Shown: positions 1 to 64,000 of the stretch, in pieces | Layout of the letters: every line of letters starts with the position of its first letter | Position numbering within the stretch: position 1 is the stretch's first letter | DNA from: Bdellovibrio sp. ZAP7 | Lineage (GTDB): Bacteria; Bdellovibrionota; Bdellovibrionia; Bdellovibrionales; Bdellovibrionaceae | NCBI RefSeq assembly: GCF_006874645.1 | Contig: NZ_CP030082.1 | Coordinates: 3,100,001-3,164,000 of the forward strand | Reading direction: 5' to 3' | Length of the DNA stretch: 64,000 nt | The notes under the pieces: generated by a model | What the model was told of the DNA's origin: nothing | The model's database searches: none | Seen by the model: only the letters and a program-made list of their open reading frames with translations | Made by a program: the position numbers and the translations under genes

Positions 1-17
1 CGCTGCAGAGAAAAGCG

Positions 18-566
18 CTAGTTTTGCAGGAGTGATTTGGTTCTAGCGATAGCTTGCGCTGTTGACTTGATTTGGTCTTCGGGAGCTTCCTGCTTAAGCC
101 TTAACTCCATGGCCTCTTCAAACAGTGCCAAGGCCTCCGTGAATCTATTTTGATCGAACAGGTTTTTACCAGCATGTTGAAGAGCGAAATGCAGGAGCCC
201 ATTCGCTTTGTCGTTCACTCTGCAAACCTCGATAACTTCCTTAAAAAGCTTGTCACTGTACTTGAATTGCTTTTTATATTGCAGCACATGGGCTAAACGG
301 ATTTTCTGCTGAACTTCTTTGCGAAGCCCCAATTGTTCTTCTTCCACGATGCGCAGGGCTTCGCGCAGAACCTGCTCGGCTTCGCTCAAGTCACCCAAAC
401 ATCTTAAGTGCACGCCGGCTTCGCCTAAAATGCTGACACGCTTGGCGTGACTGGAGGCCGTCGCCAATGATCCCAACAAGTCGATCACGTACTTACGTAA
501 GCCAATCGGATCAACAGGAACAGATCTAAGATTTTCATCTTCTTTGACTTCAAGTCGCTTATCCAT
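18..566 (-). CDS. TPR-repeat protein
   Basis: A 182-aa helical protein with about three tetratricopeptide-like units. They are visible as LGDLSEAEQVLREALRI, a middle unit around FKYSDKLFKEVIEV and NRFTEALALFEEAMELR near the C terminus. TPRs normally serve as protein-protein scaffolds; no partner or catalytic domain is visible. There is no signal peptide, so it is probably cytoplasmic. The frame stays open further upstream into the preceding gene, but the ATG at 566 is preferred because AGGA lies 8-9 nt before it and it leaves only 11 nt after the stop of the App1-like gene. An ATG at 575 is the alternative. It is probably co-transcribed with that gene. Confidence 0.75.
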   Translation of the reverse strand: MDKRLEVKEDENLRSVPVDPIGLRKYVIDLLGSLATASSHAKRVSILGEAGVHLRCLGDLSEAEQVLREALRIVEEEQLGLRKEVQQKIRLAHVLQYKKQFKYSDKLFKEVIEVCRVNDKANGLLHFALQHAGKNLFDQNRFTEALALFEEAMELRLKQEAPEDQIKSTAQAIARTKSLLQN

Positions 567-577
567 GCTGAACATTC

Positions 578-1654
578 CTAACGATAGTCGTGAAGGTAAT
601 CGATGCGGTCTGGGATCCAAGGCTCGTGAATGCCTTCCATTTCGTACACTCGTCCTTCGACAACAGTTTTCTCTTTTAAGGGAGCCACGGTTGGCGAGTA
701 CGAAGGATACAACAAACCCTTTTCGATAAAAAAGGCACGAGCGGACTCATAGGTCGTTTGCCCGATGATTCCGCGACGAATAAATTCATCAAAGCTTTTC
801 ATCAGTTCTTCGGGAGTATAGCTGTAATTATAGATCATGTCTTGAACGACGGCATAGACGCCTTCCAAGTTGATGCGGCTATCCTGGTATAAATCCAGGG
901 CCACCTGAAAAGTGTTATAGGTCGCCATTGTTCTGCGCCCGAATTTTAAATAGTAATCAGGATCGGTATCGGTCGCGAGATTGATATAGATTTTCTCCAC
1001 GGGATCGTTTTCAGGAATCTGCGCTTGCAGCTCCAGAATCGTATCAACCTGCTCTCCGGTCACATTTAACTTTTCCAGGGTCATGCGAATATCATGCGGC
1101 CCCAAACGACGCGAACAAATATCAGAATACAGATTGTAAATGATCGCATCGGTTTCACTGTCATCGCCCCAACAGATTTGGCGAACATTTTCAGCCAGAC
1201 GAGTTCTTAATTGCATCAGGGCTTGCAGCTTATAACCCACTTGTTTCGTCAGTCGCCAAAAGCGACCGGGACGAAGATTTGCCAGATTGTCTTTATAAAA
1301 ACAACCAAAGGGACGGATATTATCCAGAGCGAACTTTTCCGAAATTCTTTCTTCCATCTGCGGCGGCGAAGCCGTGATAAAGTAAATCGGAAAATACATA
1401 TAGCCCTTTTGAGCTTTACGATATTCACTTAGCGATTGCAGCAAGGTGTTGGTCCCAGGCACGTTCTTTTTATTCAAAGCACGTTCAAGAACTGTGGTTA
1501 GCAGACCCGATAAGGAATCGATCGTCGTATCAAGATAGGTTTTATCGATATCCCACAAGAAAACTTCGTCGTGAGACTTCTCCATGCCTTCAGAGACATA
1601 TCGAAAAAACACCACGTCGCCATTCATCTCGCTCAGTTCACGCCAATCTGCCAT
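578..1654 (-). CDS. App1-like HAD-superfamily phosphatase (DUF2183 type)
   Basis: A 358-aa soluble protein. FLWDIDKTYLD at residues 33-43 supplies the DxD nucleophile pair of the HAD fold, FITASPP (92-98) resembles motif II, and CWGDDSETDA (161-170) resembles the acidic motif IV. This arrangement fits the App1/DUF2183 family, named after yeast phosphatidate phosphatase. The C-terminal half (about 200-358) is not recognised. The substrate is unknown; lipid phosphate is only a family-based guess. The start ATG has no clear ribosome-binding site; an in-frame ATG at 1627 is possible. The TPR gene follows closely. Confidence 0.65.
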   Translation of the reverse strand: MADWRELSEMNGDVVFFRYVSEGMEKSHDEVFLWDIDKTYLDTTIDSLSGLLTTVLERALNKKNVPGTNTLLQSLSEYRKAQKGYMYFPIYFITASPPQMEERISEKFALDNIRPFGCFYKDNLANLRPGRFWRLTKQVGYKLQALMQLRTRLAENVRQICWGDDSETDAIIYNLYSDICSRRLGPHDIRMTLEKLNVTGEQVDTILELQAQIPENDPVEKIYINLATDTDPDYYLKFGRRTMATYNTFQVALDLYQDSRINLEGVYAVVQDMIYNYSYTPEELMKSFDEFIRRGIIGQTTYESARAFFIEKGLLYPSYSPTVAPLKEKTVVEGRVYEMEGIHEPWIPDRIDYLHDYR

Positions 1655-1693
1655 GCTGACATTTTGTCAGAGGATGGCAGATCTTGGCAAGTC

Positions 1694-3298
1694 TTAGCAG
1701 CCCGTTCCTGGCTTTGGATCTGCCATTTGGCGACAGCGAACCTGGCTTTTAGAGCACTTAATACGCATGTGGAAATGATTGTAGTGATTTACTTCAGGCA
1801 CCAGACGACGCAAAGTCTCTTTTGCCAAATCCGTGCTCATCTCTCCCTGACTTTGAGCATAGGAGCACAAAGACTTTTTCAATGTGGGATGGATAAAGAT
1901 ACGATCCACGAATTTAGAACTCACAGAGTACTTAAATAGTTTCCACTGCTGAGCCATCATCCAATCACCGATCGGTTGATTACCCTTTAAGGCAGAAGAA
2001 AAGCCCGTCAGCGTTTTATCAGCTTTAAAGTAATAAGCGATATCCGCATCCAATCCATTCGTATGGGATTTGTGACTACCAAGCGACCCACCTTTTTGTC
2101 TGGAAATATCACCCAGGCGCAGAAAGTGAGCAGGAGCCACGGCTTTCGTGTATTTACCAAGCTTCGCAATCAAGTAAGCCATTTCAATCGTACCAAAGTG
2201 TGTGGCACGTTCTGGTCTTAAAACTTTGAAGTTCGTTTCAGGATATGCCTTTTGGTAACCCAAGATGTCCGTCGCTTTGTCCAAACGACCTGAATTTACA
2301 GGACCGATCGCTTGATCCAGCTTGGCCAACAAATCAAATTTGGGCGGAGCCGGAACGACGACAGGAGTTTCCTTTTTGTCGTCGTCCTTATCGTCATTTT
2401 TGTCTTTGTCGTCAGCCTTTGGAGTTTCCTTCTTAGGCTCATCTTTTTTCGGTTCGTCTTTTTTAGGTGGTTGATCCTTTTTAGGTGGAACACCCGGCTT
2501 ACTTGGAGCATCCTTTTTCGGAGGAGTCTCCTGTTTCGGTGTTTCCTTTTTAGGATCGTCTTTCTTAGGCTCGTCTTTTTTCGGAGTATCCACTTTAGGC
2601 GCAGCCGGTGTTTTTGGTTTCGGTTTTACCACCAAAACTTTCTCGATGTCGTTTTCAACGTCACCCACGTATGAACCCATGCCTTCTTCAACATCAAGCT
2701 CCTCGTGCTCTTCTTCTTCATGATCTTCATCCGCAAAAGTATCATCTTGTTTCTGATTTGTAGAACCGCCACCTGGAGCTGGCTCCACCGCTTCATCAGC
2801 GTCTTTTGGTTCTTCCGGCATAGACATAGTGTCTTCTACGGACTCCACCTGATGGTGATAGATACGGTCTTCGTAAGAGATATAGATATCCACGAAATTA
2901 CTGGAGCAATCGCCTTCAACGCCCAAGCAGGTCGCTTTGGCAGCGATTTCCAGATCGGCCACGCCGACTGAACCCACTGGTTTCATAATAGCGAAGCCTT
3001 GGGAGTCCGTCGTACCTTGCAACTGAACGTTTAAAGGAACGGTTCTTTTAGAGTCTAAAGTTTTAAGTTGAAGCTGACCTGTCAAAGTCACTTTTTGCGT
3101 GCCCTTATCAAAGGCCACATCCATACCCTGAAGTTGCGTAGCACCCTCGATGACTTCGTAGGCTCCCGCCTGGCGAACCTGCGGCTCGGCTGGGGTCGGT
3201 GCTGTATCACGCACGGCCACCGGCATGTTATTCCCGCGAGGCGAACACCCTGAAACGATCAAACCTATAATGAGTAGTGACGATAGTAGTCTTCCCAT
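1694..3298 (-). CDS. Penicillin-insensitive murein endopeptidase (MepA/M74-like) lipoprotein
   Basis: A 534-aa lipoprotein. The lipobox VSGC puts the lipidated Cys at residue 18. Residues about 170-320 form a very acidic then Lys/Pro/Glu-rich low-complexity linker with repeats of the KKDEPKKD type. The C-terminal part carries the M74 (MepA) signature: LGDISRQKGGSLGSHKSHTN and the following GLDADI place zinc ligands around H409/H412 and D417-419, and HYNHFHMRIKC (505-515) gives the C-terminal histidines. MepA enzymes cut D-Ala-meso-DAP cross-links in peptidoglycan. The long charged linker could let a membrane-anchored enzyme reach the wall; that is inference. An extra domain at about 50-160 is unidentified. 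In a predator it might act on self or prey wall; the sequence cannot say which. Confidence 0.85.
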   Translation of the reverse strand: MGRLLSSLLIIGLIVSGCSPRGNNMPVAVRDTAPTPAEPQVRQAGAYEVIEGATQLQGMDVAFDKGTQKVTLTGQLQLKTLDSKRTVPLNVQLQGTTDSQGFAIMKPVGSVGVADLEIAAKATCLGVEGDCSSNFVDIYISYEDRIYHHQVESVEDTMSMPEEPKDADEAVEPAPGGGSTNQKQDDTFADEDHEEEEHEELDVEEGMGSYVGDVENDIEKVLVVKPKPKTPAAPKVDTPKKDEPKKDDPKKETPKQETPPKKDAPSKPGVPPKKDQPPKKDEPKKDEPKKETPKADDKDKNDDKDDDKKETPVVVPAPPKFDLLAKLDQAIGPVNSGRLDKATDILGYQKAYPETNFKVLRPERATHFGTIEMAYLIAKLGKYTKAVAPAHFLRLGDISRQKGGSLGSHKSHTNGLDADIAYYFKADKTLTGFSSALKGNQPIGDWMMAQQWKLFKYSVSSKFVDRIFIHPTLKKSLCSYAQSQGEMSTDLAKETLRRLVPEVNHYNHFHMRIKCSKSQVRCRQMADPKPGTGC

Positions 3299-3413
3299 AG
3301 CTATGCCCTTGGTTGCACGAACTATGCTCCGGGAAATACGGCTATATTCGATTATAGGGGGTATGGGGGTGTTTAGGAGTTAGACAGGGGCCCAAATTCG
3401 CGGAACCACAAAC

Positions 3414-3444
3414 AAAAAGACCGATCCTAAGGATCGGTCTTTTT
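3414..3444 (-). terminator. Rho-independent terminator after the 748-aa secreted protein gene
   Basis: The 9-bp stem GACCGATCC/GGATCGGTC encloses a 3-nt loop and is flanked by A5 and T5. Read on the minus strand it ends in a T tract, 30 nt after the stop at 3472. It is symmetrical and could work in both directions. Confidence 0.85.
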
Positions 3445-3471
3445 GAGGCTATCTGAATGATAGACAGAACA

Positions 3472-5718
3472 TTAGAACGTCGTCACTGTTTGGCAACCCA
3501 AAGCTGTGATTCTTTTCTTAACAAGAGCAGCCCAGTTGTTTGTATGAACGCTTAGCAATTCAGATTTCATACGGCCCAACTCAGAAAGGTTGTTACCAAC
3601 GCCACGGGCAGCTTGGCCACCACGGCACATTTGAACAATCGTTTGATCTTCAGAACGGTTGTCATAGATGTAGTTATCGATCATCAAGCAGAATGATTCG
3701 ATAGCTGCCAAGTGATCAATCGCAGAAACCCAACGGTTCCAAACGTCTTGAGTTTCGCGGCAAGCATCAGCATATGCACGAGAGTCTTTAACTAGGTTCG
3801 CAGGAACCAAAGTCTCTAGGTTGTTCGCTGCATTACGGTCACGAAGAAGAGCGGCTTGCATTTTAGCTGCAACTTTATCGTCAACACGGTTTGTGTAACC
3901 ACCGTTGTATGGAGCTTGAACAGCTTTACCAGATTCAGTTAGGCGGAACGCACGGTCTTGAAGTGATCTAAGACCTTCGTTGAATTGCTTAACAGAAGCT
4001 CTGTGCAGGCCTGTTGTGTATTTGAACCAAGACATAACTGGAGAACTGATACCCAAAGAACGAGTCTCGAACAAACCAGTTCTCAAACGAGCCATTTCAG
4101 AATCGATTTCAGATTGAGAGAAGCTGTTTGCGTATTTGCGCAAGTTATCCAAAGAGTTTGTGATACGAGCTGCTTGAGCTTGTTTTTCAGCCAAAGTCGC
4201 AAGACGAGCTTGGATTTGGTTGTACTCAGGAGAACGTCTCAATTGTTTATCCAAATCAGCTTGAGCTTGCTTCATGATATCTTTAGAAGCCACTGCAGAT
4301 TTGTCCATTGCTTCAAGCAAGTACTTCGTCGTCATCGCGCATTGAGCAGCGTTGTTACGAGCCGTTACTGATTGAAGATTTTGAACATAGATTTTGCCAG
4401 CAGATTTCAAAGTGTTCGTGATTGGCGTCGCGCTGTAACCAGTCGTTGCCAAAGAGTAGTTCACAGAACCCAAAAGCTTAGCAACGTATGAGTTAGAATC
4501 AGTTGCAACTGCCGCTAGGTTGATACCCAACTCACAGATCATTGCGTCTGCAGTTGTGCTCTTAACGAAAGTTTTATCCAATTCAGATTGAGCAGAAGCA
4601 GCAGCTAGAGTCGTGTTCAACTCCAAAGCAGCCTGGCTCAATTCGTTTTTACGAACCATCAAGGCATTAGTGTCTCTAGAAACACCAGAGTATTTCACAG
4701 AGTAGTTACGAGCTACCAACATCTCTTTAGAGATCTTAGCAACTTGCTCGTCGCGACCTTTAGTCAAGAAACGGTATTTTTGCTCAAGACGGATGTATTG
4801 GCATGTGTTCTCAAGAACCGCACGGCGAACCAATGGATCTTGGATCTTAGTGGAGTTTTCATTCACGATTTTTTCCATAGAACCGATAGCGCTTGTCAAA
4901 ACTTGACCACCCACGATGAATGGGATCGCTGCCGTACCACCCGTCATTGATGCTGCCATCAATGCATAGGGAGTCAAACCGTTGATCATGTCGTTGATTG
5001 CCAACGCCACTTGACCACCGTTCATTTGTTGACGGCAGTTTTTGTTCATTAGGTCTGTGTTAGAGAAAGAAGCTGCCAAAGAGGAAGCTGCGCGGATAGC
5101 GATATCCACGTTAGCTGTGATCTCTGGAACTTTTTCTTTAGGGATTTCTTCTTCAGCATGCAAGAAAGGTTGAAGCTTTTCGATAGCGTCAGTGATTTTC
5201 TTGTTATTGTCGATAACCGCTTGTTGATTGATTTGGTTGCCAGCGCAAGAAGGAGAACTTACCGCTTGGTTCAACGCATTTACCGCTGACAAGATGTCAG
5301 AGTAAGTTTTGTCTTCAGAGTTCGTGAACAGGTTACATTTGAAATCTTCAGCAACACCAACAGAGTCTTTAACGATCACTGGAAGGCCGTTGCCGCCAGT
5401 ACCGTTAGCTGTGCCTGGCAAACCTGGAACTGTGCCCGGTTGACCTGGTTGTCCTGGAGTGCCTGGAACTGTTGGAAGGCCAGTGCCAGGAGTACCTGGA
5501 ACTGGATTAATTTGGATTGGACCTGGAACGATGCCGCCTGGTTGACCAGGGTTCGCGCCAATACGTGGCTGAGTTGGGAATAGATCATCTACAGAAGAAG
5601 TTGTCGTTGTATTGATATCGATCGGAAAGAAACCTGAGTCGATACGTGCTGGTGCTGCGAAAGCCACCTTACACTGAACAGCAGTGATAACTGCCAAGCC
5701 TATTCTACCCCACTTCAT
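3472..5718 (-). CDS. Large secreted protein with collagen-like Pro/Gly segment, function unknown
   Basis: A 748-aa protein with a signal peptide (residues 1-21, AFA before APAR). Residues about 55-115 are rich in PGQPG, PGTPG and PGLPG triplets, a short collagen-like stretch. The rest is mostly helical, Ala/Asn/Gln-rich and contains scattered cysteines, with one hydrophobic stretch around residues 255-285 (ALMAASMTGGTAAIPFIVGG). AAGGAG 6 nt before the ATG fixes the start, and a strong terminator follows. I do not recognise a family. It is probably exported and either surface-associated or periplasmic. A 16-19 nt inverted repeat lies in its upstream region. Confidence 0.8.
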   Translation of the reverse strand: MKWGRIGLAVITAVQCKVAFAAPARIDSGFFPIDINTTTTSSVDDLFPTQPRIGANPGQPGGIVPGPIQINPVPGTPGTGLPTVPGTPGQPGQPGTVPGLPGTANGTGGNGLPVIVKDSVGVAEDFKCNLFTNSEDKTYSDILSAVNALNQAVSSPSCAGNQINQQAVIDNNKKITDAIEKLQPFLHAEEEIPKEKVPEITANVDIAIRAASSLAASFSNTDLMNKNCRQQMNGGQVALAINDMINGLTPYALMAASMTGGTAAIPFIVGGQVLTSAIGSMEKIVNENSTKIQDPLVRRAVLENTCQYIRLEQKYRFLTKGRDEQVAKISKEMLVARNYSVKYSGVSRDTNALMVRKNELSQAALELNTTLAAASAQSELDKTFVKSTTADAMICELGINLAAVATDSNSYVAKLLGSVNYSLATTGYSATPITNTLKSAGKIYVQNLQSVTARNNAAQCAMTTKYLLEAMDKSAVASKDIMKQAQADLDKQLRRSPEYNQIQARLATLAEKQAQAARITNSLDNLRKYANSFSQSEIDSEMARLRTGLFETRSLGISSPVMSWFKYTTGLHRASVKQFNEGLRSLQDRAFRLTESGKAVQAPYNGGYTNRVDDKVAAKMQAALLRDRNAANNLETLVPANLVKDSRAYADACRETQDVWNRWVSAIDHLAAIESFCLMIDNYIYDNRSEDQTIVQMCRGGQAARGVGNNLSELGRMKSELLSVHTNNWAALVKKRITALGCQTVTTF

Positions 5719-5740
5719 AGGAACTCCTTTTTGTATTTGT

Positions 5741-5825
5741 CGTAACCCTAAAATGAACCTAGTACTGCCCCGTCGTGTACCATTTGGCGGCCATTTAAGG
5801 CACCGAATTGGTTCTAGGGGTTACG
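5741..5825. promoter_or_regulatory. Inverted repeat upstream of the secreted-protein gene
   Basis: CGTAACCCTAAAATGAACC (5741-5759) is matched in inverted form by GGTTCTAGGGGTTACG (5810-5825), with small internal differences. The arms lie in the only non-coding space between the hydrolase gene and the secreted-protein gene, where the promoter of the latter must be. It may be an operator, a leader structure, or a terminator for the hydrolase gene; it has no T tract directly after it. Confidence 0.35.
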
Positions 5826-5876
5826 AATTTGTAGGCTTTTTAGTAAGGATGGTAAAAAGAATCAAACCTTAATTTA

Positions 5877-6713
5877 CTATTGCAAATAATTGAGGAACTT
5901 TTGACGGAGTTCACGATTGTTAACCTCAAAAAGATCACCATGATGTCCATTGCGGACAATCCACAATTCCTTTGGATCACGCGCCGCTTCGTACATTTCG
6001 CGGGAGCTTTCAACTTCGATCACCGGGTCGTTTTCGCCGTGGATTATCAACAGCGGAATGGGTGGAAAGCGGTCGATCGGCTCAGGAGATTGAGCATCAC
6101 TCAACAGCACATAACTTAGCGGCTGAAACAGCCAAGTCCAATAGGATCGACTTAAAACCCTTTTTCCCATCTTCTGATAGGAAGAAAAGCTACCATCGAC
6201 CACGATGTTACGGATCGCATGCTGGTCTTTGATTTTCATCGCTGTCTGCATGGCGACGATGCCACCCAAGCTTTGCCCATAAAAAATCAACGGGCGAGTT
6301 TCTCGGTTGGCTTTCAACCAAGCAGCCGCAGCGACTCCCGCCTCCACCGTACTTTCTGGAGTTGCAGTGCCCGAACTTTCACCATAACCCGGGTAATCAA
6401 AAATGAAGTAATTATACCCCTCGTTAGGCAGCCAATAGAACATCATGAAGTGAGAGCTTAGATTTTCAGCATTTCCATGAAAGAACAGGATCGTGCCTTT
6501 GCTTTCTTTTTGTCGACTTGCAAAGTACCAACCGTGAATGTCATCTCCAGAGGCTGTTTTGAAATGCACATCTTCATACTGCAAATTCAATCGAGCTGGA
6601 TCGTAGTATCTGCCTTGAGTTGGATAATAAAAAAAAGACTGGCATCCGCACAGGCCCAATGCCAACGCAGCGAGGCTTAGAATTTTAAAGCGCAGTCCTC
6701 TAGTTTTCGTCAT
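5877..6713 (-). CDS. Alpha/beta hydrolase lipoprotein (BEM46-like)
   Basis: A 278-aa protein from the chosen ATG, which begins a lipoprotein signal (LGLCGC, Cys 24). The open frame extends 79 codons further, but that stretch lies inside corA and lacks family features. The hydrolase fold shows the oxyanion region FFHGNAEN, the nucleophile elbow GQSLGG with the catalytic Ser, LLIIHGENDPVIE near the acid residue, and GHHGDLF with the catalytic His. The pattern fits BEM46/YqkD-like serine hydrolases; the substrate is unknown. The start codon lies only 9 nt from the divergent corA start. Confidence 0.85.
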   Translation of the reverse strand: MTKTRGLRFKILSLAALALGLCGCQSFFYYPTQGRYYDPARLNLQYEDVHFKTASGDDIHGWYFASRQKESKGTILFFHGNAENLSSHFMMFYWLPNEGYNYFIFDYPGYGESSGTATPESTVEAGVAAAAWLKANRETRPLIFYGQSLGGIVAMQTAMKIKDQHAIRNIVVDGSFSSYQKMGKRVLSRSYWTWLFQPLSYVLLSDAQSPEPIDRFPPIPLLIIHGENDPVIEVESSREMYEAARDPKELWIVRNGHHGDLFEVNNRELRQKFLNYLQ

Positions 6714-6722
6714 ACTTAAATC

Positions 6723-7655
6723 ATGAAACGCTTTGAACATGCCTGGCAAGATTATAAGTGGATCGACATCGAGGACCCTAAAAAGGAAGACTTCGTAAAC
6801 CTCGCAGAGGAATTGGAAATTCCCATGCAAGCGATTGCCACCTGCATGGATCCCGAACACTTGCCACGAGTGGAATATCTTGATCATTGCACAATGATTA
6901 TTTTGCGCCACTTCGATAATCGCGCACGACCTGGTGCGGGAACTATTCAAGAGCTTTCAACGAAATTGGTTTTCTTTGTCGGGAAAAAATATGTACTGAC
7001 TTTGCACCGTACTCCCCTGCCATGCATCGAAGAGAAAAAAGATAAAGTTCCCTTCGAGCAAATCACCATGTCTCAATTAATCAGTCGTCTTTTCGTGAAA
7101 GCCTTTCAAAGTTTTGAAGCCCCCCTGGATGAGCTGGTCGCGAAAATGGATGCGATTGAAGGCCGTATCTATGCCCTTCGTCGTAAAAGCATTTTGCGTG
7201 AAGGCTATCACGTGAAAAGACGCGCTTCCGGATTTAAAAAGATTTTTAAATTTACCGAAACTGTGATCAACAGCCTGCAACAACACTCGCGCATTCATTC
7301 GCTGAACTATGATGTGGTTCGTGACCCCTTGGGACGTCTGATTTTTGATAGCGATAACGTCGTCGAAGAAATTACCGGTCTTTTGAATTTGCATCTGGCC
7401 TTGATGTCACAAAAAACCAATGAGGCTTCCTTTAAAACTAATGAAATCATGCGCATTTTGACTGTCGTTTCGATTTTCTTCCTGCCTTTGAATTTCCTGG
7501 CGGGAGTTTATGGAATGAATTTCAAACATATGCCGGAACTGGATCACTATTACGGCTATTACACGGTCTTAGGCGCGATGGTTACTATCGCGATCGGAAT
7601 TTTAGCTTGGGTATGGCGCAAGGGCTGGCTTAGCAAAGACGACTTTAAACCTTAA
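6723..7655 (+). CDS. corA: CorA-family magnesium/divalent cation transporter
   Basis: A 310-aa protein with a soluble N-terminal domain (WIDIEDPKKEDF at the start is typical), a long helical region, and two C-terminal membrane helices. The YGMNF motif at about residue 264 ends the first helix and is the hallmark of the CorA selectivity loop; HMPEL follows in the periplasmic loop. Family members form pentameric Mg2+ (Co2+, Ni2+) channels in the inner membrane. The start lies 9 nt from the divergent hydrolase start and no clear ribosome-binding site is visible, so the promoter must lie within the hydrolase gene or the mRNA may be leaderless. The 3' end overlaps the convergent ankyrin gene by 11 nt. 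Confidence 0.93.
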   Translation: MKRFEHAWQDYKWIDIEDPKKEDFVNLAEELEIPMQAIATCMDPEHLPRVEYLDHCTMIILRHFDNRARPGAGTIQELSTKLVFFVGKKYVLTLHRTPLPCIEEKKDKVPFEQITMSQLISRLFVKAFQSFEAPLDELVAKMDAIEGRIYALRRKSILREGYHVKRRASGFKKIFKFTETVINSLQQHSRIHSLNYDVVRDPLGRLIFDSDNVVEEITGLLNLHLALMSQKTNEASFKTNEIMRILTVVSIFFLPLNFLAGVYGMNFKHMPELDHYYGYYTVLGAMVTIAIGILAWVWRKGWLSKDDFKP

Positions 7656-7980
7656 TGATCAAACACAATCTTTGCCACAGCGATTTCTTCGGAATCATTT
7701 TCGTGATGATTTCAATCAGCTCTTGGCGTTTAAACATTTTCGCTGCCTGCAACGGCGTCAGATTATCAAACTCTGAAATCAAAGTTGGATCTGCGCCGTT
7801 TTCCAAGAGATACAAACTAATATCCAGGTGTCCGCCGATAATACTCGCAACTAATGCTGTCGACATGATTTCAGGGTGCTGATAATTCGGGCTCACTCCA
7901 TTCTTAATGTGGTATTGAACCAAATCCAGATTCCCTGAAACCGCCGCACCGTACATTTCTTTCCAGTCACCCGCAGACAT
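7645..7980 (-). CDS. Small ankyrin-repeat protein
   Basis: A 111-aa protein made almost wholly of ankyrin repeats: MYGAAVSGNLDLVQYHIKNG, TALVASIIGGHLDISLYLLE and LTPLQAAKMFKRQELIEIIT are three successive units with the usual A-x-x-G-H/N-L-D pattern. It has no signal peptide. It starts 8 nt after the stop of the methyltransferase gene, so it is probably the last gene of the same operon. It probably binds another protein. It overlaps the end of corA by 11 nt, tail to tail. Confidence 0.85.
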   Translation of the reverse strand: MSAGDWKEMYGAAVSGNLDLVQYHIKNGVSPNYQHPEIMSTALVASIIGGHLDISLYLLENGADPTLISEFDNLTPLQAAKMFKRQELIEIITKMIPKKSLWQRLCLIIKV

Positions 7981-7988
7981 TCCGCCGC

Positions 7989-8804
7989 CTATGTTCGCGC
8001 GTGAGCTTGAACAAAGCTATAATAGAAAACAGCATTTGGGTCATTGGCGACCGTTGCCATTTCTTCTTTCATACCTTCGACGACTTCTTTGGAAACGCAG
8101 TGAGCTTTCACCAGTTGATCACTGGCACTCAGTAACAACTCTGTCCAATACTCGACACAGTCTTTGCGCGCTTGTGGCTGGCGATTGTCCAGGAACCAAG
8201 TTTTCACTTCGGTTTGCACATCATGAAATCCCAGCTGCATTAAGAAATTTCCAAGCTTTGCACCAACGAACGGATCACCATGTTGTTTCAGCTGATATTC
8301 ATTGAAGGCCATCCAATACTTCCAAACATTCGGGGAATAGGGATCCAGAAAAAAGGAAGCATTCATAACTTCGGTAATATAAACCGGAGAGCCCGGACGA
8401 AGCACGCGTCGTACTTCTGACAATGTGCGAATTGGATCCGGCACGTGTTCCAAAATCCAGCAAAGAAAAGCACCATCGAAAGAGTTCGCACCAAAAGACA
8501 TCTTGGTAGCATCCATCTCTTTCATCTCAAAACGCCCCGCCAAACCTGGCAAAGCTGCGAGTCGATGACGTGCAGAGCTTAGTTGATTGGTGCTCAGATC
8601 AATTCCCGTCAAATGCAGATCAGGAAAACGCCGAAGAATGATTTCACTTTGCGCACCAACTCCACAACCGACTTCCAAAAGATGACTGACGCTGGATAAA
8701 TTTACATTTTGATAGACAGTGTGTTCACCGAAGCGAGCTTGTTTGCGCAATCGCTCTTGTTCGTCTTTGCTGAACCCATGAAGATAAGGAAAATCGCCAG
8801 CCAT
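7989..8804 (-). CDS. Class I SAM-dependent methyltransferase
   Basis: A 271-aa protein with motif I LLEVGCGVGAQSE at residues 42-54, the acidic end of strand 2 (LTGIDLS), and FDGAFLCWILEHV as motif IV. This fits the UbiE/Methyltransf_11 group of small-molecule or lipid methyltransferases. AGGAGG 7 nt before the ATG gives a strong start. The following ankyrin gene is 8 nt away and the DUF429 gene ends 36 nt upstream. The substrate is unknown. Confidence 0.85.
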   Translation of the reverse strand: MAGDFPYLHGFSKDEQERLRKQARFGEHTVYQNVNLSSVSHLLEVGCGVGAQSEIILRRFPDLHLTGIDLSTNQLSSARHRLAALPGLAGRFEMKEMDATKMSFGANSFDGAFLCWILEHVPDPIRTLSEVRRVLRPGSPVYITEVMNASFFLDPYSPNVWKYWMAFNEYQLKQHGDPFVGAKLGNFLMQLGFHDVQTEVKTWFLDNRQPQARKDCVEYWTELLLSASDQLVKAHCVSKEVVEGMKEEMATVANDPNAVFYYSFVQAHART

Positions 8805-8840
8805 GTGCAGCCTCCTGATTCCAGAAGACTATAGCACAGT

Positions 8841-9824
8841 TTAAAATGAGTTCCACTTGATGGATGACACGGGGAATTCCACCCAGTCTTCATTCGACGG
8901 GAATCCCTCGGGACGTGGCTCTGTCAGCCCCTTAAAGCTTAAGAACGCCGTCAGAGCACATATGAAGGACTCAAAAGCATGATTGTTTTCGATCATTAAT
9001 TTGACGTCCTGATCATATACGAACGCAATATTGTGGGTACTCAGGGCGTGCAGAATCGCGCGGCGACTTTCATCTCCACCAATTGCATGCTTGTGAAAAA
9101 GAAGATGGCTTTTCATCACATGAAGAGAACGCCCGATGCGCCATAACGACAGCTTCGGAAACACCTCGATCACCTTCATATTCAATTTCTGTTTTAAAAA
9201 CATCGCGCGCGCCAGAAGCGGCGCCATGTTCGCCCCCATCGCATGTTGCAAATGGAACGGCTCTTCGATTTCCGTCGACAGATACATTTCCACACAACGT
9301 TGCGTGTAAGGCGTAAAAAGTTTGCGCGGCTTTTTCTTTTTATGCAGCTTGCGCGTGTAGTCCCACATCCACTTGATATGCGGCTGATGATTGCAGGTTT
9401 CAATCTCCCCGCAGCAGGGATTTCTTAGAGTGTTTGGTAACTGAAAGGGAACATCGAAAGCCAGCAAATCAATGCTGCCATACTGTTCGATGATTTCATG
9501 AATTTTAAAGTCCGCGGAGTGCACTTCGTCGCTTTTGATTTTTTCAACCAAGCGAGACAGGAAAACTTTATTGTGCTTAGGATAATATTCGATAACTGAG
9601 ACGCAGGCTTTATCCATTTTGCCACCGCCCAAAGAAACGCCGACAAAACGATGCACATCACCTGCATGATTTTCAGAAGCCAAAGGCGTCGCTTTAATCA
9701 AAGACGAGCGAGGTTTTGCGGTTTTTTTCGCAACCTTCTTGCTCGTCTTTTTTTTGACGGCCTTACTCTTTACAGAGGGTTTACGGGCTTTGCGCCCATG
9801 ACTTGGAACCCGGCTTTTTGGCAT
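8841..9824 (-). CDS. DUF429-family predicted RNase H-fold nuclease
   Basis: A 327-aa protein. Residues 1-45 are very Lys/Arg-rich with KKxSKK-type repeats, suggesting nucleic-acid binding. The rest matches the DUF429 (COG2410-like) pattern: FVGVSLGGGKMDKA as the first strand, LLAFDVPFQLP with the acidic residue, IEVFPKLSLWRIG, and HAFESFICALTAFLSFKG near the end. This family is predicted, not proven, to have an RNase H-like fold. CCGE and the nearby Cys/His residues (about 138-146) may bind metal. The ATG lies 55 nt inside the end of the GHMP kinase gene, with AGGAG about 10 nt before it, so the overlap is probably real. Confidence 0.65.
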   Translation of the reverse strand: MPKSRVPSHGRKARKPSVKSKAVKKKTSKKVAKKTAKPRSSLIKATPLASENHAGDVHRFVGVSLGGGKMDKACVSVIEYYPKHNKVFLSRLVEKIKSDEVHSADFKIHEIIEQYGSIDLLAFDVPFQLPNTLRNPCCGEIETCNHQPHIKWMWDYTRKLHKKKKPRKLFTPYTQRCVEMYLSTEIEEPFHLQHAMGANMAPLLARAMFLKQKLNMKVIEVFPKLSLWRIGRSLHVMKSHLLFHKHAIGGDESRRAILHALSTHNIAFVYDQDVKLMIENNHAFESFICALTAFLSFKGLTEPRPEGFPSNEDWVEFPVSSIKWNSF

Positions 9825-10762
9825 GCGTCTGCGACTCCTTTTTTATTCTCAGGAGGGCACCACACCAGCACGCAACCACCGCCCCCAGCTCCACAAATCT
9901 TAACAGCCTCTGCGCCATTCTGCAAAGAGAGTTCAGACAGACGGCGGATCTCAGGACTTGAAAATTCTGGTGCCAAACGCACACGGGCTTCAAACTCACG
10001 TTTAAATAAATTTCCGAGTTCATTCCAATTTCCGCTACGGACCGCATGTTCGGTTTCAATCGCAATCACTTTCAGATCACGCAATGCTTGAATCGTGCCA
10101 GGATCTTTTGCGACAGAATCTTTCATCACTTCAAAATTATTTAATCCTGAATGATGAGCTTTCCCCGTATAAATCAACATGAATTTTTCAGCCAATGGAG
10201 TTTTCGAAACATCCATCACTTCCTGTTGAATTCCGTCGTAACCATAACGAAGGATATTCAAGCCGCCAGAAGCCGCGGGATAGTAATCCTGCGTACCCGT
10301 GGGTGTATTTAAAATTTCGGCTTCAATATTGTGAGCTGAATGCACCATATGGTGAACATCACGGAAAGGCCTATTGCAGAACTGCGCAAAAGCTTTCATC
10401 AAACCAATCGTCAAACTGGAGCTACCACCCAGGCCGCCACCTACGGGGCTTTCCGAAGAAGTTTTTAAACTGAACCCCTTGGTCGGCATCCAATAGCGAA
10501 GCTGAGTTTGCAACAATATCATCTGTGGATCTGTATCGGCCAAAGCTTCCACCAAATTAGAGTACGCTTTGCGAACTTTCAAATCAGCAGATTCCAGGAC
10601 TATAGTAGAGTCTTCATGCGGAGTCAGTTCCACGTTCGTGTAAACGTCGATAGCAACGTTCACAGTGGATGCACCATTGATGAATAAATAAAGGGGCCAC
10701 AAATCAAGAGTGCCCCCTGCCAAATCCACGCGTGTTGGTGATTTAACGATAATTTTCTGCAT
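9770..10762 (-). CDS. GHMP-family sugar kinase (heptose-kinase-like)
   Basis: A 330-aa protein with the three GHMP motifs: SPTRVDLAGGTLDLWP at residues 8-23, the ATP-binding SPVGGGLGGSSSLTIGL at about 104-120, and KICGAGGGGCVLVW near the C terminus. GHMP kinases phosphorylate sugars, mevalonate or homoserine. The N-terminal motif is closest to the D-glycero-D-manno-heptose kinase (HddA) and fucokinase group, so a sugar substrate is likely. The start overlaps the DUF4340 stop by one base (TAATG), indicating translational coupling to the ABC-transporter genes. Confidence 0.82.
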   Translation of the reverse strand: MQKIIVKSPTRVDLAGGTLDLWPLYLFINGASTVNVAIDVYTNVELTPHEDSTIVLESADLKVRKAYSNLVEALADTDPQMILLQTQLRYWMPTKGFSLKTSSESPVGGGLGGSSSLTIGLMKAFAQFCNRPFRDVHHMVHSAHNIEAEILNTPTGTQDYYPAASGGLNILRYGYDGIQQEVMDVSKTPLAEKFMLIYTGKAHHSGLNNFEVMKDSVAKDPGTIQALRDLKVIAIETEHAVRSGNWNELGNLFKREFEARVRLAPEFSSPEIRRLSELSLQNGAEAVKICGAGGGGCVLVWCPPENKKGVADACQKAGFQVMGAKPVNPL

Positions 10763-11745
10763 TACAAGTTGTCTTTCTCATGGGCGAGTTGAGCGCCGGT
10801 TTGATCTTTACTATCTTGCTTCGGAGTGGCCCCTACTTTCAAGTCCTCAGTTTTAAGATCAATCAAATTATCCAAAGCTCCTGGTCCCATAAGCATTTGA
10901 AATTTCGGTTCGGAAACTGAGGCATAAATTCTTTTATCTGTCGCTTGCCCGACTTCCGCTTTCCACGCTTGCTCGCCCAGTTTTAAATTCAGGGTGAACA
11001 ACGGGTTCAGCGTCGGCATTTTGCCATCGATATAGTTCGCAGCACGAGCATCCGCTATATCACGGAAAAGCTGACGCACTTTTTGTTGATCAAGCTCCAC
11101 CTTTTTTGATCCCGCGTCGACCCACTTGCCCTCTTTCAAATTGATTTCGACAATGCCGGATTTATTTTTTAAGCGGAAGTATTCAATCGAAGCCATTTTA
11201 TGGCGCAGGAATCGACGGTCGCGAAACTCACCAACGGGTTTTTCCAGGCGAGTCGTCCAGCTGCTGTTAACCACTAAGACTCGATTTTCATTATCACGAC
11301 GGGCAAAGGGATTGTTTTCAAAATTTGTTTTACCGGAAATATGCAAGGTTGTGGATAGACCCGCAGAGTTCGTGAACTTCACGGATCCTGCTGGCTGCTC
11401 AAGACCGAAGGCCTTCCAATCAATTCCTTCGCCTTCCTTCACCACATCATAAACTCTTTCAGAGGACGTCATCTTGATCAGATCATCTGCGGAAGCATCG
11501 TCAGCACTGTCTTTTAGGGGCTGCTCAAGATTCCAACCTTCGACGGAGCGCTTTAAAATGACGGATTCACCGTTACTTTTTGAGATCTCGATAACATCGA
11601 TCTGGTCGGTGTTCATTGTGAAAAGTTTAGCGCTTGCGGTTTTCGCTTCCTCAGCTTTTTTTTGCGCAAGGAAATCGTATAAGGCATAGCCACCAAATAC
11701 CAAAAGACACATGACCAATATGCCGCGACCTTTGATCTTCTTCAC
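10762..11745 (-). CDS. DUF4340 protein, partner of a Gld-type ABC transporter
   Basis: A 327-aa protein with one N-terminal membrane segment (GILVMCLLVFGGYALYDFL) and a large outer domain. The pattern LFTMNTDQIDVIEI, SVEGWNLEQPL, ISGKTNFENN and LEKPVGEFRDRRFL is the DUF4340 signature. In many Gram-negative genomes DUF4340 genes follow GldA/F/G-like ABC genes, as here. The start is GTG, preceded by GGAGAA and overlapping the upstream stop (GTGA). The role is unknown; a periplasmic accessory of the ABC module is inferred. Confidence 0.8.
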   Translation of the reverse strand: MKKIKGRGILVMCLLVFGGYALYDFLAQKKAEEAKTASAKLFTMNTDQIDVIEISKSNGESVILKRSVEGWNLEQPLKDSADDASADDLIKMTSSERVYDVVKEGEGIDWKAFGLEQPAGSVKFTNSAGLSTTLHISGKTNFENNPFARRDNENRVLVVNSSWTTRLEKPVGEFRDRRFLRHKMASIEYFRLKNKSGIVEINLKEGKWVDAGSKKVELDQQKVRQLFRDIADARAANYIDGKMPTLNPLFTLNLKLGEQAWKAEVGQATDKRIYASVSEPKFQMLMGPGALDNLIDLKTEDLKVGATPKQDSKDQTGAQLAHEKDNL

Positions 11746-13277
11746 GCACTTCTCCTTCTGGAATAAAGAGTGATGCCCGCGCCCAACAGCAGCAAAGGCA
11801 ATGGAATTAAAAAGGCGAAAATGAACACTGCAAATTTGGTTTCCGTCAAAATCAACTGCGTCGCCTGCGGTTCTTTAGGAGAAATACTGATAAGGTTTTC
11901 CTCTTTGGCTAAAGACGCCAGGGAATTTAAAACCAGATCGCGGTTCAAATTTTGATACAACATTTGATTGGTCATGAAATCCACGTCTCCAGCAATGATC
12001 GCTGCAAATTTTTTGGCTTGGGGGTCTGAATCCCATTGGCCAACGACTTGATCAACCAAAGCAAAGCTTCCCACCGGACCATCTTCTTTCAAATTCATGG
12101 ATTTGAAAGCCATGGATTTTGGGCTTGTTCTGACTAACTCATCAATAGTCATTCCTGGGGGCTCGACAACTTTTTTAAGCGCTTGAGGATGACGGAACAA
12201 AGTCACTTCACTTTGACCAAAAGCTTTGGTGATTTCATTCAGTGGAGAAAACACCGAACCCATCACGGGGCCTTGATTGATTCCTTGGCCCATCACCGTA
12301 TCCACGATATTAAAGACGTAGTTGTTACCAAGTTCGATACCCATTTTTCTGATCAGCTTATCCAGGTTCGCAGGGTTTTGTGATTCCAGAGCAATGAACA
12401 GGCTGCCACCGTTCTTCAAATAACCTTCCAAAGCTTCCACTTCATGAGCCAAGAAATTTTGAATCGGTCCCGCAATTACGATCACATCGGCATCAGCTGG
12501 AACTTTAGGCTCAGAGATCAATGGCAACTGTTTGACGGTGTAGCGGTTACGCTCCAGCATCACCTTAAGAGCATTAAGGCCCAAACCTTCTTTGACTTCA
12601 TCAAGGTTCGCTTCGCCGTGACCTACCGTAAAGTAAATCGTTTTGTTTTTCTCGCGAGTCACTTTGACCAAAGAACTTGTGAATTCCTGCTCGTCAATTT
12701 TTTGCAGCAAGTTGCGACGGCCTTTGTATTCCAAGAAAGCTGTCCCGCTCCCTTTATCAACACCGAAATCCTTGGCCAAATCCGGTTGTTCGTTCACTTC
12801 AACGAAATTCAATTGAATGCGCGGATTGATGTCCTGGTACTTTTTGATCAGGTCACGGAAGGAGCGACGGTTTTCTTCGTTTCCTTCAACGCCCTTCTTA
12901 TAGAAAAAATAAACTTTTAATTCATCGTCGAGATTTTTAACCAGCTTGATTGATTGCTCGGCCAGGGTGTTTGACTGCGCTGTCGAGAAATCAAAAGTCA
13001 GATAATGTCTGACACCGATATAATTGACCACGGCCAGGACTGCCAGCATCAGGAGAATTAAAACTCCCATGCTCATGCCCTCTTTCGTCGTTTTCATCGT
13101 CAGAAATTCTTTAAAAAAGGCGCGATCTTTAATAATCCCCGCAACCAGGAAAAGAACGGCCATCCCTAAGGATAACCAGCAAAAAGGAACCCACTCGCCC
13201 AAAAGGTAGCGAGTGATGGTCATACAAACCAAAGAGATCCCCGCCATTAGAAATGAAATTTTACTAATCTTGCTCAT
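11742..13277 (-). CDS. GldG-like ABC transporter auxiliary protein
   Basis: A 511-aa membrane protein: two or three N-terminal hydrophobic segments, a long periplasmic part containing the unknown-type ABC auxiliary domain (FSTAQSNTLAEQSIKLVKNL, VIVIAGPIQNFLAHEVEALE, LKNGGSLFIALE), and a C-terminal membrane helix (FIFAFLIPLPLLLLGAGITL). This is the GldG architecture known from gliding ABC modules. GGAG lies 7 nt before the ATG at 13277; a TTG 12 nt earlier is less likely. It sits 2 nt after the permease stop. Confidence 0.85.
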   Translation of the reverse strand: MSKISKISFLMAGISLVCMTITRYLLGEWVPFCWLSLGMAVLFLVAGIIKDRAFFKEFLTMKTTKEGMSMGVLILLMLAVLAVVNYIGVRHYLTFDFSTAQSNTLAEQSIKLVKNLDDELKVYFFYKKGVEGNEENRRSFRDLIKKYQDINPRIQLNFVEVNEQPDLAKDFGVDKGSGTAFLEYKGRRNLLQKIDEQEFTSSLVKVTREKNKTIYFTVGHGEANLDEVKEGLGLNALKVMLERNRYTVKQLPLISEPKVPADADVIVIAGPIQNFLAHEVEALEGYLKNGGSLFIALESQNPANLDKLIRKMGIELGNNYVFNIVDTVMGQGINQGPVMGSVFSPLNEITKAFGQSEVTLFRHPQALKKVVEPPGMTIDELVRTSPKSMAFKSMNLKEDGPVGSFALVDQVVGQWDSDPQAKKFAAIIAGDVDFMTNQMLYQNLNRDLVLNSLASLAKEENLISISPKEPQATQLILTETKFAVFIFAFLIPLPLLLLGAGITLYSRRRSA

Positions 13278-13279
13278 CA

Positions 13280-14053
13280 CTATCTCCAACGGGAAGATTC
13301 AACCACACGCTCTGCCAGGAAGCAGAACAACACAATCAAGCTGCCAAAGAAAACCAAACCATTGGTACGGATGGTGCCTTCGACCAGGCTCGATAAATGC
13401 GTGCTTAAAGAAACGTGTTCAAATATTTTACGGGCAACTTCACTATCCACGACTTCAGCACCGATTCCGATAAACCAGATCGATACATTCAAGATCACTG
13501 ACATCACGTAAGCAACCAAGCTGTTTTCAGTTAAAGCCGAGCAAAATAAATTCATCGCAGCGTAAACGCCGCCGACGATAAAGATTCCCAGGAAGGCTAC
13601 CAGCAAGGGCCCCCAGTTCAGTTTTGCCAACGCCGCCGTCGCCAACGGATAAGTCAAAGCCAAGAATACAATCCCCGCCACGGCCCCAAGAGCTGCAAGA
13701 TACTTGCCCAGGACGATCTGCAAAGAAGTCACTGGTGATGTCAGAAGCAAATCAAATGTGCGAAGCTTTTTTTCTTCGGCAAACAACTTCATCGTCAAAG
13801 CCGGTACCACGAAGATCAATATTAGATTCAAATAAGAAAGCTGACGTAAGAACACCCCATAGTGAATGTTCAATTGATTTGCGGGAATTCCCTGTTGCGC
13901 CACGTAGTTCATCAAGAGCTGCGCGAAACCGTAAAGCTGCAACGGATAAATCCAGCTAAAGACCAAGCTGACTAAAAAACAGATGATCCAATAGGTCGGA
14001 TTGAAATAAAAACCCTTCAATTCTTTTTTAAGGATGATCATTGAACCGTTCAT
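13280..14053 (-). CDS. ABC-2-type permease (GldF-like)
   Basis: A 257-aa protein with six predicted membrane helices. KKELKGFYFNPTYWIICFLV at the start and EEKKLRTFDLLLTSPVTSLQ in the first cytoplasmic region are characteristic of the ABC-2/GldF permease family. It starts inside the ATPase stop codon (ATGA overlap) and ends 2 nt before the gldG-like gene. With its neighbours it forms a complete ATPase-permease-auxiliary export or gliding module in the inner membrane. Confidence 0.88.
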   Translation of the reverse strand: MNGSMIILKKELKGFYFNPTYWIICFLVSLVFSWIYPLQLYGFAQLLMNYVAQQGIPANQLNIHYGVFLRQLSYLNLILIFVVPALTMKLFAEEKKLRTFDLLLTSPVTSLQIVLGKYLAALGAVAGIVFLALTYPLATAALAKLNWGPLLVAFLGIFIVGGVYAAMNLFCSALTENSLVAYVMSVILNVSIWFIGIGAEVVDSEVARKIFEHVSLSTHLSSLVEGTIRTNGLVFFGSLIVLFCFLAERVVESSRWR

Positions 14054-14988
14054 GACTCACCTCTTTCTTGGCCGTAAGTGAGCTTTAAGAAGACATCTTC
14101 CAAATCCATTTTGCTGGGGCTGAATTCCAAAAGCCCCAGGCCTTGATTCACCAAGCGCGAAGAAACTGCTGCCACTATGTCATCCCCACCGCGCACATCA
14201 ATGCGCCACTCTTTGTGAGAAATGCCTTCTTGAACCGATATCACTTCACGGATATCTGAGAGTACGGCCTTCATATCAGGAACGTCCTTGGCGACACGAA
14301 CAAGCAAGCGGTTTTGCCCTTGCTCCATCGAAGCCAAGTGTTGAATGCTGTCTTCAACTACGATTTTACCTTTGTTGATGATGATGATCTTTTCGCAGGT
14401 CGCTTGAACTTCAGGCAGGATGTGAGTCGAAAGAATAATCGTATGCTGACCACGAAGGGCTTTGATCAAATCACGGATCTCGGCCACTTGTTTGGGATCA
14501 AGTCCCACCGTCGGCTCATCCAGAATCAGAACTTCAGGATCAGAAACGATGGCCTGGGCAATTCCCACACGTTGTTTGAAACCCTTGGACAAATGTTGAA
14601 TCAAACGCTTTTGAACTTCGCCCAAATTTGTTTTTTCAATCGCCAGGTCCACAGACTTTTCGATTTTATCTTTAGGAACCTGCTTCAAGGCCGCCACATA
14701 GCGCAGATAATCTCGCACATACATGTCACCATACACAGGTGGAGTTTCTGGCAGGTAACCGATACGCTTTTTTACTTCGATAGGATTTTCAAAAACATCG
14801 AAACCTGCGACTGAGGCCGAGCCATGGCTTGGCGCCATAAACCCCGTGATGATTTTCATGGTTGTGGATTTTCCAGCACCGTTCGGTCCCAAAAAGCCGA
14901 CAACGTCACCTTTGTTAACTGAAAAGTTCAGATGATCGATTGCTCTGCGTGGTCCGTAATCTTTGGTAAGATCTTTTACTTGAATCAT
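14050..14988 (-). CDS. ABC transporter ATP-binding protein (GldA-like)
   Basis: A 312-aa protein. The Walker A motif GPNGAGKST is at residues 34-42, a signature-like LSKGFKQRVGIAQAI precedes Walker B VLILDEPTVGLD, and the H-loop is in STHILPEV. The extra C-terminal segment (about 220-312) is usual for ABC-2 exporter ATPases. It is the first gene of a tight leftward run (ATPase, permease, GldG, DUF4340, GHMP kinase, DUF429, methyltransferase, ankyrin) with overlaps or short gaps throughout. GldA in Flavobacterium is linked to gliding; the same role here is inference. Confidence 0.9.
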   Translation of the reverse strand: MIQVKDLTKDYGPRRAIDHLNFSVNKGDVVGFLGPNGAGKSTTMKIITGFMAPSHGSASVAGFDVFENPIEVKKRIGYLPETPPVYGDMYVRDYLRYVAALKQVPKDKIEKSVDLAIEKTNLGEVQKRLIQHLSKGFKQRVGIAQAIVSDPEVLILDEPTVGLDPKQVAEIRDLIKALRGQHTIILSTHILPEVQATCEKIIIINKGKIVVEDSIQHLASMEQGQNRLLVRVAKDVPDMKAVLSDIREVISVQEGISHKEWRIDVRGGDDIVAAVSSRLVNQGLGLLEFSPSKMDLEDVFLKLTYGQERGES

Positions 14989-15028
14989 AGTGAAATTTTA
15001 GACTCCACCACGATTCAGTCAAGACTCC

Positions 15029-16294
15029 TCAAGATTGACGCAAAGAAAAATGAAAGGTCTTTTCCGAGTGATAAGTCACGCGACCCAGTTTATCTCCCTT
15101 GATGGGACGAACAAAACGACACTCCACCATCACCACAGCGACTTTTTGCCCCACCATAAGGGATTTGGACGACAAAGATTCCCTTGCCACCCAGGAGGCG
15201 ACTTCCTGGATTTCAGCTTGGGAAATCTCCTGATCTCTTTGACGATGAATGATAGCGTGCGCTCCAGGATAATCTTTTAAATGCAGCCAGTAGTCCCATG
15301 CCTTGGCTTGTCGTAACAATGCCAAGTTGTCGGCAGCTGACTTTCCACAATAAGCTAAAGCCCCCGAGTCCAAAGTAAACTTTCGGCCTCTGGCATCTGC
15401 CTTATGCATTAAATCCACAAGGCCCGGCTTAACGGATTGCTTTTCGCGGTATTGGGATTTTTCTAACTTCGCAATTTCAACAATGAGCTCTTCCAAACGT
15501 TCCCGGGCACCGTCTTTTTTAGCCACCAGCTGCTTGGATTTTGCGAAAGCATTTTCGATATTCCAATTGATGGACTCGCGACGATTAACGAATGGCTCCA
15601 AATGAGCAGGAACTTCGAGCGTACGATGCGCGACCAGAAAATTTCCGGCTTCTTGCCATTCCAAATGCTTTTCGGCATTGATTTGCTTTTGAATTTCATC
15701 CAGAGCTTTGCGCTTTTTATCCAGGTCTTTTTGCTTTTGTTTTTCCCATTGCACCACAGGATCCAACGATGGTTTTTTGTCGTGCTTTTGCTCTGAAAGC
15801 CATTCTTCGTGTAGCTCCACTAAAGTTCGCGGCTCTGGAGGATTTTCTACGGGTGGGGCTTCTTTAAGATCGAGGGGTTTTTCCCACGCAATGGTTTTGC
15901 CTTGGGCTCGCACGATCAGGTTGCATTGCTTGGGAATCAGGCGAATTTCGAGCTCACACTTAAGCGTCGTATTGGCTAAAGTTAACACCGCAACCCGTCC
16001 ATATTCTGTCAGTACTTTGAAATCATGGACGTAAAGATTTTTAGCGTTGGAATTTAGGAAAAGCCCCAGTGGCTTTGGCTTTGGCCCTTTTTTAAATGGA
16101 CAGTGATTTTCAAAAACCAGCATCATGGGAGTGTTCGGAACAAGGTCCAGGATCAGCCAAAACTGTGTGCGATTGTGAAACGATAAAGCCAGACCCCGGT
16201 CATTCGCCAGGACCTCTTGCAACTGGGCTCCTTTAAGAACTTGCTCAAAGTGATTCACGAAGTTGTTCAGTTCTTGTTGGGTTATGGCTTTCAT
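15029..16294 (-). CDS. NFACT/RqcH-like ribosome quality-control protein
   Basis: A 421-aa protein. The N-terminal part (about 1-140) resembles a shortened NFACT-N/FbpA domain. A charged coiled-coil region follows (about 165-300, KQKDLDKKRKALDEIQKQIN). The C-terminal NFACT-R (DUF814) domain is clear: KFTLDSGALAYCGKSAADN then WDYWLHLKDYPGAHAII. RqcH homologues bind 60S/50S-nascent chain complexes and add alanine tails. This protein is shorter than usual (about 550-600 aa), so the N-terminal part may be reduced and the function altered. It stands alone, 41 nt upstream of the ABC module start. Confidence 0.8.
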   Translation of the reverse strand: MKAITQQELNNFVNHFEQVLKGAQLQEVLANDRGLALSFHNRTQFWLILDLVPNTPMMLVFENHCPFKKGPKPKPLGLFLNSNAKNLYVHDFKVLTEYGRVAVLTLANTTLKCELEIRLIPKQCNLIVRAQGKTIAWEKPLDLKEAPPVENPPEPRTLVELHEEWLSEQKHDKKPSLDPVVQWEKQKQKDLDKKRKALDEIQKQINAEKHLEWQEAGNFLVAHRTLEVPAHLEPFVNRRESINWNIENAFAKSKQLVAKKDGARERLEELIVEIAKLEKSQYREKQSVKPGLVDLMHKADARGRKFTLDSGALAYCGKSAADNLALLRQAKAWDYWLHLKDYPGAHAIIHRQRDQEISQAEIQEVASWVARESLSSKSLMVGQKVAVVMVECRFVRPIKGDKLGRVTYHSEKTFHFSLRQS

Positions 16295-16372
16295 CCTGAA
16301 TATTGTGTCATCCTTTGGGCCAAATTTCCAACTAGTACTTAGGTTCCAAGATGGCGTTCCGATAATTTCTTT

Positions 16373-16642
16373 ATGAAAAATGATGCTTTGCTAAAGATCG
16401 TCGAAACTCAACTTCAAGAAACTAAGTACATGCGTGAGAAAACGTCTGATTTTATCAATCGCGTGGTGCAACTTTACACTTTGCAATTGATGGGTCAGGG
16501 CAATATCCCTTTAGACTACATGGAAGAAGTTTTGGCCGACGTCGAAGCAGAAGCGATCGAAATGTACCGCAAAAAAACCTACGGCTTCCTGACTTTGGAA
16601 GAATACCGCCGCCACAAATTCCGCCAAGCCGACGACAATTAG
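16373..16642 (+). CDS. Small conserved-looking helical protein, unknown
   Basis: An 89-aa charged, helical protein with no signal peptide, metal site or recognised domain. Codon use matches the neighbours, and it is followed by a good terminator, so it is probably real. The promoter must lie in the 78-nt gap shared with the divergent NFACT gene. I do not recognise a family. Confidence 0.7.
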   Translation: MKNDALLKIVETQLQETKYMREKTSDFINRVVQLYTLQLMGQGNIPLDYMEEVLADVEAEAIEMYRKKTYGFLTLEEYRRHKFRQADDN

Positions 16643-16667
16643 TTTTTCGTTATCAAGTTAACTTTTC

Positions 16668-16695
16668 AAAGCCAGGCCCACACCCCTGGCTTTTT
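16668..16695 (+). terminator. Terminator after the 89-aa gene
   Basis: AAAGCCAGG pairs with CCTGGCTTT around an 8-nt loop, followed by T5. It starts 26 nt after the stop codon. Confidence 0.8.
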
Positions 16696-16732
16696 AATTT
16701 TTCCCGCCCTGGGCCAACCCAACGCCCCACCA

Positions 16733-16921
16733 TTTCGGGGTATCGGTCATGACACCTCTCTACCCAACTAACACCAATCGTTTTCGGGGTACCGGTCACC
16801 TCACACCCATCCGCCCCTGAACTCCACTCCACTCCACTCCACTCCACTCCCCCGTCAGTCCTTCGAAATTTGGGTACCGGTCATCACTCAGGTTTCTTGG
16901 GTTTATTGGGGTATCGGTCAT
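16733..16921 (+). repeat. Four direct copies of a REP-like GGGTAYCGGTCAY core
   Basis: The core GGGTA(T/C)CGGTCA(T/C) occurs at 16733-16750, 16782-16799, 16869-16884 and 16905-16921, with T-rich flanks on the left. Copies 1 and 2 share the 18-mer TTTCGGGGTAYCGGTCAY. Spacing is irregular (49, 87 and 36 nt start to start) and the spacers are unrelated. A fifth copy in inverted orientation is at 17036-17048. They fill the 499-nt space before a REP-associated tyrosine transposase gene, the usual position of REP elements mobilised by such an enzyme. No protein gene is supported between 16643 and 17141. Confidence 0.75.
16821..16850. repeat. (ACTCC)6 pentanucleotide microsatellite
   Basis: Six perfect copies of ACTCC lie between the second and third REP-like cores. 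Such tracts change length by slippage. No gene spans it convincingly. Confidence 0.95.
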
Positions 16922-17035
16922 ATAAAAAGACTTCGCTAAAATACGGTTCCTCGTCCAATCGCCGGACACCTCGGTGCGGGAGAACACGCCCATTCCACCT
17001 TATTACTGCTTTAAAATTGCAACCGTATTCCAAGC

Positions 17036-17048
17036 ATGACCGATACCC
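17036..17048 (-). repeat. Inverted copy of the REP-like core
   Basis: ATGACCGATACCC is the exact reverse complement of GGGTATCGGTCAT, the core of copies 1 and 4. It lies about 94 nt before the transposase start. An 11-nt part of the same core (TGACCGATACC) recurs inside the transposase gene at 17491-17501. Confidence 0.7.
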
Positions 17049-17141
17049 TGTCAGGAATCAGGACAGAACGGTTGAGCTCATGGGACCGCTCGTGAGCTTC
17101 GAACAATCGAGCCCACGGCATATTTGAATGTGGAGATACTT

Positions 17142-17693
17142 TTGAAACAACAAACTTTTTCTGGAATGCATACGCATTGGAAATATAGACACTGTCATGG
17201 AGGATCTTTGCGGAAATCTCTAAAGGGCCGAGGTGCGCGCCCGCTTTCCAGTAAGGAACCGATTCACCTGGTTTTTAAAGTGAATAAAACGGCGGTTCAC
17301 GGTGGACTGCGCAGTCCTCGGACATTTTCTCTGATCAATAATCTACTGAGAAAATATTCGCGTAAATTCTTTGTCAGTGTTGAGCAACACTCTGTTCAAA
17401 AAGATCACATCCATATTCTTTTGCGCGGAGGAAAACGTTCTCAGCTACAGAGCTTTTTTAGAGTGTTGGCTGGGCAATTCGCGCAGAGATTGACCGATAC
17501 CTTCAGCACCAAACATGAGGGAGAAAAAATCTGGAAGCATCGGCCATTTTCTCGTGTCGTCAAAGGCTACAGGGCGTACAGGATTGTTCGAGACTATATT
17601 CAGCTCAATGAGTGTGAGACTAAGGGCCGTCCCTATTCAAAATCGAGATTGCGGGGATTGACTCAAGAACAGCTCATAGAGCTTTGGAACTAG
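17142..17693 (+). CDS. REP-associated tyrosine transposase (RAYT, Y1/HUH family)
   Basis: A 183-aa protein. DHIHILL (HUH motif, about residues 88-94) and a single Tyr in the helix YRIVRDYIQLNE (about 146-156) are the catalytic features of IS200/IS605-type single-strand transposases. The N-terminal GRGARPLSSKEPIHLVFKV is typical of the RAYT subgroup. TTG at 17142 is preferred because GGAG lies 6 nt before it; a TTG at 17124, GTG at 17130 and ATG at 17166 are also in frame. RAYTs are usually single-copy domesticated genes flanked by REP palindromes, and repeat cores lie just upstream. All motifs look intact. Confidence 0.88.
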   Translation: MKQQTFSGMHTHWKYRHCHGGSLRKSLKGRGARPLSSKEPIHLVFKVNKTAVHGGLRSPRTFSLINNLLRKYSRKFFVSVEQHSVQKDHIHILLRGGKRSQLQSFFRVLAGQFAQRLTDTFSTKHEGEKIWKHRPFSRVVKGYRAYRIVRDYIQLNECETKGRPYSKSRLRGLTQEQLIELWN

Positions 17694-17869
17694 AAGTAGT
17701 TAATTCGCTTTTGTATTGTCAGGCGAAGGATTCGACTGGGGAGAAATGTAAACTCGGATGGAACTATTTTTTGAGAAATATTCAACGCACATGAGATGCC
17801 GCAAATATTCTCCATGAACTAGCCCGTATCTACTGCTAAGGCCGAAGAACTCGCAGCTACCGCGTACTA

Positions 17870-18778
17870 CTACTCAACCTTCTCAACCACGGCGAAATAC
17901 AGCGGGCCGAAACCACACCGATCTGGCATGTATGCTACGCCGAATTCGGTGGCTTCACCACCGACGCCCAATTCTGCAGGCAAAAGTTTAACTTCGCCTT
18001 TTTTCTTTTTTAATAGTTTGCGAATCACTTCGTCATTTTCGGTAGGACTGATAGAGCAAGTTGAATACACGATGCGACCGCCAGGTTTTACGGCCAACAA
18101 CGCCGCACTCAACAAAGAATACTGACGAGTTGCCAAATGCTCTGTGCGACGTGGACTCCATTCGTCCTGGGCTTTGGGATTTTCCAAAATATGGCGTTCA
18201 CCGGAACAAGGAGCATCCAACAAAACGCGATCAAAACTGTTTGGCTCTTTCAAACCGAATTGCACACCGTCTTTACCAGTGACCCACACACGATCACGCA
18301 CCTGTCGGGGCACATATTGTTGAATAACTTTTTTCAAACGCTCGCGACGTTCTGGCGAAAGGTCGTTACAAAAGATTTCGCCTTCTTCTGCAATGGCTTC
18401 AATCATGATCAAACTTTTTCCACCCGGAGCCGCACACATATCCAGCAGGCGATCACCAGGCTGAGCATCCAGGGCGCGAGCCACCATGACACTGGCCGGG
18501 TCCATCACATAGGTATCCAGCAATTCATCAGAACGACGCTCAGGATGACTGCCCTCGCCCGCAGGAATCCAAAAACATCCCGGAAGCCGTTCCTTTGTTT
18601 CAAAACTTTTCCAACGAGTTGCGGTGTCATCTTGCTTCCCAAGATTATTGACGCGTGCCACTTGCTGTTCAGAATTTTGTAATGCCGCAAAAAGTGTGGA
18701 CCAACGGTCACCATAAACTTTTTGGAAATGCAGATAAAAAGGATGTGTGGTTTGCATAGAGTTCGTTTTATAGGGCAT
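17870..18778 (-). CDS. rRNA (cytosine-5) methyltransferase, NOL1/NOP2/NSUN family
   Basis: A 302-aa protein. LLDMCAAPGGKSLIM is the SAM-binding motif of the RsmB/NSUN group, LLDAPCSGERHI contains the motif IV Cys, and YSTCSISPTENDEVI carries the motif VI catalytic Cys. The lack of an N-terminal NusB-like domain and the overall size are closer to NSUN3/4 or RsmF-core proteins than to full RsmB. The open frame extends upstream to 18952, but GAGG lies 5-6 nt before the ATG at 18778. An ATG at 18757 is the alternative. It probably modifies 16S or 23S rRNA. Confidence 0.85.
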   Translation of the reverse strand: MPYKTNSMQTTHPFYLHFQKVYGDRWSTLFAALQNSEQQVARVNNLGKQDDTATRWKSFETKERLPGCFWIPAGEGSHPERRSDELLDTYVMDPASVMVARALDAQPGDRLLDMCAAPGGKSLIMIEAIAEEGEIFCNDLSPERRERLKKVIQQYVPRQVRDRVWVTGKDGVQFGLKEPNSFDRVLLDAPCSGERHILENPKAQDEWSPRRTEHLATRQYSLLSAALLAVKPGGRIVYSTCSISPTENDEVIRKLLKKKKGEVKLLPAELGVGGEATEFGVAYMPDRCGFGPLYFAVVEKVE

Positions 18779-18902
18779 TTTTCCCTCTGCGTCATCGGAA
18801 AAGTGTCTAAATGACTCCGATTTGGTTAGGCACGCTATTCGCATTAGTGATTGCTGGAACGAAGAAATCGTCATAACGACACCACTAACAAAGGAAAAGT
18901 TC

Positions 18903-19505
18903 ATGAATAAATTTATGCTATCCCTGATCGCACTTTGCGCGTTTGCACACACTGCTCACGCTAATGATTTTGATGGTTATCAATCTGAAGAATCTGCTTA
19001 CAGCCAAGAATCTGAAATGAGCCAAGACGAAGCGGCGATGATGTCTGATGACGTAGCAGCTTACGGTCGTGGTGGCGGCCGTGGTGATGGTCGCGGCCCC
19101 GGTCGCGGCGGCCCAGGTTGGGGTCGTCCTGATTACGGCCCAGGTCATGGTGGCCCTCGCCCTCGTCCCTATCCTCCAGGACATGGCGGCCCAGGTCACG
19201 GGGGCCCAGGTTATCCTCCTCCAGGTCACGGCGGTCCCGGTCATGGCGGCCCAGGTTACCCTCATCCAGGCCCTGGTTACCCACCACCTCCACCGCACCA
19301 ACCAAGCGTTGAGTATGTTACTTGTGAATCTTACGGCAACCGCTACAACACGTGCTACGTGAACCCATACGGTATCCGCAGAGTTTACTTGGCGAGACAA
19401 ATCTCCAACACTCGTTGCGACGCTAACAGAACTTTCGGTCTTTCTGGAAACTACATCTGGGTTGATCGTGGTTGCCGCGGAGTCTTCGCAGTCGAGCGCT
19501 ACTAA
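18903..19505 (+). CDS. Secreted Gly/Pro-rich protein with C-terminal DUF3011 domain
   Basis: A 200-aa protein with a signal peptide (1-20, AHA before NDFD). Residues about 50-135 are Gly/Pro/His/Arg-rich, with tandem units such as PGHGGPGHGG, visible at DNA level as repeated GGCCCAGGTCA-type stretches. The C-terminal part (VTCESYGNRYNTC, RVYLARQISNTRC, YIWVDRGCRGVF) is the DUF3011 pattern with paired cysteines. It is exported; the low-complexity part may be surface-exposed or a spacer. AAAGGAAAAG precedes the ATG and a strong terminator follows. The function of DUF3011 is unknown. Confidence 0.85.
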   Translation: MNKFMLSLIALCAFAHTAHANDFDGYQSEESAYSQESEMSQDEAAMMSDDVAAYGRGGGRGDGRGPGRGGPGWGRPDYGPGHGGPRPRPYPPGHGGPGHGGPGYPPPGHGGPGHGGPGYPHPGPGYPPPPPHQPSVEYVTCESYGNRYNTCYVNPYGIRRVYLARQISNTRCDANRTFGLSGNYIWVDRGCRGVFAVERY

Positions 19506-19565
19506 TTATTCAAAATTTCCAAGGATAGTGTTCCCCACAATACTAGTCCCTGTGAAAATTCAAAT

Positions 19566-19596
19566 AAAAGCCCCGTGCCAAAACACGGGGCTTTTT
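19566..19596 (+). terminator. Terminator after the DUF3011 gene
   Basis: The stem GCCCCGTG/CACGGGGC has a 6-nt loop, extended by A4/T5 pairing and followed by T-rich DNA. Confidence 0.9.
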
Positions 19597-19722
19597 ACTT
19601 TTATTGCCACACTTGCATTAAACTTCTGACATCATATTTGCCAAATTACGTGACCTTCATTACGTTAGAATCCATCACGGCTCTGGAGTATAAATTTGTG
19701 CGGATATGAATTGGGAATGAAA

Positions 19723-22098
19723 ATGTCCCACACTTATAATCAAGATCTTGTAGCCTTGTCGGTTTTGATTGCGACAGTGGGCGCCTATGTTGCCCTCAAC
19801 ATTGTACTTCGCATAAAAGAATCTTTAGGAAAAAATAATCGCCTCTGGTTACTGGGCGGAGCCGTTGCGATGGGCCTGGGAATTTGGAGTATGCATTTCG
19901 TCGGCATGCTCGCGATGCAAATGCCAGGAATAGCGATTGGCTATGATCTGCCTCTTTCGATTATTTCTCTATTCGTTGCGATTGGTGCTTCGTTAGTTGC
20001 GTTCTATATCGTCAGTCGAGTTCAAGTTTCTCTTATGGGTGTGATCTTTGGTGGAATCTCCATGGCCGTGGCGATCTCCGGAATGCACTATATTGGAATG
20101 GCCTCGATGCGGATGGCGGCGCGAATTGAATGGCACTGGGATCTGGTTGCCCTTTCTGTCTTCATCGCGGCTTTTGCATCGTTTGCAGCACTTGGGGTTT
20201 CTTTACTTTTTAGAACCACAAAACGAGTGACTCTATTGCATATTCTCTCAAGTCTTTTAATGGGAGCCGCCGTCTCCGGTATGCACTATGTTGGTATGTT
20301 CGCCGCGGACTTTATTCACGAAGAACAACCACTTCCCCCTCACCAAGGAATGGTTTTAGGAACGCAGACTGTTGCTTATGTTGTGACTGCCACCACGTTC
20401 ATGATTTTGCTTGTAGCGTTGATTGCCTCAGGCTTTGCCCGGGTTCTGATTCGTCGTTCGAATGAAGCTAAAGACGCCATCAACAGCCGGGATATCCTTT
20501 TGAAAGAAGCGCAGGAACTTGCCCACCTGGGAAGCTGGGAAAGATCGATCCATGGCACTGAGGTCAGCATATCTGAAGAAATGTATAACATTTATGGTCT
20601 TGATAAAAACACTCACGTCACAGCTGAATTGCTTTTAAGCTATACGGACGCTGTCAACCGCGAAAAAATCAGAACGGCCCTCGAGAGCGCCATTACAACC
20701 AAGTCTCCGCATAATTTTGATCATGTGATTCGCCTTAACGATGGGACGACAAAATACGTTCAAACCCGTGTTCAGGTCGCTTTGGATGATCAAGGTGAAG
20801 TTGTAAAAATATTCGGCACGACCCAGGATATTTCCGACCTGAAGACCATTGAAAATGAACTTCTGAAAACTCAGGCGGAATTAGAATCCCGGGTTCAAGA
20901 AAGAACTGCGGATCTGGAACAAGCTCTGATCCGCGAGAAGAAAGCTAAAGAAATCGCCGAAGAAGCGACAAAAGCTAAAACGACTTTCCTGGCAAACATG
21001 AGCCATGAGATTCGCACTCCTATGAATGCGATTTTAGGATTTGCAGAATTATTAAGTTCCGAAGATCTAACCACGGAACAAGAAGAATACTTAAATCGCA
21101 TCCAAGCGAATGGTGAACTTTTACTGCGAATCATTGATGATATTCTTGATTTAACAAAGTTTGAAGCGGGCAAAATGCCCATTGAAAAAAGCTTGTTGTC
21201 TTATACTGAGCTGGTGAACGAAGTCGTTAGTTCACTGTCATTGATGGCACTAAAAAAACATATCAAAATCGAAGTCGAAAAAACCAGCCAGATGCCCGAC
21301 AACATTTACTCAGATCCCGTGCGCTTGCGTCAGATCCTTGTGAATCTGATTGGAAATGCCGTGAAGTTTTCGAATAAAGGTCCGATAAAAATCAGAATTT
21401 ATTCCCAAAAACTCGAAGGTAAAACTCTGATTTCTACAGAGGTGCAGGATTTTGGTATCGGGATTTCCGAAGAAGGTCAGCGTCAGATCTTTCAAGCTTT
21501 CGGACAGGCTGACACCTCCATCATCCGAAAATTCGGGGGCACGGGACTCGGATTGGTTTTATCTCGTCATTTTGCTCGTGCTTTGGGCGGCAACTTATCG
21601 CTTCTTGAAAGCAAGGAAGACGTCGGAAGCACCTTCCTATTCACCATAACTTCTTCTGACGAAGAGCAAGCCAAGGCAACAGCGCCAAACAAAGCGCTGG
21701 CACCTCAAGCCCCTGTGAGCTTGGCGGATTTTGAGGGGAAAACTATCAAAGTCTTGTTGGCCGAGGATTTAAAGGATAACCAAATTTTAATTGGAATTTA
21801 TCTTCGCTCAAAACATTTCATCGTTTCTTACGCCAACGATGGTTTTGAAGCTGTGAAAATGGCGACCGAAAATGATTACGATATCATCTTGATGGACGTG
21901 CAAATGCCAGGAATGGACGGCCTGCAAGCGACCAGAACTCTGAGAGCTCAAGGATATAAAAAGCCCATCATCGCACTGACCGCCCATGCCCTGCGCGAAG
22001 AAGTAAAAAAGTCCCTAGACGCGGGCTGCGACGCCCACCTGACTAAACCGATCAATCGCCCCGATCTTCTCGGAGCAATTAAAACTTTTGTTTCTTGA
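19723..22098 (+). CDS. MHYT-domain hybrid sensor histidine kinase
   Basis: A 791-aa multidomain sensor. The N terminus is an MHYT membrane sensor of about seven helices with three M-H-x-x-G-M repeats ([33 protein letters not shown]), proposed in the family to bind copper and sense gases. A PAS-like domain follows (about 265-370), then a coiled coil, HisKA with [16 protein letters not shown] (His phospho-acceptor), HATPase with [10 protein letters not shown], and a C-terminal receiver with [12 protein letters not shown] (Asp acceptor) and LTKPI. The output partner is not adjacent. GGGA 6 nt upstream supports ATG 19723; an ATG at 19717 and a TTG at 19696 are alternatives. Confidence 0.9.
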
Positions 22099-22160
22099 AA
22101 GGTCACCCCTTAGGGCTATATTTAAACATTCCCCGCCCCCCATACCCATACTCCGTTAAG

Positions 22161-22342
22161 AGCGCTCAAAAAGGTACAAATGCAAGGCGGAGATGCGAAC
22201 CGTAGCGCAGGCGTGCCCCAGGCACGTCGAAGCGAGGACTCGCACCGATAGAAATCGCAGGAAGCGATTTCTACGCGACAGCCCGAAGGGGTTGGGGCAG
22301 GAGCCCCAACCACAACGCAGCAGTTGTGCCTTTTTCAGCGCT
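22161..22342. repeat. Long inverted-repeat element 1 with internal hairpins
   Basis: The 19-nt arms at 22161-22179 and 22324-22342 are inverted copies with two mismatches. Inside are three perfect hairpins: CGTGCC/GGCACG (22212-22226), GAAATCGC/GCGATTTC (22251-22271) and GGTTGGGGC/GCCCCAACC (22290-22311). The element lies between two convergent genes and its right arm ends 1 nt before the PhoR stop. It may be a MITE-like element, a structured RNA or a terminator for both genes. It shares architecture, but not sequence, with the elements at 42213 and 50152. Confidence 0.7.
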
Positions 22343-22343
22343 A

Positions 22344-23780
22344 TTACTTAATTGGGAAGGCGCAGATGAACTCTGTGCCTACATCTAATTGGGATTTTAC
22401 CGCGACGGTGCCGCCGTGGCTTTGCATGATGTGCTTAACAATCGCTAGGCCCAAACCTGTGCCACCGGCGTCTCTTGTGCGACCTTTATCGATGCGATAG
22501 AAGCGTTCAAACAAGCGATCCAAATGTTCAGATGGGATACCTGGGCCGTCGTCGATCACGCGCAAGATAATGTATTCTTTGATGTCGCGTTCCCAACGGA
22601 TTTGCACAGTCTTATTGTTTGGAATGAACTTCACCGCGTTTGATACGAGGTTGCGCAGGACTTGTTCCACTTTACGCGAATCCGCTTTGAACGGAGGAAC
22701 TTCGCCCACCACACGGATGGCGATGCTTTTTTCGGCGGCCAGGACGGCCATTTCAGAAACCACGTGTTCTGAAATTTGCAGAGGATGAATCAATTCTAAT
22801 TTCAATTCTGAATTTGAAGATTCCATGGACGTCAACGACAACAAGTCATTCACCAAATCCATCAAGCGATCAATGTTGCGAGAAACGATATTGATGAACT
22901 TACCGGCCTGCTCCGTTTGGCCGTTGTTGATGTCTTCTTTCAAAGTATCAACATAACCTTTGATTGATGTCAGTGGTGTGCGCAATTCGTGAGAAGCATT
23001 ACCGACGAATTCGATGCGGATTTGCTCGGCACGTTTCAGCTCCGTGATATCATGGAAAATACCCACGATACCGTAAACCTCGCGGGTCTTCTCGTTGCGG
23101 ATCGGATTGACCGATACCGAGAAAAAGCGCGGTTGGTTGTCGATCAGGGTTGGCAATTTCACTGTGAAGCGTGTGCCCTTACCTGTTTTGATCGTCGTCG
23201 CAAAACCTTCCAGAACATCAGATGAGCGAATCGCATCTTTCAGGCGCAGATTTTCAGTGGAAAGCTGCGGACCTTTCAAAAACTGCGCCGCAAACTGAGA
23301 ATTGAAATAAAGAATTTTTTCATCAAGGCTGACGCTAACCAAGCCTTCCGACACAGAACTCATGAAAGCCTGGGACTCCTCCTGCGCTTGCAGGAAGTTC
23401 GCCTTACGACGTTTCATCTTTTTATGGATTTTATCCAAAGCGACTTCAAGCTCTGACAGGTCATCCGCATCGTCATCCAAAAGATCATCGGCATCTGATG
23501 CCGAAAAGATCTCGCCATAAGCGCGCTTGTTGGAAATACGCAAAGCTTTCAAAATAACTTTATGAATTGGACGAACAAAACGGAACGCGATGATCAAAGA
23601 TACCAAAAGACTGAACATGAAAAAGTTCAGCAGGAAGTCCGTGTACACGAAATCAGCCATGCGATGTTGCGAATCCAAAGAAGCCGCAATAACGAAGGCC
23701 AAGATATTAAAAACAACGACTTGAAAGAAAAATAACTTCCAGAAAAGACGTGACGGAAAACGGATGAAACTCTTCATCAT
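22344..23780 (-). CDS. phoR: Phosphate-type sensor histidine kinase PhoR
   Basis: A 478-aa kinase. Two N-terminal membrane helices (about 10-35 and 45-65) are followed by an acidic linker, a PAS domain (about 130-230), HisKA with FVGNASHELRTPLTSIKG (His acceptor) and HATPase with NLVSNAVKF and GGTGLGLAIVKH. The architecture and the 4-nt overlap with the upstream PhoB-like regulator, behind phoU, support PhoR. It senses phosphate status through PhoU and, in other species, the Pst transporter, which is not in this window. Confidence 0.88.
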   Translation of the reverse strand: MMKSFIRFPSRLFWKLFFFQVVVFNILAFVIAASLDSQHRMADFVYTDFLLNFFMFSLLVSLIIAFRFVRPIHKVILKALRISNKRAYGEIFSASDADDLLDDDADDLSELEVALDKIHKKMKRRKANFLQAQEESQAFMSSVSEGLVSVSLDEKILYFNSQFAAQFLKGPQLSTENLRLKDAIRSSDVLEGFATTIKTGKGTRFTVKLPTLIDNQPRFFSVSVNPIRNEKTREVYGIVGIFHDITELKRAEQIRIEFVGNASHELRTPLTSIKGYVDTLKEDINNGQTEQAGKFINIVSRNIDRLMDLVNDLLSLTSMESSNSELKLELIHPLQISEHVVSEMAVLAAEKSIAIRVVGEVPPFKADSRKVEQVLRNLVSNAVKFIPNNKTVQIRWERDIKEYIILRVIDDGPGIPSEHLDRLFERFYRIDKGRTRDAGGTGLGLAIVKHIMQSHGGTVAVKSQLDVGTEFICAFPIK

Positions 23781-24502
23781 GCCTGTTCCATTTTCACCCG
23801 GTAGCCCACGCCACGGATGGTTTCAATGCGATCGCCCCATTCGCCTAATTTTTTACGAAGTCCAAAGACGTGAGTGTCAATCGTACGACCAACAACACTG
23901 ATGCCCTCGCCCTGAATGTTTTCAATCAGCTTTTCACGAGTCAAAACCACGCCATGATTTTGCACCAATGTACCTAATAGTTTGAATTCAGACGGCGTCA
24001 AATGCAGAGGCTCATTTTTATAAGAGATCTCGTAGGTTTTAAAATTCATTTTCAAACCGTGGATGTTGATTTCGCTGTCATCTTTGATGACTTCGTCAGC
24101 CTTAGGACTTGCACGACGAAGCAATGCCTTTGCACGCGCAATCAAAACGGAAGGATTGAAAGGTTTCGTCAAATAGTCGTCAGCGCCGCGCTCAAGACCC
24201 ATAACGATATCTTGAGGCTCGGTTTTCGCTGTCACCATAAGAATAGAGGCGTTTTGATTTTTAGCTTTAATACGATCCAGGATGTCGACACCGTGAAGTC
24301 CTGGAAGCATCCAATCCAACACGAATAATTGGTAGTTTTTGGCATTCATTTCAGCGAGGGCTTCTTCGGCAGAGGCACATTCAGTCACGCGGTAACCTTG
24401 ACGTAGCAAATGCAAAGCCATCAGTTCGCGGATCTCTTGTTCGTCCTCAACCACCATCACCTGAATTGAATTTTCAGCCAAACTTGCCCCCATGTCGAAC
24501 AT
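23777..24502 (-). CDS. phoB: PhoB-type response regulator
   Basis: A 241-aa OmpR/PhoB-class regulator. The receiver has VVEDEQE, LFVLDWMLPGLHGVD (Asp acceptor) and the conserved Thr and Lys (MVTAKTE, YLTKPF). The C-terminal winged helix has LTPSEFKLLGTLVQNHGVVLTREKL (part) and RTIDTHVFGLRKKLG, the DNA-binding helix. It would bind Pho boxes such as the one at 25216-25233. The start overlaps phoU by 29 nt; ATG 24493 is an alternative. phoR overlaps its stop by 4 nt. Confidence 0.9.
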   Translation of the reverse strand: MFDMGASLAENSIQVMVVEDEQEIRELMALHLLRQGYRVTECASAEEALAEMNAKNYQLFVLDWMLPGLHGVDILDRIKAKNQNASILMVTAKTEPQDIVMGLERGADDYLTKPFNPSVLIARAKALLRRASPKADEVIKDDSEINIHGLKMNFKTYEISYKNEPLHLTPSEFKLLGTLVQNHGVVLTREKLIENIQGEGISVVGRTIDTHVFGLRKKLGEWGDRIETIRGVGYRVKMEQA

Positions 24503-25139
24503 CTTTCCCGGTAAATGCGAAGATCACGTCTTCCGCAATATTAGTCGCATGGTCACCCAGGCGTTCCAAATTACGTGCGATCAAAATAAAATCCATGCTT
24601 GCTTCAACGTCGTCTGGATTGCTTTTCATGTGTTTAATAGCGTCGTTGAAAACTTTATTTTTCAACGTGTCGATCTCATCATCCATCAGCAAAATGTTTT
24701 TTGCTTCGACAGCGTCACCACGAACAAAACAATCCAAAGAACCCTTCACCATGCGACCTGCGATTTCAGACATTTTCTGAATATCACCGGTTTGCGCCTG
24801 GATGGGTTTACGACCCAAATAATCTTTACCGGAATAAGAGATATTCACAGTCTGGTCACCCATGCGCTCAAGGTCGTTGTTGATTTTCAAAACAGAGATA
24901 ATCAAACGAAGATCTTTTGCCACCGGGCCTTGTTTTGCCAGGATGTGCATGCAGTGATTATCAACGCGAATGTGATCTTCGTTGATGCGCTTTTCGATTT
25001 CATGAACTTCTTGAAAAGCATTCACATCACGGGAAAGCAAAGCGGCTGTGACTTGAGAGAGGGCTTTTTCAACATGACCACCCATTACCAAAATCATTTT
25101 CTTAAGGTCTTCAAGTTGAGTGTCGATGGCACGTTCCAT
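24474..25139 (-). CDS. phoU: Phosphate signalling protein PhoU
   Basis: A 221-aa all-helical protein made of two PhoU repeats. MERAIDTQLEDLKKMILVMG at the start and the acidic E/D-x-x-x-D motifs (DNDLERMGDQTVNI and RNLERLGDHATNIAED) that bind metal are typical. PhoU links the Pst transporter to PhoR. The frame is open further upstream, but GGGGA lies 7 nt before ATG 25139 and the family start matches. It is first in the phoU-phoB-phoR operon, with a Pho box 77 nt upstream. Confidence 0.95.
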   Translation of the reverse strand: MERAIDTQLEDLKKMILVMGGHVEKALSQVTAALLSRDVNAFQEVHEIEKRINEDHIRVDNHCMHILAKQGPVAKDLRLIISVLKINNDLERMGDQTVNISYSGKDYLGRKPIQAQTGDIQKMSEIAGRMVKGSLDCFVRGDAVEAKNILLMDDEIDTLKNKVFNDAIKHMKSNPDDVEASMDFILIARNLERLGDHATNIAEDVIFAFTGKDVRHGGKFG

Positions 25140-25215
25140 ACGTATTCCCCGTTTGTTGGTTGTATAAAGGTTTTCAGAGTAAAAGACACCGCTTAACACG
25201 GCTCTCAAAGCAAAA

Positions 25216-25233
25216 CTAACAGAATCTTAACAG
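25216..25233 (-). promoter_or_regulatory. Pho box (PhoB operator) upstream of phoU
   Basis: Read on the minus strand the site is CTGTTAAGATTCTGTTAG: two CTGTTA(A/G) heptamers separated by 4 nt, giving the 11-bp period of PhoB sites (E. coli consensus CTGTCAT-N4-CTGTCAT). It lies 77 nt before the phoU ATG and downstream of the porin gene. It implies that phosphate starvation induces phoU-phoB-phoR through PhoB itself. Confidence 0.7.
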
Positions 25234-25255
25234 ATCACGAAGTCGCCCTGGTCCC

Positions 25256-26314
25256 TTAGAATAGGACTTGGGCGGCTAGCTCTACTTTAGAGGCATCGCG
25301 GATGCCTTTTCCATAGTTATCAGCATACCACGTGTGATCCACAGCCAAAGCAGTTTTTACATCTTCAGTGACTTGGTAAGCAAAAGACACGATTCCCGTT
25401 TGAAGGTTTTTATCAGGCTCTCCCACCGCGGCGTCCAAATAATCATAGCGAAGCATCACTTCAGATTGAGGGCCCACACCGAAAATCGTGAAGGCGCTGC
25501 CACCAAATCCATGAACTGCTTGCCCCGCCAAGCTTACGACATCGACACCGTCGGCCATTTTGCCGTCCGTGATGGCCCCTGCCGGATCATGCGTGTCCAA
25601 AAGCTCGATGCCGATTTTAGTTTTGCTGTCTTCAGGTTTGTAAAGGAATGAGGCCTGAATACGTTCTTTCGCCGCAACTTCATCCCCATATTGTTCGTAA
25701 GTTCCGTGGATGTATTGCAATGTGATGGCAAACGGATTCCAGCTTGTAAAACGCAGGAACAACGCGCCCTCTTTGTGAGGTCCCGCTGAATCCTGATCGC
25801 GCCCTTCACCGTTTACAACTGACAAAGACCACTCCCCCAAATCCCCAGGGAGTTCAGACATAAAACCCGCCCCCAGGTCCGAATAAGTCTCGTACTTCCA
25901 TTTTTCTGTCAGACCGTAGGCAGTTTCACCCAAAAAACGATAATTCACGTCTTCGTACTGAGCTTCCAACCACGGTTGCGGCACCACACCCATGCGCAGA
26001 GCAGATACACCTTCAAAAATGCTGACTAAGTCCAAGTAGGCTTCACGGGTATTGACCATGAAACTTTCTGAAGTTTCACTGCGCTTTTGTGCGCCTTCAA
26101 ATGAGACATACAAAAGATTGCCCTCTTTCAAAGGCACACTGAAATTCAAAAGCAACGAAGGAACGCGAAATTCACTCTCACCCGCCTCGCCTGTCGGCAG
26201 CAAATGAACCAAGGCATTCAGGTCAGCCTCCCCGGAAATTTCTATATCCGTCAAAGCCCAAGCTTGCCCACAAACAAAAATACTCAACAAGGTGATAAAA
26301 AATGATTTTTTCAT
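25256..26314 (-). CDS. Outer-membrane porin-like beta-barrel
   Basis: A 352-aa protein with a signal peptide (1-20, AWA before LTDIE). The mature part has alternating aromatic/hydrophobic strands (SLLLNFSVPL, ITLQYIHGTY, VMLRYDYLD) and ends in VELAAQVLF, with the terminal aromatic Phe expected for BAM-assembled porins. The placement between phoU and ppx suggests a phosphate or anion porin, but this is inference. The start at 26314 was chosen because the signal peptide begins there; no strong ribosome-binding site is seen. It shares a 51-nt divergent promoter region with ppx. Confidence 0.75.
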   Translation of the reverse strand: MKKSFFITLLSIFVCGQAWALTDIEISGEADLNALVHLLPTGEAGESEFRVPSLLLNFSVPLKEGNLLYVSFEGAQKRSETSESFMVNTREAYLDLVSIFEGVSALRMGVVPQPWLEAQYEDVNYRFLGETAYGLTEKWKYETYSDLGAGFMSELPGDLGEWSLSVVNGEGRDQDSAGPHKEGALFLRFTSWNPFAITLQYIHGTYEQYGDEVAAKERIQASFLYKPEDSKTKIGIELLDTHDPAGAITDGKMADGVDVVSLAGQAVHGFGGSAFTIFGVGPQSEVMLRYDYLDAAVGEPDKNLQTGIVSFAYQVTEDVKTALAVDHTWYADNYGKGIRDASKVELAAQVLF

Positions 26315-26365
26315 GTCTATGATGCTCGCATTTTTATATACTATTGCCAAAGGAGAACTTTAGCC

Positions 26366-27277
26366 GTGTCACGTCGAGTTTCAGCCATCGATATCGGGTC
26401 CAACGCCATTCGTATGATGGTCGCTGATATCAATGAAACAGCCCCCTTTATCCGTGTAAATAAAAAGCAGCGAGCTCCGGTTCGCCTGGGGCACGATGTA
26501 TTTACGACGGGCACGATCACTCCTGAAACCATGGAAATCGCCAAAGCCACCTTTCGTCGTTTTGCTGAAACCAACGCAAAGCTGAAAGTCGAAAAATGCC
26601 GTGCTGTCGCGACCAGCGCCTGCCGCGAAGCCAAGAATAAAAAAGAGTTTCTGGAAACCATTAAGAAAGTTTCCGGAATCGATATCGAGATCATCGATGG
26701 CACCGAAGAAGGCCGCCTGATCCATCTTGCCGTCCGCAAAGAAGTCCAATTGGATAGCAAAAAAACCATGCTGATTGATATCGGTGGCGGCAGTGTTGAG
26801 GTGACTTTTTCTAAAGGCGGCAAGCTTTTAGCAACCAAGTCTTTCCCGATGGGTACGGTTCGGGTTTTAGAAAACTTAAGCAAACGCCGCATGAACGAAA
26901 GCCATTTAAGTATTATAATGGGAGAGTTTTTGTCAGACCTGGGACCCCACATTTATCCCAACACTGAGAATGATCCTGTGGATTTCGCGATTGGGACCGG
27001 TGGTAACCTGGAGTGCATGGCGGAGCTTAAAGTTCGCTTACTTAAAAAGACTCCCAATACATTTGTAACTCTTTCAGAACTTGCAGAAATCATCGCTCGC
27101 CTGAAAGCCATGTCGATTAAAGACCGCATCGATAAACTCGAGCTGCGACCTGACCGCGCCGACGTGATTATGCCCGCCTCCATGCTGGTGGAAACCATCA
27201 TGCGCCAAGCAGAGGTGGAAAAAATCGTTATCCCCGCGGTTGGCCTCCGTGATGGCCTTATTTGGTCGATGGTTTAA
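26366..27277 (+). CDS. ppx: Ppx/GppA exopolyphosphatase
   Basis: A 303-aa protein of the ASKHA fold. Phosphate 1 loop AIDIGSNAIRMMVADI at residues 6-21, EEGRLIHLAV, phosphate 2 loop MLIDIGGGSVEVTF at about 135-148, and GTGGNLECMAEL define Ppx/GppA. It removes terminal phosphate from polyphosphate or converts pppGpp to ppGpp. It is the short two-domain type, lacking the C-terminal HD-like half of E. coli Ppx. The start is GTG with AGGAG about 10 nt upstream. It stands near ppk and phoU, forming a polyphosphate gene group. Confidence 0.9.
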   Translation: MSRRVSAIDIGSNAIRMMVADINETAPFIRVNKKQRAPVRLGHDVFTTGTITPETMEIAKATFRRFAETNAKLKVEKCRAVATSACREAKNKKEFLETIKKVSGIDIEIIDGTEEGRLIHLAVRKEVQLDSKKTMLIDIGGGSVEVTFSKGGKLLATKSFPMGTVRVLENLSKRRMNESHLSIIMGEFLSDLGPHIYPNTENDPVDFAIGTGGNLECMAELKVRLLKKTPNTFVTLSELAEIIARLKAMSIKDRIDKLELRPDRADVIMPASMLVETIMRQAEVEKIVIPAVGLRDGLIWSMV

Positions 27278-27385
27278 GACTTTCAAAATTTAGAACATAA
27301 CCTTCCAAAACATCTAATTTTCATTTGTCGCTCAGCGCGATAGATCCCTTTTCAACGAAACTAACTAACTTGAATCGGAGATCAC

Positions 27386-27817
27386 ATGAAACTAGCTATT
27401 TTTTCTATGAGTCTGTTCCTTTCTTTCACAAGCTTGGCTCAAGCAAAAACTGTTGCCGTTCAAGGCGACGCTGCTCGCTCTATTATGGAAGCACTTTACT
27501 CTGCTGGCTTCCCAGTGAAACACATTGATGACGATCAGTACGGCACAAACCCAATGACGGTTAATGTATCTAACTTAACTTGCCGCTATTCAGCTGCTGA
27601 TGGTCCTGATGAATGGATGAGTGCAGTTGAGTGCTACACACAAAATGACCAAACAGCTCGTCAAAACTCTTTGGCTTTGGCTAAAGCTTTGGCTCCGTTC
27701 GCTGCTTTCGAAGGTGCTGCGGGAAGCCGCTACCTAACTGCAAACAATATCCAGTGCGTGCTCAACTACAATGAACGCGCCTATCAATGTCAGTTAGACG
27801 TTGATGATTTTGAATAG
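27386..27817 (+). CDS. Small secreted protein, unknown
   Basis: A 143-aa protein with a signal peptide (LSFTSLAQA before KTVAV). The mature part has four cysteines (around LTCRYSA, VECYTQ, IQCVLN, YQCQLD), probably two disulfides, and an acidic C terminus. GGAG precedes the ATG. I do not recognise a family. It is probably periplasmic or secreted. Confidence 0.75.
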   Translation: MKLAIFSMSLFLSFTSLAQAKTVAVQGDAARSIMEALYSAGFPVKHIDDDQYGTNPMTVNVSNLTCRYSAADGPDEWMSAVECYTQNDQTARQNSLALAKALAPFAAFEGAAGSRYLTANNIQCVLNYNERAYQCQLDVDDFE

Positions 27818-27832
27818 TTTTTGAATCGGTTT

Positions 27833-28336
27833 TTAATCGAAAATCTTCGGCGGGATGGAGTACATCAGCTCTGCTCCGCCGGCGCTTGCCTGAGCAAAAG
27901 ATTCCAGCTCCAACGACAGGACACCGCTTTTTCTAAGATCAATAAAGCTCTCAGCCTTACCCGTTAACATATAACTTGCGAAGACACTTAAATGCGGCTC
28001 ATGCCCCACGATCATGATTTTTTTATGATTGCGACCTTGAGTGCGAAACCATTTCAGCAGAGCCTGCGGAGGACTTTGCGGAACCATTTCAGGAATCTCG
28101 ATCACTTTTTTTCCAGGATAAAATTGAGACAGAATCTGCGCGGTTTGAGCGGCCCGAGTAAACGGACTGGTCACGATCACATCAACGTCTTTGATAAAGT
28201 CCTTCATCCGCATGCAAACTTTCTGCATGCGCTTACGACCCTTCAAAGTCAGGGGACGAAACTGGTCTCCCAATCCTTTTTTTGCAAAGTCTTCCCTTTC
28301 TTCAGCAAGGGCGTGACGGACGATGATGATTTCCAT
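27833..28336 (-). CDS. SixA-type histidine phosphatase
   Basis: A 167-aa member of the branch-1 histidine phosphatase family. IIIVRHALAEERED at residues 3-16 contains the RHA variant of the RHG motif, VTSPFTRAAQTAQIL holds the second Arg, and IMIVGHEPHLSVFASYM the second catalytic His. SixA removes phosphate from histidine phosphotransfer proteins. It begins one base after the ppk stop, so the two are coupled. With Ppk it might act on phospho-histidine or polyphosphate-linked proteins; this is inference. Confidence 0.85.
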   Translation of the reverse strand: MEIIIVRHALAEEREDFAKKGLGDQFRPLTLKGRKRMQKVCMRMKDFIKDVDVIVTSPFTRAAQTAQILSQFYPGKKVIEIPEMVPQSPPQALLKWFRTQGRNHKKIMIVGHEPHLSVFASYMLTGKAESFIDLRKSGVLSLELESFAQASAGGAELMYSIPPKIFD

Positions 28337-28337
28337 T

Positions 28338-30506
28338 TTACTCCGCGGTTGAATCTTCGACCAGTTTACCCCGTGTTTTCGCCAATTGCATCAAAGTTTG
28401 ATGAACGCCGATTTCATCTGCTTTAAAAGGTTTCTTCGTATAGCTGCCATCCGAGTTCATCAACCACGCTTGTCGGTTTTCTTTCAGATAAAATTGCAGG
28501 ATTTCCCACAATTTTTCTTTAAGACTGCGATCCAGCACAGGCACAATCGCTTCCACGCGTGCATGCAAATTACGATACATCCAGTCCGCCGAACCCAGGA
28601 AGAAATCCCCATCAACGGGGTCTTCCTTACCATTCCTGAAATAAAACAAACGAGAGTGCTCCAAAAAGCGACCAATGACGGAAATGACTTTGATGCGCTC
28701 ACTCATCCCCGGAACACCGGGACGAAGACAGCAAAAACCACGGACGATCATTTCGATGTCCACGCCTTTTTGAGACGCAGAATAAAGAGCAGCACCGATA
28801 TCGTTTTCTTCAAAGTTATTAAACTTAGCTACGATGTTGGCAGGCTTCCCGGCTTTCGCATGGGCGGCTTCACGATCAATCAAAGTTCTAAATGTTGAGA
28901 GCATATTCACAGGTGCAATCAGCAGGTGCTGATAACTGCCTTTTAAGCTGATACCAGTCAGATAATGGAAGAAATCCACCACATCATTGGTGATTTCCTC
29001 ACGCGCGGTTAACAATCCCAGATCCGTATAGAATCTGGAAGTCGCCACATTGTAATTACCTGTGCCGATATGAACGTAACAACGAAGTCCTTCTTGTTCC
29101 TGGCGAACCACCAAAGCGGTCTTAGCATGAGTTTTTAATCCCACAACTCCGTACACGACGTGAACACCCGCGTTTTCAAGTTCATTGGCCCAATAGATAT
29201 TACGCTCTTCATCGAAGCGCGCTTTCAACTCTACCAGACACACGACCTGCTTGCCCTGAGCGGCTGCGCGAATCAAAGAACGAATGAAGGGACTGTTATC
29301 ACCCGTGCGGTACAACGTCATTTTAATCGCTAAGACCTTGGGGTCTTCGCTGGCAATACGAATGAACGTTTCCACCGAAGCAGAAAAACTTTCAAATGGA
29401 TTATGAATCAACTGATCATTCGCACGAATAGCACTGAAAATCCCCGTACCTTCTTCCGCAAACGCCGGAGAAACAACAGGAATGTACGGTTCGAATTTCA
29501 ATTTTGGAAGTGGCAGATCCGCGATCATACCCAAATCAGCATAATCAAGCTCACCAGGAAGTTCGTAAATATCTTCCTCGTTTAGCTCGAGCTCTTCCAT
29601 CAAGAACTTCAACATCCACATGTCTGGATTTGGCCCGTGCTCCAAGCGCACGACTTCGGCGAAACGACGCTGACGAAGCTCTTCTTCGATTGCTTCCAAT
29701 AGATCTTCAGCGTCCTCTTGATCTTGATCTGAATCGGCATTGCGAGTCAGACGGAAAGCCATCGAATCAATCACTTGCATGGAAGGAAACAGATCCGACA
29801 GATTTGCCTTGATCACTTCCTGAAGACTGACGAAGCGATTGATGCTCGGGTCAATGTCGACACGAATCCATTGTGGTAAAACTTTGGGAACTTTGACTCG
29901 GGCAAAAAGTTTTTCCTCGGAGTTGGGATGTTTTAAAGTCACGCCCAAGGAAACCGAAAGATTTGAAATGAATGGAAATGGATGCCCAGGATCCACCGAC
30001 AGAGGTGTCAGAACCGGGAACACATTCTTGCTATAATACTTTTTTACGCTTTCACGTTCCTTTTCAGAAAGATCTTTCCAACTTAAAAGGAAAATGCCTT
30101 CATTTTCCAACGCGGGTTTCAAAGTTTTCGTAAAGCAGCTGCCTTGATCTTTGATCATGGGCTGAACCACTTCACGAATCTCCTGAAGCTGAGCCATCGG
30201 TGTTTTACCGTCCGATGATTTTGGAGAAACTCCGTAAGCCACGTGGCGTTTTAAACCACCCACGCGTTTCATGAAAAATTCATCCAGATTCGATCCGGAA
30301 ATGCTTAGAAACTTAACTCTTTCCAAAAGAGGATTGTTGCTGTCTTCGGCTTCGGTCAAAACACGGCGATTGAAATTCAACCACCCAATCTCGCGACTGG
30401 TGAATAAACTTTCAGATGACAATGGATGCTCGACAACTTTGACCTTGCGAGTAGCAGCTTTCTTCTTAGACGTTCTGGTCGGCGACTTCGCCTTCGGTGT
30501 GTTCAA
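28338..30506 (-). CDS. ppk: Polyphosphate kinase Ppk1
   Basis: A 722-aa enzyme. N and head domains (SREIGWLNFNRRVLTEAED, SISGSNLDEFFMKRVGGLKR) are followed by the C1/C2 catalytic domains with IKMTLYRTGDNSP, VVYGVVGLKTHAKTALVVR (catalytic His), YVHIGTGNYNVATSRFYTD and FLGSADWMYRNLHARVE. It makes polyphosphate from ATP reversibly at the inner membrane. The true start is probably TTG 30506: AAGGAGG lies 6 nt upstream, whereas ATG starts at 30551 or 30563 lack one. The first 30 residues are Lys/Ser/Thr-rich (TSKKKAATRK). It is co-transcribed with the SixA-type gene. Confidence 0.95.
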   Translation of the reverse strand: MNTPKAKSPTRTSKKKAATRKVKVVEHPLSSESLFTSREIGWLNFNRRVLTEAEDSNNPLLERVKFLSISGSNLDEFFMKRVGGLKRHVAYGVSPKSSDGKTPMAQLQEIREVVQPMIKDQGSCFTKTLKPALENEGIFLLSWKDLSEKERESVKKYYSKNVFPVLTPLSVDPGHPFPFISNLSVSLGVTLKHPNSEEKLFARVKVPKVLPQWIRVDIDPSINRFVSLQEVIKANLSDLFPSMQVIDSMAFRLTRNADSDQDQEDAEDLLEAIEEELRQRRFAEVVRLEHGPNPDMWMLKFLMEELELNEEDIYELPGELDYADLGMIADLPLPKLKFEPYIPVVSPAFAEEGTGIFSAIRANDQLIHNPFESFSASVETFIRIASEDPKVLAIKMTLYRTGDNSPFIRSLIRAAAQGKQVVCLVELKARFDEERNIYWANELENAGVHVVYGVVGLKTHAKTALVVRQEQEGLRCYVHIGTGNYNVATSRFYTDLGLLTAREEITNDVVDFFHYLTGISLKGSYQHLLIAPVNMLSTFRTLIDREAAHAKAGKPANIVAKFNNFEENDIGAALYSASQKGVDIEMIVRGFCCLRPGVPGMSERIKVISVIGRFLEHSRLFYFRNGKEDPVDGDFFLGSADWMYRNLHARVEAIVPVLDRSLKEKLWEILQFYLKENRQAWLMNSDGSYTKKPFKADEIGVHQTLMQLAKTRGKLVEDSTAE

Positions 30507-30586
30507 AGAATCCTCCTTGACTCCCTGGAGGTATATTTCACAATAAAGCATTATTTTTGGCAATGTCTTCCTAGAGGAACAACGAC

Positions 30587-31561
30587 GTGCAAAATACCCC
30601 CAAAGAATGGCAAGTTCTTAAGCAGATTCGCAATAAGGTCCAGCGTCATAATCCCAACACGGTGGTGCCGTTGGGTGATGATGGCTTTGTCTTTAAAAAT
30701 TTCCCAGGCCTCTCGGTGATTGCTCAGGACATGATGGTGGAAGACGTCCATTTCCGTCTGGATTACGCCTGTGCATTTGATCTGGGACACAAAGCCTTGG
30801 CAGTTAACTTAAGTGATCTTGCCGCGATGGGAGCACAGCCGCACTTTGCACAAGTGTCGTTAGCTTTGCCGAAAGAAATAACCGAATCCTGGCTTGACGA
30901 ATTCTATCAGGGTATGACAACGCTCGCAGACCGTTTTGGAATGGAAATCGCTGGCGGAGATTTGTGCGCTTCTCCTCGCGGAGTCATCATAGATGTCAGC
31001 GTGCATGGATCTTGCGACAAACCTCTTACCCGACATGGCACTCAGCCTGGAGATATCTTATTAGCCAGCGGTCCGTTAGGAATTTCCACAACCGGATTGC
31101 GCGCACTTCATGAAGATCGCCGCAATGACTTTCCACAAGCCGTGGAAAGACATCTGCGCCCCATGCCTCGCTTGGATTTGCTGCCAGAACTTCGCAAGTA
31201 TGCTGATAAAATTCACGCTTTGATGGATTGCAGTGATGGTTTGGTGAACGACGCTTTGATTTTAGCAAACAAACCCTATAACAATGGCCAAGCAACATCG
31301 GCTGTGGGAATTCACTTATTCCCCGATCAATTTCCTTTGGAAGATGAAACAATTCGCATGGCCCATTTAGCCAAGGCATACGAATATGCGCTTTGGGGTG
31401 GTGAGGACTATGAGCTTTTGATGACTCTTTCTCCTGAACATCGTGGGCTTTTCCCGCAATGGACAGAAGTTGGCCAGTTCACTGAAAGCCCTGGAGTCTT
31501 TTTAATTCATGGTGATGCTAAGGAAGAGATCGAGTCTTTTAAGGGCTGGAAGCATTTTTAA
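30587..31561 (+). CDS. thiL: Thiamine-monophosphate kinase
   Basis: A 324-aa protein of the PurM/ThiL fold. VVPLGDDGFVF, MVEDVHFRLD, LAVNLSDLAAMGAQPHFAQV, EIAGGDLCAS, GDILLASGPLG and LMDCSDGLVNDALIL are the ThiL motifs in order. ThiL phosphorylates thiamine monophosphate to the active diphosphate. The start is GTG with AGAGGAA upstream; it is divergent from ppk with an 80-nt gap. No other thiamine genes are near. Confidence 0.93.
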   Translation: MQNTPKEWQVLKQIRNKVQRHNPNTVVPLGDDGFVFKNFPGLSVIAQDMMVEDVHFRLDYACAFDLGHKALAVNLSDLAAMGAQPHFAQVSLALPKEITESWLDEFYQGMTTLADRFGMEIAGGDLCASPRGVIIDVSVHGSCDKPLTRHGTQPGDILLASGPLGISTTGLRALHEDRRNDFPQAVERHLRPMPRLDLLPELRKYADKIHALMDCSDGLVNDALILANKPYNNGQATSAVGIHLFPDQFPLEDETIRMAHLAKAYEYALWGGEDYELLMTLSPEHRGLFPQWTEVGQFTESPGVFLIHGDAKEEIESFKGWKHF

Positions 31562-31647
31562 ATCGAATAGGTTTCAGGATCATTTTGAGACAGTATTTTT
31601 CCCGACCTTTCGTTAAGAGACCCCGCTTTTTGTCCGAATAGTTTTAC

Positions 31648-32187
31648 ATGACATCACTCGCACGCTATCACGGTAGATCTCCCCGCTTCATTCTTCAGAC
31701 CGAAGATGAAAGTATCGTGCGCGTAGCCGGTCCCAAGCAAGTTCCTTGGGAAGAAGGCACTTCCATTAAAAATGTATCTTTGACGGGTCTTGCGTTTACG
31801 GCGCCGGATGATCTGTGCCCGATCCTGGGTGAGGTAGTTAAAATTCAATTCACTCCCCCGGGCTCGCGCCAGATGGCCTGCTATGGAATTGTCACTCGTC
31901 TTGATAGTATTTCGAATGCGACAACTTTGGTGGGAGTGCATTTCTATAAAATGGAGATGACTCAAAGAATCGTTTTAGCTCAAGGTCTTGCCCGCCGTTT
32001 TAAAGAAAACCAAGAGCGCGGGCAAATCGATGAAATGCTGAATAAGCAACCGGGCCCGATGAGCCTGCTACACTTCCCACAACTGATGATGATGGGTGTG
32101 ATCGCCGTTCTTTGGGGCGCGGTTATTTTCGGTGCTTTGAAATTCCAATACGAAGACTTGTTTTCGTTCTTTACACGTTTCTTCTAG
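31648..32187 (+). CDS. PilZ-domain-like membrane protein
   Basis: A 179-aa protein. Residues about 5-115 look like a PilZ domain: RYHGRSPRF near the start, KNVSLTGLAF for the D/NxSxxG motif and TTLVGVHFYKM for the last strand. A C-terminal membrane helix (LMMMGVIAVLWGAVIFGALKF) follows. PilZ domains bind cyclic di-GMP; the RxxxR motif is not perfect here, so binding needs testing. It could signal at the inner membrane. No ribosome-binding site is obvious. Confidence 0.7.
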   Translation: MTSLARYHGRSPRFILQTEDESIVRVAGPKQVPWEEGTSIKNVSLTGLAFTAPDDLCPILGEVVKIQFTPPGSRQMACYGIVTRLDSISNATTLVGVHFYKMEMTQRIVLAQGLARRFKENQERGQIDEMLNKQPGPMSLLHFPQLMMMGVIAVLWGAVIFGALKFQYEDLFSFFTRFF

Positions 32188-32199
32188 AAAACTTCTCCA

Positions 32200-33102
32200 C
32201 TAGAAACTTTCAAACTTCTCTTTCAATCTTTTCGCCGCGAAATCGATGAACTTTTTAGTTTTCATCGGAATTTCTTTTTGTTCAGGCGAAACCAAACTCA
32301 CCGGAATTTCCTGACCACGCAAACTGCGATACATGTGAATCAATCGACCCGAGCGAATATGCTCGGCCACGATGAATTCCGGCACCATGCCGATGCCTCG
32401 CCCCTGCAGGGCCATTTGCACAATCATATTTGGATTGTTGGCTGAAAATACCGGATCCACTTTCACGGTCATCTTCTTGCCGTCAGCTGTTCGCCACAGT
32501 TCCAGTTTGTTTTGTGAATTTAAAGACAGGAATGGCAGAGTGCTTAGGTTTTCCAAGTCATCGGCTTGACGATAGCGCTCTAAAAATCCGGGACTTGCCA
32601 CCATGACACTTTTTAAAGTCGCCACTTTTTTAACTCGCAGATTGCTGTCTTTTAAAATACCGATACGAACTGCGACGTCGATGGATTCTTTGACCAGATC
32701 TACATAGGCTTGGCTTAAAAGCATTTCAAAACGAACGCGAGGATGCTGTTTTGCAAAGTCTGCCAGGATATCTGGAAGCAAAAGCACACCCAGATCATCA
32801 GACGCCGTCAATCGAAGCCAGCCCGATACATCTGCAACTTCCTCACTTAATTCTGCAGACAAGCTTTCCAAACCCTCTACCAAACCTCGAGAACGCTCAT
32901 AATAAGCTCGACCCGCATCGGTCAGTTGAAATTGTCTCGTCGTGCGATAGACCAGCTGGATACCCAGGTCTCTTTCTAAGGCAGCTAATCTGCGACTGAC
33001 TCGGGATTTGGGCTGATGCAGCACCTCGGCCGCTTTGGTAAAGCTTCCAGCTTGAACAAGTTTAACGAAAGTGCGGATTTGATTCAGATCTAATTGTTCC
33101 AT
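32200..33102 (-). CDS. LysR-family transcriptional regulator
   Basis: A 300-aa regulator. The winged HTH occupies residues 5-64 (FVKLVQAGSFTKAAEVLH, SRVSRRLAALERDLGIQLV, LTDAGRAYYERS), and the C-terminal substrate domain follows (LRLTASDDLGVLLLPDIL). It resembles the AaeR/DsdC-like subgroup that controls stress and aromatic-compound genes. It is divergent from yceI and the dioxygenase with a 96-nt shared region, so these are its likely targets. Confidence 0.93.
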   Translation of the reverse strand: MEQLDLNQIRTFVKLVQAGSFTKAAEVLHQPKSRVSRRLAALERDLGIQLVYRTTRQFQLTDAGRAYYERSRGLVEGLESLSAELSEEVADVSGWLRLTASDDLGVLLLPDILADFAKQHPRVRFEMLLSQAYVDLVKESIDVAVRIGILKDSNLRVKKVATLKSVMVASPGFLERYRQADDLENLSTLPFLSLNSQNKLELWRTADGKKMTVKVDPVFSANNPNMIVQMALQGRGIGMVPEFIVAEHIRSGRLIHMYRSLRGQEIPVSLVSPEQKEIPMKTKKFIDFAAKRLKEKFESF

Positions 33103-33198
33103 ATATGCAACAGTATATCGTGAATATGTCTCCTACCGCAACACTCCTTTCGGCCCGATACTGATTAAGTCCGAAACACAATAAAAGAGGAGAACCCT

Positions 33199-33795
33199 AT
33201 GAAATTAATGACCGCTGCCTTTATTACGTTACTTAGTTCCGCTGCTTTTGCCAAAACCATCCCAGCTGGAACTTACACAATTGACCCTGCCCATTCAAAA
33301 GTTGGCTTTGAAGTTCCCCACTTGGTGATCGCTACTGTTGAAGGTCGTTTTACAAAATTTGACGGCTCTATCACAATCGACCCGAAATTGGAGAAGTCCA
33401 AAGCGAATTTGAATGTCGACGTAAGCAGTGTGGATACTGACAATGCTGACCGTGACGGTCACTTGAAGAGTCCTGACTTTTTCGACGTCGCGAAAAATCC
33501 TAAAATGTCTTTCGTCGTTAAAAAAGTTGTCGGAACGGCTGATGACTTGAAACTGATTGGTGATTTGACTTTGAAAGGTAAAACTAAAGAAGTGACTTTG
33601 GCTGTGAAATACCTGGGTGACGTAAACGATCCATTCGGTAATCACAAAATCGCATTCACGGCGACGGGTAAAATCAATCGCCAAGATTACGGTCTAAGCT
33701 GGAGTAAAGCGGTTGAAGCCGGCCCGGTTGTAGGTGACGAAATCACTCTTACAATCCGTGTTGAGGCGAACAAACCGGTTGAAAAGAAAGGTTAA
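33199..33795 (+). CDS. Periplasmic YceI-family protein
   Basis: A 198-aa protein with a signal peptide (1-18, AFA before KTIPA). The lipocalin-like YceI barrel is visible throughout: GTYTIDPAHSKVGFEVPHLV, VEGRFTKFDGSI, DRDGHLKSPDFFDVAKNPKM, DLTLKGKTKEVTL and GLSWSKAVEAGPVVGDEITL. YceI proteins bind polyisoprenoids or quinone-like lipids and respond to stress. It is first of a two-gene operon with the dioxygenase, 4 nt upstream of it, opposite the LysR gene. AGAGGAG precedes the ATG. Confidence 0.95.
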   Translation: MKLMTAAFITLLSSAAFAKTIPAGTYTIDPAHSKVGFEVPHLVIATVEGRFTKFDGSITIDPKLEKSKANLNVDVSSVDTDNADRDGHLKSPDFFDVAKNPKMSFVVKKVVGTADDLKLIGDLTLKGKTKEVTLAVKYLGDVNDPFGNHKIAFTATGKINRQDYGLSWSKAVEAGPVVGDEITLTIRVEANKPVEKKG

Positions 33796-33799
33796 TTTT

Positions 33800-34573
33800 A
33801 TGAAACGCATGCCTGTGATTTTTGCTGCTCACGGTTCCCCAATGAATGCTTTGGCAAAGACTCCATTCACGGATGCTTTGTCAGCATTGGGTGAAAGTTT
33901 GCCGCACCCACAGGCCATCCTTGTGGTGTCGGCCCACTGGGAAACCGAAGGAACGAAAGTTCTTTACAATGCGACACCACAAACAATCCATGACTTTTAT
34001 GGATTTCCGAAAGCCTTGTTCGATGTTCAGTACCCTGCCCGCGGTCCTTTAAGCTTGGCGCAAGCCACGCAAAAATTGATTCCGGGTTCAGAGCTGAGCG
34101 ACAAATGGGGCCTTGATCACGGAACCTGGTCGGTGTTGGTACACATGTTTCCGAAAGCGGATATTCCTGTGTTTCAACTCAGCCTTGATGTGAATGCTCC
34201 TCCGGAAAAACACATTGAGCTTGGCCGTCACTTGCGTTCTTTGCGCGAGCAAGGTGTTCTGATCATTGGAAGTGGCAACATCGTTCACAACCTGCGCACC
34301 ATTCAATGGCGCGATCCCAACGCAAAATACGATTGGGCGGTAGAGTTCGATGCCGGCATCAAAAAGGCTTTGGATTCACGTGACGAAAAAACCTTGGCTC
34401 AGTACATGGAAAAATTCGGATCCGCCGCGGAACTCTCCGTTCCCTCGCCCGAACATTACTGGCCGTTGCTTTACACTTTTGGAGCTTCGGATGAAAAGGA
34501 TAAAATATCCTATCCGTTCGAGGGTTTTGAAATGGGATCACTTTCTATGCGCACTGTTATGTGGAGCGCATAA
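33800..34573 (+). CDS. DODA-type (LigB-family) extradiol aromatic dioxygenase
   Basis: A 257-aa protein. FAAHGSPMNAL, VVSAHWETEGTKVLYN, DHGTWSVLVHMFP and GSGNIVHNLRTI carry the four His/Glu-type ligands of the zinc/iron DODA (YgiD) family. These open catechol rings such as L-DOPA. The start is ATG 33800 with AAAGG upstream; the open frame continues into yceI. It is co-transcribed with yceI and divergent from LysR, suggesting a response to catechols or quinones. A terminator follows. Confidence 0.9.
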   Translation: MKRMPVIFAAHGSPMNALAKTPFTDALSALGESLPHPQAILVVSAHWETEGTKVLYNATPQTIHDFYGFPKALFDVQYPARGPLSLAQATQKLIPGSELSDKWGLDHGTWSVLVHMFPKADIPVFQLSLDVNAPPEKHIELGRHLRSLREQGVLIIGSGNIVHNLRTIQWRDPNAKYDWAVEFDAGIKKALDSRDEKTLAQYMEKFGSAAELSVPSPEHYWPLLYTFGASDEKDKISYPFEGFEMGSLSMRTVMWSA

Positions 34574-34587
34574 GTCTAAAAACAAAA

Positions 34588-34615
34588 CGCGCTGATTTTT
34601 AGTCAGCGCGTTTTT
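34588..34615. terminator. Terminator after the DODA gene
   Basis: The stem CGCGCTGA/TCAGCGCG has a 7-nt loop and T5 after it. It lies between convergent genes and may serve both. Confidence 0.85.
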
Positions 34616-34638
34616 ATATAGATGTTGGATGATATCTT

Positions 34639-35370
34639 CTATTCAACCGCCGTGCACACAGCTCGCAACATGTACGGATCATTAGGGCCAAAGCGCTCCT
34701 TCATTATAAGACCTGCATTTTTTAGCTCTACAAGGATAACCTCTGCCGGATAGATACGTCGTTGAGGACACCATAGCTCCCCCTCGAATTCCGTTACTCC
34801 TGCAAGATCACCTTTTGTGGTCTTGTGCCAAAGAATATAATCATTATCATAGCGAAGCCCCCCAGTAAAATCGGAGCCTTTTTGGTGAACCATTGTATCC
34901 AACATGAAGATACCACCTGGTTTTAAGCATTTTGCGATCGCCTTAAACGTGCGATCTCTATCTTCTTCTAAAACGATACAATGCATGCAGTGGCTATCGT
35001 AAATAAGATCGTATGACTTTTCTTGACGTTCAAGGTCTACGACGTCCCCTACTTCGAATGATATATTGCGATTGAATTTTGCGGACATTTCATTTGCAAG
35101 TTCAATGGCAGAAGGCGCGATATCAATTCCCGAAGTGATGAAACCTAACTCATCAAAAAAATGCGCCGTGGGCCCACTTCCACATCCTAAATCCAGGGCC
35201 GTTTTCGCGTTTGTCTGTGGAAAATATTTCGCAATAACAGGATTTAGCATTACTTCAGTCTCTGTACATCTGAAGTCTTCCAAATTCTTTTTCTGCCAAC
35301 CCACGTGATTATTTTTTCGAATTTGCACATAAGCGGTTTCATGGTCGAAGTAGTAGCGATTGTTAGACAT
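34639..35370 (-). CDS. Class I SAM-dependent methyltransferase
   Basis: A 243-aa protein. ALDLGCGSGPTAHFFDELG at about residues 59-77 is motif I, GIDIAPSAIELANEM motif II, and YDLIYDSHCMHCIV motif IV. There is no signal or membrane segment. The DNA is more AT-rich than the neighbours, which hints at later acquisition. It has no operon partner. The substrate is unknown. Confidence 0.83.
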   Translation of the reverse strand: MSNNRYYFDHETAYVQIRKNNHVGWQKKNLEDFRCTETEVMLNPVIAKYFPQTNAKTALDLGCGSGPTAHFFDELGFITSGIDIAPSAIELANEMSAKFNRNISFEVGDVVDLERQEKSYDLIYDSHCMHCIVLEEDRDRTFKAIAKCLKPGGIFMLDTMVHQKGSDFTGGLRYDNDYILWHKTTKGDLAGVTEFEGELWCPQRRIYPAEVILVELKNAGLIMKERFGPNDPYMLRAVCTAVE

Positions 35371-35510
35371 GGGTTTATTTCATCTGTAAACGAGTTCGTC
35401 GGTCAACAATGAAATGTTTTCCAGCTGATGACTGCCTCGTATCGCACTGACTTTGTGACTTGTTGCGGAATCGCAGCGGAGGTAAAGATGCGTTAATTCG
35501 GGCATGAAAG

Positions 35511-35534
35511 AAAAAAAGCCCGGTCTCCCGGGCT
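35511..35534 (-). terminator. Terminator after the RND pump gene
   Basis: GCCCGG/CCGGGC with a 4-nt loop, extended by A/T pairs. On the minus strand it ends in T7, 12 nt after the stop at 35546. Confidence 0.85.
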
Positions 35535-35545
35535 TTTCTTTATTT

Positions 35546-38500
35546 TTAGTGTGCGTCGCCGACGGCGGCGAAGGCTTGCTTTGTTTGCTCTCGGACTTTG
35601 TCACGTTTTCTGAATCTATCAGAGATCGAATACGCGGCTGGTACTACGAATAAAGTTAGAATCGTGGAAACCAAAACCCCACCGATCAAGCACAACGCCA
35701 TCGGGCGCATTGTTTCCGAACCAGCACCCGTTGCCATCGCAGAAGGAACGGCTGCGGCGATCGTTGCGATCGATGTCATCAGGATCGGACGAAGACGAAT
35801 TGGACATGCTTCCAATAAGGCGTTGTCGGCATTCAGTGCACCGCGATCACGAACCGTGTTCGTGAACTCAACCAACAAGATCGAGTTCTTTTTCACGATA
35901 CCCATCAAAAGCAAGAATCCGATCGCTGAGTACATGTTCAAAGACTGACCTGTTAACAACAGGGCAAAGAATGCACCCGAGAAGCTCAGTGGCAACGCCA
36001 ACAAGATCGTCGCGGGATCGATGAACGAGTTAAACTGAGAAGCCAAGATCATGTAGGCAATCACGATACCCAAGATGAACGCCAAGAAGAAACTTTGGAT
36101 GGATTCTTTGAACGTTTTCGAAGAACCTTGTTGCTCGATCATGTAACCCGGCTCCAAAGTCTTTTTACCGATTTCTAAAATCTTGTCCATCGCTGCTTGC
36201 TGAGAAGCTCCGGCTTTTAAGTTTGCGGTGATCGTAATCGCACGTTGACGATTCATACGCGAGATACTTTGCAATGCCTTGGTCGTCTCTTGCGTTGTCA
36301 CGCGAGAAATGGGAACCAAGTTCGCGCGGTTGTTTCCAATCAACAACTTTTTGATCTCGACCATCGCGTCTTCTTTGTTATCCAACTTTACTTTGATGTC
36401 GTAGCGGTGACCACCGTCAGGATACTCCCCGGCTTTCACTCCCCCGATCAAAGCATTCACTGTTGTACCAACAGCCGCAATACTGACACCGTGCTGAGCA
36501 GCTGAAACGCGATCTGGTTTCACTTGGATTTCTGGCATACCCAAAAGGTAGTTGGAATCGACGTCGACCATTAAACCAGTCTTAGTCATTTCATCCATGA
36601 TTTTTTGCGAGTAACCCGCAAGTTTTTCCCAGTCAGAACCCATGACAGTAAATTCAATCGGATAACCACGACCGCTTGAGAAACCACGTTGTGACATATC
36701 CATCAATACCGGGCGCACATCTGGGATTTTCGAAAAGGCTTCACGAGTCACCTGCATGAAATCCGTTTGGGTCATGCGCTTACCCGTTTTTGGATCTTTC
36801 GGACGCTCTTTGAATTCTTTCATCGTGATAAACATCATCGCGGTGTTGGCATCAGAAATACCACCACCGAAACCACCGATACTGGCAAAAACTTGCTTTA
36901 CTTCAGGGCGAGCACGCAACCATTCCTCTGCTTGTTTTACTTGTGTATCCGTGTAAGCCAAAGAACTTCCCACCGGTAAAATCAATCGCGCTAGGAAAAT
37001 GCTTTGATCTTGCGCTGGTGACATTTCTTTCACCAGGAATTTAACCGAGATGAACGACAAGGCCACGAACACTAATGAACCAATGATGACTTTCCAGCGC
37101 ATTTGCAAGGTTCTGCGCAACCATCTTTCGTAGCCCACTTTCAAAGAATCCATGAAAGCTTCAAACGCTTTACCGATTTTAGTTGTACGCTCGCCGTGGT
37201 GAACAAAACCAGCACAACGCATTGGTGTGATCGTCAAAGACTCAACCAGGGACAAGAAGACGGCAATCGAAATCGTCACCCCGAATTGCATCAAGAACTT
37301 ACCGATGATCCCCTTCATAAAGGCCACCGGAAGGAAGATCGCGATGACGGCTGCTGTTGCTGCCATAGCGGCAAATGAGATCTCACGAGCCCCCAGGATC
37401 GCGGATTCAATTTGTCCGTGCCCTTCTTCGTTATACCTAAAGATATTTTCAAGAACCATGATGGCATCATCGACGACAATACCGATCGCGAGAGTCAAAC
37501 CTAGCAACGTGAAAGTATTCAAAGTGTAACCCAAGAAATACAAACCGATAAAGGCCCCCAACAAGGACGTTGGAATAGAAAGTAAAACGTTGAACGTAGC
37601 AGACCAAGAACCCAAGAAGGCCCAACAAACCAAAGACGTCAAAACAACGGCCAAGATCAAGTGATGCGTCAACTCGCCCACGGATTTTTCGATGAACTGA
37701 GTGCTGTCAAAGTTCACATGAATTTTCATACCTTCAGGCAATTGCGACTGAATTTCTTCTGCCTTAGCCTTCACCGCTTTGGCCACGGCCACCGCATTCG
37801 TGCCACGCTGTTTACGAATACCCAAACCCAATGCTGGTTCGCCGTTAAAGCGAGAAATACGAGTGATGTTATCAAGACCCATGCTGACATCAGCCACTTG
37901 GCCGATTTTCACCATGTTCGTTGAATCTTGAATCAAAGAACCTGCGCGACGGCTGATCACGATGTTCTTAAACTCTTCGATGGTTTTTGCTTCACCCATC
38001 GTACGCACGTTGAAATTGCTTTTCTTGGTTTCAATGTAACCACCGGGAACTTCAGAGTGCTCGGACTTGATCGCATCGATCACGTCGTTCACTGCGATGT
38101 TATAGCCAGGAAGTTTTTTAGTATTTACGAATACACGAAGCACTGGATCGGTGTAACCACCCAGGAAAATATCGCCCACACCATCCACCGTGGTAAAACG
38201 ATCTTTCAAATAGTCGCGTGCGTATTTCATTAAAAATTCAAGGTCGCCCTTGTCGTAAGTAAGTGCCAACCACAAGATGGGTTGGTCATCGGGATTGGTT
38301 TTTGAAATAGTCGGTGCATCGACGTTGTCAGGAAGTAATCGCTGCGCACCTGAAACTTTTGCCTGAACATCTTGCAAAGCGAGATCGATATTGCGGTCCA
38401 AACTAAATTCTACGGTAATTGTTGCAGACCCAGTTTTACTGCTGGAAGTGATACTTTGGACGCCTTCGACACCCATCAAAGCACTTTCAATCACGTCAAC

Positions 38501-38689
38501 AACCTGAGTCTCCATTACTTCTGGAGCCGCACCATCCAACGTTACGCTGACCGACACTGTGGGAAAATCCACGTCAGGTAATTGGCTTAAACCCATTCTT
38601 GAAAACGAGATCAAACCGAAAATCATCAATCCAAACATTAACATCCATGCGAAGACTGGGTTCTTAATGGATATATCCGAAATGCGCAT
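35546..38689 (-). CDS. RND-family multidrug efflux transporter (HAE1/AcrB-like)
   Basis: A 1047-aa inner-membrane pump with twelve helices in two halves, each with a large periplasmic domain. MRISDISIKNPVFAW is the usual N terminus. VSVTLDGAAPEVMETQVVD, TLLGLTLAIGIVVDDAIMVL (the charged helix 4), GKFLMQFGVTISIAVF and VKKNSILLVEFTN match HAE1 pumps. AAGGAG before ATG 38689 fixes the start. The adaptor (MFP) gene usually next to such pumps is absent; a TolC-like protein is in the divergent operon. Substrates are unknown. Confidence 0.95.
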   Translation of the reverse strand: MRISDISIKNPVFAWMLMFGLMIFGLISFSRMGLSQLPDVDFPTVSVSVTLDGAAPEVMETQVVDVIESALMGVEGVQSITSSSKTGSATITVEFSLDRNIDLALQDVQAKVSGAQRLLPDNVDAPTISKTNPDDQPILWLALTYDKGDLEFLMKYARDYLKDRFTTVDGVGDIFLGGYTDPVLRVFVNTKKLPGYNIAVNDVIDAIKSEHSEVPGGYIETKKSNFNVRTMGEAKTIEEFKNIVISRRAGSLIQDSTNMVKIGQVADVSMGLDNITRISRFNGEPALGLGIRKQRGTNAVAVAKAVKAKAEEIQSQLPEGMKIHVNFDSTQFIEKSVGELTHHLILAVVLTSLVCWAFLGSWSATFNVLLSIPTSLLGAFIGLYFLGYTLNTFTLLGLTLAIGIVVDDAIMVLENIFRYNEEGHGQIESAILGAREISFAAMAATAAVIAIFLPVAFMKGIIGKFLMQFGVTISIAVFLSLVESLTITPMRCAGFVHHGERTTKIGKAFEAFMDSLKVGYERWLRRTLQMRWKVIIGSLVFVALSFISVKFLVKEMSPAQDQSIFLARLILPVGSSLAYTDTQVKQAEEWLRARPEVKQVFASIGGFGGGISDANTAMMFITMKEFKERPKDPKTGKRMTQTDFMQVTREAFSKIPDVRPVLMDMSQRGFSSGRGYPIEFTVMGSDWEKLAGYSQKIMDEMTKTGLMVDVDSNYLLGMPEIQVKPDRVSAAQHGVSIAAVGTTVNALIGGVKAGEYPDGGHRYDIKVKLDNKEDAMVEIKKLLIGNNRANLVPISRVTTQETTKALQSISRMNRQRAITITANLKAGASQQAAMDKILEIGKKTLEPGYMIEQQGSSKTFKESIQSFFLAFILGIVIAYMILASQFNSFIDPATILLALPLSFSGAFFALLLTGQSLNMYSAIGFLLLMGIVKKNSILLVEFTNTVRDRGALNADNALLEACPIRLRPILMTSIATIAAAVPSAMATGAGSETMRPMALCLIGGVLVSTILTLFVVPAAYSISDRFRKRDKVREQTKQAFAAVGDAH

Positions 38690-38803
38690 TCCTTCTCCTT
38701 GGAACAAAGACTCGATCAGTGTAACTCAGCACATCCTAACCAACCATGAACATCTTTCAACAAAAGATAACTCAAGACTTTGATTTTACTCAGCCTTCAT
38801 AAG

Positions 38804-38828
38804 GCCACCTAAGCAATACTTAGGTGGC
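38804..38828. promoter_or_regulatory. Perfect 10-bp inverted repeat between divergent efflux genes
   Basis: GCCACCTAAG and CTTAGGTGGC are perfect inverted copies around a 5-nt centre. It has no T tract, so it is not a classical terminator. It lies in the 211-nt region between the RND gene and the outer-membrane operon and is a candidate operator or leader hairpin. Confidence 0.45.
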
Positions 38829-38900
38829 TAATCAGTGATTGACATGACTGGTCTGGCGGACTATTTCTTTTCGGCAATAGTGCCACTTCTGGAGGCTTTC

Positions 38901-39668
38901 ATGTCGACTGCTCGTTACGCGAGTTCATTCTTGTTCGCTACTCTAACGTTCGTTTCCGCAATTGGTTGGTCGCAAGCGACTTCCACATCCCTAAGAGATG
39001 CTGCTCTTGCAGAAACTTCTGCCAAAGGTACAGCTCAAAAATATGCATCCGATGCTCAGACAACTGGAATGTTGGTTTTGAAAGATCCAAAACCAGAAAT
39101 CGTCACACGTCCTTGGCAATACTTCGCAGGTTTCACAGCTCAGCAATTCCAAGCTAAAGGAACAGTGACAACTGAAACTGCAGGAACTTTTGATTTGAGC
39201 CAAAATGATCAAACATTTATGCCGGGCCTCACATTCGGCGTGATGACACCTGAATGGAACCTAAAAAATATTTTGATCAGCGGTGGCGTTCGTTTCGATG
39301 CTTCCATGGCGACACAAAATGCGGCGGTAACATTGCCTTCCGGCGCAACAATTGATGACGCACGTTTAAACACGACGATGGCATCACTTGGACCGGTTTT
39401 GAATATTAGCCACGCGAAAGTATCTTGGTTGGCACTAACGTTCACTCCGCAATATGGAAACTTGAACTACACGCAAACTTCTTCAAACGATTTTGCGCAC
39501 TTCTCCAAACAAGCTTCTTACTTGGCGATGAACTATGGGTTAGACTTCCGTTTGACAAAAAAATGGTCGGTTTTCACTGAATGGTCACAAAGAGAATTGC
39601 GTGATCAAAATCAGGAAATCGCTCTTGAAAAAGACAACTTTGAATTAGGAACTAGAGTGTCATGGTAA
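38901..39668 (+). CDS. Outer-membrane beta-barrel protein, unknown
   Basis: A 255-aa protein with a signal peptide (IGWSQA before TSTSL). The mature part has repeated amphipathic strands (YFAGFTAQQF, VSWLALTFTPQYGNLNYT, YLAMNYGLDFRL, WSVFTEWSQREL) and ends in FELGTRVSW, with a C-terminal aromatic residue typical of outer-membrane barrels. GGAGG before ATG 38901 supports the start; upstream codons in the frame are not used. It is the first gene of an operon with a TolC-like protein (7-nt overlap) and a lipoprotein. Confidence 0.7.
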   Translation: MSTARYASSFLFATLTFVSAIGWSQATSTSLRDAALAETSAKGTAQKYASDAQTTGMLVLKDPKPEIVTRPWQYFAGFTAQQFQAKGTVTTETAGTFDLSQNDQTFMPGLTFGVMTPEWNLKNILISGGVRFDASMATQNAAVTLPSGATIDDARLNTTMASLGPVLNISHAKVSWLALTFTPQYGNLNYTQTSSNDFAHFSKQASYLAMNYGLDFRLTKKWSVFTEWSQRELRDQNQEIALEKDNFELGTRVSW

Positions 39669-41137
39669 AAAAAATCATTCTTCTTCTTTGTGCAACTTCG
39701 ACTGCTTGGGCGCAACAACCTGTTGCCGCGCCTAAAGTCATCACTCTGACACAGAAAAAAGTGGCAGAGTTGGCTTTACAGCAAGGCTACCGCACCAAAG
39801 AAGTAAACCTTCAGTATCAACAATTTAAGCTTCCCTATGCTGAAACTCTGGCTAGGTACGATTGGCTTCTTAATGCAGCCACTGGTTACGAGCAGGACAA
39901 GCAAGCGCAACTTTTAACATCACCTACGCTGGATCCACACAACAAGATCGAGCGCTATAACACGACGTTCTCGTTGCAAAAGCCTTTCACGACAGGAACA
40001 TTGGCAACGCTTGAACTAAACCGCCTGTCCCTAAACGCAGACTATGATTCAGCAATCGCAACGCCTCCTCCGAGCAATCAAACTTTGGATCGCGCAGGGA
40101 TCATCCTTGAGCAAGCGATCTTGGGTAACTTCTTCGGTGTGGCTGACCGTGGGACTGTGAATGCAGCAGAACAAAACTACCAAGCTTCCGAAATCCTTCG
40201 TGCGAATGATTTAGAAAACGTGGTGTTGGAAGCTGTTCGCCAATTCTGGCAGGCATATATCGCTCAGGAAAACTTCAGAGAGGCCGTCAGCGCTCGTGAC
40301 CGCTATAAAAAACTTGTGGAGACAGTTCGCAGAAAAACTTCTTTGGGTTACTCCAACCCAGGAGACTTGCCGCAAGCTCAAGCCGAACTTGAAACTCGCG
40401 AACAAACTGTGAAGCTGACTTCGACAGATTACCTAGCTTCTGTTGAGAATCTTTTGACGGCACTAGCTCTAGATCCAAAATCTGAAGTGAAATTTGAAAT
40501 GAGTGCCGCGCTTCCGGCTATGCCAAGCTTGCCTCCAAAAGCCACTGAAGATTTGCGTGCGATCCGTTCGCAAAAATTGAAAGTCTCTGCCGCAGAAGAA
40601 AGCTTAACCGCTTCCAAGTCTTTGTCTTACCCGACTTTGAATGTTGTGGGTAAAGCTTATACGACGGGCGTGGGTGAAAAATCGGAGGATTCTTACTCTG
40701 AAGTGACTGGCGGCTCTCGTCCTGATTACTACATCGGTTTGAGATTTGCTTACAACTTTGGATCAGACATCCAAAACGAACGTATCGTTTACAACAAATT
40801 GAATCGCGATCTGGAACAAACACGTTTGCAACGTCAAATGGTGGAAGTTGTGGACGCGAACACACAAGCTGAGCGTAAGGCTCAAGCGGCTTACTCGATT
40901 GCCCAAAGCGCCGAGAAGCAAAAAGGCTTCCGCGAGAAAGCAGTCACGGAATTGAACCGTTCCTACTCTCAAGGAAGAACTGATATTAATAATTTGATCA
41001 TTGCTCTGAACAACTCATTTACAGCGGAGATTCAATACATCACTGCAGTAGGTAACTACCACATCGCTCTAAATGAGTGGGCAGCAGCAAGGGACGAACT
41101 TATTCCTGACGAACAGCCGTCAGAAGACAAGAAATAG
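39662..41137 (+). CDS. TolC-family outer-membrane efflux protein
   Basis: A 491-aa protein with a signal peptide (ATSTAWA before QQPV). It shows the two-fold repeated OEP domain: long helices with LEAVRQFWQAYIAQENFREAV and VTELNRSYSQGRTDINNLI as the usual OEP signature, and amphipathic strands (YYIGLRFAYNFG). TolC proteins form trimeric channels with an inner-membrane pump and an adaptor. Here it overlaps the barrel gene and precedes a lipoprotein gene by 12 nt. The partner pump may be the divergent RND protein. Confidence 0.85.
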   Translation: MVKKIILLLCATSTAWAQQPVAAPKVITLTQKKVAELALQQGYRTKEVNLQYQQFKLPYAETLARYDWLLNAATGYEQDKQAQLLTSPTLDPHNKIERYNTTFSLQKPFTTGTLATLELNRLSLNADYDSAIATPPPSNQTLDRAGIILEQAILGNFFGVADRGTVNAAEQNYQASEILRANDLENVVLEAVRQFWQAYIAQENFREAVSARDRYKKLVETVRRKTSLGYSNPGDLPQAQAELETREQTVKLTSTDYLASVENLLTALALDPKSEVKFEMSAALPAMPSLPPKATEDLRAIRSQKLKVSAAEESLTASKSLSYPTLNVVGKAYTTGVGEKSEDSYSEVTGGSRPDYYIGLRFAYNFGSDIQNERIVYNKLNRDLEQTRLQRQMVEVVDANTQAERKAQAAYSIAQSAEKQKGFREKAVTELNRSYSQGRTDINNLIIALNNSFTAEIQYITAVGNYHIALNEWAAARDELIPDEQPSEDKK

Positions 41138-41149
41138 GCAGGGGATTTT

Positions 41150-42130
41150 ATGTTGAAGAAAATTATTTTAACTTTGAGCGTATTAAGCCTGGCTGCTTGC
41201 GCGTTCAACAATGACGAGTCAAGCGCTAACAAAAGAAACAAAAAGCTAGCTGAAGAAAATGCTCGCGCTGCCGCGATCTTTTCCAAAGTGGAAGGTTCCT
41301 ACCAAGGAAACTTGATCCGTGAAAACGGTGCCACTGAAGTTATTGAAATTAAGCTGGTTGGACTTTCAGTAGAAACTGGCGCCAAGAACGACGATGGCTC
41401 CGCAATCAACCAATACCTTCAAACAGCGGTATACACTCGTATCTCCCCGTCATCTGCATCCATGACTGGCTTGTCAGCCAATTATACTGCTGAACTGGGA
41501 ACACTGACGATTACGAACCCTGCTAAAGATATCAATAACGATGACGTTCATTCAATTACGGCAACTATTAAAGACGGCATCATGAATGGTGTGGTTGTAT
41601 CTAAAGCTGGCATCATCGGTCGCATGTCTTTGAAATTCGTCATCGGTGGTTCATCGAACGGTGGCAACGGTTCTGACGAACAATACTATGACCGTCTTCG
41701 CCAAAAATACGCGAAGATCTCTGGTATGTACTATGGTTGTGTGATCACAACGAAGGACATGACTCAAAGAGGTGTTCCGAACTACAAAGCGAAAATGACT
41801 TTGTCCGTGTTCGAAGAGAAAGTTGTCGGAAAAGACAAAACAACTCGTCCCACTTTGGTTGGAACATTCCTAAGAAATGACGACCCAGACGAGTTCTTAA
41901 GAGCGGCTCTTAGCGGCGAATACCGCGACGACTTGGTTCCTGCAGCCCTTAACCTTGACGGTAAGTACACGGGCCAAACAAATGGCTATGTGACTGTATT
42001 CAAAGGCACTCTTTCTGCAGACGGCGACTATGTTGCAGAGTACTCCAGCAACAACTTCGGTTTTGAAGGCAAAATGTACTTCAAACGCGGCAAAACATAC
42101 CCAGCGAAATGCGCCAACGTTTCCCGCTAA
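41150..42130 (+). CDS. Lipoprotein, unknown
   Basis: A 326-aa protein with the lipobox LAAC (Cys 17). The mature part is Ser/Asn/Asp-rich, has strand-like segments and ends with a lone Cys in PAKCANVSR. No domain is recognised. It is the third gene of the barrel-TolC-lipoprotein operon and is followed by a terminator. It may be an accessory of the outer-membrane channel. Confidence 0.75.
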   Translation: MLKKIILTLSVLSLAACAFNNDESSANKRNKKLAEENARAAAIFSKVEGSYQGNLIRENGATEVIEIKLVGLSVETGAKNDDGSAINQYLQTAVYTRISPSSASMTGLSANYTAELGTLTITNPAKDINNDDVHSITATIKDGIMNGVVVSKAGIIGRMSLKFVIGGSSNGGNGSDEQYYDRLRQKYAKISGMYYGCVITTKDMTQRGVPNYKAKMTLSVFEEKVVGKDKTTRPTLVGTFLRNDDPDEFLRAALSGEYRDDLVPAALNLDGKYTGQTNGYVTVFKGTLSADGDYVAEYSSNNFGFEGKMYFKRGKTYPAKCANVSR

Positions 42131-42158
42131 TATCGAAAAGATCTAAAGCCTAAAAACA

Positions 42159-42187
42159 AAAACCCAGCTCTCAACAAGCTGGGTTTT
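42159..42187 (+). terminator. Terminator after the lipoprotein gene
   Basis: AACCCAGCT pairs with AGCTGGGTT around a 7-nt loop, with A5 before and T6 after. Confidence 0.88.
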
Positions 42188-42212
42188 TTATTTTCCCAAA
42201 TTCTCCCAGCAA

Positions 42213-42430
42213 AATTAGAAGCGAAATCCTAAGACAAAATTCCGATCTGCGGTGAAGGCGGCAAGCCAAAGCCTGCATGCAGCCGACCTCCGTGGGCGCC
42301 ACGACGGCGCGCACTCGCCGCAGGCGAGCCACGGCTGAGCCCGGACGGCGTGTCGGCGGAACTGCAGGCTTTGGCTTGTCGCCTTCACCGCAGTACCGAG
42401 AACCAAGTTGTTAGGATTTGCCTTCTAATT
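42213..42430. repeat. Long inverted-repeat element 2 with internal hairpins
   Basis: Inner arms of 31 nt (42247-42277 and 42363-42393) are inverted copies with one mismatch. Outer arms of 20 nt (42213-42232 and 42411-42430) match with two mismatches, and the right outer arm contains the stop codon of the ABC-F gene. Inside are CTCGCC/GGCGAG (42314-42328), CGTGG/CCACG (42291-42303) and a competing CAGCCG/CGGCTG pair. The interior is clearly more GC-rich than the neighbours. It lies between convergent genes. Confidence 0.75.
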
Positions 42431-44210
42431 GCGACCATCGGTCGTAGAGGCGTTCGATCTCTTTTTGCAGAGTCGCGATCTCGGTGTAAAGCTCTTGCAC
42501 CTTCTTGGCGTTGCTAGCGACTTCAGGAAGCATGCTTTGGGTTTGCGCGGTCTGAAGCTTTTCCTCAAGACCCGCAATCGTCGCTTCCATATTCTCCAGC
42601 TCGAACTTTTCTTTGAAGCTTAGCTTTTTAGGTTTCCCGGAAGCGGCTTTCGCCTCTTGCTTTTCTTCCTGTTTTTTAGTGGCTTCGATCTCTTTTAGAT
42701 CCTCAAACCACTCTTCCCATTGCAGGAATCCGGCAAAACGTTCCATCGTCATATTGCCATCTGGATTTTTATGAAGAGCGATGATGTCTTTCGCCACCTG
42801 ATCCATAAAGTAACGGTCATGGGTTACCAAAATCACGGCACCATTGAATTCGCGCAAAGATTCTTCCAATACCGCCAGAGTTTGCACGTCCAAGTCATTC
42901 GTTGGCTCATCCAGAATCAAAACTTGCGCTTCATTCAACATCAATTGAGCGATACGCAGACGGGCTTGCTCCCCACCTGACAGTTTTTCGACTGGCATAT
43001 CCATTTGTTGGCGATTGAATTGGAAGCGCTCCAAATAGCTGCGGGCATAGACGTAAGAACCTTGATAGTGAACATAGTCACCATCAGGACAGATATTTTT
43101 CAAAACGGATTGCTGGGGATTCAAAGTCTCGCGGTTTTGTTCAAAGTACGCGACTTTCAAATTCTCGGCGCGCTTGACCTCGCCCATGTCCGGCTGTTCT
43201 TGCCCAAGCATGATGCGAATCAAAGTGGACTTACCACTCCCGTTATCCCCCAACAAAGCCATGCGGGTTTTTGGATTTATCAAGTAAGTAAAATCCTTAA
43301 ACAACAGACGGTCATCATAAGCTTTGGTGATATGAGAAAGCTCGATCAGCTTTTGAGGATTGCGATCGGCATCTTTAAATTCAATTTTTACTGTGCGGTT
43401 GGCGTTTTTCGAAACCAAGTCCGACACGTCATCTTTCAATGTGTGGGCACGATCGATACGGGCTTTTTGCTTCGTCAAACGGGCCTTCGCCCCACGACGT
43501 AGCCACTCGGTCTCACGACGAAGAGTGTTCTTCATCGTCAATTCTTTGGCTTCTTGACCCGCCATCATCAATTCTTTGGATTCCACATAGGCCGAATAAT
43601 CGCCCAAGGTCACAAACAGATAGTTCGGATTTTTAGGATCCAAATCAAAGATCTTGTTCGTCACACGCTGTAAGAACAAGCGGTCATGGGTGATAATCAA
43701 AGTTGCAAATTGAGCTTTGGCCAAAAATTCTTCCAGCCACATGATACTTGTTACGTCCAAGTGATTCGTCGGCTCATCCAGCAACAAAAGCTGCGGATTG
43801 CGCACAAGTTCGCGAGCCAAAGCCACGCGTTTTCTCCAACCACCGGAAAGATCTTCCACCAGGAACGTGTCACCGAACTGAGAAAGCTCCAAACGAGCCA
43901 TCCACTCATAAGCAGGTCCGATCACTTCGTTGTAATCGTTGTCCGCCATAATCGCATCCAGGATCGAAACGCCAGGATCAAAGGAAGGCGTTTGTTCCAG
44001 GTAACCAATCGTCAAACCTTTGTTCATGGTGACTTCACCACCGTCAGGCTTCATACGACCTGCGATGATTTTTAGAAGCGTAGATTTACCAGCCCCATTC
44101 GGTCCGACTAAACCAATGCGGTCGCCTTCATCAATCCCCAGACTGACGTTTTTAAATAGAGTTTTTCCCGCGAATGATTTTTCGAGCTTATAGGTACTAA
44201 GTAATGGCAT
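42411..44210 (-). CDS. ABC-F family ATPase (Uup-like)
   Basis: A 599-aa soluble protein with two ABC domains and no membrane helix. Walker A GPNGAGKST (about 37-45) and GDNGSGKST (second half), signatures LSGGWRKRVALARELV and LSGGEQARLRIAQLM, Walker B LLLLDEPTNHLD and VLILDEPTNDLD, and the ABC-F linker between the halves (about 235-305, RRETEWLRRGAKARLTKQK) are present. The C-terminal coiled coil (530-599) is typical of Uup. ABC-F proteins act on the ribosomal E site. The last 20 nt of the gene lie in an inverted-repeat arm. Confidence 0.93.
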   Translation of the reverse strand: MPLLSTYKLEKSFAGKTLFKNVSLGIDEGDRIGLVGPNGAGKSTLLKIIAGRMKPDGGEVTMNKGLTIGYLEQTPSFDPGVSILDAIMADNDYNEVIGPAYEWMARLELSQFGDTFLVEDLSGGWRKRVALARELVRNPQLLLLDEPTNHLDVTSIMWLEEFLAKAQFATLIITHDRLFLQRVTNKIFDLDPKNPNYLFVTLGDYSAYVESKELMMAGQEAKELTMKNTLRRETEWLRRGAKARLTKQKARIDRAHTLKDDVSDLVSKNANRTVKIEFKDADRNPQKLIELSHITKAYDDRLLFKDFTYLINPKTRMALLGDNGSGKSTLIRIMLGQEQPDMGEVKRAENLKVAYFEQNRETLNPQQSVLKNICPDGDYVHYQGSYVYARSYLERFQFNRQQMDMPVEKLSGGEQARLRIAQLMLNEAQVLILDEPTNDLDVQTLAVLEESLREFNGAVILVTHDRYFMDQVAKDIIALHKNPDGNMTMERFAGFLQWEEWFEDLKEIEATKKQEEKQEAKAASGKPKKLSFKEKFELENMEATIAGLEEKLQTAQTQSMLPEVASNAKKVQELYTEIATLQKEIERLYDRWSQLEGKS

Positions 44211-44258
44211 GGAGCCAACCTACGCTGAAACGTGTCAAGATTCAAGCGACATACCGCT

Positions 44259-44384
44259 CTAACACCCCGCTCGAAACAAAGAGCACTTGGAACGGGCAAG
44301 ATTTTCTTGGGCTTCGGAGATCGTGATCCACGTCGAAATGCAAAACAGTAAGACTAGCAATCCTATCACACGTCCTGTGCGCAT
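44259..44384 (-). CDS. 41-aa signal-peptide-bearing small protein
   Basis: From ATG 44384 the peptide has a basic start, a hydrophobic stretch (VIGLLVLLFCISTWI) and a possible cleavage site SEA before QENLARS, leaving about 17 residues with two Cys. AGGAGG lies 4 nt before the ATG, a very strong ribosome-binding site. The short length makes it a tentative gene; it could be a secreted peptide or a membrane peptide. Confidence 0.5.
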   Translation of the reverse strand: MRTGRVIGLLVLLFCISTWITISEAQENLARSKCSLFRAGC

Positions 44385-44501
44385 AGTTCCTCCTGATTTT
44401 ATCGCTTTGCACTCATTCTGCGCAAAAATGTGAGGGAAACCAACCACAGGCAGTTTGTTTTGATAATTCGCAATTATTTTTAGAATAACTGTGTCGGCTG
44501 A

Positions 44502-45158
44502 CTATTCGACTTCCAGATGTCGCTCTTCCAGCATTCGTAGGTAATCTTCACGATCAATCAAACGTCCCCCGAATTGCGCCACCACCGGCGTGACCATTTG
44601 CACATCCATCCACTCATGTCCAAGCTGAGTCAAATGTTCAACCAAAAACCACAGAGCTAATTTGGAAGCGTTGGGTTTTTTATAAAACATACTTTCACCG
44701 CTAAAAACACCTTCTACCAGGACACCGTAAATGCCACCGATCAAAATATTGTTTTCGCGAACTTCAATGGACAAACCGAAGCCGGCTTTATTGAATTCAT
44801 GGTAGGCACGTTTCATCACCGGTAAGATCCAAGTGCCATCCTGCCCCGGCCGAATCTGATTCGCACACTCGCTCATGACGTGATCAAAATCTTTATTAAC
44901 CGTATAGGTGATCTGCGGATTTTTACGACGAAAGCGTTCCAAACTTTCAGGCACGTGAAACTCTTTGAAAATTAAAACCCCGCGTTTTTCAGGAGAAAAC
45001 CACAGCATCGGAAAGCCGACCTGGGGCCAAGGAAAAATTCCTTTGGAATAAGCCGTGTACAAGGTTCCGACATCTAATTTTCCACCGACGGCCAAAATTC
45101 CTTCGGCCATCGTATCGCGCGGATCTGGAAAATCGACTGATGAGTGGAACCTTGCCAA
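44502..45158 (-). CDS. aat: Leucyl/phenylalanyl-tRNA-protein transferase
   Basis: A 218-aa protein. FPDPRDTMAEGILAVGGKLD, LYTAYSKGIFPWPQ, LWFSPEKRGVL, WILPVMKRAYHEFNKAGFG and GVFSGESMFYKKPNASKLAL are the Aat motifs. It adds Leu or Phe from tRNA to proteins with N-terminal Arg or Lys for N-end-rule degradation by ClpAP. The start is TTG 45158, preceded by AGGA within the stop region of the sugar dehydrogenase gene, 3 nt downstream of that stop. Confidence 0.94.
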   Translation of the reverse strand: MARFHSSVDFPDPRDTMAEGILAVGGKLDVGTLYTAYSKGIFPWPQVGFPMLWFSPEKRGVLIFKEFHVPESLERFRRKNPQITYTVNKDFDHVMSECANQIRPGQDGTWILPVMKRAYHEFNKAGFGLSIEVRENNILIGGIYGVLVEGVFSGESMFYKKPNASKLALWFLVEHLTQLGHEWMDVQMVTPVVAQFGGRLIDREDYLRMLEERHLEVE

Positions 45159-45161
45159 ACT

Positions 45162-46259
45162 TTACTTTCCTTTTGCTTTATACGTCAGGCGATAGATCAC
45201 TCCTGCTTTGTCGTCAGAAATCAGGACTGAACCGTCTTCCATAACTTCGACATCCACCGGGCGTCCAAATACGTCGCCACCTGCTTGCAACCAACCTTCC
45301 ACCAAAGGTTTTACGTTGGTGATCTTGCCATCTTTCACTTGAGCAAAGCCTACCATATAACCTTGAGGGATCGTGCGATTCCAAGAACCGTGTTCAGCGT
45401 AAATGATACCGCCTTGATACTCGGAAGGAAACATTTTCCCGTTATAAAAACGCATTCCCAAAGCGGCGACGTGAGCACGCAGTTCGGCCTCGGGAGCTTT
45501 AAAGGTTTTGCAGTCTTTACCTTTGCCGAATTCTTTGTCCTGAATGTTTTTGCCATGACAGAATGGGAAACCAAAATGCTCCCCCACTTTTGTCAGATGA
45601 TTGATCTCGTCCGGCGGGGAATCTTCGCCGTACCAGTCACGACCGTTATCGGTAAACCATAAATCTTTGCTGACCGGATCCCAATCAAAACCCACAGTAT
45701 TGCGCACACCTTCGGCCACGACATCTTTGCCAGTTCCATTGACGTCCACACGGTAAATGCGCCCGTACTCTGTACCCAAATCACAGATGTTGCACGGAGC
45801 TCCCACGGGAACATAGAGTTTGCCATCGGGACCAAAGCGAATGAACTTCCAACCGTGATGCGTGTCTTTTGGAAACTTTTGCGGCAATTCACGAATGAAT
45901 TTTTGTGGTCCGTTGATTTTCCCAGGAATTGCGTATTCCAGTATACGCGGCACTTCCGCAACGTAAAGCTTTCCATCTTTAACGGCGACACCATTTGGGG
46001 TATCGAGCTTATCAGCAAAAACCTGAGCCTTGCCGTTTTGGACCAGATAAACTTTGTCTTTCGCGCGATTGCCGACGAAAAATCTTCCGCCTGGCGCTTG
46101 GGCGATCGAACGCGCATCGGGAACCGTTGCCCACACTGAAATTTCAAATCCCGGAGGAAGTTTTAATCTATCGAGCGGCAACTTTTCGGCAGCGTGCAGA
46201 TTCAGGGCGGTGAAAAGAGCAGCTGCTCTGATGAGGGCTTTTGAGAACGATAACAACAT
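45162..46259 (-). CDS. PQQ-dependent sugar dehydrogenase-like protein
   Basis: A 365-aa protein with a signal peptide (LNLHAA before EKLPL). KLPPGFEISVWATVPDARSI then VPVGAPCNICDLG, DVVAEGVRNTVGFDWDP, PDEINHLTKVGEHFGFPFCH and YAEHGSWNRT are blades of the glucose/sorbosone dehydrogenase beta-propeller. Such enzymes oxidise sugars in the periplasm with PQQ. A paired Cys motif CNIC is unusual. AAGGAGG precedes the ATG. It is coupled to aat. Confidence 0.88.
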   Translation of the reverse strand: MLLSFSKALIRAAALFTALNLHAAEKLPLDRLKLPPGFEISVWATVPDARSIAQAPGGRFFVGNRAKDKVYLVQNGKAQVFADKLDTPNGVAVKDGKLYVAEVPRILEYAIPGKINGPQKFIRELPQKFPKDTHHGWKFIRFGPDGKLYVPVGAPCNICDLGTEYGRIYRVDVNGTGKDVVAEGVRNTVGFDWDPVSKDLWFTDNGRDWYGEDSPPDEINHLTKVGEHFGFPFCHGKNIQDKEFGKGKDCKTFKAPEAELRAHVAALGMRFYNGKMFPSEYQGGIIYAEHGSWNRTIPQGYMVGFAQVKDGKITNVKPLVEGWLQAGGDVFGRPVDVEVMEDGSVLISDDKAGVIYRLTYKAKGK

Positions 46260-46329
46260 AGATCCTCCTTAAAAAATCCACAAAGGCTTAATCTATACGA
46301 CCTCACACACGCCGAGAAGCGCGGCCCGT

Positions 46330-47775
46330 CTATTTTTGATTATCTACACAGATGTCGCACTTGCCGCACGGAATTTCGTGTTTGTGTCCGAAGTAATGAT
46401 AGATGTAATTCATCCGACACTCTTTATCTTGAGTGGCCCACCGAACCATTTCTAACAATTTTGAATTTTGTGCCTTCAAAATTACCGGACCATTTTCAGC
46501 TGCAAACTGCTCGGCTGTTGGAGCTTGAATACATTGATATGGGAATGGATCATCGGATTTTTGCAGGCAACCCCAACGTTCCAAAATACTGACGGCGGCC
46601 TCGGGACGGAAATCGCGGCGGTTGCGGAAATTCATTTGTTCTCTTAGGAAATCAAATTTTTCCTGATTTACACGCAAGCGATTTTGTTCGATCAGATCAT
46701 ATATTTTAGAAATGAATTCTGGTTCTGGATGAGACCACTTCAAAAATTCCATTTGAATACTGACGTCATCCTGATCATACAAAAGATGACAAAAAGATTC
46801 CTGCCCATCACGACCCGCGCGACCGACTTCCTGAAAATAACTTTCGAGCGCACTGGGAATTTCCGCATGTACCAACAAGCGCACATTGGGTTTATCAATG
46901 CCCAAGCCAAATGCGGGAGTCGCCAACATCAAAGGTGCATCTTCATTAATAAATGCTTTTTGATTGCGCTTGCGATCCTGCGGCGAAAGATCGCCGTGGT
47001 AAACCAAATGCGGAACTCCCGCGCGATTCAATTCTGCCGAAATTTTACGCAACGTTTGAATCAGCGAGCAGTAAACGATACCGGAGCCCGGTTGTTGATA
47101 ACGAAGTCCCACGATCGCGCGGATTTTATCGTCAATGCCGTATAAATCGTGAACTCGCAAAGCCAAGTTCGGTCTTTCAATGCCCGCCGAAATAATCTCG
47201 GCATCCGGAATATTTAATTTAGTCAGAATATCTTTTTGAACTTCCGGTGTGGCCGTTGCCGTTAACGCCAGTGTCGGAGGGTTTCCAAGCAAAGCTCTGA
47301 ACTCCCCCACTCTGGAATAATCGGGGCGGAAGTCATGCCCCCACTGCGAAATACAATGGGCTTCGTCCACCGCCAAAAGTTGGATTTTACGGCCTTCGAT
47401 GGCTTTTAAAAATTCAGGTTTGCGAAAACGCTCGGGAGTCACATAAAGAAGTTTATAATCGCCCTTAGCCAACCGGTCTTGACGGCTTTCCCGCTCATCT
47501 CGCGTTAAAGCGGAGTTTAGACAAGTGGCCGAAATCCCAAGGTCTTTGGCCTTAAACACTTGATCCTGCATCAAAGCGATCAACGGAGAAATGACGATTA
47601 CTAGGCCTTCTCGGATTTTCGCAGGGAACTGAAAACAAAGGGATTTTCCCATGCCCGTGGGCATTAACGCGAGGAGGTTTTCGCCTTGCCATACTCGGCC
47701 TAAAATCGCTTCTTGTTCGCCGCGAAAAGTGCTAAATTCGAAGTTCCTAATCAGGAGATCGTGGAGGTCCATCAT
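46330..47775 (-). CDS. RecQ-family ATP-dependent DNA helicase (short form)
   Basis: A 481-aa protein. The two RecA-like domains carry GEQEAILGRV, LALMPTGMGKSLCFQFPA (Walker A), LLAVDEAHCISQWGHDFRP (DEAH), LALTATATPEV and EVGRAGRDGQES (motif VI). A zinc subdomain with CRMNYIYHYFGH and CGKCDICVDNQK ends the protein. The winged-helix and HRDC domains of full RecQ are missing, so it ends at the zinc site. It is a repair or recombination helicase. An ATG at 47772 is an alternative start. Confidence 0.9.
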   Translation of the reverse strand: MMDLHDLLIRNFEFSTFRGEQEAILGRVWQGENLLALMPTGMGKSLCFQFPAKIREGLVIVISPLIALMQDQVFKAKDLGISATCLNSALTRDERESRQDRLAKGDYKLLYVTPERFRKPEFLKAIEGRKIQLLAVDEAHCISQWGHDFRPDYSRVGEFRALLGNPPTLALTATATPEVQKDILTKLNIPDAEIISAGIERPNLALRVHDLYGIDDKIRAIVGLRYQQPGSGIVYCSLIQTLRKISAELNRAGVPHLVYHGDLSPQDRKRNQKAFINEDAPLMLATPAFGLGIDKPNVRLLVHAEIPSALESYFQEVGRAGRDGQESFCHLLYDQDDVSIQMEFLKWSHPEPEFISKIYDLIEQNRLRVNQEKFDFLREQMNFRNRRDFRPEAAVSILERWGCLQKSDDPFPYQCIQAPTAEQFAAENGPVILKAQNSKLLEMVRWATQDKECRMNYIYHYFGHKHEIPCGKCDICVDNQK

Positions 47776-47823
47776 GCCACCAAGCTTACGCTAACCCAGC
47801 CTAAACAGGCACGTTCCGAGCCA

Positions 47824-47852
47824 TTGAGGTTGCGCCGTGTCAATGTTATATT
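47824..47852 (+). promoter_or_regulatory. Likely sigma70-type promoter of fusA
   Basis: TTGAGG and TATATT are separated by exactly 17 nt, giving a -35/-10 pair close to TTGACA/TATAAT, about 100 nt before the fusA start codon. No other gene in the region needs this promoter. Confidence 0.45.
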
Positions 47853-47951
47853 CTGGGCCCCATCATTTGCATCTATATGTAATCGATGATAATTCGAGTA
47901 CTTTCAAATTAGTAACTAAGTCTTAAACGACCAATTAAGAAGGGTAATATT

Positions 47952-50060
47952 ATGTCCAAAAAGTGGAATATTGATATGGTCAGAAACATCGGTATCTCGG
48001 CTCACATCGACTCGGGAAAAACGACGACTTCTGAGCGTATTTTGTTCTATGGAGGCCGTATCCACGCCATCCACGAAGTTCGTGGTAAAGACGGTGTTGG
48101 TGCAACAATGGATTCCATGGATCTTGAGAGAGAAAAAGGTATCACTATCCAGTCTGCGGCGACGCAAGTTCACTGGAAAGATTATACTATCAATTTGATC
48201 GATACACCGGGGCACGTGGACTTCACAGTTGAAGTTGAACGTTCTCTTCGCGTACTTGACGGTGCGATCCTTCTTCTTTGCGGCGTTGCCGGCGTTCAAT
48301 CTCAATCCATCACTGTTGACCGTCAAATGAAACGTTACAACGTTCCTCGTTTGGCATTCGTTAACAAATTGGATCGCCAAGGTGCGAACCCATACCGTGT
48401 AACTGACGCTTTGATCGAAAAATTGCGCTTGAACGCTGTGATGATCCAAATCCCAATCGGTTTGGAAGATCAACACAGAGGTCACGTAGATTTGACTGAC
48501 ATGAAAGCTTACATCAACGAAGGCGATAACGGTGAAAACGTTAACGTTACTGAGATCCCACCAGATCTAGTTGAAACAGCTCAAAAATACCGTCAAATCA
48601 TGATCGGTAAATTGGCTGACGTTGACTCTGCTATCGAAGAAAAATTCTTGATGGAAGAAGAACCAACGACTGAAGAAATTCGTGCAGCTATCCGTAAAGG
48701 CACTATCAGCTTGAAACTAGTTCCAGTTCTTTGCGGTTCCGCATTTAAGAACAAGGGCGTTCAACGTTTGATGGATGCAGTTACGTACTACCTTCCGTCT
48801 CCTGCCGAGAAAAAAGAGCAAGCTCTTGATCTTAACAAGAACGAAGAAAAATTTGACTTGTTCCCAGATCCAGCGAAACCGTTGGTTGCTTTGGCGTTCA
48901 AACTTCAAGAAACTCCATTCGGTCAGTTGACATACATGCGCGTTTACCAAGGTAAAATGGGCAAAGGTGATTTCATCATCAATCAAGTGAACAAGAAATC
49001 TGTTAAGATTCCTCGCTTGGTTCGTATGCACTCGGACAAAATGGAAGATATCGACGTATCTTACGCTGGTGACATCGTAGCATTGTTCGGTATCGACTGT
49101 GCTTCTGGTGACACTTTCTGTGACGACAGAATCCAGGCATCTATGCAATCTATGCACGTTCCAGATGCAGTTATCTCTTTGGCAGTTGCTCCTAAGGACA
49201 AAACTGCTGCGAATAACTTCTCTAAAGCGTTGCAAAAATTCCGTAAGGAAGACCCTACTTTCCGCGTTGCTCGTGACGAGGAATCAAATGAGACTATCAT
49301 CTCTGGTATGGGTGAGTTGCACTTGGAAATCTACGTTGAGCGTATGAAACGTGAATTCAACTGTGAAGTTATCGTTGGTCAACCTCAGGTTGCTTACCGT
49401 GAGACGATTTCTGCAGCAGCTGATTACGATTACACTCACAAAAAGCAAACGGGTGGTTCTGGTCAATACGCGAAGATCGTGGGTAAAATCCTACCTCTTC
49501 CTCCACAAGAAGACGGCGCAGTCTTCAAATTCGACAACAAAGTTGTCGGTGGTCGTATCCCTAAAGAATTTATCCCTGCTGTTGAAGAGGGTTTCAAAGA
49601 GCAAACTGTTAAAGGTCCATTGATCGGCTTCCCGATCGTTGGTGTTGAAGTTCAGTTGGAAGACGGCGCATACCATGACGTCGACTCTTCTTACATGGCC
49701 TTCAAAATTGCGGCGATGGCTGCTCTTCGTGAAGTTTATCCTCAAGCTAAACCAACAGTTCTTGAGCCGATCATGAAGCTTGAAACTGTAGTTCCAGACG
49801 AATATCAAGGTTCAGCGGTTGGTCAAATCAACCAACGCCGTGGTTCTATCGTTGGTACAACTGCATTCGACGGTAACTGTGTTATCGAGGCGGAAGTTCC
49901 ATTGACAGAAATGTTCGGTTACTCAACTGACCTTCGTTCTGCAACTAAAGGTAAAGGTGAGTTCTCTATGGAATTCGCGAAGTACGCTGCTGTACCTCGT
50001 AACATCCAAGAAGAGCTTGTTAAGAAATACCAAGCTAAGCGCGCAGCTGAGCAAAAGTAG
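47952..50060 (+). CDS. fusA: Elongation factor G, spirochaete/planctomycete/delta (mitochondrial-like) type
   Basis: A 702-aa translocase GTPase. G1 AHIDSGKTT, switch [12 protein letters not shown]4 NKLD, domain [13 protein letters not shown] and LEPIMKLE, and the C-terminal [13 protein letters not shown] are all present. The variants [32 protein letters not shown] and [19 protein letters not shown] match mitochondrial EF-G1 and the spdEFG1 group rather than the usual bacterial EF-G (IGIMAHIDAGKTT). It is not in an rpsL-rpsG-fusA-tuf operon. AAGG precedes the ATG and a strong terminator follows. Confidence 0.95.
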
Positions 50061-50085
50061 TTCTTTCTCTTACTTAGAGATTCAA

Positions 50086-50116
50086 AGCCCTGGTGGAAAC
50101 ACCGGGGCTTTTTTTT
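50086..50116 (+). terminator. Terminator after fusA
   Basis: The stem AGCCCTGGTG/CACCGGGGCT has ten pairs including one G-T, loop GAAA and T8. It starts 25 nt after the stop. Confidence 0.92.
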
Positions 50117-50151
50117 GCCTTTTTCCCGGGGAATCGGGATCGAGTCGGTGC

Positions 50152-50270
50152 CCATTGAAGAAGGCTGTTCTTCGTGCGGCACGCCTTCCAGGCTCAACGG
50201 TGCCCGCCTATGGCGGGTTCGCGCATCCATGCGCCACCGAGGCCGCACTGCGCACAGCCTTCTTCAATGG
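50152..50270. repeat. Long inverted-repeat element 3 with internal hairpins
   Basis: The 29-nt arms at 50152-50180 and 50242-50270 share a perfect outer 17 bp (CCATTGAAGAAGGCTGT) and inner GTGCGGC, with mismatches between. Inside are CCCGCC/GGCGGG (50203-50217) and GCGCAT/ATGCGC (50221-50234). It occupies the convergent gap between fusA and the CAP gene. The rest of this 387-nt gap holds the fusA terminator, a further stem AATCCCCG/CGGGGATT and a small GTTCGC/GCGAAC hairpin at 50345-50359. No gene is supported there. Confidence 0.72.
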
Positions 50271-50311
50271 TCCCCGCCTCGCACGACTTTTTCGGTAAAA
50301 AGGTAAAATAC

Positions 50312-50338
50312 AATCCCCGGTGTTTGCGGGGATTTTGG
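50312..50338. terminator. Hairpin with terminator features near the CAP gene
   Basis: AATCCCCG pairs with CGGGGATT around a 7-nt loop and is followed by TTTTGGTT on the plus strand. It is 110 nt beyond the CAP stop, so it is a backup terminator at best. Confidence 0.45.
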
Positions 50339-50447
50339 TTCTGCGTTCGCGGTGCGAACTGCATTTGTGGTTTTGGGAGAATGGGACTCGTTCGGCGTCC
50401 TGGGGAGTTCGTCACGCTTTTGTTTAGCGAAGGCGAAGCTTAGCGGA

Positions 50448-50978
50448 TTAGCGGTTGGTGTTGGTGTAGAATACTTGGGTGGCGTAGCCGTTGTAGAGGC
50501 CTATGCCTAGAGATTTATAATTTGGGCTTAGGATGTTGTCTCGGTGGGCGGGGCTTACCATCCAGCCTGTTACCACACTCTCTGGGGCGTAGCCTTGGGC
50601 TATGTTTTCTGCGCAGCCGGATTGGATGTTGAAGCGTTTGCATCTTTGGGCGAAGGTTTCGTTTGAGCGGTCGTGGCTTAGGTAGTTTTTGTCGCTCATG
50701 TCTTTGGATTGTTCATAGGCCATTTCGGTGCAGGCTTGGCAATATACGAGGGCTGCTAGGCCGTTGGCTGCGCGTTGGGTGTTTGTGGCTTTGAATACCA
50801 GGCATGTGTTTGCATCCATGTTGTAGCAACCGTCGCTACCCGCGCTTGGTAAAGTTACGCTGCCGCCACCGGCGCCCTGGCTGGAATCTATTCCTAATAC
50901 GGAGGCTGCTTCGAAGCCTCCGTTACAGGCTGCTAGTGATAGCGTCAGTGCGATGAGTGTGAGAACTTTCTTGTTCAT
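50448..50978 (-). CDS. CAP-domain (SCP/PR-1) lipoprotein
   Basis: A 176-aa protein with lipobox LAAC (Cys 18). The CAP domain covers about 60-175: NTQRAANGLAALVYCQACTE, SHDRSNETFAQRC, GCAENIAQGYAPESVVTGWM and SPAHRDNILSPNYKSLGIGL, with the His and Glu residues of the family pocket. Such YkwD-like proteins are extracellular; their activity is unclear. The DNA is unusually G-rich on the plus strand. Six cysteines in the mature part suggest disulfides. Confidence 0.9.
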   Translation of the reverse strand: MNKKVLTLIALTLSLAACNGGFEAASVLGIDSSQGAGGGSVTLPSAGSDGCYNMDANTCLVFKATNTQRAANGLAALVYCQACTEMAYEQSKDMSDKNYLSHDRSNETFAQRCKRFNIQSGCAENIAQGYAPESVVTGWMVSPAHRDNILSPNYKSLGIGLYNGYATQVFYTNTNR

Positions 50979-51181
50979 AAAGTTAAGGCTAACTAAAAAA
51001 TAAATTACTAGGTCGAAAATCGTTCATTTTCTCAGGGCGAGGCTATGCCGTCCACGACGTTGGCAGTTTCGGAATAGTTCGAGGACATATCCCGAACAAC
51101 AATCTGAAAATCTCAAAGTGAGATGCTCCCAAAGCTGTTGTTTGGGTCAACAAAATATCCAAAACTCCGATAAGTAATCAT

Positions 51182-54100
51182 ATGTACGTGAGTGGTTTTG
51201 TACGATTTCTTTCTCTACTCATATTCTTGGCATTTTGCGTGGGTTGCACCATCGATGCAAACCTGTACGATGGGCTTATCACTTTACCTTCAGTCGATAC
51301 GCCGGCACCCGGAGTTTATTCTTCCAAAGCCTCTCGATCCCTTTATCCCAGCAATCGTCGTGTTCGCAATACTGCAACCACTCTGCAAGATGGTCGCATT
51401 TTGGTAATTGGTGGCGTCTCATTAGACTCATCCATTGCTGCCCTCAAGAGCGTGGAGATTTTTGACCCCACGACTTCTCGGTGGACCGATGCTGCACCCC
51501 TTGCGCAGGCTCGCGCTCGTCATACAGCGACTTTGCTTGGTAATGGTAAAATTTTGGTGGTTGGTGGATCTGATCAATCGACCTACTATGCGACGGCTGA
51601 ACTCTTTGATCCGTCAACGAACACTTGGAGTTCTGCAGGCACAATGACCGTGATGCGTTCAGATCATTCCGCGACACTGTTGCAAGACGGTCGTGTCTTG
51701 ATTGCTGGCGGCGCCACCAGTGCAGGGTCTTTCACTGCCTCCATGGAGATTTATGATCCAGCAACAAGTTCTTGGAGTTCAGCCGGAACAAATTTACCCG
51801 AGCCACGCATGAATCACGCCGCTGTTTTATTGAACAGCGGGAAAGTATTTTTTGTAGGCGGGCAAAACCCACCGGTGGTTTTAACTACGACCGCAATTTA
51901 TGATCCCATGGGCGCACCGACTTGGGGAGCTGCCCCTACCTTAACAACAGGTAGGGCTTATTTGACCGCCTCACTTTTAAAAGATGGTCGAGTGGTCGTA
52001 ATCGGCGGTATTGCGAGCACTGGCAATCCTTCCCCACTCGTGAATATCTTTGATCCCTCTTCACCCGGTTCATTTTCGTCTGGAACAAGTTTGTCCACCG
52101 CCCGCTACGGGCATACTGCAACTGCCGTGGACAATCAGGTGATCGTCACAGGTGGCTTTTCTAACAACAGTGCTTCCGCAGCTTTGGATGATTCCCTTAT
52201 TTACAATGCGGGCTCAAATACTTGGTCTTCACTGGGCACTCTAAGAAATGGTCCGCGGACTTTGCACACAGCAAATCCTTCTGGCGATTACTTATATTTA
52301 TTGAATGGCAGAGACGGAAATTCCTCTCCCGTTAACATGTTTGAAAAAATTGATATCAGCAAATTTTCTTGGAAACTTGAAGGCAGCATGGCTACTGATC
52401 GGGCTATCCATGTAACTCTCGCACTACCAAACGGGAAAGTTCTTGTAGCTGGAGGGCTCTCCAATCCGTCCAACACCGCATTTACGTATTTAGATTCCAG
52501 TGAAATTTTCGATCCAGCCACGGGGTTATGGAGCGCGGGCCCGACTCTGCCTATGAAGAGAATGTGGTCTACGGCCACCCGTCTTAATGATGGACGATTT
52601 CTGATTGTCGGTGGAGTTGATGAAACAATGACAAGAATAACTTCCACGCTTTTCTACACCCCGTCCTCGAACTCATGGACCGCAGGGCCTCCGATAGCAA
52701 TGGGACGTATCGGCCATAGCGCCAGTCTCCTACCAGACGGTCGAGTCATCATTATGGGCGGAAATGAAAACACAGGAATCTTTCCACCTTCAAATAAAAC
52801 GGAGATTTTTGATCCTACGACCAATCAATGGACTGCAGGTCCCAATATGCTAACTGCAGTCTCAGAACACACAGCCGTGACCTTGAATGATAACACAATT
52901 CTTCTCGTGGGTGGTCTTACGACCACCACGCTGAACTCTGCTTCAGCTGTCGTTCAACTTTACAATCCGACAACGAATTCATTTACAGCAAAAGCCTCCC
53001 AATCCGTGGGACGTTATCAAGCAAGTGTTGCACTTCTTCCTTCAGGCAAGGTGCTCTCCAGGGGCGGGATAGACTCCTCTCAGACAATTCTTGCCAGCAG
53101 CGAAATTTATGATCCTAACACCGACGCGTGGACTGCGGGACCCAATCTCAACATTGGTCGACGCGCACACAATTCAATATCTTTGCCGAGTGGAAAAATC
53201 TTAATAACAGGTGGCGCAACTAGCAATGTCTCTCCTTTAGCTCCCGCCGCCAGCAACGAAATCTATGATCCTGTTGCGAACACTTTCACGGCCGATAAAG
53301 TGAGCTTCACGAATGTGCACTCTTTAGGTACCTTGGTGAAACTGCCGGATGGAAAAATTCTGATGGCCGGTGGGGTCGATCCCAATTACACTGTCGCTAC
53401 GACTGAAACTTATACAGAAGGTCAACTGAATGTCTCTTGGATAAGCAACACGTATTTGCTGCAAGGGCGAGGAGCAAATACATCGACCGTGCTTAAAAGT
53501 GGCAAGGTCCTTTTCACGGGGGGCCAACGTCTTGCGGAGGCCGCGGTCCTAACAGAGACGTCGGTTATTTTCGATCCAGACACAAATACGATGATCGCGG
53601 GTCCCAATATGACAGAGTCACGTGCTTATCACACGGCGACTTTACTTCCATCTGGCAAAGTTTTTATCGCTGGCGGCATAAACATGACGACAGGTGAATC
53701 TTCTACGGGGGAAATTTACGATCCCACCACCAATGCCTTCACTCTTATTACACTGCCAAGGGCGCGTTACCTTCATTCCGCTTTTGTTTTACCTAATGGA
53801 CGCCTTCTATTAACAGGTGGAGTGAACAGCTTGGGAAATCCTTTGGAAAACGATGTCTATGATCCAACGACGGGAACTTGGAGCAGACTCGCAGACCGCC
53901 CCTCGCCTGATGCGATTGAAGTTGTTTATCCTTTGAATGATTCCGAGTTCTTACTCTTAGGAGCTTTCGGAACTAAGAAATACAACTCCACCACGGACAC
54001 ATGGACTTCCCTTGCCACTTCGCCTATCAGTCGAACATTTCCGACCGTCTCCCGATTGAAGTCGGGTCTTATTTTTGTGGCGGGAGGAACCGACGGTGGT

Positions 54101-54442
54101 ACCGGAAATCCCTCTGACGCCGTTGAAATCTATAATCCCGATACCGACACGTGGACATCAGTTGCGAGCTTAGATGTTCCACTTGTTGCAATGACCTCCC
54201 AAGCTTTACCTGATGGCAAAGTGGCGATCATCGGTGGCAATCAAAGTATCTCGCAAAGTCTCGCAGAATCAGCTGTTAGAATTTATGATCCGTCGAACAA
54301 CCAGTGGAGTTTCGGTACTCCACTGAGCGAAGCACGTTTCTCTCATTCATCAGTGGAAATGTTAGATGGGCAAATCGTTATATTTGGCGGGGCAAATCTG
54401 ACCTTTGGTATGCTTCCATTTTGGGAAACTCTAAACTACTAA
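51182..54442 (+). CDS. Giant kelch-repeat lipoprotein (multi beta-propeller)
   Basis: A 1086-aa protein with a lipoprotein signal (FCVGC, Cys about 22). About twenty kelch motifs follow at 45-55-residue intervals, each with patterns like TATLLGNGKILVVGG then ELFDPSTNTWSSAG. Examples are HSATLLQDGRVLIAGG, HSASLLPDGRVIIMGG and HTATLLPSGKVFIAGG. This is enough for three beta-propellers in a row. Kelch surface proteins usually bind ligands or polysaccharides. It is exported and lipid-anchored. The repeats are divergent at DNA level. An alternative start is the GTG at 51188. Confidence 0.88.
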   Translation: MYVSGFVRFLSLLIFLAFCVGCTIDANLYDGLITLPSVDTPAPGVYSSKASRSLYPSNRRVRNTATTLQDGRILVIGGVSLDSSIAALKSVEIFDPTTSRWTDAAPLAQARARHTATLLGNGKILVVGGSDQSTYYATAELFDPSTNTWSSAGTMTVMRSDHSATLLQDGRVLIAGGATSAGSFTASMEIYDPATSSWSSAGTNLPEPRMNHAAVLLNSGKVFFVGGQNPPVVLTTTAIYDPMGAPTWGAAPTLTTGRAYLTASLLKDGRVVVIGGIASTGNPSPLVNIFDPSSPGSFSSGTSLSTARYGHTATAVDNQVIVTGGFSNNSASAALDDSLIYNAGSNTWSSLGTLRNGPRTLHTANPSGDYLYLLNGRDGNSSPVNMFEKIDISKFSWKLEGSMATDRAIHVTLALPNGKVLVAGGLSNPSNTAFTYLDSSEIFDPATGLWSAGPTLPMKRMWSTATRLNDGRFLIVGGVDETMTRITSTLFYTPSSNSWTAGPPIAMGRIGHSASLLPDGRVIIMGGNENTGIFPPSNKTEIFDPTTNQWTAGPNMLTAVSEHTAVTLNDNTILLVGGLTTTTLNSASAVVQLYNPTTNSFTAKASQSVGRYQASVALLPSGKVLSRGGIDSSQTILASSEIYDPNTDAWTAGPNLNIGRRAHNSISLPSGKILITGGATSNVSPLAPAASNEIYDPVANTFTADKVSFTNVHSLGTLVKLPDGKILMAGGVDPNYTVATTETYTEGQLNVSWISNTYLLQGRGANTSTVLKSGKVLFTGGQRLAEAAVLTETSVIFDPDTNTMIAGPNMTESRAYHTATLLPSGKVFIAGGINMTTGESSTGEIYDPTTNAFTLITLPRARYLHSAFVLPNGRLLLTGGVNSLGNPLENDVYDPTTGTWSRLADRPSPDAIEVVYPLNDSEFLLLGAFGTKKYNSTTDTWTSLATSPISRTFPTVSRLKSGLIFVAGGTDGGTGNPSDAVEIYNPDTDTWTSVASLDVPLVAMTSQALPDGKVAIIGGNQSISQSLAESAVRIYDPSNNQWSFGTPLSEARFSHSSVEMLDGQIVIFGGANLTFGMLPFWETLNY

Positions 54443-54460
54443 AGAATACAATCCTCGTTG

Positions 54461-55087
54461 CTAGTACATCAATTTCAAAGTGAGCATCGCGGAGGCAATC
54501 GTACCGGTGCCTTTGGTGGTGCCGGCGGTGGTCGTCGTGTTAAGTTCTGTGGTCGAAGAGCGTCCAACATATTCGATGACTATATGCTCTCCGATAAACC
54601 ATCCCACGCCCAGCATCGCTCCCATGCCGCCTTTAGCTTCGTAACTGCCCAGGAAGGTGGAGGCCGGTTTAAAATTCACCGCGCCATAATTCAACGCCAA
54701 GGGGATATAAAAGGAATCCCACCGATAAAGAGTACCGCCATAAATATTATGCTGCTGGTATTGAGAGGCCGCTCCAAAACTGGTCGTGCTCATACCATTA
54801 TAGGTCAGCTTTTTTAATTCCCTGACGCCCCCGTATTCCAGGCCGCTGATAGCTCCCCAGGAATTTTTCGGGGCGTACCAGATATGAAGACTGAATCCCG
54901 AGGCTCCAGAGTACTCCATGTCGTAATTTCTGGTGGTCGTCGTTCCCGAAGTTGGAGTTTCTTCGTTTTTCAAAGCCACTAAAAAATTAGGGCTGTAACC
55001 GCCTCCAATACCGATCTTCCAGGCAGACTCCTCGGCGTGCACTTTTAAACCAGCAAGGAGAATCAGAAATACAAATACAAACTTCAT
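54461..55087 (-). CDS. Outer-membrane beta-barrel protein (OmpX/OMP_b-brl-like)
   Basis: A 208-aa protein with a signal peptide (GLKVHA before EESA). WKIGIGGGYSPNF, SGFSLHIWYAP, FYIPLALNYG, MLGVGWFIGEHIVIEY and TLKLMY at the end show amphipathic strands and a C-terminal aromatic residue. This is an 8-10-strand barrel, function unknown. AAAGGAG precedes ATG 55087. It is convergent with the kelch gene, 18 nt apart. Confidence 0.8.
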   Translation of the reverse strand: MKFVFVFLILLAGLKVHAEESAWKIGIGGGYSPNFLVALKNEETPTSGTTTTRNYDMEYSGASGFSLHIWYAPKNSWGAISGLEYGGVRELKKLTYNGMSTTSFGAASQYQQHNIYGGTLYRWDSFYIPLALNYGAVNFKPASTFLGSYEAKGGMGAMLGVGWFIGEHIVIEYVGRSSTTELNTTTTAGTTKGTGTIASAMLTLKLMY

Positions 55088-55218
55088 AGGCGACTCCTTT
55101 TTATAGATAAACATTTGTTTGATTATAATAACACGATAAAAAATGTTGTCTGGGCGATGGTCTGGAAAAGTTAAACTTTGTCTCGTTTTACGCCGATGGA
55201 AACTGTGGAGAAAACATC

Positions 55219-55446
55219 ATGGATCGTGATCAACTTATCGAAGAAATCAAAAAGCAGATTATGGAAGAGCTGAAGGGTGCAGCGTCCCCGCTCACCGACA
55301 AAATCTCTTCTGAACAAAAAGCCGAGATGGTGGAAATGAAAAACTCTGTGGAAAGTTCCGTAAAGGAAAATCCGTGGATGGCGGTGGGCATTGCAGCCCT
55401 TGCAGGCTTTATGATTGCCCGTCTTCTTTATCGCAGGGAGGATTAG
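55219..55446 (+). CDS. ElaB/YqjD/DUF883-like membrane-anchored protein
   Basis: A 75-aa protein: a charged helix (about 1-48) and one C-terminal membrane helix ending in Arg (MAVGIAALAGFMIARLLYRR). VKENPWMAVGIAALAGF matches the C terminus of the YqjD/ElaB family, which tethers ribosomes to the inner membrane in E. coli. It lies 2 nt before the next gene, a YqjE-like membrane protein, so the pair mirrors yqjDE. Confidence 0.75.
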   Translation: MDRDQLIEEIKKQIMEELKGAASPLTDKISSEQKAEMVEMKNSVESSVKENPWMAVGIAALAGFMIARLLYRRED

Positions 55447-55448
55447 TT

Positions 55449-55910
55449 ATGATGAAATTTATCTTACCTCTTTTGTCTTTCCTAATAGGTAACGCCAAAG
55501 GCTTTATCAAAGAACCGGCGGAAGCATTTTCGCAACAACTCGCCATGCGAGTGCGTTCGTTGACGACTTTGTTGGTGGCAGTCATTGGCTCCCTGGCTTT
55601 AGGTTGCGTGGGACTTTCCCTGTTTATCGCTTCGATCGCTTCACAATTGGACAAGAATGAAGAATTCCATGTCTCTGGTGGAATGATCGTTTATCTGTGC
55701 CTGACTGTGGTTTCGATTGGCGTTTTGATTTATTCATTAAGCAGCAAAACTTGGATGAAGAGTCTGGGTTTTGAGGAAAAACCGTCGCAAGCAGCTTCCA
55801 CCGGCAAACGCGCTTCGGGTGCTTTGGAAAATGCGGTGGCTCTTTTAGTGATGGATTATATCGACGAAAGGAAATCTCGTCGTGACGAACGTCCCCACTC
55901 TCGCGATTAA
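55449..55910 (+). CDS. YqjE-like two-helix membrane protein
   Basis: A 153-aa protein with two membrane helices (about 38-60 and 75-97) and a basic tail (DERKSRRDER). The order after a YqjD-like gene and the helix pair fit the YqjE/phage-holin-like group. GGGAGG lies 8 nt before the first of two consecutive ATGs, at 55449. The function is unknown. Confidence 0.7.
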   Translation: MMKFILPLLSFLIGNAKGFIKEPAEAFSQQLAMRVRSLTTLLVAVIGSLALGCVGLSLFIASIASQLDKNEEFHVSGGMIVYLCLTVVSIGVLIYSLSSKTWMKSLGFEEKPSQAASTGKRASGALENAVALLVMDYIDERKSRRDERPHSRD

Positions 55911-55930
55911 TTATTTCTTAAAGCACAAAT

Positions 55931-55962
55931 AAAAAAGGCAGCCTCGATGAGCTGCCTTTTTT
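55931..55962. terminator. Bidirectional terminator
   Basis: Perfect arms AAAAAAGGCAGC/GCTGCCTTTTTT with an 8-nt loop lie between the YqjE-like gene and the convergent Gly-rich gene. Confidence 0.92.
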
Positions 55963-55982
55963 ATTTTAATTCTGTCCGGGAA

Positions 55983-56240
55983 TTAGTAACCGTTACCACC
56001 ATAGTAACCGCCATCTTCATCATACCCGCCACCGTAGCCGCCGCCATCATATTGACCGTCGTTATCTTGACGACTGCCGTCTTCATAAGGACCGTTGCCA
56101 CCATCAAAAGAATCACCGTTGCCGCTGCACTCGTAAGATTCTTCTCTTGGGTCGCAACCTTCTGCGGGTTGAGCTGCGAATGCAGATGTGAATGGAGCAA
56201 AGATCGCAGCCATCATCAAAGCCATAACCAGATTTTTCAT
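55983..56240 (-). CDS. Small secreted Gly/Asp/Tyr-rich protein
   Basis: An 85-aa protein with a signal peptide (TSAFA before AQPAEG). The mature part has two Cys and then a low-complexity tail of GGGYGGGYDEDGGYYGGNGY type. It is probably a surface or periplasmic peptide. GGAGGT precedes the ATG with a short gap. Unknown family. Confidence 0.7.
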   Translation of the reverse strand: MKNLVMALMMAAIFAPFTSAFAAQPAEGCDPREESYECSGNGDSFDGGNGPYEDGSRQDNDGQYDGGGYGGGYDEDGGYYGGNGY

Positions 56241-56358
56241 TCGTAACCTCCAAATTAAGAACCCCTGCTTATCACAGGGGACACACTTGGACTAATGAAA
56301 TATAGTGAATCTTTAGAACGGAAAAAAAAACGCTGCAGAAATTCTCAAATGTTAACTG

Positions 56359-58167
56359 TTATCGGGCCAAACCATTCATAAATTCTAGAACCCGGTCGGA
56401 TAATTCACGCGAGTTATTGATTCTTTGCACGGCACTTCCCGCTTCTTCTTTATCCGCAGCAGAAGGTTCATGATACTTTTGCAGATAACTTTCCACTTTA
56501 GAACCGAACACATGCCAATCAACTCCATCTTTGTCGGCACTTGGAAACTCAGTCAACACACCCATGCCACGTTTTGCATACAGACGCGAGCCTTCAGTTT
56601 TAGGATTAAAGGTATAAAGTGCCTGCCCACAAACAGATAAGTCGCAAGAGCGATTCTCTGGAAACATAGTTTGAATGGTTTCAGCAAATACTTCGTTTAA
56701 TGCCTTCGCACGCAACTCTGCGCTCTTTGCCATAAAGAACTTCACCGGCTCATAGATTTCTCCGGCCTTCAAATAAACTGGTTGTCTTCCTACGAACTCA
56801 CCATTCACCACGCGAGGTCCCACTTGTTGCATCGTGATGCCTTCCACAAGTGCAGGACGAGGCATTCTAAAACCTTCACCTAGGTATGCTTCCATTTTCA
56901 ATAGGGGAACTTTATTCTCCCGTATCAAGGACGGATCTACGATACGATCCGATTGCGCTGTGGGATAATCGTTAAAGATCGTCGAACCAAACTTACCTGT
57001 GTACTCAACCCATTTGCCAGCGTCAGCATTAAAGATCTGGGCTTTTCCATAAGACGCGCGATTCAGCCCCATGGCCGCCAGCAACTCGCCAGAGTCTTTC
57101 TTCCGAACCATAACATAGTCTGTTGAGTTTAAAGTTTCCAGAACTTCAGAGAAGTCCGCCTTGATAAACGATTCACCCCAGTGACGGCGTTCGACGTATT
57201 CCGGGTAAATTTCTGAGATCAACTCGATCACCCAGCTTTTTTGCAACTCTTTACCTTTTGCAATCGCTGCCGAAGAAACTTGAGCCTTGCTTGCGAATTT
57301 GGTTCCGACCACGATCACAACCATGTCTCCACGATCATATTCTTCGCGAAAAGCAATTCGGCCCAGATTTGTACCTGATACGGATTCCACTGGAACTTCA
57401 GTGACTCGACTTTCTTTAGTGTAACTACGACCCCGAGCTAAATTCACGCCCGCCTTCATCTCCGCGCGATCGCTCGCGTCCCATTCTAAACGACGGCTAT
57501 CAAATATCGCGTCGTACTCGGGATAAGTTTTACCAGATTTAATCACGGCCACGATTCGATCTAAATACTTGTGCAAAGCTTTGGAATAGGTAGCTTGATT
57601 TGGAAATTCATTTCTGCGCGGCAGATCGGGAACTTCAAACCCGCCACCCCACTCGGTTGTGCGGAAGGTGTACGGCCCCCCTTGTGGCGAGTGAGAAGAG
57701 ATGTATTCATAACGAGTACTGGCCGCGGCTACCTCGGCCTGAATATCTGCCTGAATAAACCCAGGCAATTCATCGTTACGGCCAAGATTGGATTTCGCAA
57801 AATATTTACTTCCCATGGTGTAGAGACGACTGTCTTCACGTGGAGCTTGTACAAACTCACGAGGAATACTGCCCATGGGCTGCACAGGAGTTTTAGCTAC
57901 TGGCATTGACTTGAGATAGCCGGTCCAAGATTTTGGTGGAAATGCAGATGAGTTCTCAGTGGCGTCGACAAAGATTCGACCACAGCTTTCAGCCCCATGG
58001 GAGAACGATCCCCACAGTAGCACCAGTGATACCCCCAGCAGGGTTCCTATGAATTGTCTAACAGCTGTATAAAGGCTAAACAATGCCACTGGTAAAAACC
58101 TCCAAATTCGATTTAAAACCCACCTGGTTAAAAGTGGTTTTCTCCTCTTATGGAGTTCAAATGGCAT
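56359..58167 (-). CDS. Large exported protein of unknown function downstream of tetR
   Basis: A 602-aa protein. A basic N terminus (HKRRK) is followed by one or two hydrophobic segments (FLPVALFSLYTAVR, TLLGVSLVLLWGSF) and then HGAESC, which looks like a signal cleavage site. The rest is soluble with Cys near the C terminus (NRSCDLSVCGQAL). No domain is recognised. GAAGGGGC lies directly before the ATG. It begins 14 nt after the tetR stop, so TetR is likely to control it. Confidence 0.72.
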   Translation of the reverse strand: MPFELHKRRKPLLTRWVLNRIWRFLPVALFSLYTAVRQFIGTLLGVSLVLLWGSFSHGAESCGRIFVDATENSSAFPPKSWTGYLKSMPVAKTPVQPMGSIPREFVQAPREDSRLYTMGSKYFAKSNLGRNDELPGFIQADIQAEVAAASTRYEYISSHSPQGGPYTFRTTEWGGGFEVPDLPRRNEFPNQATYSKALHKYLDRIVAVIKSGKTYPEYDAIFDSRRLEWDASDRAEMKAGVNLARGRSYTKESRVTEVPVESVSGTNLGRIAFREEYDRGDMVVIVVGTKFASKAQVSSAAIAKGKELQKSWVIELISEIYPEYVERRHWGESFIKADFSEVLETLNSTDYVMVRKKDSGELLAAMGLNRASYGKAQIFNADAGKWVEYTGKFGSTIFNDYPTAQSDRIVDPSLIRENKVPLLKMEAYLGEGFRMPRPALVEGITMQQVGPRVVNGEFVGRQPVYLKAGEIYEPVKFFMAKSAELRAKALNEVFAETIQTMFPENRSCDLSVCGQALYTFNPKTEGSRLYAKRGMGVLTEFPSADKDGVDWHVFGSKVESYLQKYHEPSAADKEEAGSAVQRINNSRELSDRVLEFMNGLAR

Positions 58168-58181
58168 GCCCCTTCAGTGCA

Positions 58182-58838
58182 CTATTTGATAACACCTGCC
58201 ACGATCATTTTGGCCGCCCTAACGGCGTCTTGCTCAACCTGTTTGTATTCTGACTTCACTCTTTCGGAACAGATTTCGATGATGGCTCCGGTGATAATTC
58301 TTTGCACTGATTTGGCAGCGAAACGCAAATCCTCAGGGTTCAATTTCTCGCGCTTGTCAGCGGAGATCTGTAACTGAATGAAGGATACAATTCTATCCGC
58401 TCCAATGTTCGTCAGGTTCTCGTGAAGCTTGCGATAGCGATCCTGCTGCGACGACACCATAAAGAACAAGATCCACGCTCTTAAAGCCACGGGTTGTTCA
58501 TGCGCCCAAGCCACCGCAGCACGAACGTATTCAGAGAACTGCACGTCAGGATCATTACTCTGAGAGAAGGCCGCAATAACGGCCGCCTGATACTGCCCGC
58601 GAATCAATTTCATCGTCGTTTCAAAGAGAGCTTCTTTGTCTGGAAAATAGTGACTGACCAGGCGGCGGCTGGTTTTCGCTGGGGTTGCCACATCGTCAAA
58701 GCTAACGTGTTCATAGCTGATGGCTGCATAAGCCTTAATGGCGCCTTCTAATATCTCAAGGCGACGCTTGTCTGCTTTAGAGAGCTCACGTGGGAACAAT
58801 TCGGAATAGATCTGTCGCTGTGTCGATTTTTTGTCCAT
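58182..58838 (-). CDS. TetR-family transcriptional regulator
   Basis: A 218-aa regulator. The N-terminal HTH is clear: KRRLEILEGAIKAYAAISYE, VSFDDVATPAKTSRRLVSHY, FPDKEALFETTMKLI. The C-terminal ligand domain (about 75-218) is not assigned to a subtype. It is first in an operon with the 602-aa protein. Two palindromes upstream (58881-58917) may be its operator, for autoregulation and control of the divergent small secreted proteins. Confidence 0.92.
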   Translation of the reverse strand: MDKKSTQRQIYSELFPRELSKADKRRLEILEGAIKAYAAISYEHVSFDDVATPAKTSRRLVSHYFPDKEALFETTMKLIRGQYQAAVIAAFSQSNDPDVQFSEYVRAAVAWAHEQPVALRAWILFFMVSSQQDRYRKLHENLTNIGADRIVSFIQLQISADKREKLNPEDLRFAAKSVQRIITGAIIEICSERVKSEYKQVEQDAVRAAKMIVAGVIK

Positions 58839-58880
58839 ACCTAAACATTTTATACCAAGTTCACATAAAGTTCATAATTA

Positions 58881-58917
58881 TTCCCAAATTGTGAATTTAA
58901 AATTCCCATTTTGGGAA
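58881..58917. promoter_or_regulatory. Tandem palindromes upstream of tetR (candidate operators)
   Basis: TTCCCAAATTGTGAA (58881-58895) and TTCCCATTTTGGGAA (58903-58917) are two related 15-bp palindromes, TTCCCA-N3-TGKGAA, with centres exactly 22 bp apart, two turns of B-DNA. A further half-site TTCACA is at 58860-58865. They sit 43-79 nt upstream of tetR and between it and the divergent gene. Confidence 0.5.
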
Positions 58918-58974
58918 ATTGAGGGTACAACACAATGCATCAAGTAGCGAAAAACAATTATTAAAGGAGTTTTT

Positions 58975-59283
58975 ATGAAGGTTCTTAAAACATTAGTTAC
59001 ATTGGCGATTTTGTCTTCTTCAACGGCTGCTTTGGCTCAATATGTACCTGCTCCGGCTCGAGCAGCTTGTTCTTTGGATGCATTAAGAGCAGCAAGCTTT
59101 ATCGATGATTCCAGCTGGGGTAGCGACAGAAGTGAACCTTTGCGTGTTATTTCTTCGAAAGGTTCCTATAACTCTGCGACTTACCAAGTTTACTCACCGT
59201 TAAGCGGAGTAACATATACTGTCGAAATTTACCAAGCTAGAAAGTCTTTATCTTGTGTAATCACTAGCATCGTCACGGAATAA
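58975..59283 (+). CDS. Small secreted protein, unknown
   Basis: A 102-aa protein with a signal peptide (TAALA before QYVPA). Two Cys (around AACSLDA and LSCVIT) may form one disulfide; the mature part has strand-like Tyr/Ser/Val-rich segments. AAAGGAG precedes the ATG. It is probably co-transcribed with the next small secreted gene 27 nt downstream, and is divergent from tetR. Confidence 0.72.
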   Translation: MKVLKTLVTLAILSSSTAALAQYVPAPARAACSLDALRAASFIDDSSWGSDRSEPLRVISSKGSYNSATYQVYSPLSGVTYTVEIYQARKSLSCVITSIVTE

Positions 59284-59310
59284 TAAAAAAGTCTAAATAA
59301 GGAGACTGAA

Positions 59311-59637
59311 ATGAAATCACTAATTATCGCTTTAGTAACTATGACTATCAGTACTTCAGCATTCGCAGCAGCGGCATCTCACGTCAACGCTGTGGCCTGT
59401 GGAATTGCCGTGAGCGAAAACGAATTTGTTGCGGAATCTCGCGCTTATTCAAATCCGGCCAATGACCAATATCTTAGCAATCCAGGAATTTTGGGAACTT
59501 TGCTTTTTGAACTAACAAAATCCGCAAAATCACCAGTCCTTAAGCGCGGCCGCCAATATTGCGTATGGGGCAAATTCATTGTTCCAGCAGATGGTTCAGA
59601 AGGTTCAGTTGAACCCTACAGTGTCCAAGAAAAATAA
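59311..59637 (+). CDS. Small secreted protein, unknown
   Basis: A 108-aa protein with a signal peptide (SAFA before AAASH). Two Cys (NAVACGIAVSE, RQYCVWG) flank the body. No family recognised. AAGGAG precedes the ATG. It is in one operon with the 102-aa gene and is followed by a terminator. Confidence 0.72.
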   Translation: MKSLIIALVTMTISTSAFAAAASHVNAVACGIAVSENEFVAESRAYSNPANDQYLSNPGILGTLLFELTKSAKSPVLKRGRQYCVWGKFIVPADGSEGSVEPYSVQEK

Positions 59638-59645
59638 TGATTAAA

Positions 59646-59675
59646 AAAAAGCCCGGTGATGAACCGGGGCTTTTT
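59646..59675 (+). terminator. Terminator after the small secreted genes
   Basis: GCCCGGT pairs with ACCGGGGC (one bulged G) and is flanked by A8 and T5. It lies between convergent genes. Confidence 0.88.
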
Positions 59676-59687
59676 ATTTGGAGTGAG

Positions 59688-60470
59688 CTATTTAACCGGA
59701 GCCACTTCATTCAGGAAATTCATGAAAACATCCCAGGATCTGTGATCGGCTTTTTCATTGTAAGCGACACCTTTGCTGGGATCATTGCCCGCGTCTTTTT
59801 GAGTGAAGGCATGAACTGCACCGGAGTAGGAGATGAATTGGTAATCGACTTTGTTTTCGTCCATTTCTTTTAGGAACGGCATCACTTGCGGATTTACATA
59901 GTTATCCATAGCTCCATGGAGAATCAATGTCGGCGCTTTGAAATTCTTAGCATCTTTCGGAGTTGGATTTGAAAGATCACCATGGAAACTTACAAAGCCC
60001 GCCGCTGGAACTCCTGCACGCCCCAACTCAAGTGCTCCCATGCCGCCAAAACAGTATCCGATCACAACGATGTGTTTTGGATCGACCTTTTTATTTTTCT
60101 TAAGCCAATTGAACGCGGCCATCTCGCGGGCGCGATAAAGTTTGCGATCATTTTTGTATTGGCCTGCCAGCTGTCCTGCGCCTTCCGTGGTGGTGGGGCG
60201 AATGCCTTTACCATAAATATCCACCGCGAAAGCCACGTAGCCTTTTTCAGCCAACATTTGCGCGCGCATTTTTTCGTTATTAGATAAGCCCATCCATTGG
60301 TGCACGATCATCACGGCAGGTCTTGGTGTCGTCACAGAGTCGTCATAGGCTAAAAAACCCTCAAGCTCAGTTTTACCTTCTTTATAATCGACGTTTTCAG
60401 TTTTAACGGCAGCCGATGCGGAGGCCGCCATCAGGATCAGAGCGATGCTGGATATAAGTGCTTTAAACAT
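59688..60470 (-). CDS. Dienelactone hydrolase family protein, periplasmic
   Basis: A 260-aa alpha/beta hydrolase with a signal peptide (AASASA before AVKTE). GYCFGGMGALELG contains the Cys nucleophile used by dienelactone hydrolases instead of Ser, LILHGAMDNYVNPQ the Asp, and GAVHAFT the His. The role in aromatic degradation is known only for the family; the periplasmic location is unusual for it. GAGGAG precedes the ATG. It is not coupled to other aromatic-degradation genes. Confidence 0.9.
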   Translation of the reverse strand: MFKALISSIALILMAASASAAVKTENVDYKEGKTELEGFLAYDDSVTTPRPAVMIVHQWMGLSNNEKMRAQMLAEKGYVAFAVDIYGKGIRPTTTEGAGQLAGQYKNDRKLYRAREMAAFNWLKKNKKVDPKHIVVIGYCFGGMGALELGRAGVPAAGFVSFHGDLSNPTPKDAKNFKAPTLILHGAMDNYVNPQVMPFLKEMDENKVDYQFISYSGAVHAFTQKDAGNDPSKGVAYNEKADHRSWDVFMNFLNEVAPVK

Positions 60471-60684
60471 TCTAAACTCCTCTTGGTATATGACAAAAGT
60501 CTAAGTGGATAGGGTCAAGAGGTCAAAAGTCCCACCTCAGCTGTGATAAAGAACACCTGAGGAATCTAGCCCTGCGCGTTATAGACAGCATCCTTCAGGC
60601 GCATGCTATTATTATCGCAATGGAATACCACAGGCTTTGGCCAATCAAATTCTCCCTTTCAATCTCAACATTAGTTAAACATCT

Positions 60685-61725
60685 ATGTCGTTACTTGTCC
60701 TTTTAGTTATATCTACTTTAACAATCTCATTCGTTTGCTCGATGTTGGAAGCCACGCTGCTGACTTCGACTTCGGCATATATCGCAGTCCTGGTTCGTGA
60801 AAACCGTCGCAGTGCCAAGCTTTTGGAACATCTAAAAGATAACTTGGACCGCCCGATTTCCGCGATCCTGACTTTGAATACGCTGTCACACACTTTGGGT
60901 TCGGCGGCGATCGCCTATCAAGTGCAGGCAATCTATGGCGTTGAAGCGGTGACTTTTGCGTCGTTTATTTTGACGTTTGCCATTTTGGTTCTCTCGGAAA
61001 TCATCCCGAAATCCATTGGCGCGGCTCATTGGAAATCTTTGATTCCTTTCACGGCGTACACTATTCAGCTGATGATCATCTGCCTTTATCCCCTGGTGCT
61101 AATGTCCGAATACTTGGGACGTATGTTCCAGCGTCGTGACGAAGAACCGGAAGTCACTCGCGAAGAAATCCTGATGACTGCCGAAATGGGTGTTGAAGAA
61201 GGGACTTTGAAAAACAAAGAATCCAACATCATCAAAAATCTTTTGATGCTGGATAAGATTTATGTGTCTGACATTATGACTCCGAGATCTGTGTTCTTTG
61301 CCCTGGAAAAAGACCTGACAGTCGAAGAGGTTTTTAATAAGTACAAGCCTCTGCGTTTTTCTCGTATTCCGGTTTATCACGGAAGCCTGGATAATATCGT
61401 GGGCATGACTTATCGTTATAAAATTCACGAAGCTCTTTCCAACGACCAACATGAAAAAGTCGTGGGCGAGCTGGTCACTCCGATCTCTTCTATTCCAGAA
61501 CGTATGACGGTGTCTCAAGTCCTGGATTATTTTATCAAAGAAAAAGAGCACATTGCCTTGGCTGTTGATGAATACGGTATCGTCGCCGGCCTGGTAAGTC
61601 TGGAAGACGCTGTTGAGACACTTTTAGGTGTGGAAATCGTCGACGAACTTGATTCCGTGGAAGACATGCGTAAGTTCGCTTTAGAGCAATGGCAGTTGCG
61701 CAAACAAAAACTGCGTAAGAGCTAA
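60685..61725 (+). CDS. CNNM/DUF21-CBS transporter-like protein (TlyC/CorC type)
   Basis: A 346-aa membrane protein. The DUF21 (CNNM) domain has three to four helices (LVLLVISTLTISFVCSMLEA, VTFASFILTFAILVLSEIIP), with FVCSMLEA and ILVLSEIIPKSIGA as family motifs. Two CBS domains follow (about 190-320; IMTPRSVFFAL, LALAVDEYGIVAGLVSLEDA). CNNM proteins move Mg2+ or Co2+; CBS domains bind nucleotides. It is probably transcribed with cutA, 5 nt downstream. Confidence 0.88.
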   Translation: MSLLVLLVISTLTISFVCSMLEATLLTSTSAYIAVLVRENRRSAKLLEHLKDNLDRPISAILTLNTLSHTLGSAAIAYQVQAIYGVEAVTFASFILTFAILVLSEIIPKSIGAAHWKSLIPFTAYTIQLMIICLYPLVLMSEYLGRMFQRRDEEPEVTREEILMTAEMGVEEGTLKNKESNIIKNLLMLDKIYVSDIMTPRSVFFALEKDLTVEEVFNKYKPLRFSRIPVYHGSLDNIVGMTYRYKIHEALSNDQHEKVVGELVTPISSIPERMTVSQVLDYFIKEKEHIALAVDEYGIVAGLVSLEDAVETLLGVEIVDELDSVEDMRKFALEQWQLRKQKLRKS

Positions 61726-61730
61726 TCCCC

Positions 61731-62045
61731 ATGATCATCTATTACATTCCCTGTCCCGAGCAAAAGAGTGCTGAAAATATCGCTCGCACTCTTTTGCAGG
61801 AAAAACTTATTGCCTGTGCGAATATCATTCCTGGAATAAGTTCGATGTACTGGTGGGAGGGAAAAATAGAGACAAGCTCCGAGTATATTCTGATCCTGAA
61901 AACTCTTGAAAGCTCTGACGCAAATAAAAATTTAGAATCCCGCGTGAAAGAGCTCCACCCCTATGAAGTTCCCTGTGTGATGGCTCTCCCCGTCGCATCA
62001 ATCAACGATTCTTTTAAAAACTGGCTTGAACAAAGTCTTAAATAA
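61731..62045 (+). CDS. cutA: Divalent-cation tolerance protein CutA
   Basis: A 104-aa protein of the CutA family. IYYIPCPEQKSAENIARTLL, LIACANIIPGISSMYWWEGK, EYILILKTLES and ELHPYEVPCVMALPV are the family signature. CutA forms stable trimers and is linked to copper tolerance. It follows the DUF21/CBS gene closely, a link with metal-ion handling. Confidence 0.95.
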   Translation: MIIYYIPCPEQKSAENIARTLLQEKLIACANIIPGISSMYWWEGKIETSSEYILILKTLESSDANKNLESRVKELHPYEVPCVMALPVASINDSFKNWLEQSLK

Positions 62046-62113
62046 ATCCAAAGTTAACTTCCGAAGGTAACACAAGATTACTCCCACAAAGCCGGAGTAA
62101 TACCGGAGGAAAT

Positions 62114-62632
62114 ATGACTCGTGCGGAACTCGCTAAAAAAATCTATGACGTCGCTCACTTAACCGGAGAATTTAAACTTCGCTCCGGTCAGATTTCCAAC
62201 GAATACTTTGATAAATACCGCTTTGAAGCACAACCTGCTTTGCTTCGTGAAATTGCCAAACAAATGGTGCCGCTGATTCCTGCAGACACAGAGATACTTG
62301 CAGGTTTAGAAATGGGAGGCATCCCTATCGCCACGGCCTTGTCCCTCGAAACGGGCATTCCTTGTGCTTTTGTTCGCAAAGAGGCGAAAGATTATGGCAC
62401 CCGTCAATTCGCCGAAGGTTTGGATTTAAAAGGTAAAAAAGTTTTGGTGATAGAAGACGTGGTCACCACAGGTGGTCAGGTCGTTCTATCAACAGCAGAC
62501 TTGCGCAGCATTGGCGCAAATATCACCCATGTTTTATGTGTTATTCACCGTGGTCCACAATTCCCTGAGCCTAAGCTTCAGGAAATTGGTGTAACATTGT
62601 CGCCGCTCTTTATGAAAGCTGATTTTAACTAA
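62114..62632 (+). CDS. pyrE: Orotate phosphoribosyltransferase (short PyrE type)
   Basis: A 172-aa PRTase. VLVIEDVVTTGGQVVLSTAD is the PRPP-binding loop, AFVRKEAKDYGTRQFAEG carries the flexible-loop Lys and Arg, and AGLEMGGIPIATALSLETG follows the family. GEFKLRSGQISNEYFDKYRF is the PyrE N-terminal signature. It makes OMP from orotate and PRPP. It is of the short form, about 170-180 aa. GGAGG precedes the ATG. It overlaps the convergent gene by 4 nt. Confidence 0.92.
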   Translation: MTRAELAKKIYDVAHLTGEFKLRSGQISNEYFDKYRFEAQPALLREIAKQMVPLIPADTEILAGLEMGGIPIATALSLETGIPCAFVRKEAKDYGTRQFAEGLDLKGKKVLVIEDVVTTGGQVVLSTADLRSIGANITHVLCVIHRGPQFPEPKLQEIGVTLSPLFMKADFN

Positions 62633-63399
62633 AGCAAAGTTCCATCAAGAAAATCCCCACTCGTCATTGGCGGCGGCTTGATGGAGCGCTTTCCACCCCA
62701 GCCGAACACAGTCTGCACCAAGTTACGAGATGTGTCCGGCATATCACGATTCCCAGCCATCCATAGACTCTGCGAAAACAATTTTTTTAAAGATCGGACC
62801 GTTCGCACCGACTGTCCCTGAGAAATAAAATTCTTTTGGGCTTCGGCCATAACCGTCGGATGTGTTGCCCAAATATCAATTCTTCCAGACTGAAGTTTTC
62901 GGTAATTACCAAGGTCTTCGGTCATGCCTTCAACTTTGGAATTCTTCCCCGTATAGCGCAACAGTTCTTGCTCACGCGCGCTGCCACTTAAAACACCGAT
63001 ACGGTACTTTCTTAAATCCTTAAGATCTGTGATTTGAATATTCGAGTCGACGGCATACAACCAGCAATCGACATCTGCTAAGTGGACAATCCAATTGAAT
63101 TTGTATTCTCGCTCGAAAGTACGAGTGAACGGAAAAAACAACGCATGAGGATTTCTTTCGACTTCCAACAGAGCCCTTTTCCAGGGCACCCAAACGACTT
63201 CGAAATCTTTTTCTTTTCCGGATTTTTTAAGAGTGGCGGCGATCAGTTTGCCAAACTCGCCACCAAGACCATCCACACCATCCGCTTTTTTGACAACAGT
63301 TGGCGGGGTTTCGACTGTATATATTTGGATTTTAGATCGCCCGGCCTCGGGTGAGGCGGCCGCCATGAATCCTGCTAAAACCATAATATTCAAAAACAT
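62629..63399 (-). CDS. Periplasmic solute-binding protein, family 3-like
   Basis: A 256-aa protein with a signal-like start (FLNIMVLAGFMAAASP). IYTVETPPTV, GGEFGKLIAATLKKSG, WKRALLEVERNPHALFFPF, RKYRIGVLSGSAREQELL and GRIDIWATHPTVMAEA follow the SBP_bac_3 fold for small polar ligands or amino acids. The ligand is unknown and no ABC permease is next to it. It may also be a stand-alone sensor-type binding protein. Confidence 0.8.
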   Translation of the reverse strand: MFLNIMVLAGFMAAASPEAGRSKIQIYTVETPPTVVKKADGVDGLGGEFGKLIAATLKKSGKEKDFEVVWVPWKRALLEVERNPHALFFPFTRTFEREYKFNWIVHLADVDCWLYAVDSNIQITDLKDLRKYRIGVLSGSAREQELLRYTGKNSKVEGMTEDLGNYRKLQSGRIDIWATHPTVMAEAQKNFISQGQSVRTVRSLKKLFSQSLWMAGNRDMPDTSRNLVQTVFGWGGKRSIKPPPMTSGDFLDGTLL

Positions 63400-63435
63400 T
63401 ATTTGTTTATAGCTCAGGACTCATTTGTCTACACC

Positions 63436-64000
63436 TTATTTCTCGGCAACGACATAAGCGATCCATGATTCGCAAGACTCACCGTGGTCGACACGCGTGA
63501 AATTACCGTCACCAGAACCATCTTTTGCAGTTCCTTCCCAGTAAACGTGACTTTTAGCAAAACCCACTTCATGCATGATCTCGCGAATTTCGGAAATACT
63601 CCACAAGCGCCAGTCATATGTAAAAACCTGTTCAATTTTCTTACCACCCACACGGAAGTGAATATGAAAAACAGCGTTGTTCGTCACAGGGTCAAAGTTT
63701 GTCTGATCCCAGTAGTAAGTGAAATCTTTGTGCTTCATTCTGTCTTCGATAGCGTCGTAGCATTGACTGCCACCGAACACATCCAGCAAGAAGATACCGT
63801 CTTTGCTCAACGTTTTGTAAGCGTTCGCAAAATAATTTTTCAGCATCCATCTTTGCTTAAAACAGAAGTAAGAAAAGTTCATCGCAGCGATGATGTCAGC
63901 CTTTTCCAGACTAGGATCCATCACGTTGCCTTCGATAACCTTCATACGTTTTTGCTGCTCAGGTCTCAGCTTAGACAGATAGTGCGCTTTACCGTAAGCA
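63436..64000 (-). CDS. SAM-dependent methyltransferase, 5' end outside the window
   Basis: The C-terminal part of a class I methyltransferase. The open frame runs past ATG 63945 to the window edge; upstream codons read AYGKAHYLSKLRPEQQKR without a stop, so the gene starts beyond 64000 and motif I is not in view. ADIIAAMNFSYFCFKQ is motif IV-like and DGIFLLDVFGG strand 5. The substrate is unknown. Confidence 0.8.
   Translation of the reverse strand, partial: AYGKAHYLSKLRPEQQKRMKVIEGNVMDPSLEKADIIAAMNFSYFCFKQRWMLKNYFANAYKTLSKDGIFLLDVFGGSQCYDAIEDRMKHKDFTYYWDQTNFDPVTNNAVFHIHFRVGGKKIEQVFTYDWRLWSISEIREIMHEVGFAKSHVYWEGTAKDGSGDGNFTRVDHGESCESWIAYVVAEK

Follow-up and report, generated by a model that had tools for sequence, protein, structure and literature searches.

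Between two kinase genes transcribed towards each other in this 64-kb window (the whole stretch of DNA analysed here) lies a long palindrome rich in hairpins, which an earlier note took for a MITE, a structured RNA or a two-gene terminator. The locus raises the question of which of these it is, and of how such a structure came to lie directly behind a stop codon.

An interrupted palindrome behind phoR

The setting is as first described. On the minus strand, phoR (22344-23780) encodes a sensor histidine kinase with HisKA, HATPase_c and PAS domains; it is a leading-strand gene with a phoB-like regulator and phoU upstream. On the plus strand, a convergent hybrid kinase (19696-22098) combines MHYT, PAS, HisKA, HATPase_c and receiver domains, both assignments resting on ORFs and Pfam. 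The hybrid kinase stop at 22098 is about 60 nt from one edge of the element, and the phoR stop codon is abutted by the other. The right arm had been said to end, at 22342, one base short of that codon, and it does: phoR, on the minus strand, reaches 22344, two bases past 22342, with one base between.

The 19-bp arms reported earlier are real, although they extend slightly further, to 27 nt each (22157-22183 and 22320-22346); over this length the inverted-repeat search finds them 85% complementary, with 136 nt in between. On the plus strand, the left arm (22157-22183) is the 5′ side of the model strand and consists of a copy-specific outer arm, an unpaired C at 22167, an A-tract at 22168-22172, GG and the basal stem, as read from the inverted repeat, two family alignments (A1 and A2, below) and the bases themselves. 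The conserved core follows (22184-22247), recognized by blastn and by a covariance-model match at 22160-22278; it comprises a AAGGCGGAG internal loop, helix 2, a CGCAGCGCAGG / CGAAGCGAGGA internal loop and an inner hairpin near 22210-22228, which has eight pairs in the predicted RNA fold. Next come 64 nt (22248-22311) that canonical copies lack, with two perfect hairpins from the inverted-repeat search, one of 10 bp (22249-22258/22264-22273) and one of 9 bp (22290-22298/22303-22311), and the linker CGCGACAGCCCGAAGG. The stretch ACAACGCA (22312-22319) is the 3′ side of the conserved basal internal loop, corresponding to the conserved columns CGACAACGCAG in both alignments. The right arm (22320-22346), delimited by the inverted repeat, the sequence and the ORF end, holds the basal stem, a T-tract (22331-22335), an unpaired C (22336) and an outer arm that runs into the phoR stop codon (22344-22346).

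Folded as RNA, 22150-22352 reaches -94.6 kcal/mol on the plus strand (z -8.0) and -93.5 kcal/mol on the minus strand (z -6.0), and on either strand 0/200 shuffles were as good. Rfam yields no match at gathering scores in the 64-kb window; for the element itself its only match is PrrB_RsmZ at 20.5 bits, below the gathering score of 44, and none of the canonical family copies reaches a gathering score. At positions 143-239 of locus L013, both strands match STnc40, a Salmonella sRNA, below threshold (33 bits against a gathering score of 45), and a REP-like hairpin may be the cause. The window contains a single copy of the element. Two further inverted repeats were seen in it, at 42247-42277/42363-42393 (31 nt, 97% complementary, 85 nt between the arms) and at 50097-50180/50242-50325 (84 nt, 71% complementary, 61 nt apart).

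A dispersed and covarying family

The window feature is one copy of a dispersed structured element of about 120 nt. A blastn-type search of its own genome (G000; 4.12 Mb, one contig) returns about 20 significant dispersed matches, and the core at 22184-22247 accounts for matches to about 20 copies. Fifteen uninterrupted copies, aligned without reference to structure (A1), give 43 consensus pairs, with two-sided compensatory changes in 25/43. The covariance model used to search for the family (R1) finds 43 matches in the own genome at E up to 1, or 36 distinct places once strands are merged. The earlier note had proposed such a search, and had named the absence of relatives and of a stable fold as signs of error; both relatives and fold exist. 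At E up to 0.01, R1 has matches in 25/39 genomes, the own genome included, and in 21/24 of the same genus. In a collection of named genomes, which may omit records very near the window, the family-core pattern occurs only in B. bacteriovorus strain kdesi, which marks the genus as Bdellovibrio-type.

A second alignment (A2) holds 104 copies from six genomes. It was fitted to R1, leans towards the structure of that model and includes its training copies; with that bias, pairing is kept in 97.0% of pair cells (slid controls, 30-44%) and two-sided changes occur in 33/43 pairs, with 743 cells changed on both sides vs 192 in shuffles (0/500 as high). In both alignments the outer arms vary in sequence from copy to copy while their pairing is kept, and next to them an unpaired C faces a C, followed by an AAAA/TTTT run. 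The order A-tract, stem, T-tract is present in A2 almost without exception. Conservation is strong in the internal loops AAGGCGGAG / CGACAACGCAG and CGCAGCGCAGG / CGGAGCGAGG, again in both alignments.

The two strands of the palindrome are not equivalent. Wobbles on the model strand are G.U in 367 cases vs A.C in 35 (104 copies), and this bias points to a single strand as the selected form. Among the 100 distinct sequences within the 104 copies, the model strand folds better as RNA in 94/100 and as DNA in 99/100, with a mean strand difference of 3.9 kcal/mol as DNA. One single strand thus appears to be what selection, or a copying enzyme, sees. This strand serves as the leading-strand template. 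It runs antisense to the gene that the element abuts, a sign of single-stranded DNA at least as much as of RNA. For the reading as a structured RNA, covariation supports the structured single strand. Tandem pairs of elements at about 138-nt spacing were observed in one 3.0-Mb genome with no Y1_Tnp hit (G012; L153, L155, L158, L160 and L161).

The window copy scores low against R1 (52.9 bits, E 2.5e-10, match 22160-22278) because it is interrupted. Once the 64 nt at 22248-22311 are removed, it aligns with the family from end to end (76% to the nearest copy, 67% on average to the 104) and takes a family-shaped fold of -59.4 kcal/mol. Two of its three hairpins hence belong to the insert. Part of the insert matches a second hairpin-rich family of the own genome, whose match list includes 3122241-3122306, and matches to L013, L014 and L028 likewise suggest kinship; the two extra hairpins are an insert related to that family and lie in the basal internal loop. 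On the other side of this loop, single extra hairpins occur in other copies too. For instance, copy 2409555 of the own genome carries a precise extra hairpin missing from its counterpart in the closest relative, G022; at the site of G022 copy 2374175 the extra hairpin is in the own genome only, and copy L009/L061 has one in the basal internal loop. The second family itself (L246-L270 in the own genome, e.g. 3624175-3624415) is hairpin-rich: its copies have long ends that pair but differ from copy to copy, enclose hairpins in tandem, and donate sequence like that of the window insert.

Placement, orientation and movement

Three features did not figure in the earlier note: the origin of two of the three hairpins as a 64-nt insert in a family element, the placement behind stop codons and an orientation fixed by replication. 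Placement was assessed with a home-made gene finder in 132 copies with flanks, as a coding-like ORF on the other strand ending near the 3′ edge of the model. The set covers 26/36 distinct places in G000, 24/24 in G022 and, by score, the best 26 of 49 R1 matches in G012, 18 of 35 in G023, 18 of 39 in G002, 16 of 32 in G006 and 4 of 14 in G007, where the two strands of a place may be counted apart in the totals. In 91/132 copies the element is no more than 10 nt from a true stop codon, a count that is, like that for polarity, partly dependent through sites common to close relatives; as background, the share of intergenic positions at such a distance is 3.2% downstream of leading-strand stops and 5.4% downstream of stops in general. 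The 41 remaining copies include 17 that follow a run of at least five T within 30 nt (background 11%), 3 that follow another copy and 21 that do neither.

The A-tract/stem/T-tract anatomy makes a built-in two-way terminator plausible. The two-gene terminator of the earlier note keeps this support from the invariant tracts around the stem; convergent pairs, however, are not the rule (7/26 own-genome copies). A role specific to convergent genes was rejected on the same ground, with 7/26 copies in the own genome and 5/24 copies convergent vs 61/360 junctions generally. A terminator scan gave one weak site vs 0.7 in shuffles.

Orientation follows replication. With replichores set by the positions of dnaA, and by GC skew for the own genome, the model strand lies on the leading-strand template in 127/128 copies from six complete genomes. 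Taking all places in the own genome, 34/36 follow their replichore, the exceptions being 2973315 and 3216604 (only the former falls within the 132-copy set), and this count is already extreme by itself. In G007, a rearranged genome whose GC skew is a mosaic, 1/4 copies follows the rule. The second hairpin family follows the replichore in 11/19 cases (a hand count that leaves out partial opposite-strand and arm-only rows), so repeats here are not polarized in general. Polarity as an echo of gene strand was rejected, since leading genes make up 61% (233/381) and leading transcription-unit ends 55% (119/217), far below 127/128. Copies with no upstream leading-strand gene also follow their replichore (about nine distinct sites, some with doubtful gene calls).

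Comparison with G022, in which PhoR is 99% identical and flanks are mostly 89-96% identical at the nucleotide level, reveals filled and empty sites. At the window site, G022 has the same two genes with overlapping stops and no element. Counterpart loci exist in G022 for 14/26 own-genome places with flanks; the other 12 comprise 10 copy-free sites with orthologous G022 flanks (at 436552 a single side matched), one short remnant (3066225) and one not found in the G022 stretch examined (2188981). Conversely, 11 places appear in the G022 list only, and own-genome flanks were found for 8: five have no copy, 1091201 has a plain hairpin with the same arms, 612357 has arms with no core and 2374175 has a module-bearing copy. 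Site 676113, filled in the own genome, is empty in G022, G021 and G011, while site 497293, filled in G022, is empty in G000, G021 and G011, with a junction that is letter-identical among these three. Being empty in the three other genomes compared, both are most simply gains. The element moves, and copies appear at new sites; the MITE-like reading of the earlier note is borne out by the many dispersed copies, the empty sites in relatives and the two polarized gains.

No target duplication is apparent at the filled and empty sites compared. At 497293 and 676113 the arms came in together with the inserted sequence. In about ten filled/empty pairs, read by eye, both alleles use the same stop codon and diverge directly behind it, with no scars. 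Arms with no core were seen near 9890-10020 of L141 (G022, at the site of G000 3066225) and near 13125 of L146 (G000, at the site of G022 612357); these are probable internal deletions or a smaller form. Insertion into the loop of a pre-existing terminator, considered as a source of the copy-specific arms, is not the rule, as the empty sites of 497293 and 676113 have no matching palindrome. It may have occurred at 1091201, whose alternative allele is a simple hairpin that shares the arm sequence.

Possible origins and relation to known systems

Taken together, the element is best read as a non-coding mobile repeat of Bdellovibrio-type bacteria, one that folds as a single strand, is spread at the replication fork and is kept behind stop codons as a putative two-way transcript end, with a probability of roughly 0.7. 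The fork would expose it as single-stranded DNA, and an enzyme recognizing the folded strand would move it; the leading candidate for this enzyme is a RAYT-like transposase of the HUH/Y1 type. Copies would be retained just behind stop codons, where A-tract, stem and T-tract would end transcripts from both sides, and the window copy would keep the transcripts of phoR and the convergent hybrid kinase apart. Orientation set by replication, a fold on one strand and no apparent target duplication are together what single-strand DNA transposition gives, as in IS608/ISDra2 and REP/RAYT. Against this reading stand the position of the folded strand on the leading template, 3/4 exceptions in G007, the two own-genome exceptions, the 41/132 copies away from stops, three element-bearing genomes with no Y1_Tnp hit (below) and the single weak site of the terminator scan.

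A real possibility, with the odds somewhat against it, is that the family is a divergent REP/REPIN moved by the RAYT (Y1 HUH) transposases of the genome. There are ten Y1_Tnp genes in the own genome and 12 in G022; one of RAYT type, encoding 189 aa, lies in the window on the plus strand (17124-17693), some 4.5 kb away from the element, and 2/10 in the own genome have a copy within about 0.5 kb (3041103, 525639). The motif GGCGGAG precedes helix 2 in 91/104 copies, and compensatory changes are also reported in the cited section on REPINs (PMC3116915). The other 8/10 RAYT genes, however, have no copy close by, and G012, G016 and G008 hold 49, 19 and 8 element matches with no Y1_Tnp hit. The abundance of the element thus appears uncoupled from such genes. 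The GT[AG]G head that defines REPs, at the foot of the hairpin, was found at no fixed place, occurring anywhere in 38/104 copies on the model strand and 16/104 on the other, so the element is not filed under REP/REPIN. It is also longer, with more conserved loops, than REPs, which measure 20-40 bp. A reverse transcriptase was rejected as mobilizer: PF00078 occurs in only 4/24 genomes of the genus, with the own-genome hit below the curated cut-off.

For the polarity, a fair rival account is selective survival: copies in the reverse orientation, with the better-folding strand on the lagging-strand template, would be deleted by slippage or hairpin nucleases. The strand kept off the lagging template is indeed always the better-folding one, and deletion derivatives exist (3066225 in G022, L127 and 612357). 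This account is nevertheless somewhat unlikely, given that the average difference between the two strands, folded as DNA, is only 3.9 kcal/mol and that the second hairpin-rich family has no polarity. Tentative, and less probable again, is a novel class of mobile element, single-stranded and coupled to replication, with its folded form on the leading-template side, that would target the 3′ ends of leading-strand genes (stops or spent terminators), use an enzyme other than known RAYTs, bring its own two-way transcript end and accumulate nested hairpin modules.

A vertically inherited two-way terminator or 3′-UTR RNA family, whose presence and absence would reflect mainly loss, is improbable. Such inheritance accords with the invariant tracts around the stem, the position behind stop codons, the 14/26 places in common with G022 and the remnants and core-less arms (3066225, 612357), but it fits poorly with two sites polarized as gains and with alleles that diverge scarlessly behind the stop; nor does it supply a reason for following the replichore or for a stronger-folding strand antisense to the abutting gene. 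That the palindrome is a lone chance repeat or simple private terminator, as its single copy in the window might suggest, can be dismissed in view of the family, its covariation, the fold z-score and the 36 genome places.

How small palindromic repeats move, and why they sit at gene ends, is still argued, and such repeats fill many bacterial genomes. The present family, from a predatory bacterium, combines strong covariation, datable gains, a clear preference for one strand, sharply defined placement and an orientation tied almost absolutely to the direction of replication, a combination that makes insertion bias, survival bias and terminator function separable by experiment. If copies end transcripts, each insertion rewires the 3′ end of a gene, here that of a phosphate-type sensor kinase against another kinase.

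Among the papers searched, none was found to describe this family in Bdellovibrio; the cited part of a B. bacteriovorus transcriptome study reports eight attack-phase sRNAs (PMC3627812). Among known systems, two-way intrinsic terminators share the A-tract, stem and T-tract readable on both strands; the element, by contrast, moves, is scattered over the genome, has conserved internal loops and obeys an orientation rule, and its likeness to terminators is one of anatomy. MITEs and pneumococcal BOX/RUP-type repeats are similarly small, non-autonomous, multi-copy and palindromic at their ends, and MITEs share the presence of copies at sites empty in relatives. Unlike them, the element has no apparent target duplication, and its ends are paired but not conserved in sequence: the outer arms differ between copies, in place of the conserved terminal inverted repeats of MITEs, and an autonomous parent was looked for as Y1_Tnp only.

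REP/REPIN sequences with RAYT, from Pseudomonas, E. coli and Stenotrophomonas, are described in the cited sections as dispersed, non-coding extragenic palindromes often located directly downstream of ORFs (PMC3116915, PMC3733652, PMC2817692), and REPs downstream of genes, as well as REP-supplied stop codons, are known (PMC3733652). The element works like them, being extragenic, multi-copy and palindromic, with compensatory changes in its stem, tandem copies and RAYT-type genes in the same genome, but has no conserved GT[AG]G head. It further differs as one long hairpin of about 120 nt with conserved internal loops, in an abundance apparently not tied to Y1_Tnp genes and in its near-absolute replication polarity.

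The last comparison is with the IS200/IS605 family. IS608-type elements use the lagging-strand template, according to the passages cited (PMC6006769), whereas the better-folding strand of the element is the leading-strand template; it also has no transposase inside, and one hairpin vs two ends. In IS608 and ISDra2, as described in the same source, a hairpin is recognized as a single strand and orientation is tied to replication (PMC6006769), and it is these features, a single-strand hairpin and a replication-tied orientation (127/128), together with the lack of apparent target duplication, that the element shares.

Follow-up and report, generated by a model that had tools for sequence, protein, structure and literature searches.

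A dispersed palindromic repeat of Bdellovibrio with a conserved tip and locus-specific stems, one copy of which abuts the 3' end of an ABC-F gene

The stretch of Bdellovibrio sp. ZAP7 DNA analyzed here (64,000 nucleotides, hereafter the window) contains a 218-nt palindrome situated between two convergent genes, past a separate bidirectional terminator, and the end of an ABC-F gene lies within one of its arms. This raises the question of what kind of element the palindrome is, and how the end of a gene came to be present on both of its sides. The gene was named from its two ABC domains and an earlier note on this locus, that is, from a reading of the protein rather than an HMM search. The features referred to below are the following:

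41150–42130, plus strand: convergent upstream gene, 326 aa
42158–42188, no strand: bidirectional terminator-like hairpin, lying outside the element in the gap separating the convergent genes
42213–42430, plus strand (the F strand of the core is the plus strand): whole capped-palindrome element, 218 bp
42213–42232, no strand: left outer arm, a reverse copy (18/20) of the ABC-F 3' end
42233–42246, no strand: internal loop separating the outer and inner stems, left side, from the fold
42247–42277, no strand: left inner arm, 31 nt, found elsewhere in the genome only as its partner arm
42279–42360, plus strand: conserved core or tip, 82 nt, branched into a closing stem P1, a stem P2 and hairpins P3, P4 and P5
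42363–42393, no strand: right inner arm
42394–42410, no strand: right side of the same internal loop, containing ACCGAGAACC
42411–42430, minus strand: right outer arm, native sequence comprising the final codons of the ABC-F gene and its stop
42411–44210, minus strand: ABC-F ATPase gene, 599 aa, its 3' end abutted by the element
50097–50325, minus strand: second copy of the family within the window, with its core at 50172–50250 (minus) and 84-nt arms (71%)

A repeat search recovered both arm pairs that the earlier note had described, namely inner arms at 42247–42277 and 42363–42393 (31 nt, 97%, one mismatch), and outer arms at 42213–42232 and 42411–42430 (20 nt, 90%, two mismatches). The 218 nt fold into a single hairpin on both strands, with z-scores of -10.6 and -12.0 relative to dinucleotide shuffles, and none of 200 such shuffles matched this folding. 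Moreover, 30 inverted 12-mer seeds were observed in the window, versus 0–6 in simulated sequence. The palindrome is far above the chance level. The presence of convergent genes, with terminator-like signals nearby, could nevertheless suggest that the similarity is fortuitous or that the element is a large bidirectional terminator, but such a reading is hardly credible: the terminator of the locus is the separate hairpin at 42158–42188, the element lacks the T run that comes after the GC-rich stem in Rho-independent terminators, and the existence of a family of copies with a conserved tip already refutes it.

That family was missed in the first description of the locus, which did correctly recognize a GC-rich hairpin core, the conserved part of a repeat present throughout the genus. 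In a DNA search, the central 75–80 nt recurred at seven further places in its own genome, and in many genomes of the genus. A covariance model (R1), built from 22 cores, matched 42279–42360 with 90.4 bits (E 2.9e-18, the E-values of this model being rough), and detected 32 copies in this genome (G000), as well as copies in 22 of the 24 Bdellovibrio genus genomes. The arms of the second copy in the window are conserved in the relatives G022 and G021. Outside the genus, a class-wide search of 144 genomes returned only a few copies (in G050, G073 and G098); these few copies, in three other genera, follow the same plan, mostly with near-perfect 30–40-bp stems. Further pattern matches outside Bdellovibrio, retrieved from a genome-collection search (L214–L218), were weak (20–26 bits) and were treated as chance. 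The 21-nt tip pattern was absent from viral contigs, and Rfam gave no match above the gathering score in the window, nor any match for 14 loci in permissive scans (E up to 5).

Regarding the ABC-F gene, its stop codon (complement of 42411–42413) and last codons (LEGKS) do lie inside the right outer arm, as had been claimed. It had also been proposed that the element supplied or replaced the 3' end of the gene, which proved incorrect, as the same LEGKS-stop ending is found in the element-bearing genomes G000 and G021 and in their element-free relatives G022 and G011. Since relatives lacking the element share this gene end, the gene was there first and the element came later; the left outer arm, complementary to the last 20 nt of the gene at 18 of 20 positions, is the copy. 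In three further genomes (G010, G005 and G019), the upstream end is like that of G000 and the terminator is present, with the element absent at this locus. The other proposal of the earlier note, an inverted duplication, was supported: the ABC-F end is present in reverse as the left outer arm, the arms at this site vary jointly between G000 and G021, with both outer-stem arms of G021 differing in step from those of G000, and other copies of the family also carry reverse copies of neighbouring gene ends. The same ABC-F end without a left arm had been put forward as a sign of chance similarity; this arrangement does occur, but the family-wide pattern excludes chance. In addition, the outward readings ending in LGFRF-stop and LGFAF-stop exist as described, but their assignment to the C terminus of a beta-barrel protein was ruled out, because both come from antisense frames in the ABC-F tail or its copy, with only 69 and 29 open codons ahead of the stop.

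Across the family, left-right inverted matches located more than 55 nt from the tip exceeded the 99% null level in 19 of 143 copies, where approximately 1.4 would be expected, and the outer inverted matches of 10 copies exceeded the null maximum. Three of the strongest outer matches contain 17–21 nt of the coding end of the neighbouring gene. At the L070/L011 locus, the last codons and stop of the gene are repeated backwards, and no such copy is present in G021, which lacks the element there.

The tip, of about 75–82 nt, is composed of a closing stem, a second stem and three hairpins. In an alignment fitted to the model, which is biased towards pairing but not towards double over single change, 98.1% of 2514 tip cells are paired, and 471 cells have changed on both sides versus 7 on one, a result not reached by any of 500 shuffles. 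Two AYGGAY-type hairpin loops are found in some copies, which in this respect resemble the TwoAYGGAY RNA motif of Rfam; identity with that motif was rejected, as the 14 loci scanned at E up to 5 gave no match. A few cores (L127:484–630, L132:1366–1514, L083 and L085) have extra insertions between model positions, those of L127 and L132 being alike (CAAAAATAGCAGGATGCTATTTTTG...GGGCAGGAGCCC) and perhaps representing another small repeat placed inside the tip.

The stems have a median length of 46 bp (5–95% range, 31–90 bp) and are 84% complementary. Most loci have stems unrelated to one another, and this includes loci with identical tips: under tips identical over approximately 68 nt, at different loci of the same genome, stem identity is 0.45–0.65, the level for random stems being 0.50 (sd 0.07). 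In a search of their own genome, the arms of G000 matched only themselves, so capture from elsewhere in the genome was rejected, as was an origin from known phages, which gave no match to these arms. A reverse transcriptase or DGR origin was likewise discarded, PF00078 being above cut-off in only 3 of the 24 genus genomes. Stems common to several copies are found in G012 and G073, so stems are able to travel with the tip. By eye, the stems of one clade are closed by a base motif, GATTTG/CAAATC-CGTCGCTCGAAGC, and those of the other share a recurrent mid-arm motif in which G.A mismatches are conserved; at the ABC-F locus, ACCGAGAACC in 42394–42410 resembles, also by eye, the base motif ACCGAGAACYAAG of several copies. 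Furthermore, stem mismatches favour one strand, F: in 111 non-redundant copies, 172 A.G, 11 C.T, 90 G.T and 52 A.C mismatches were counted, with A.G exceeding C.T in 59 copies and the reverse in 4 (bootstrap A.G/C.T ratio, 8–31).

We then focused on how arms differ between relatives at orthologous sites. The stem was unchanged at L028/L051, L058/L090, L075/L195/L209 and L082/L194, and had changed stepwise, paired on both sides, at L071/L094/L105. At L066/L199, L081/L158, L070/L011 and L056/L115, both arms were replaced between similar flanks, and L117/L121 represents a one-sided intermediate (right arm 100%, left arm 73–76%). In alignable orthologues, 59 columns, a number inflated by some register shift, had changed on both sides while remaining Watson-Crick, versus 37 that had changed on one. 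This concerted change, the copies of host sequence and the covariation of the tip suggest that fold-back template switching writes and rewrites the arms. This mechanism can generate hairpins and maintain them, as proposed for RNA stems from reconstructed histories (PMC8794818), and it is established in bacteria (PMC7202029). According to the same sources, the process creates and corrects inverted repeats with simultaneous compensatory changes; here, both such changes and reverse copies of flanking DNA were found. Quasipalindrome mutation is, however, a process and not an element, whereas the Bdellovibrio case seems tied to one conserved tip across the whole genus.

Overall, we consider it reasonably probable that the locus carries one member of a palindromic repeat family that is dispersed and probably mobile, in which fold-back template switching keeps the arms complementary and extends them into host genes, and in which the folding of one strand is selected. 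During DNA synthesis, the growing strand would turn back at the tip, with one arm being the template for the other, and copying would sometimes continue into the host gene, leaving an inverted copy of the gene end on the far side. Such switching would explain the reverse copies of host gene ends, the paired changes without intermediates and the extension of arms. As it is strand-neutral, it leaves the G.A bias and the mid-arm motif unexplained, and selection was added for that reason: selection on the F strand to fold, whether as RNA or as single-stranded DNA, would keep G.A and G.T and remove C.T and A.C. Nevertheless, the source of wholly new stem sequence is not accounted for by template switching.

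The strand-asymmetric mismatches (G.A and G.U over C.U and A.C), the strong covariation of the tip and the conserved motifs inside otherwise variable stems could also be expected of a structured non-coding RNA family, in which transcription of the F strand would yield a long hairpin RNA whose branched tip is conserved and whose stem drifts freely while ordinary compensatory selection preserves its pairing. We regard this as unlikely, since the tip is almost without G-U or one-sided states (7 versus 471 double changes), which is unusual for RNA drift, since both arms are replaced as blocks between close relatives, and since neither a consensus promoter, in a local scan, nor an Rfam match was found. 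It is less likely still that some system, encoded by the host or by the element, actively writes self-complementary stems (about 25–30 bp) anew between the conserved tip and a conserved base, giving each site its own hairpin, which might serve as a folded single strand or as a source of site-specific small RNAs.

Copies are extragenic and lie mostly between convergent or tandem genes. In 90 of about 126 cases, the gene on the 3' side of F has its end facing the element (p 1.6e-6), a statistic that treats copies as independent, although some are orthologous, and that takes gene ends from a simple ORF caller and not from annotation. About one third of the copies break this rule, which weighs against the explanation that we favour. 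Two copies share one gap, 135–640 bp apart and always diverging, at 13 fetched loci (L054, L037, L055, L024, L042, L097, L107, L116, L120, L127, L088, L132 and L139, the latter being the place of L024), and 30 copies of G000 scored by eye against replication direction divide approximately 18 to 12. At the smpB locus (named from a reading of the protein, not an HMM search), a few bases separate the neighbouring stops in G022 and G021, with approximately 200 bp more in G000, which points to a recent insertion; by eye, comparison with the empty site shows an insertion with no clear short direct repeat (target-site duplication). The stem of this G000 copy was not matched in any other copy sampled, an unexpected outcome of simple copy-and-paste and a further difficulty for a mobile repeat with switching arms. 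If, on the other hand, nothing were mobile and gene conversion homogenized the tips of old, independently diverged hairpins, identical tips on unrelated stems within one genome would be readily understood; yet this is very improbable, given the empty sites in close relatives, where gene ends are nearly flush (smpB in G022 and G021), and the orthologous sites with different tip subfamilies (L070/L011). In G021, a seemingly decayed remnant of the element (L162) was observed at the site of L077.

Among known systems, integron attC sites combine conserved blocks with a variable self-complementary stem, as does the Bdellovibrio element, which, unlike them, is conserved at its tip and not at its ends, and for which no cassette array was seen. 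Small mobile repeats of bacteria, namely ERIC, Correia, RUP and MITEs, have been reviewed (PMC2229807) and are, like the present element, short, non-coding, palindromic and dispersed. In MITEs, terminal inverted repeats are conserved, whereas here the center is conserved and the arms vary, the outer arms being locus-specific and sometimes host coding sequence. No earlier description of such a Bdellovibrio repeat was found in the open-access literature; the apparently undescribed element adds a dispersed repeat to this predatory bacterium and, from its position at gene 3' ends, can enter transcripts. How long perfect stems originate and change on two sides is an open question, and the more than 130 related hairpins of closely related species, with shared tips, unshared stems, replacements of both arms and one-sided intermediates, form a natural series in which both are directly testable.

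Finally, the REP/BIME repeats associated with RAYT proteins are alike in being palindromes dispersed outside genes, many of them located at gene 3' ends, with Y1 transposases in the same genomes; they differ in that the Bdellovibrio element is about 200 bp long, has a branched conserved tip and locus-specific stems, and does not lie beside Y1 genes. Conservation throughout the palindrome was not observed, as arms are unrelated between most copies. A REP-like or MITE-like non-autonomous transposon, moved in trans by Y1 (RAYT-like) transposases and with arms of ordinary decayed element sequence, would agree with the extragenic copies, mostly between convergent or tandem genes, with the empty sites, and with the Y1_Tnp genes found in 21 of the 24 genus genomes (10 in G000). 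Even so, it appears improbable: no R1 match (up to E 5) was found at 20 tested Y1 loci of G000 and G022, no correlation was seen between the numbers of Y1 genes and of copies (rho 0.27, p 0.20), 6–17 copies are present even in genomes where Y1 was not detected, and identical tips do not share stems. With neither adjacency nor number correlation, linkage to Y1 transposases was rejected, which also leaves the repeat shaped by template switching, as we propose it, with no mover found. As separate observations, a Y1_Tnp (RAYT-like) domain is present in the window at 17334–17603, with a 12-mer-seeded inverted repeat nearby (16909/17037), and another repeat of approximately 110 nt (L177:1430–1659 and L142) was encountered close to Y1 genes in G000 and also flanking an element in G012.
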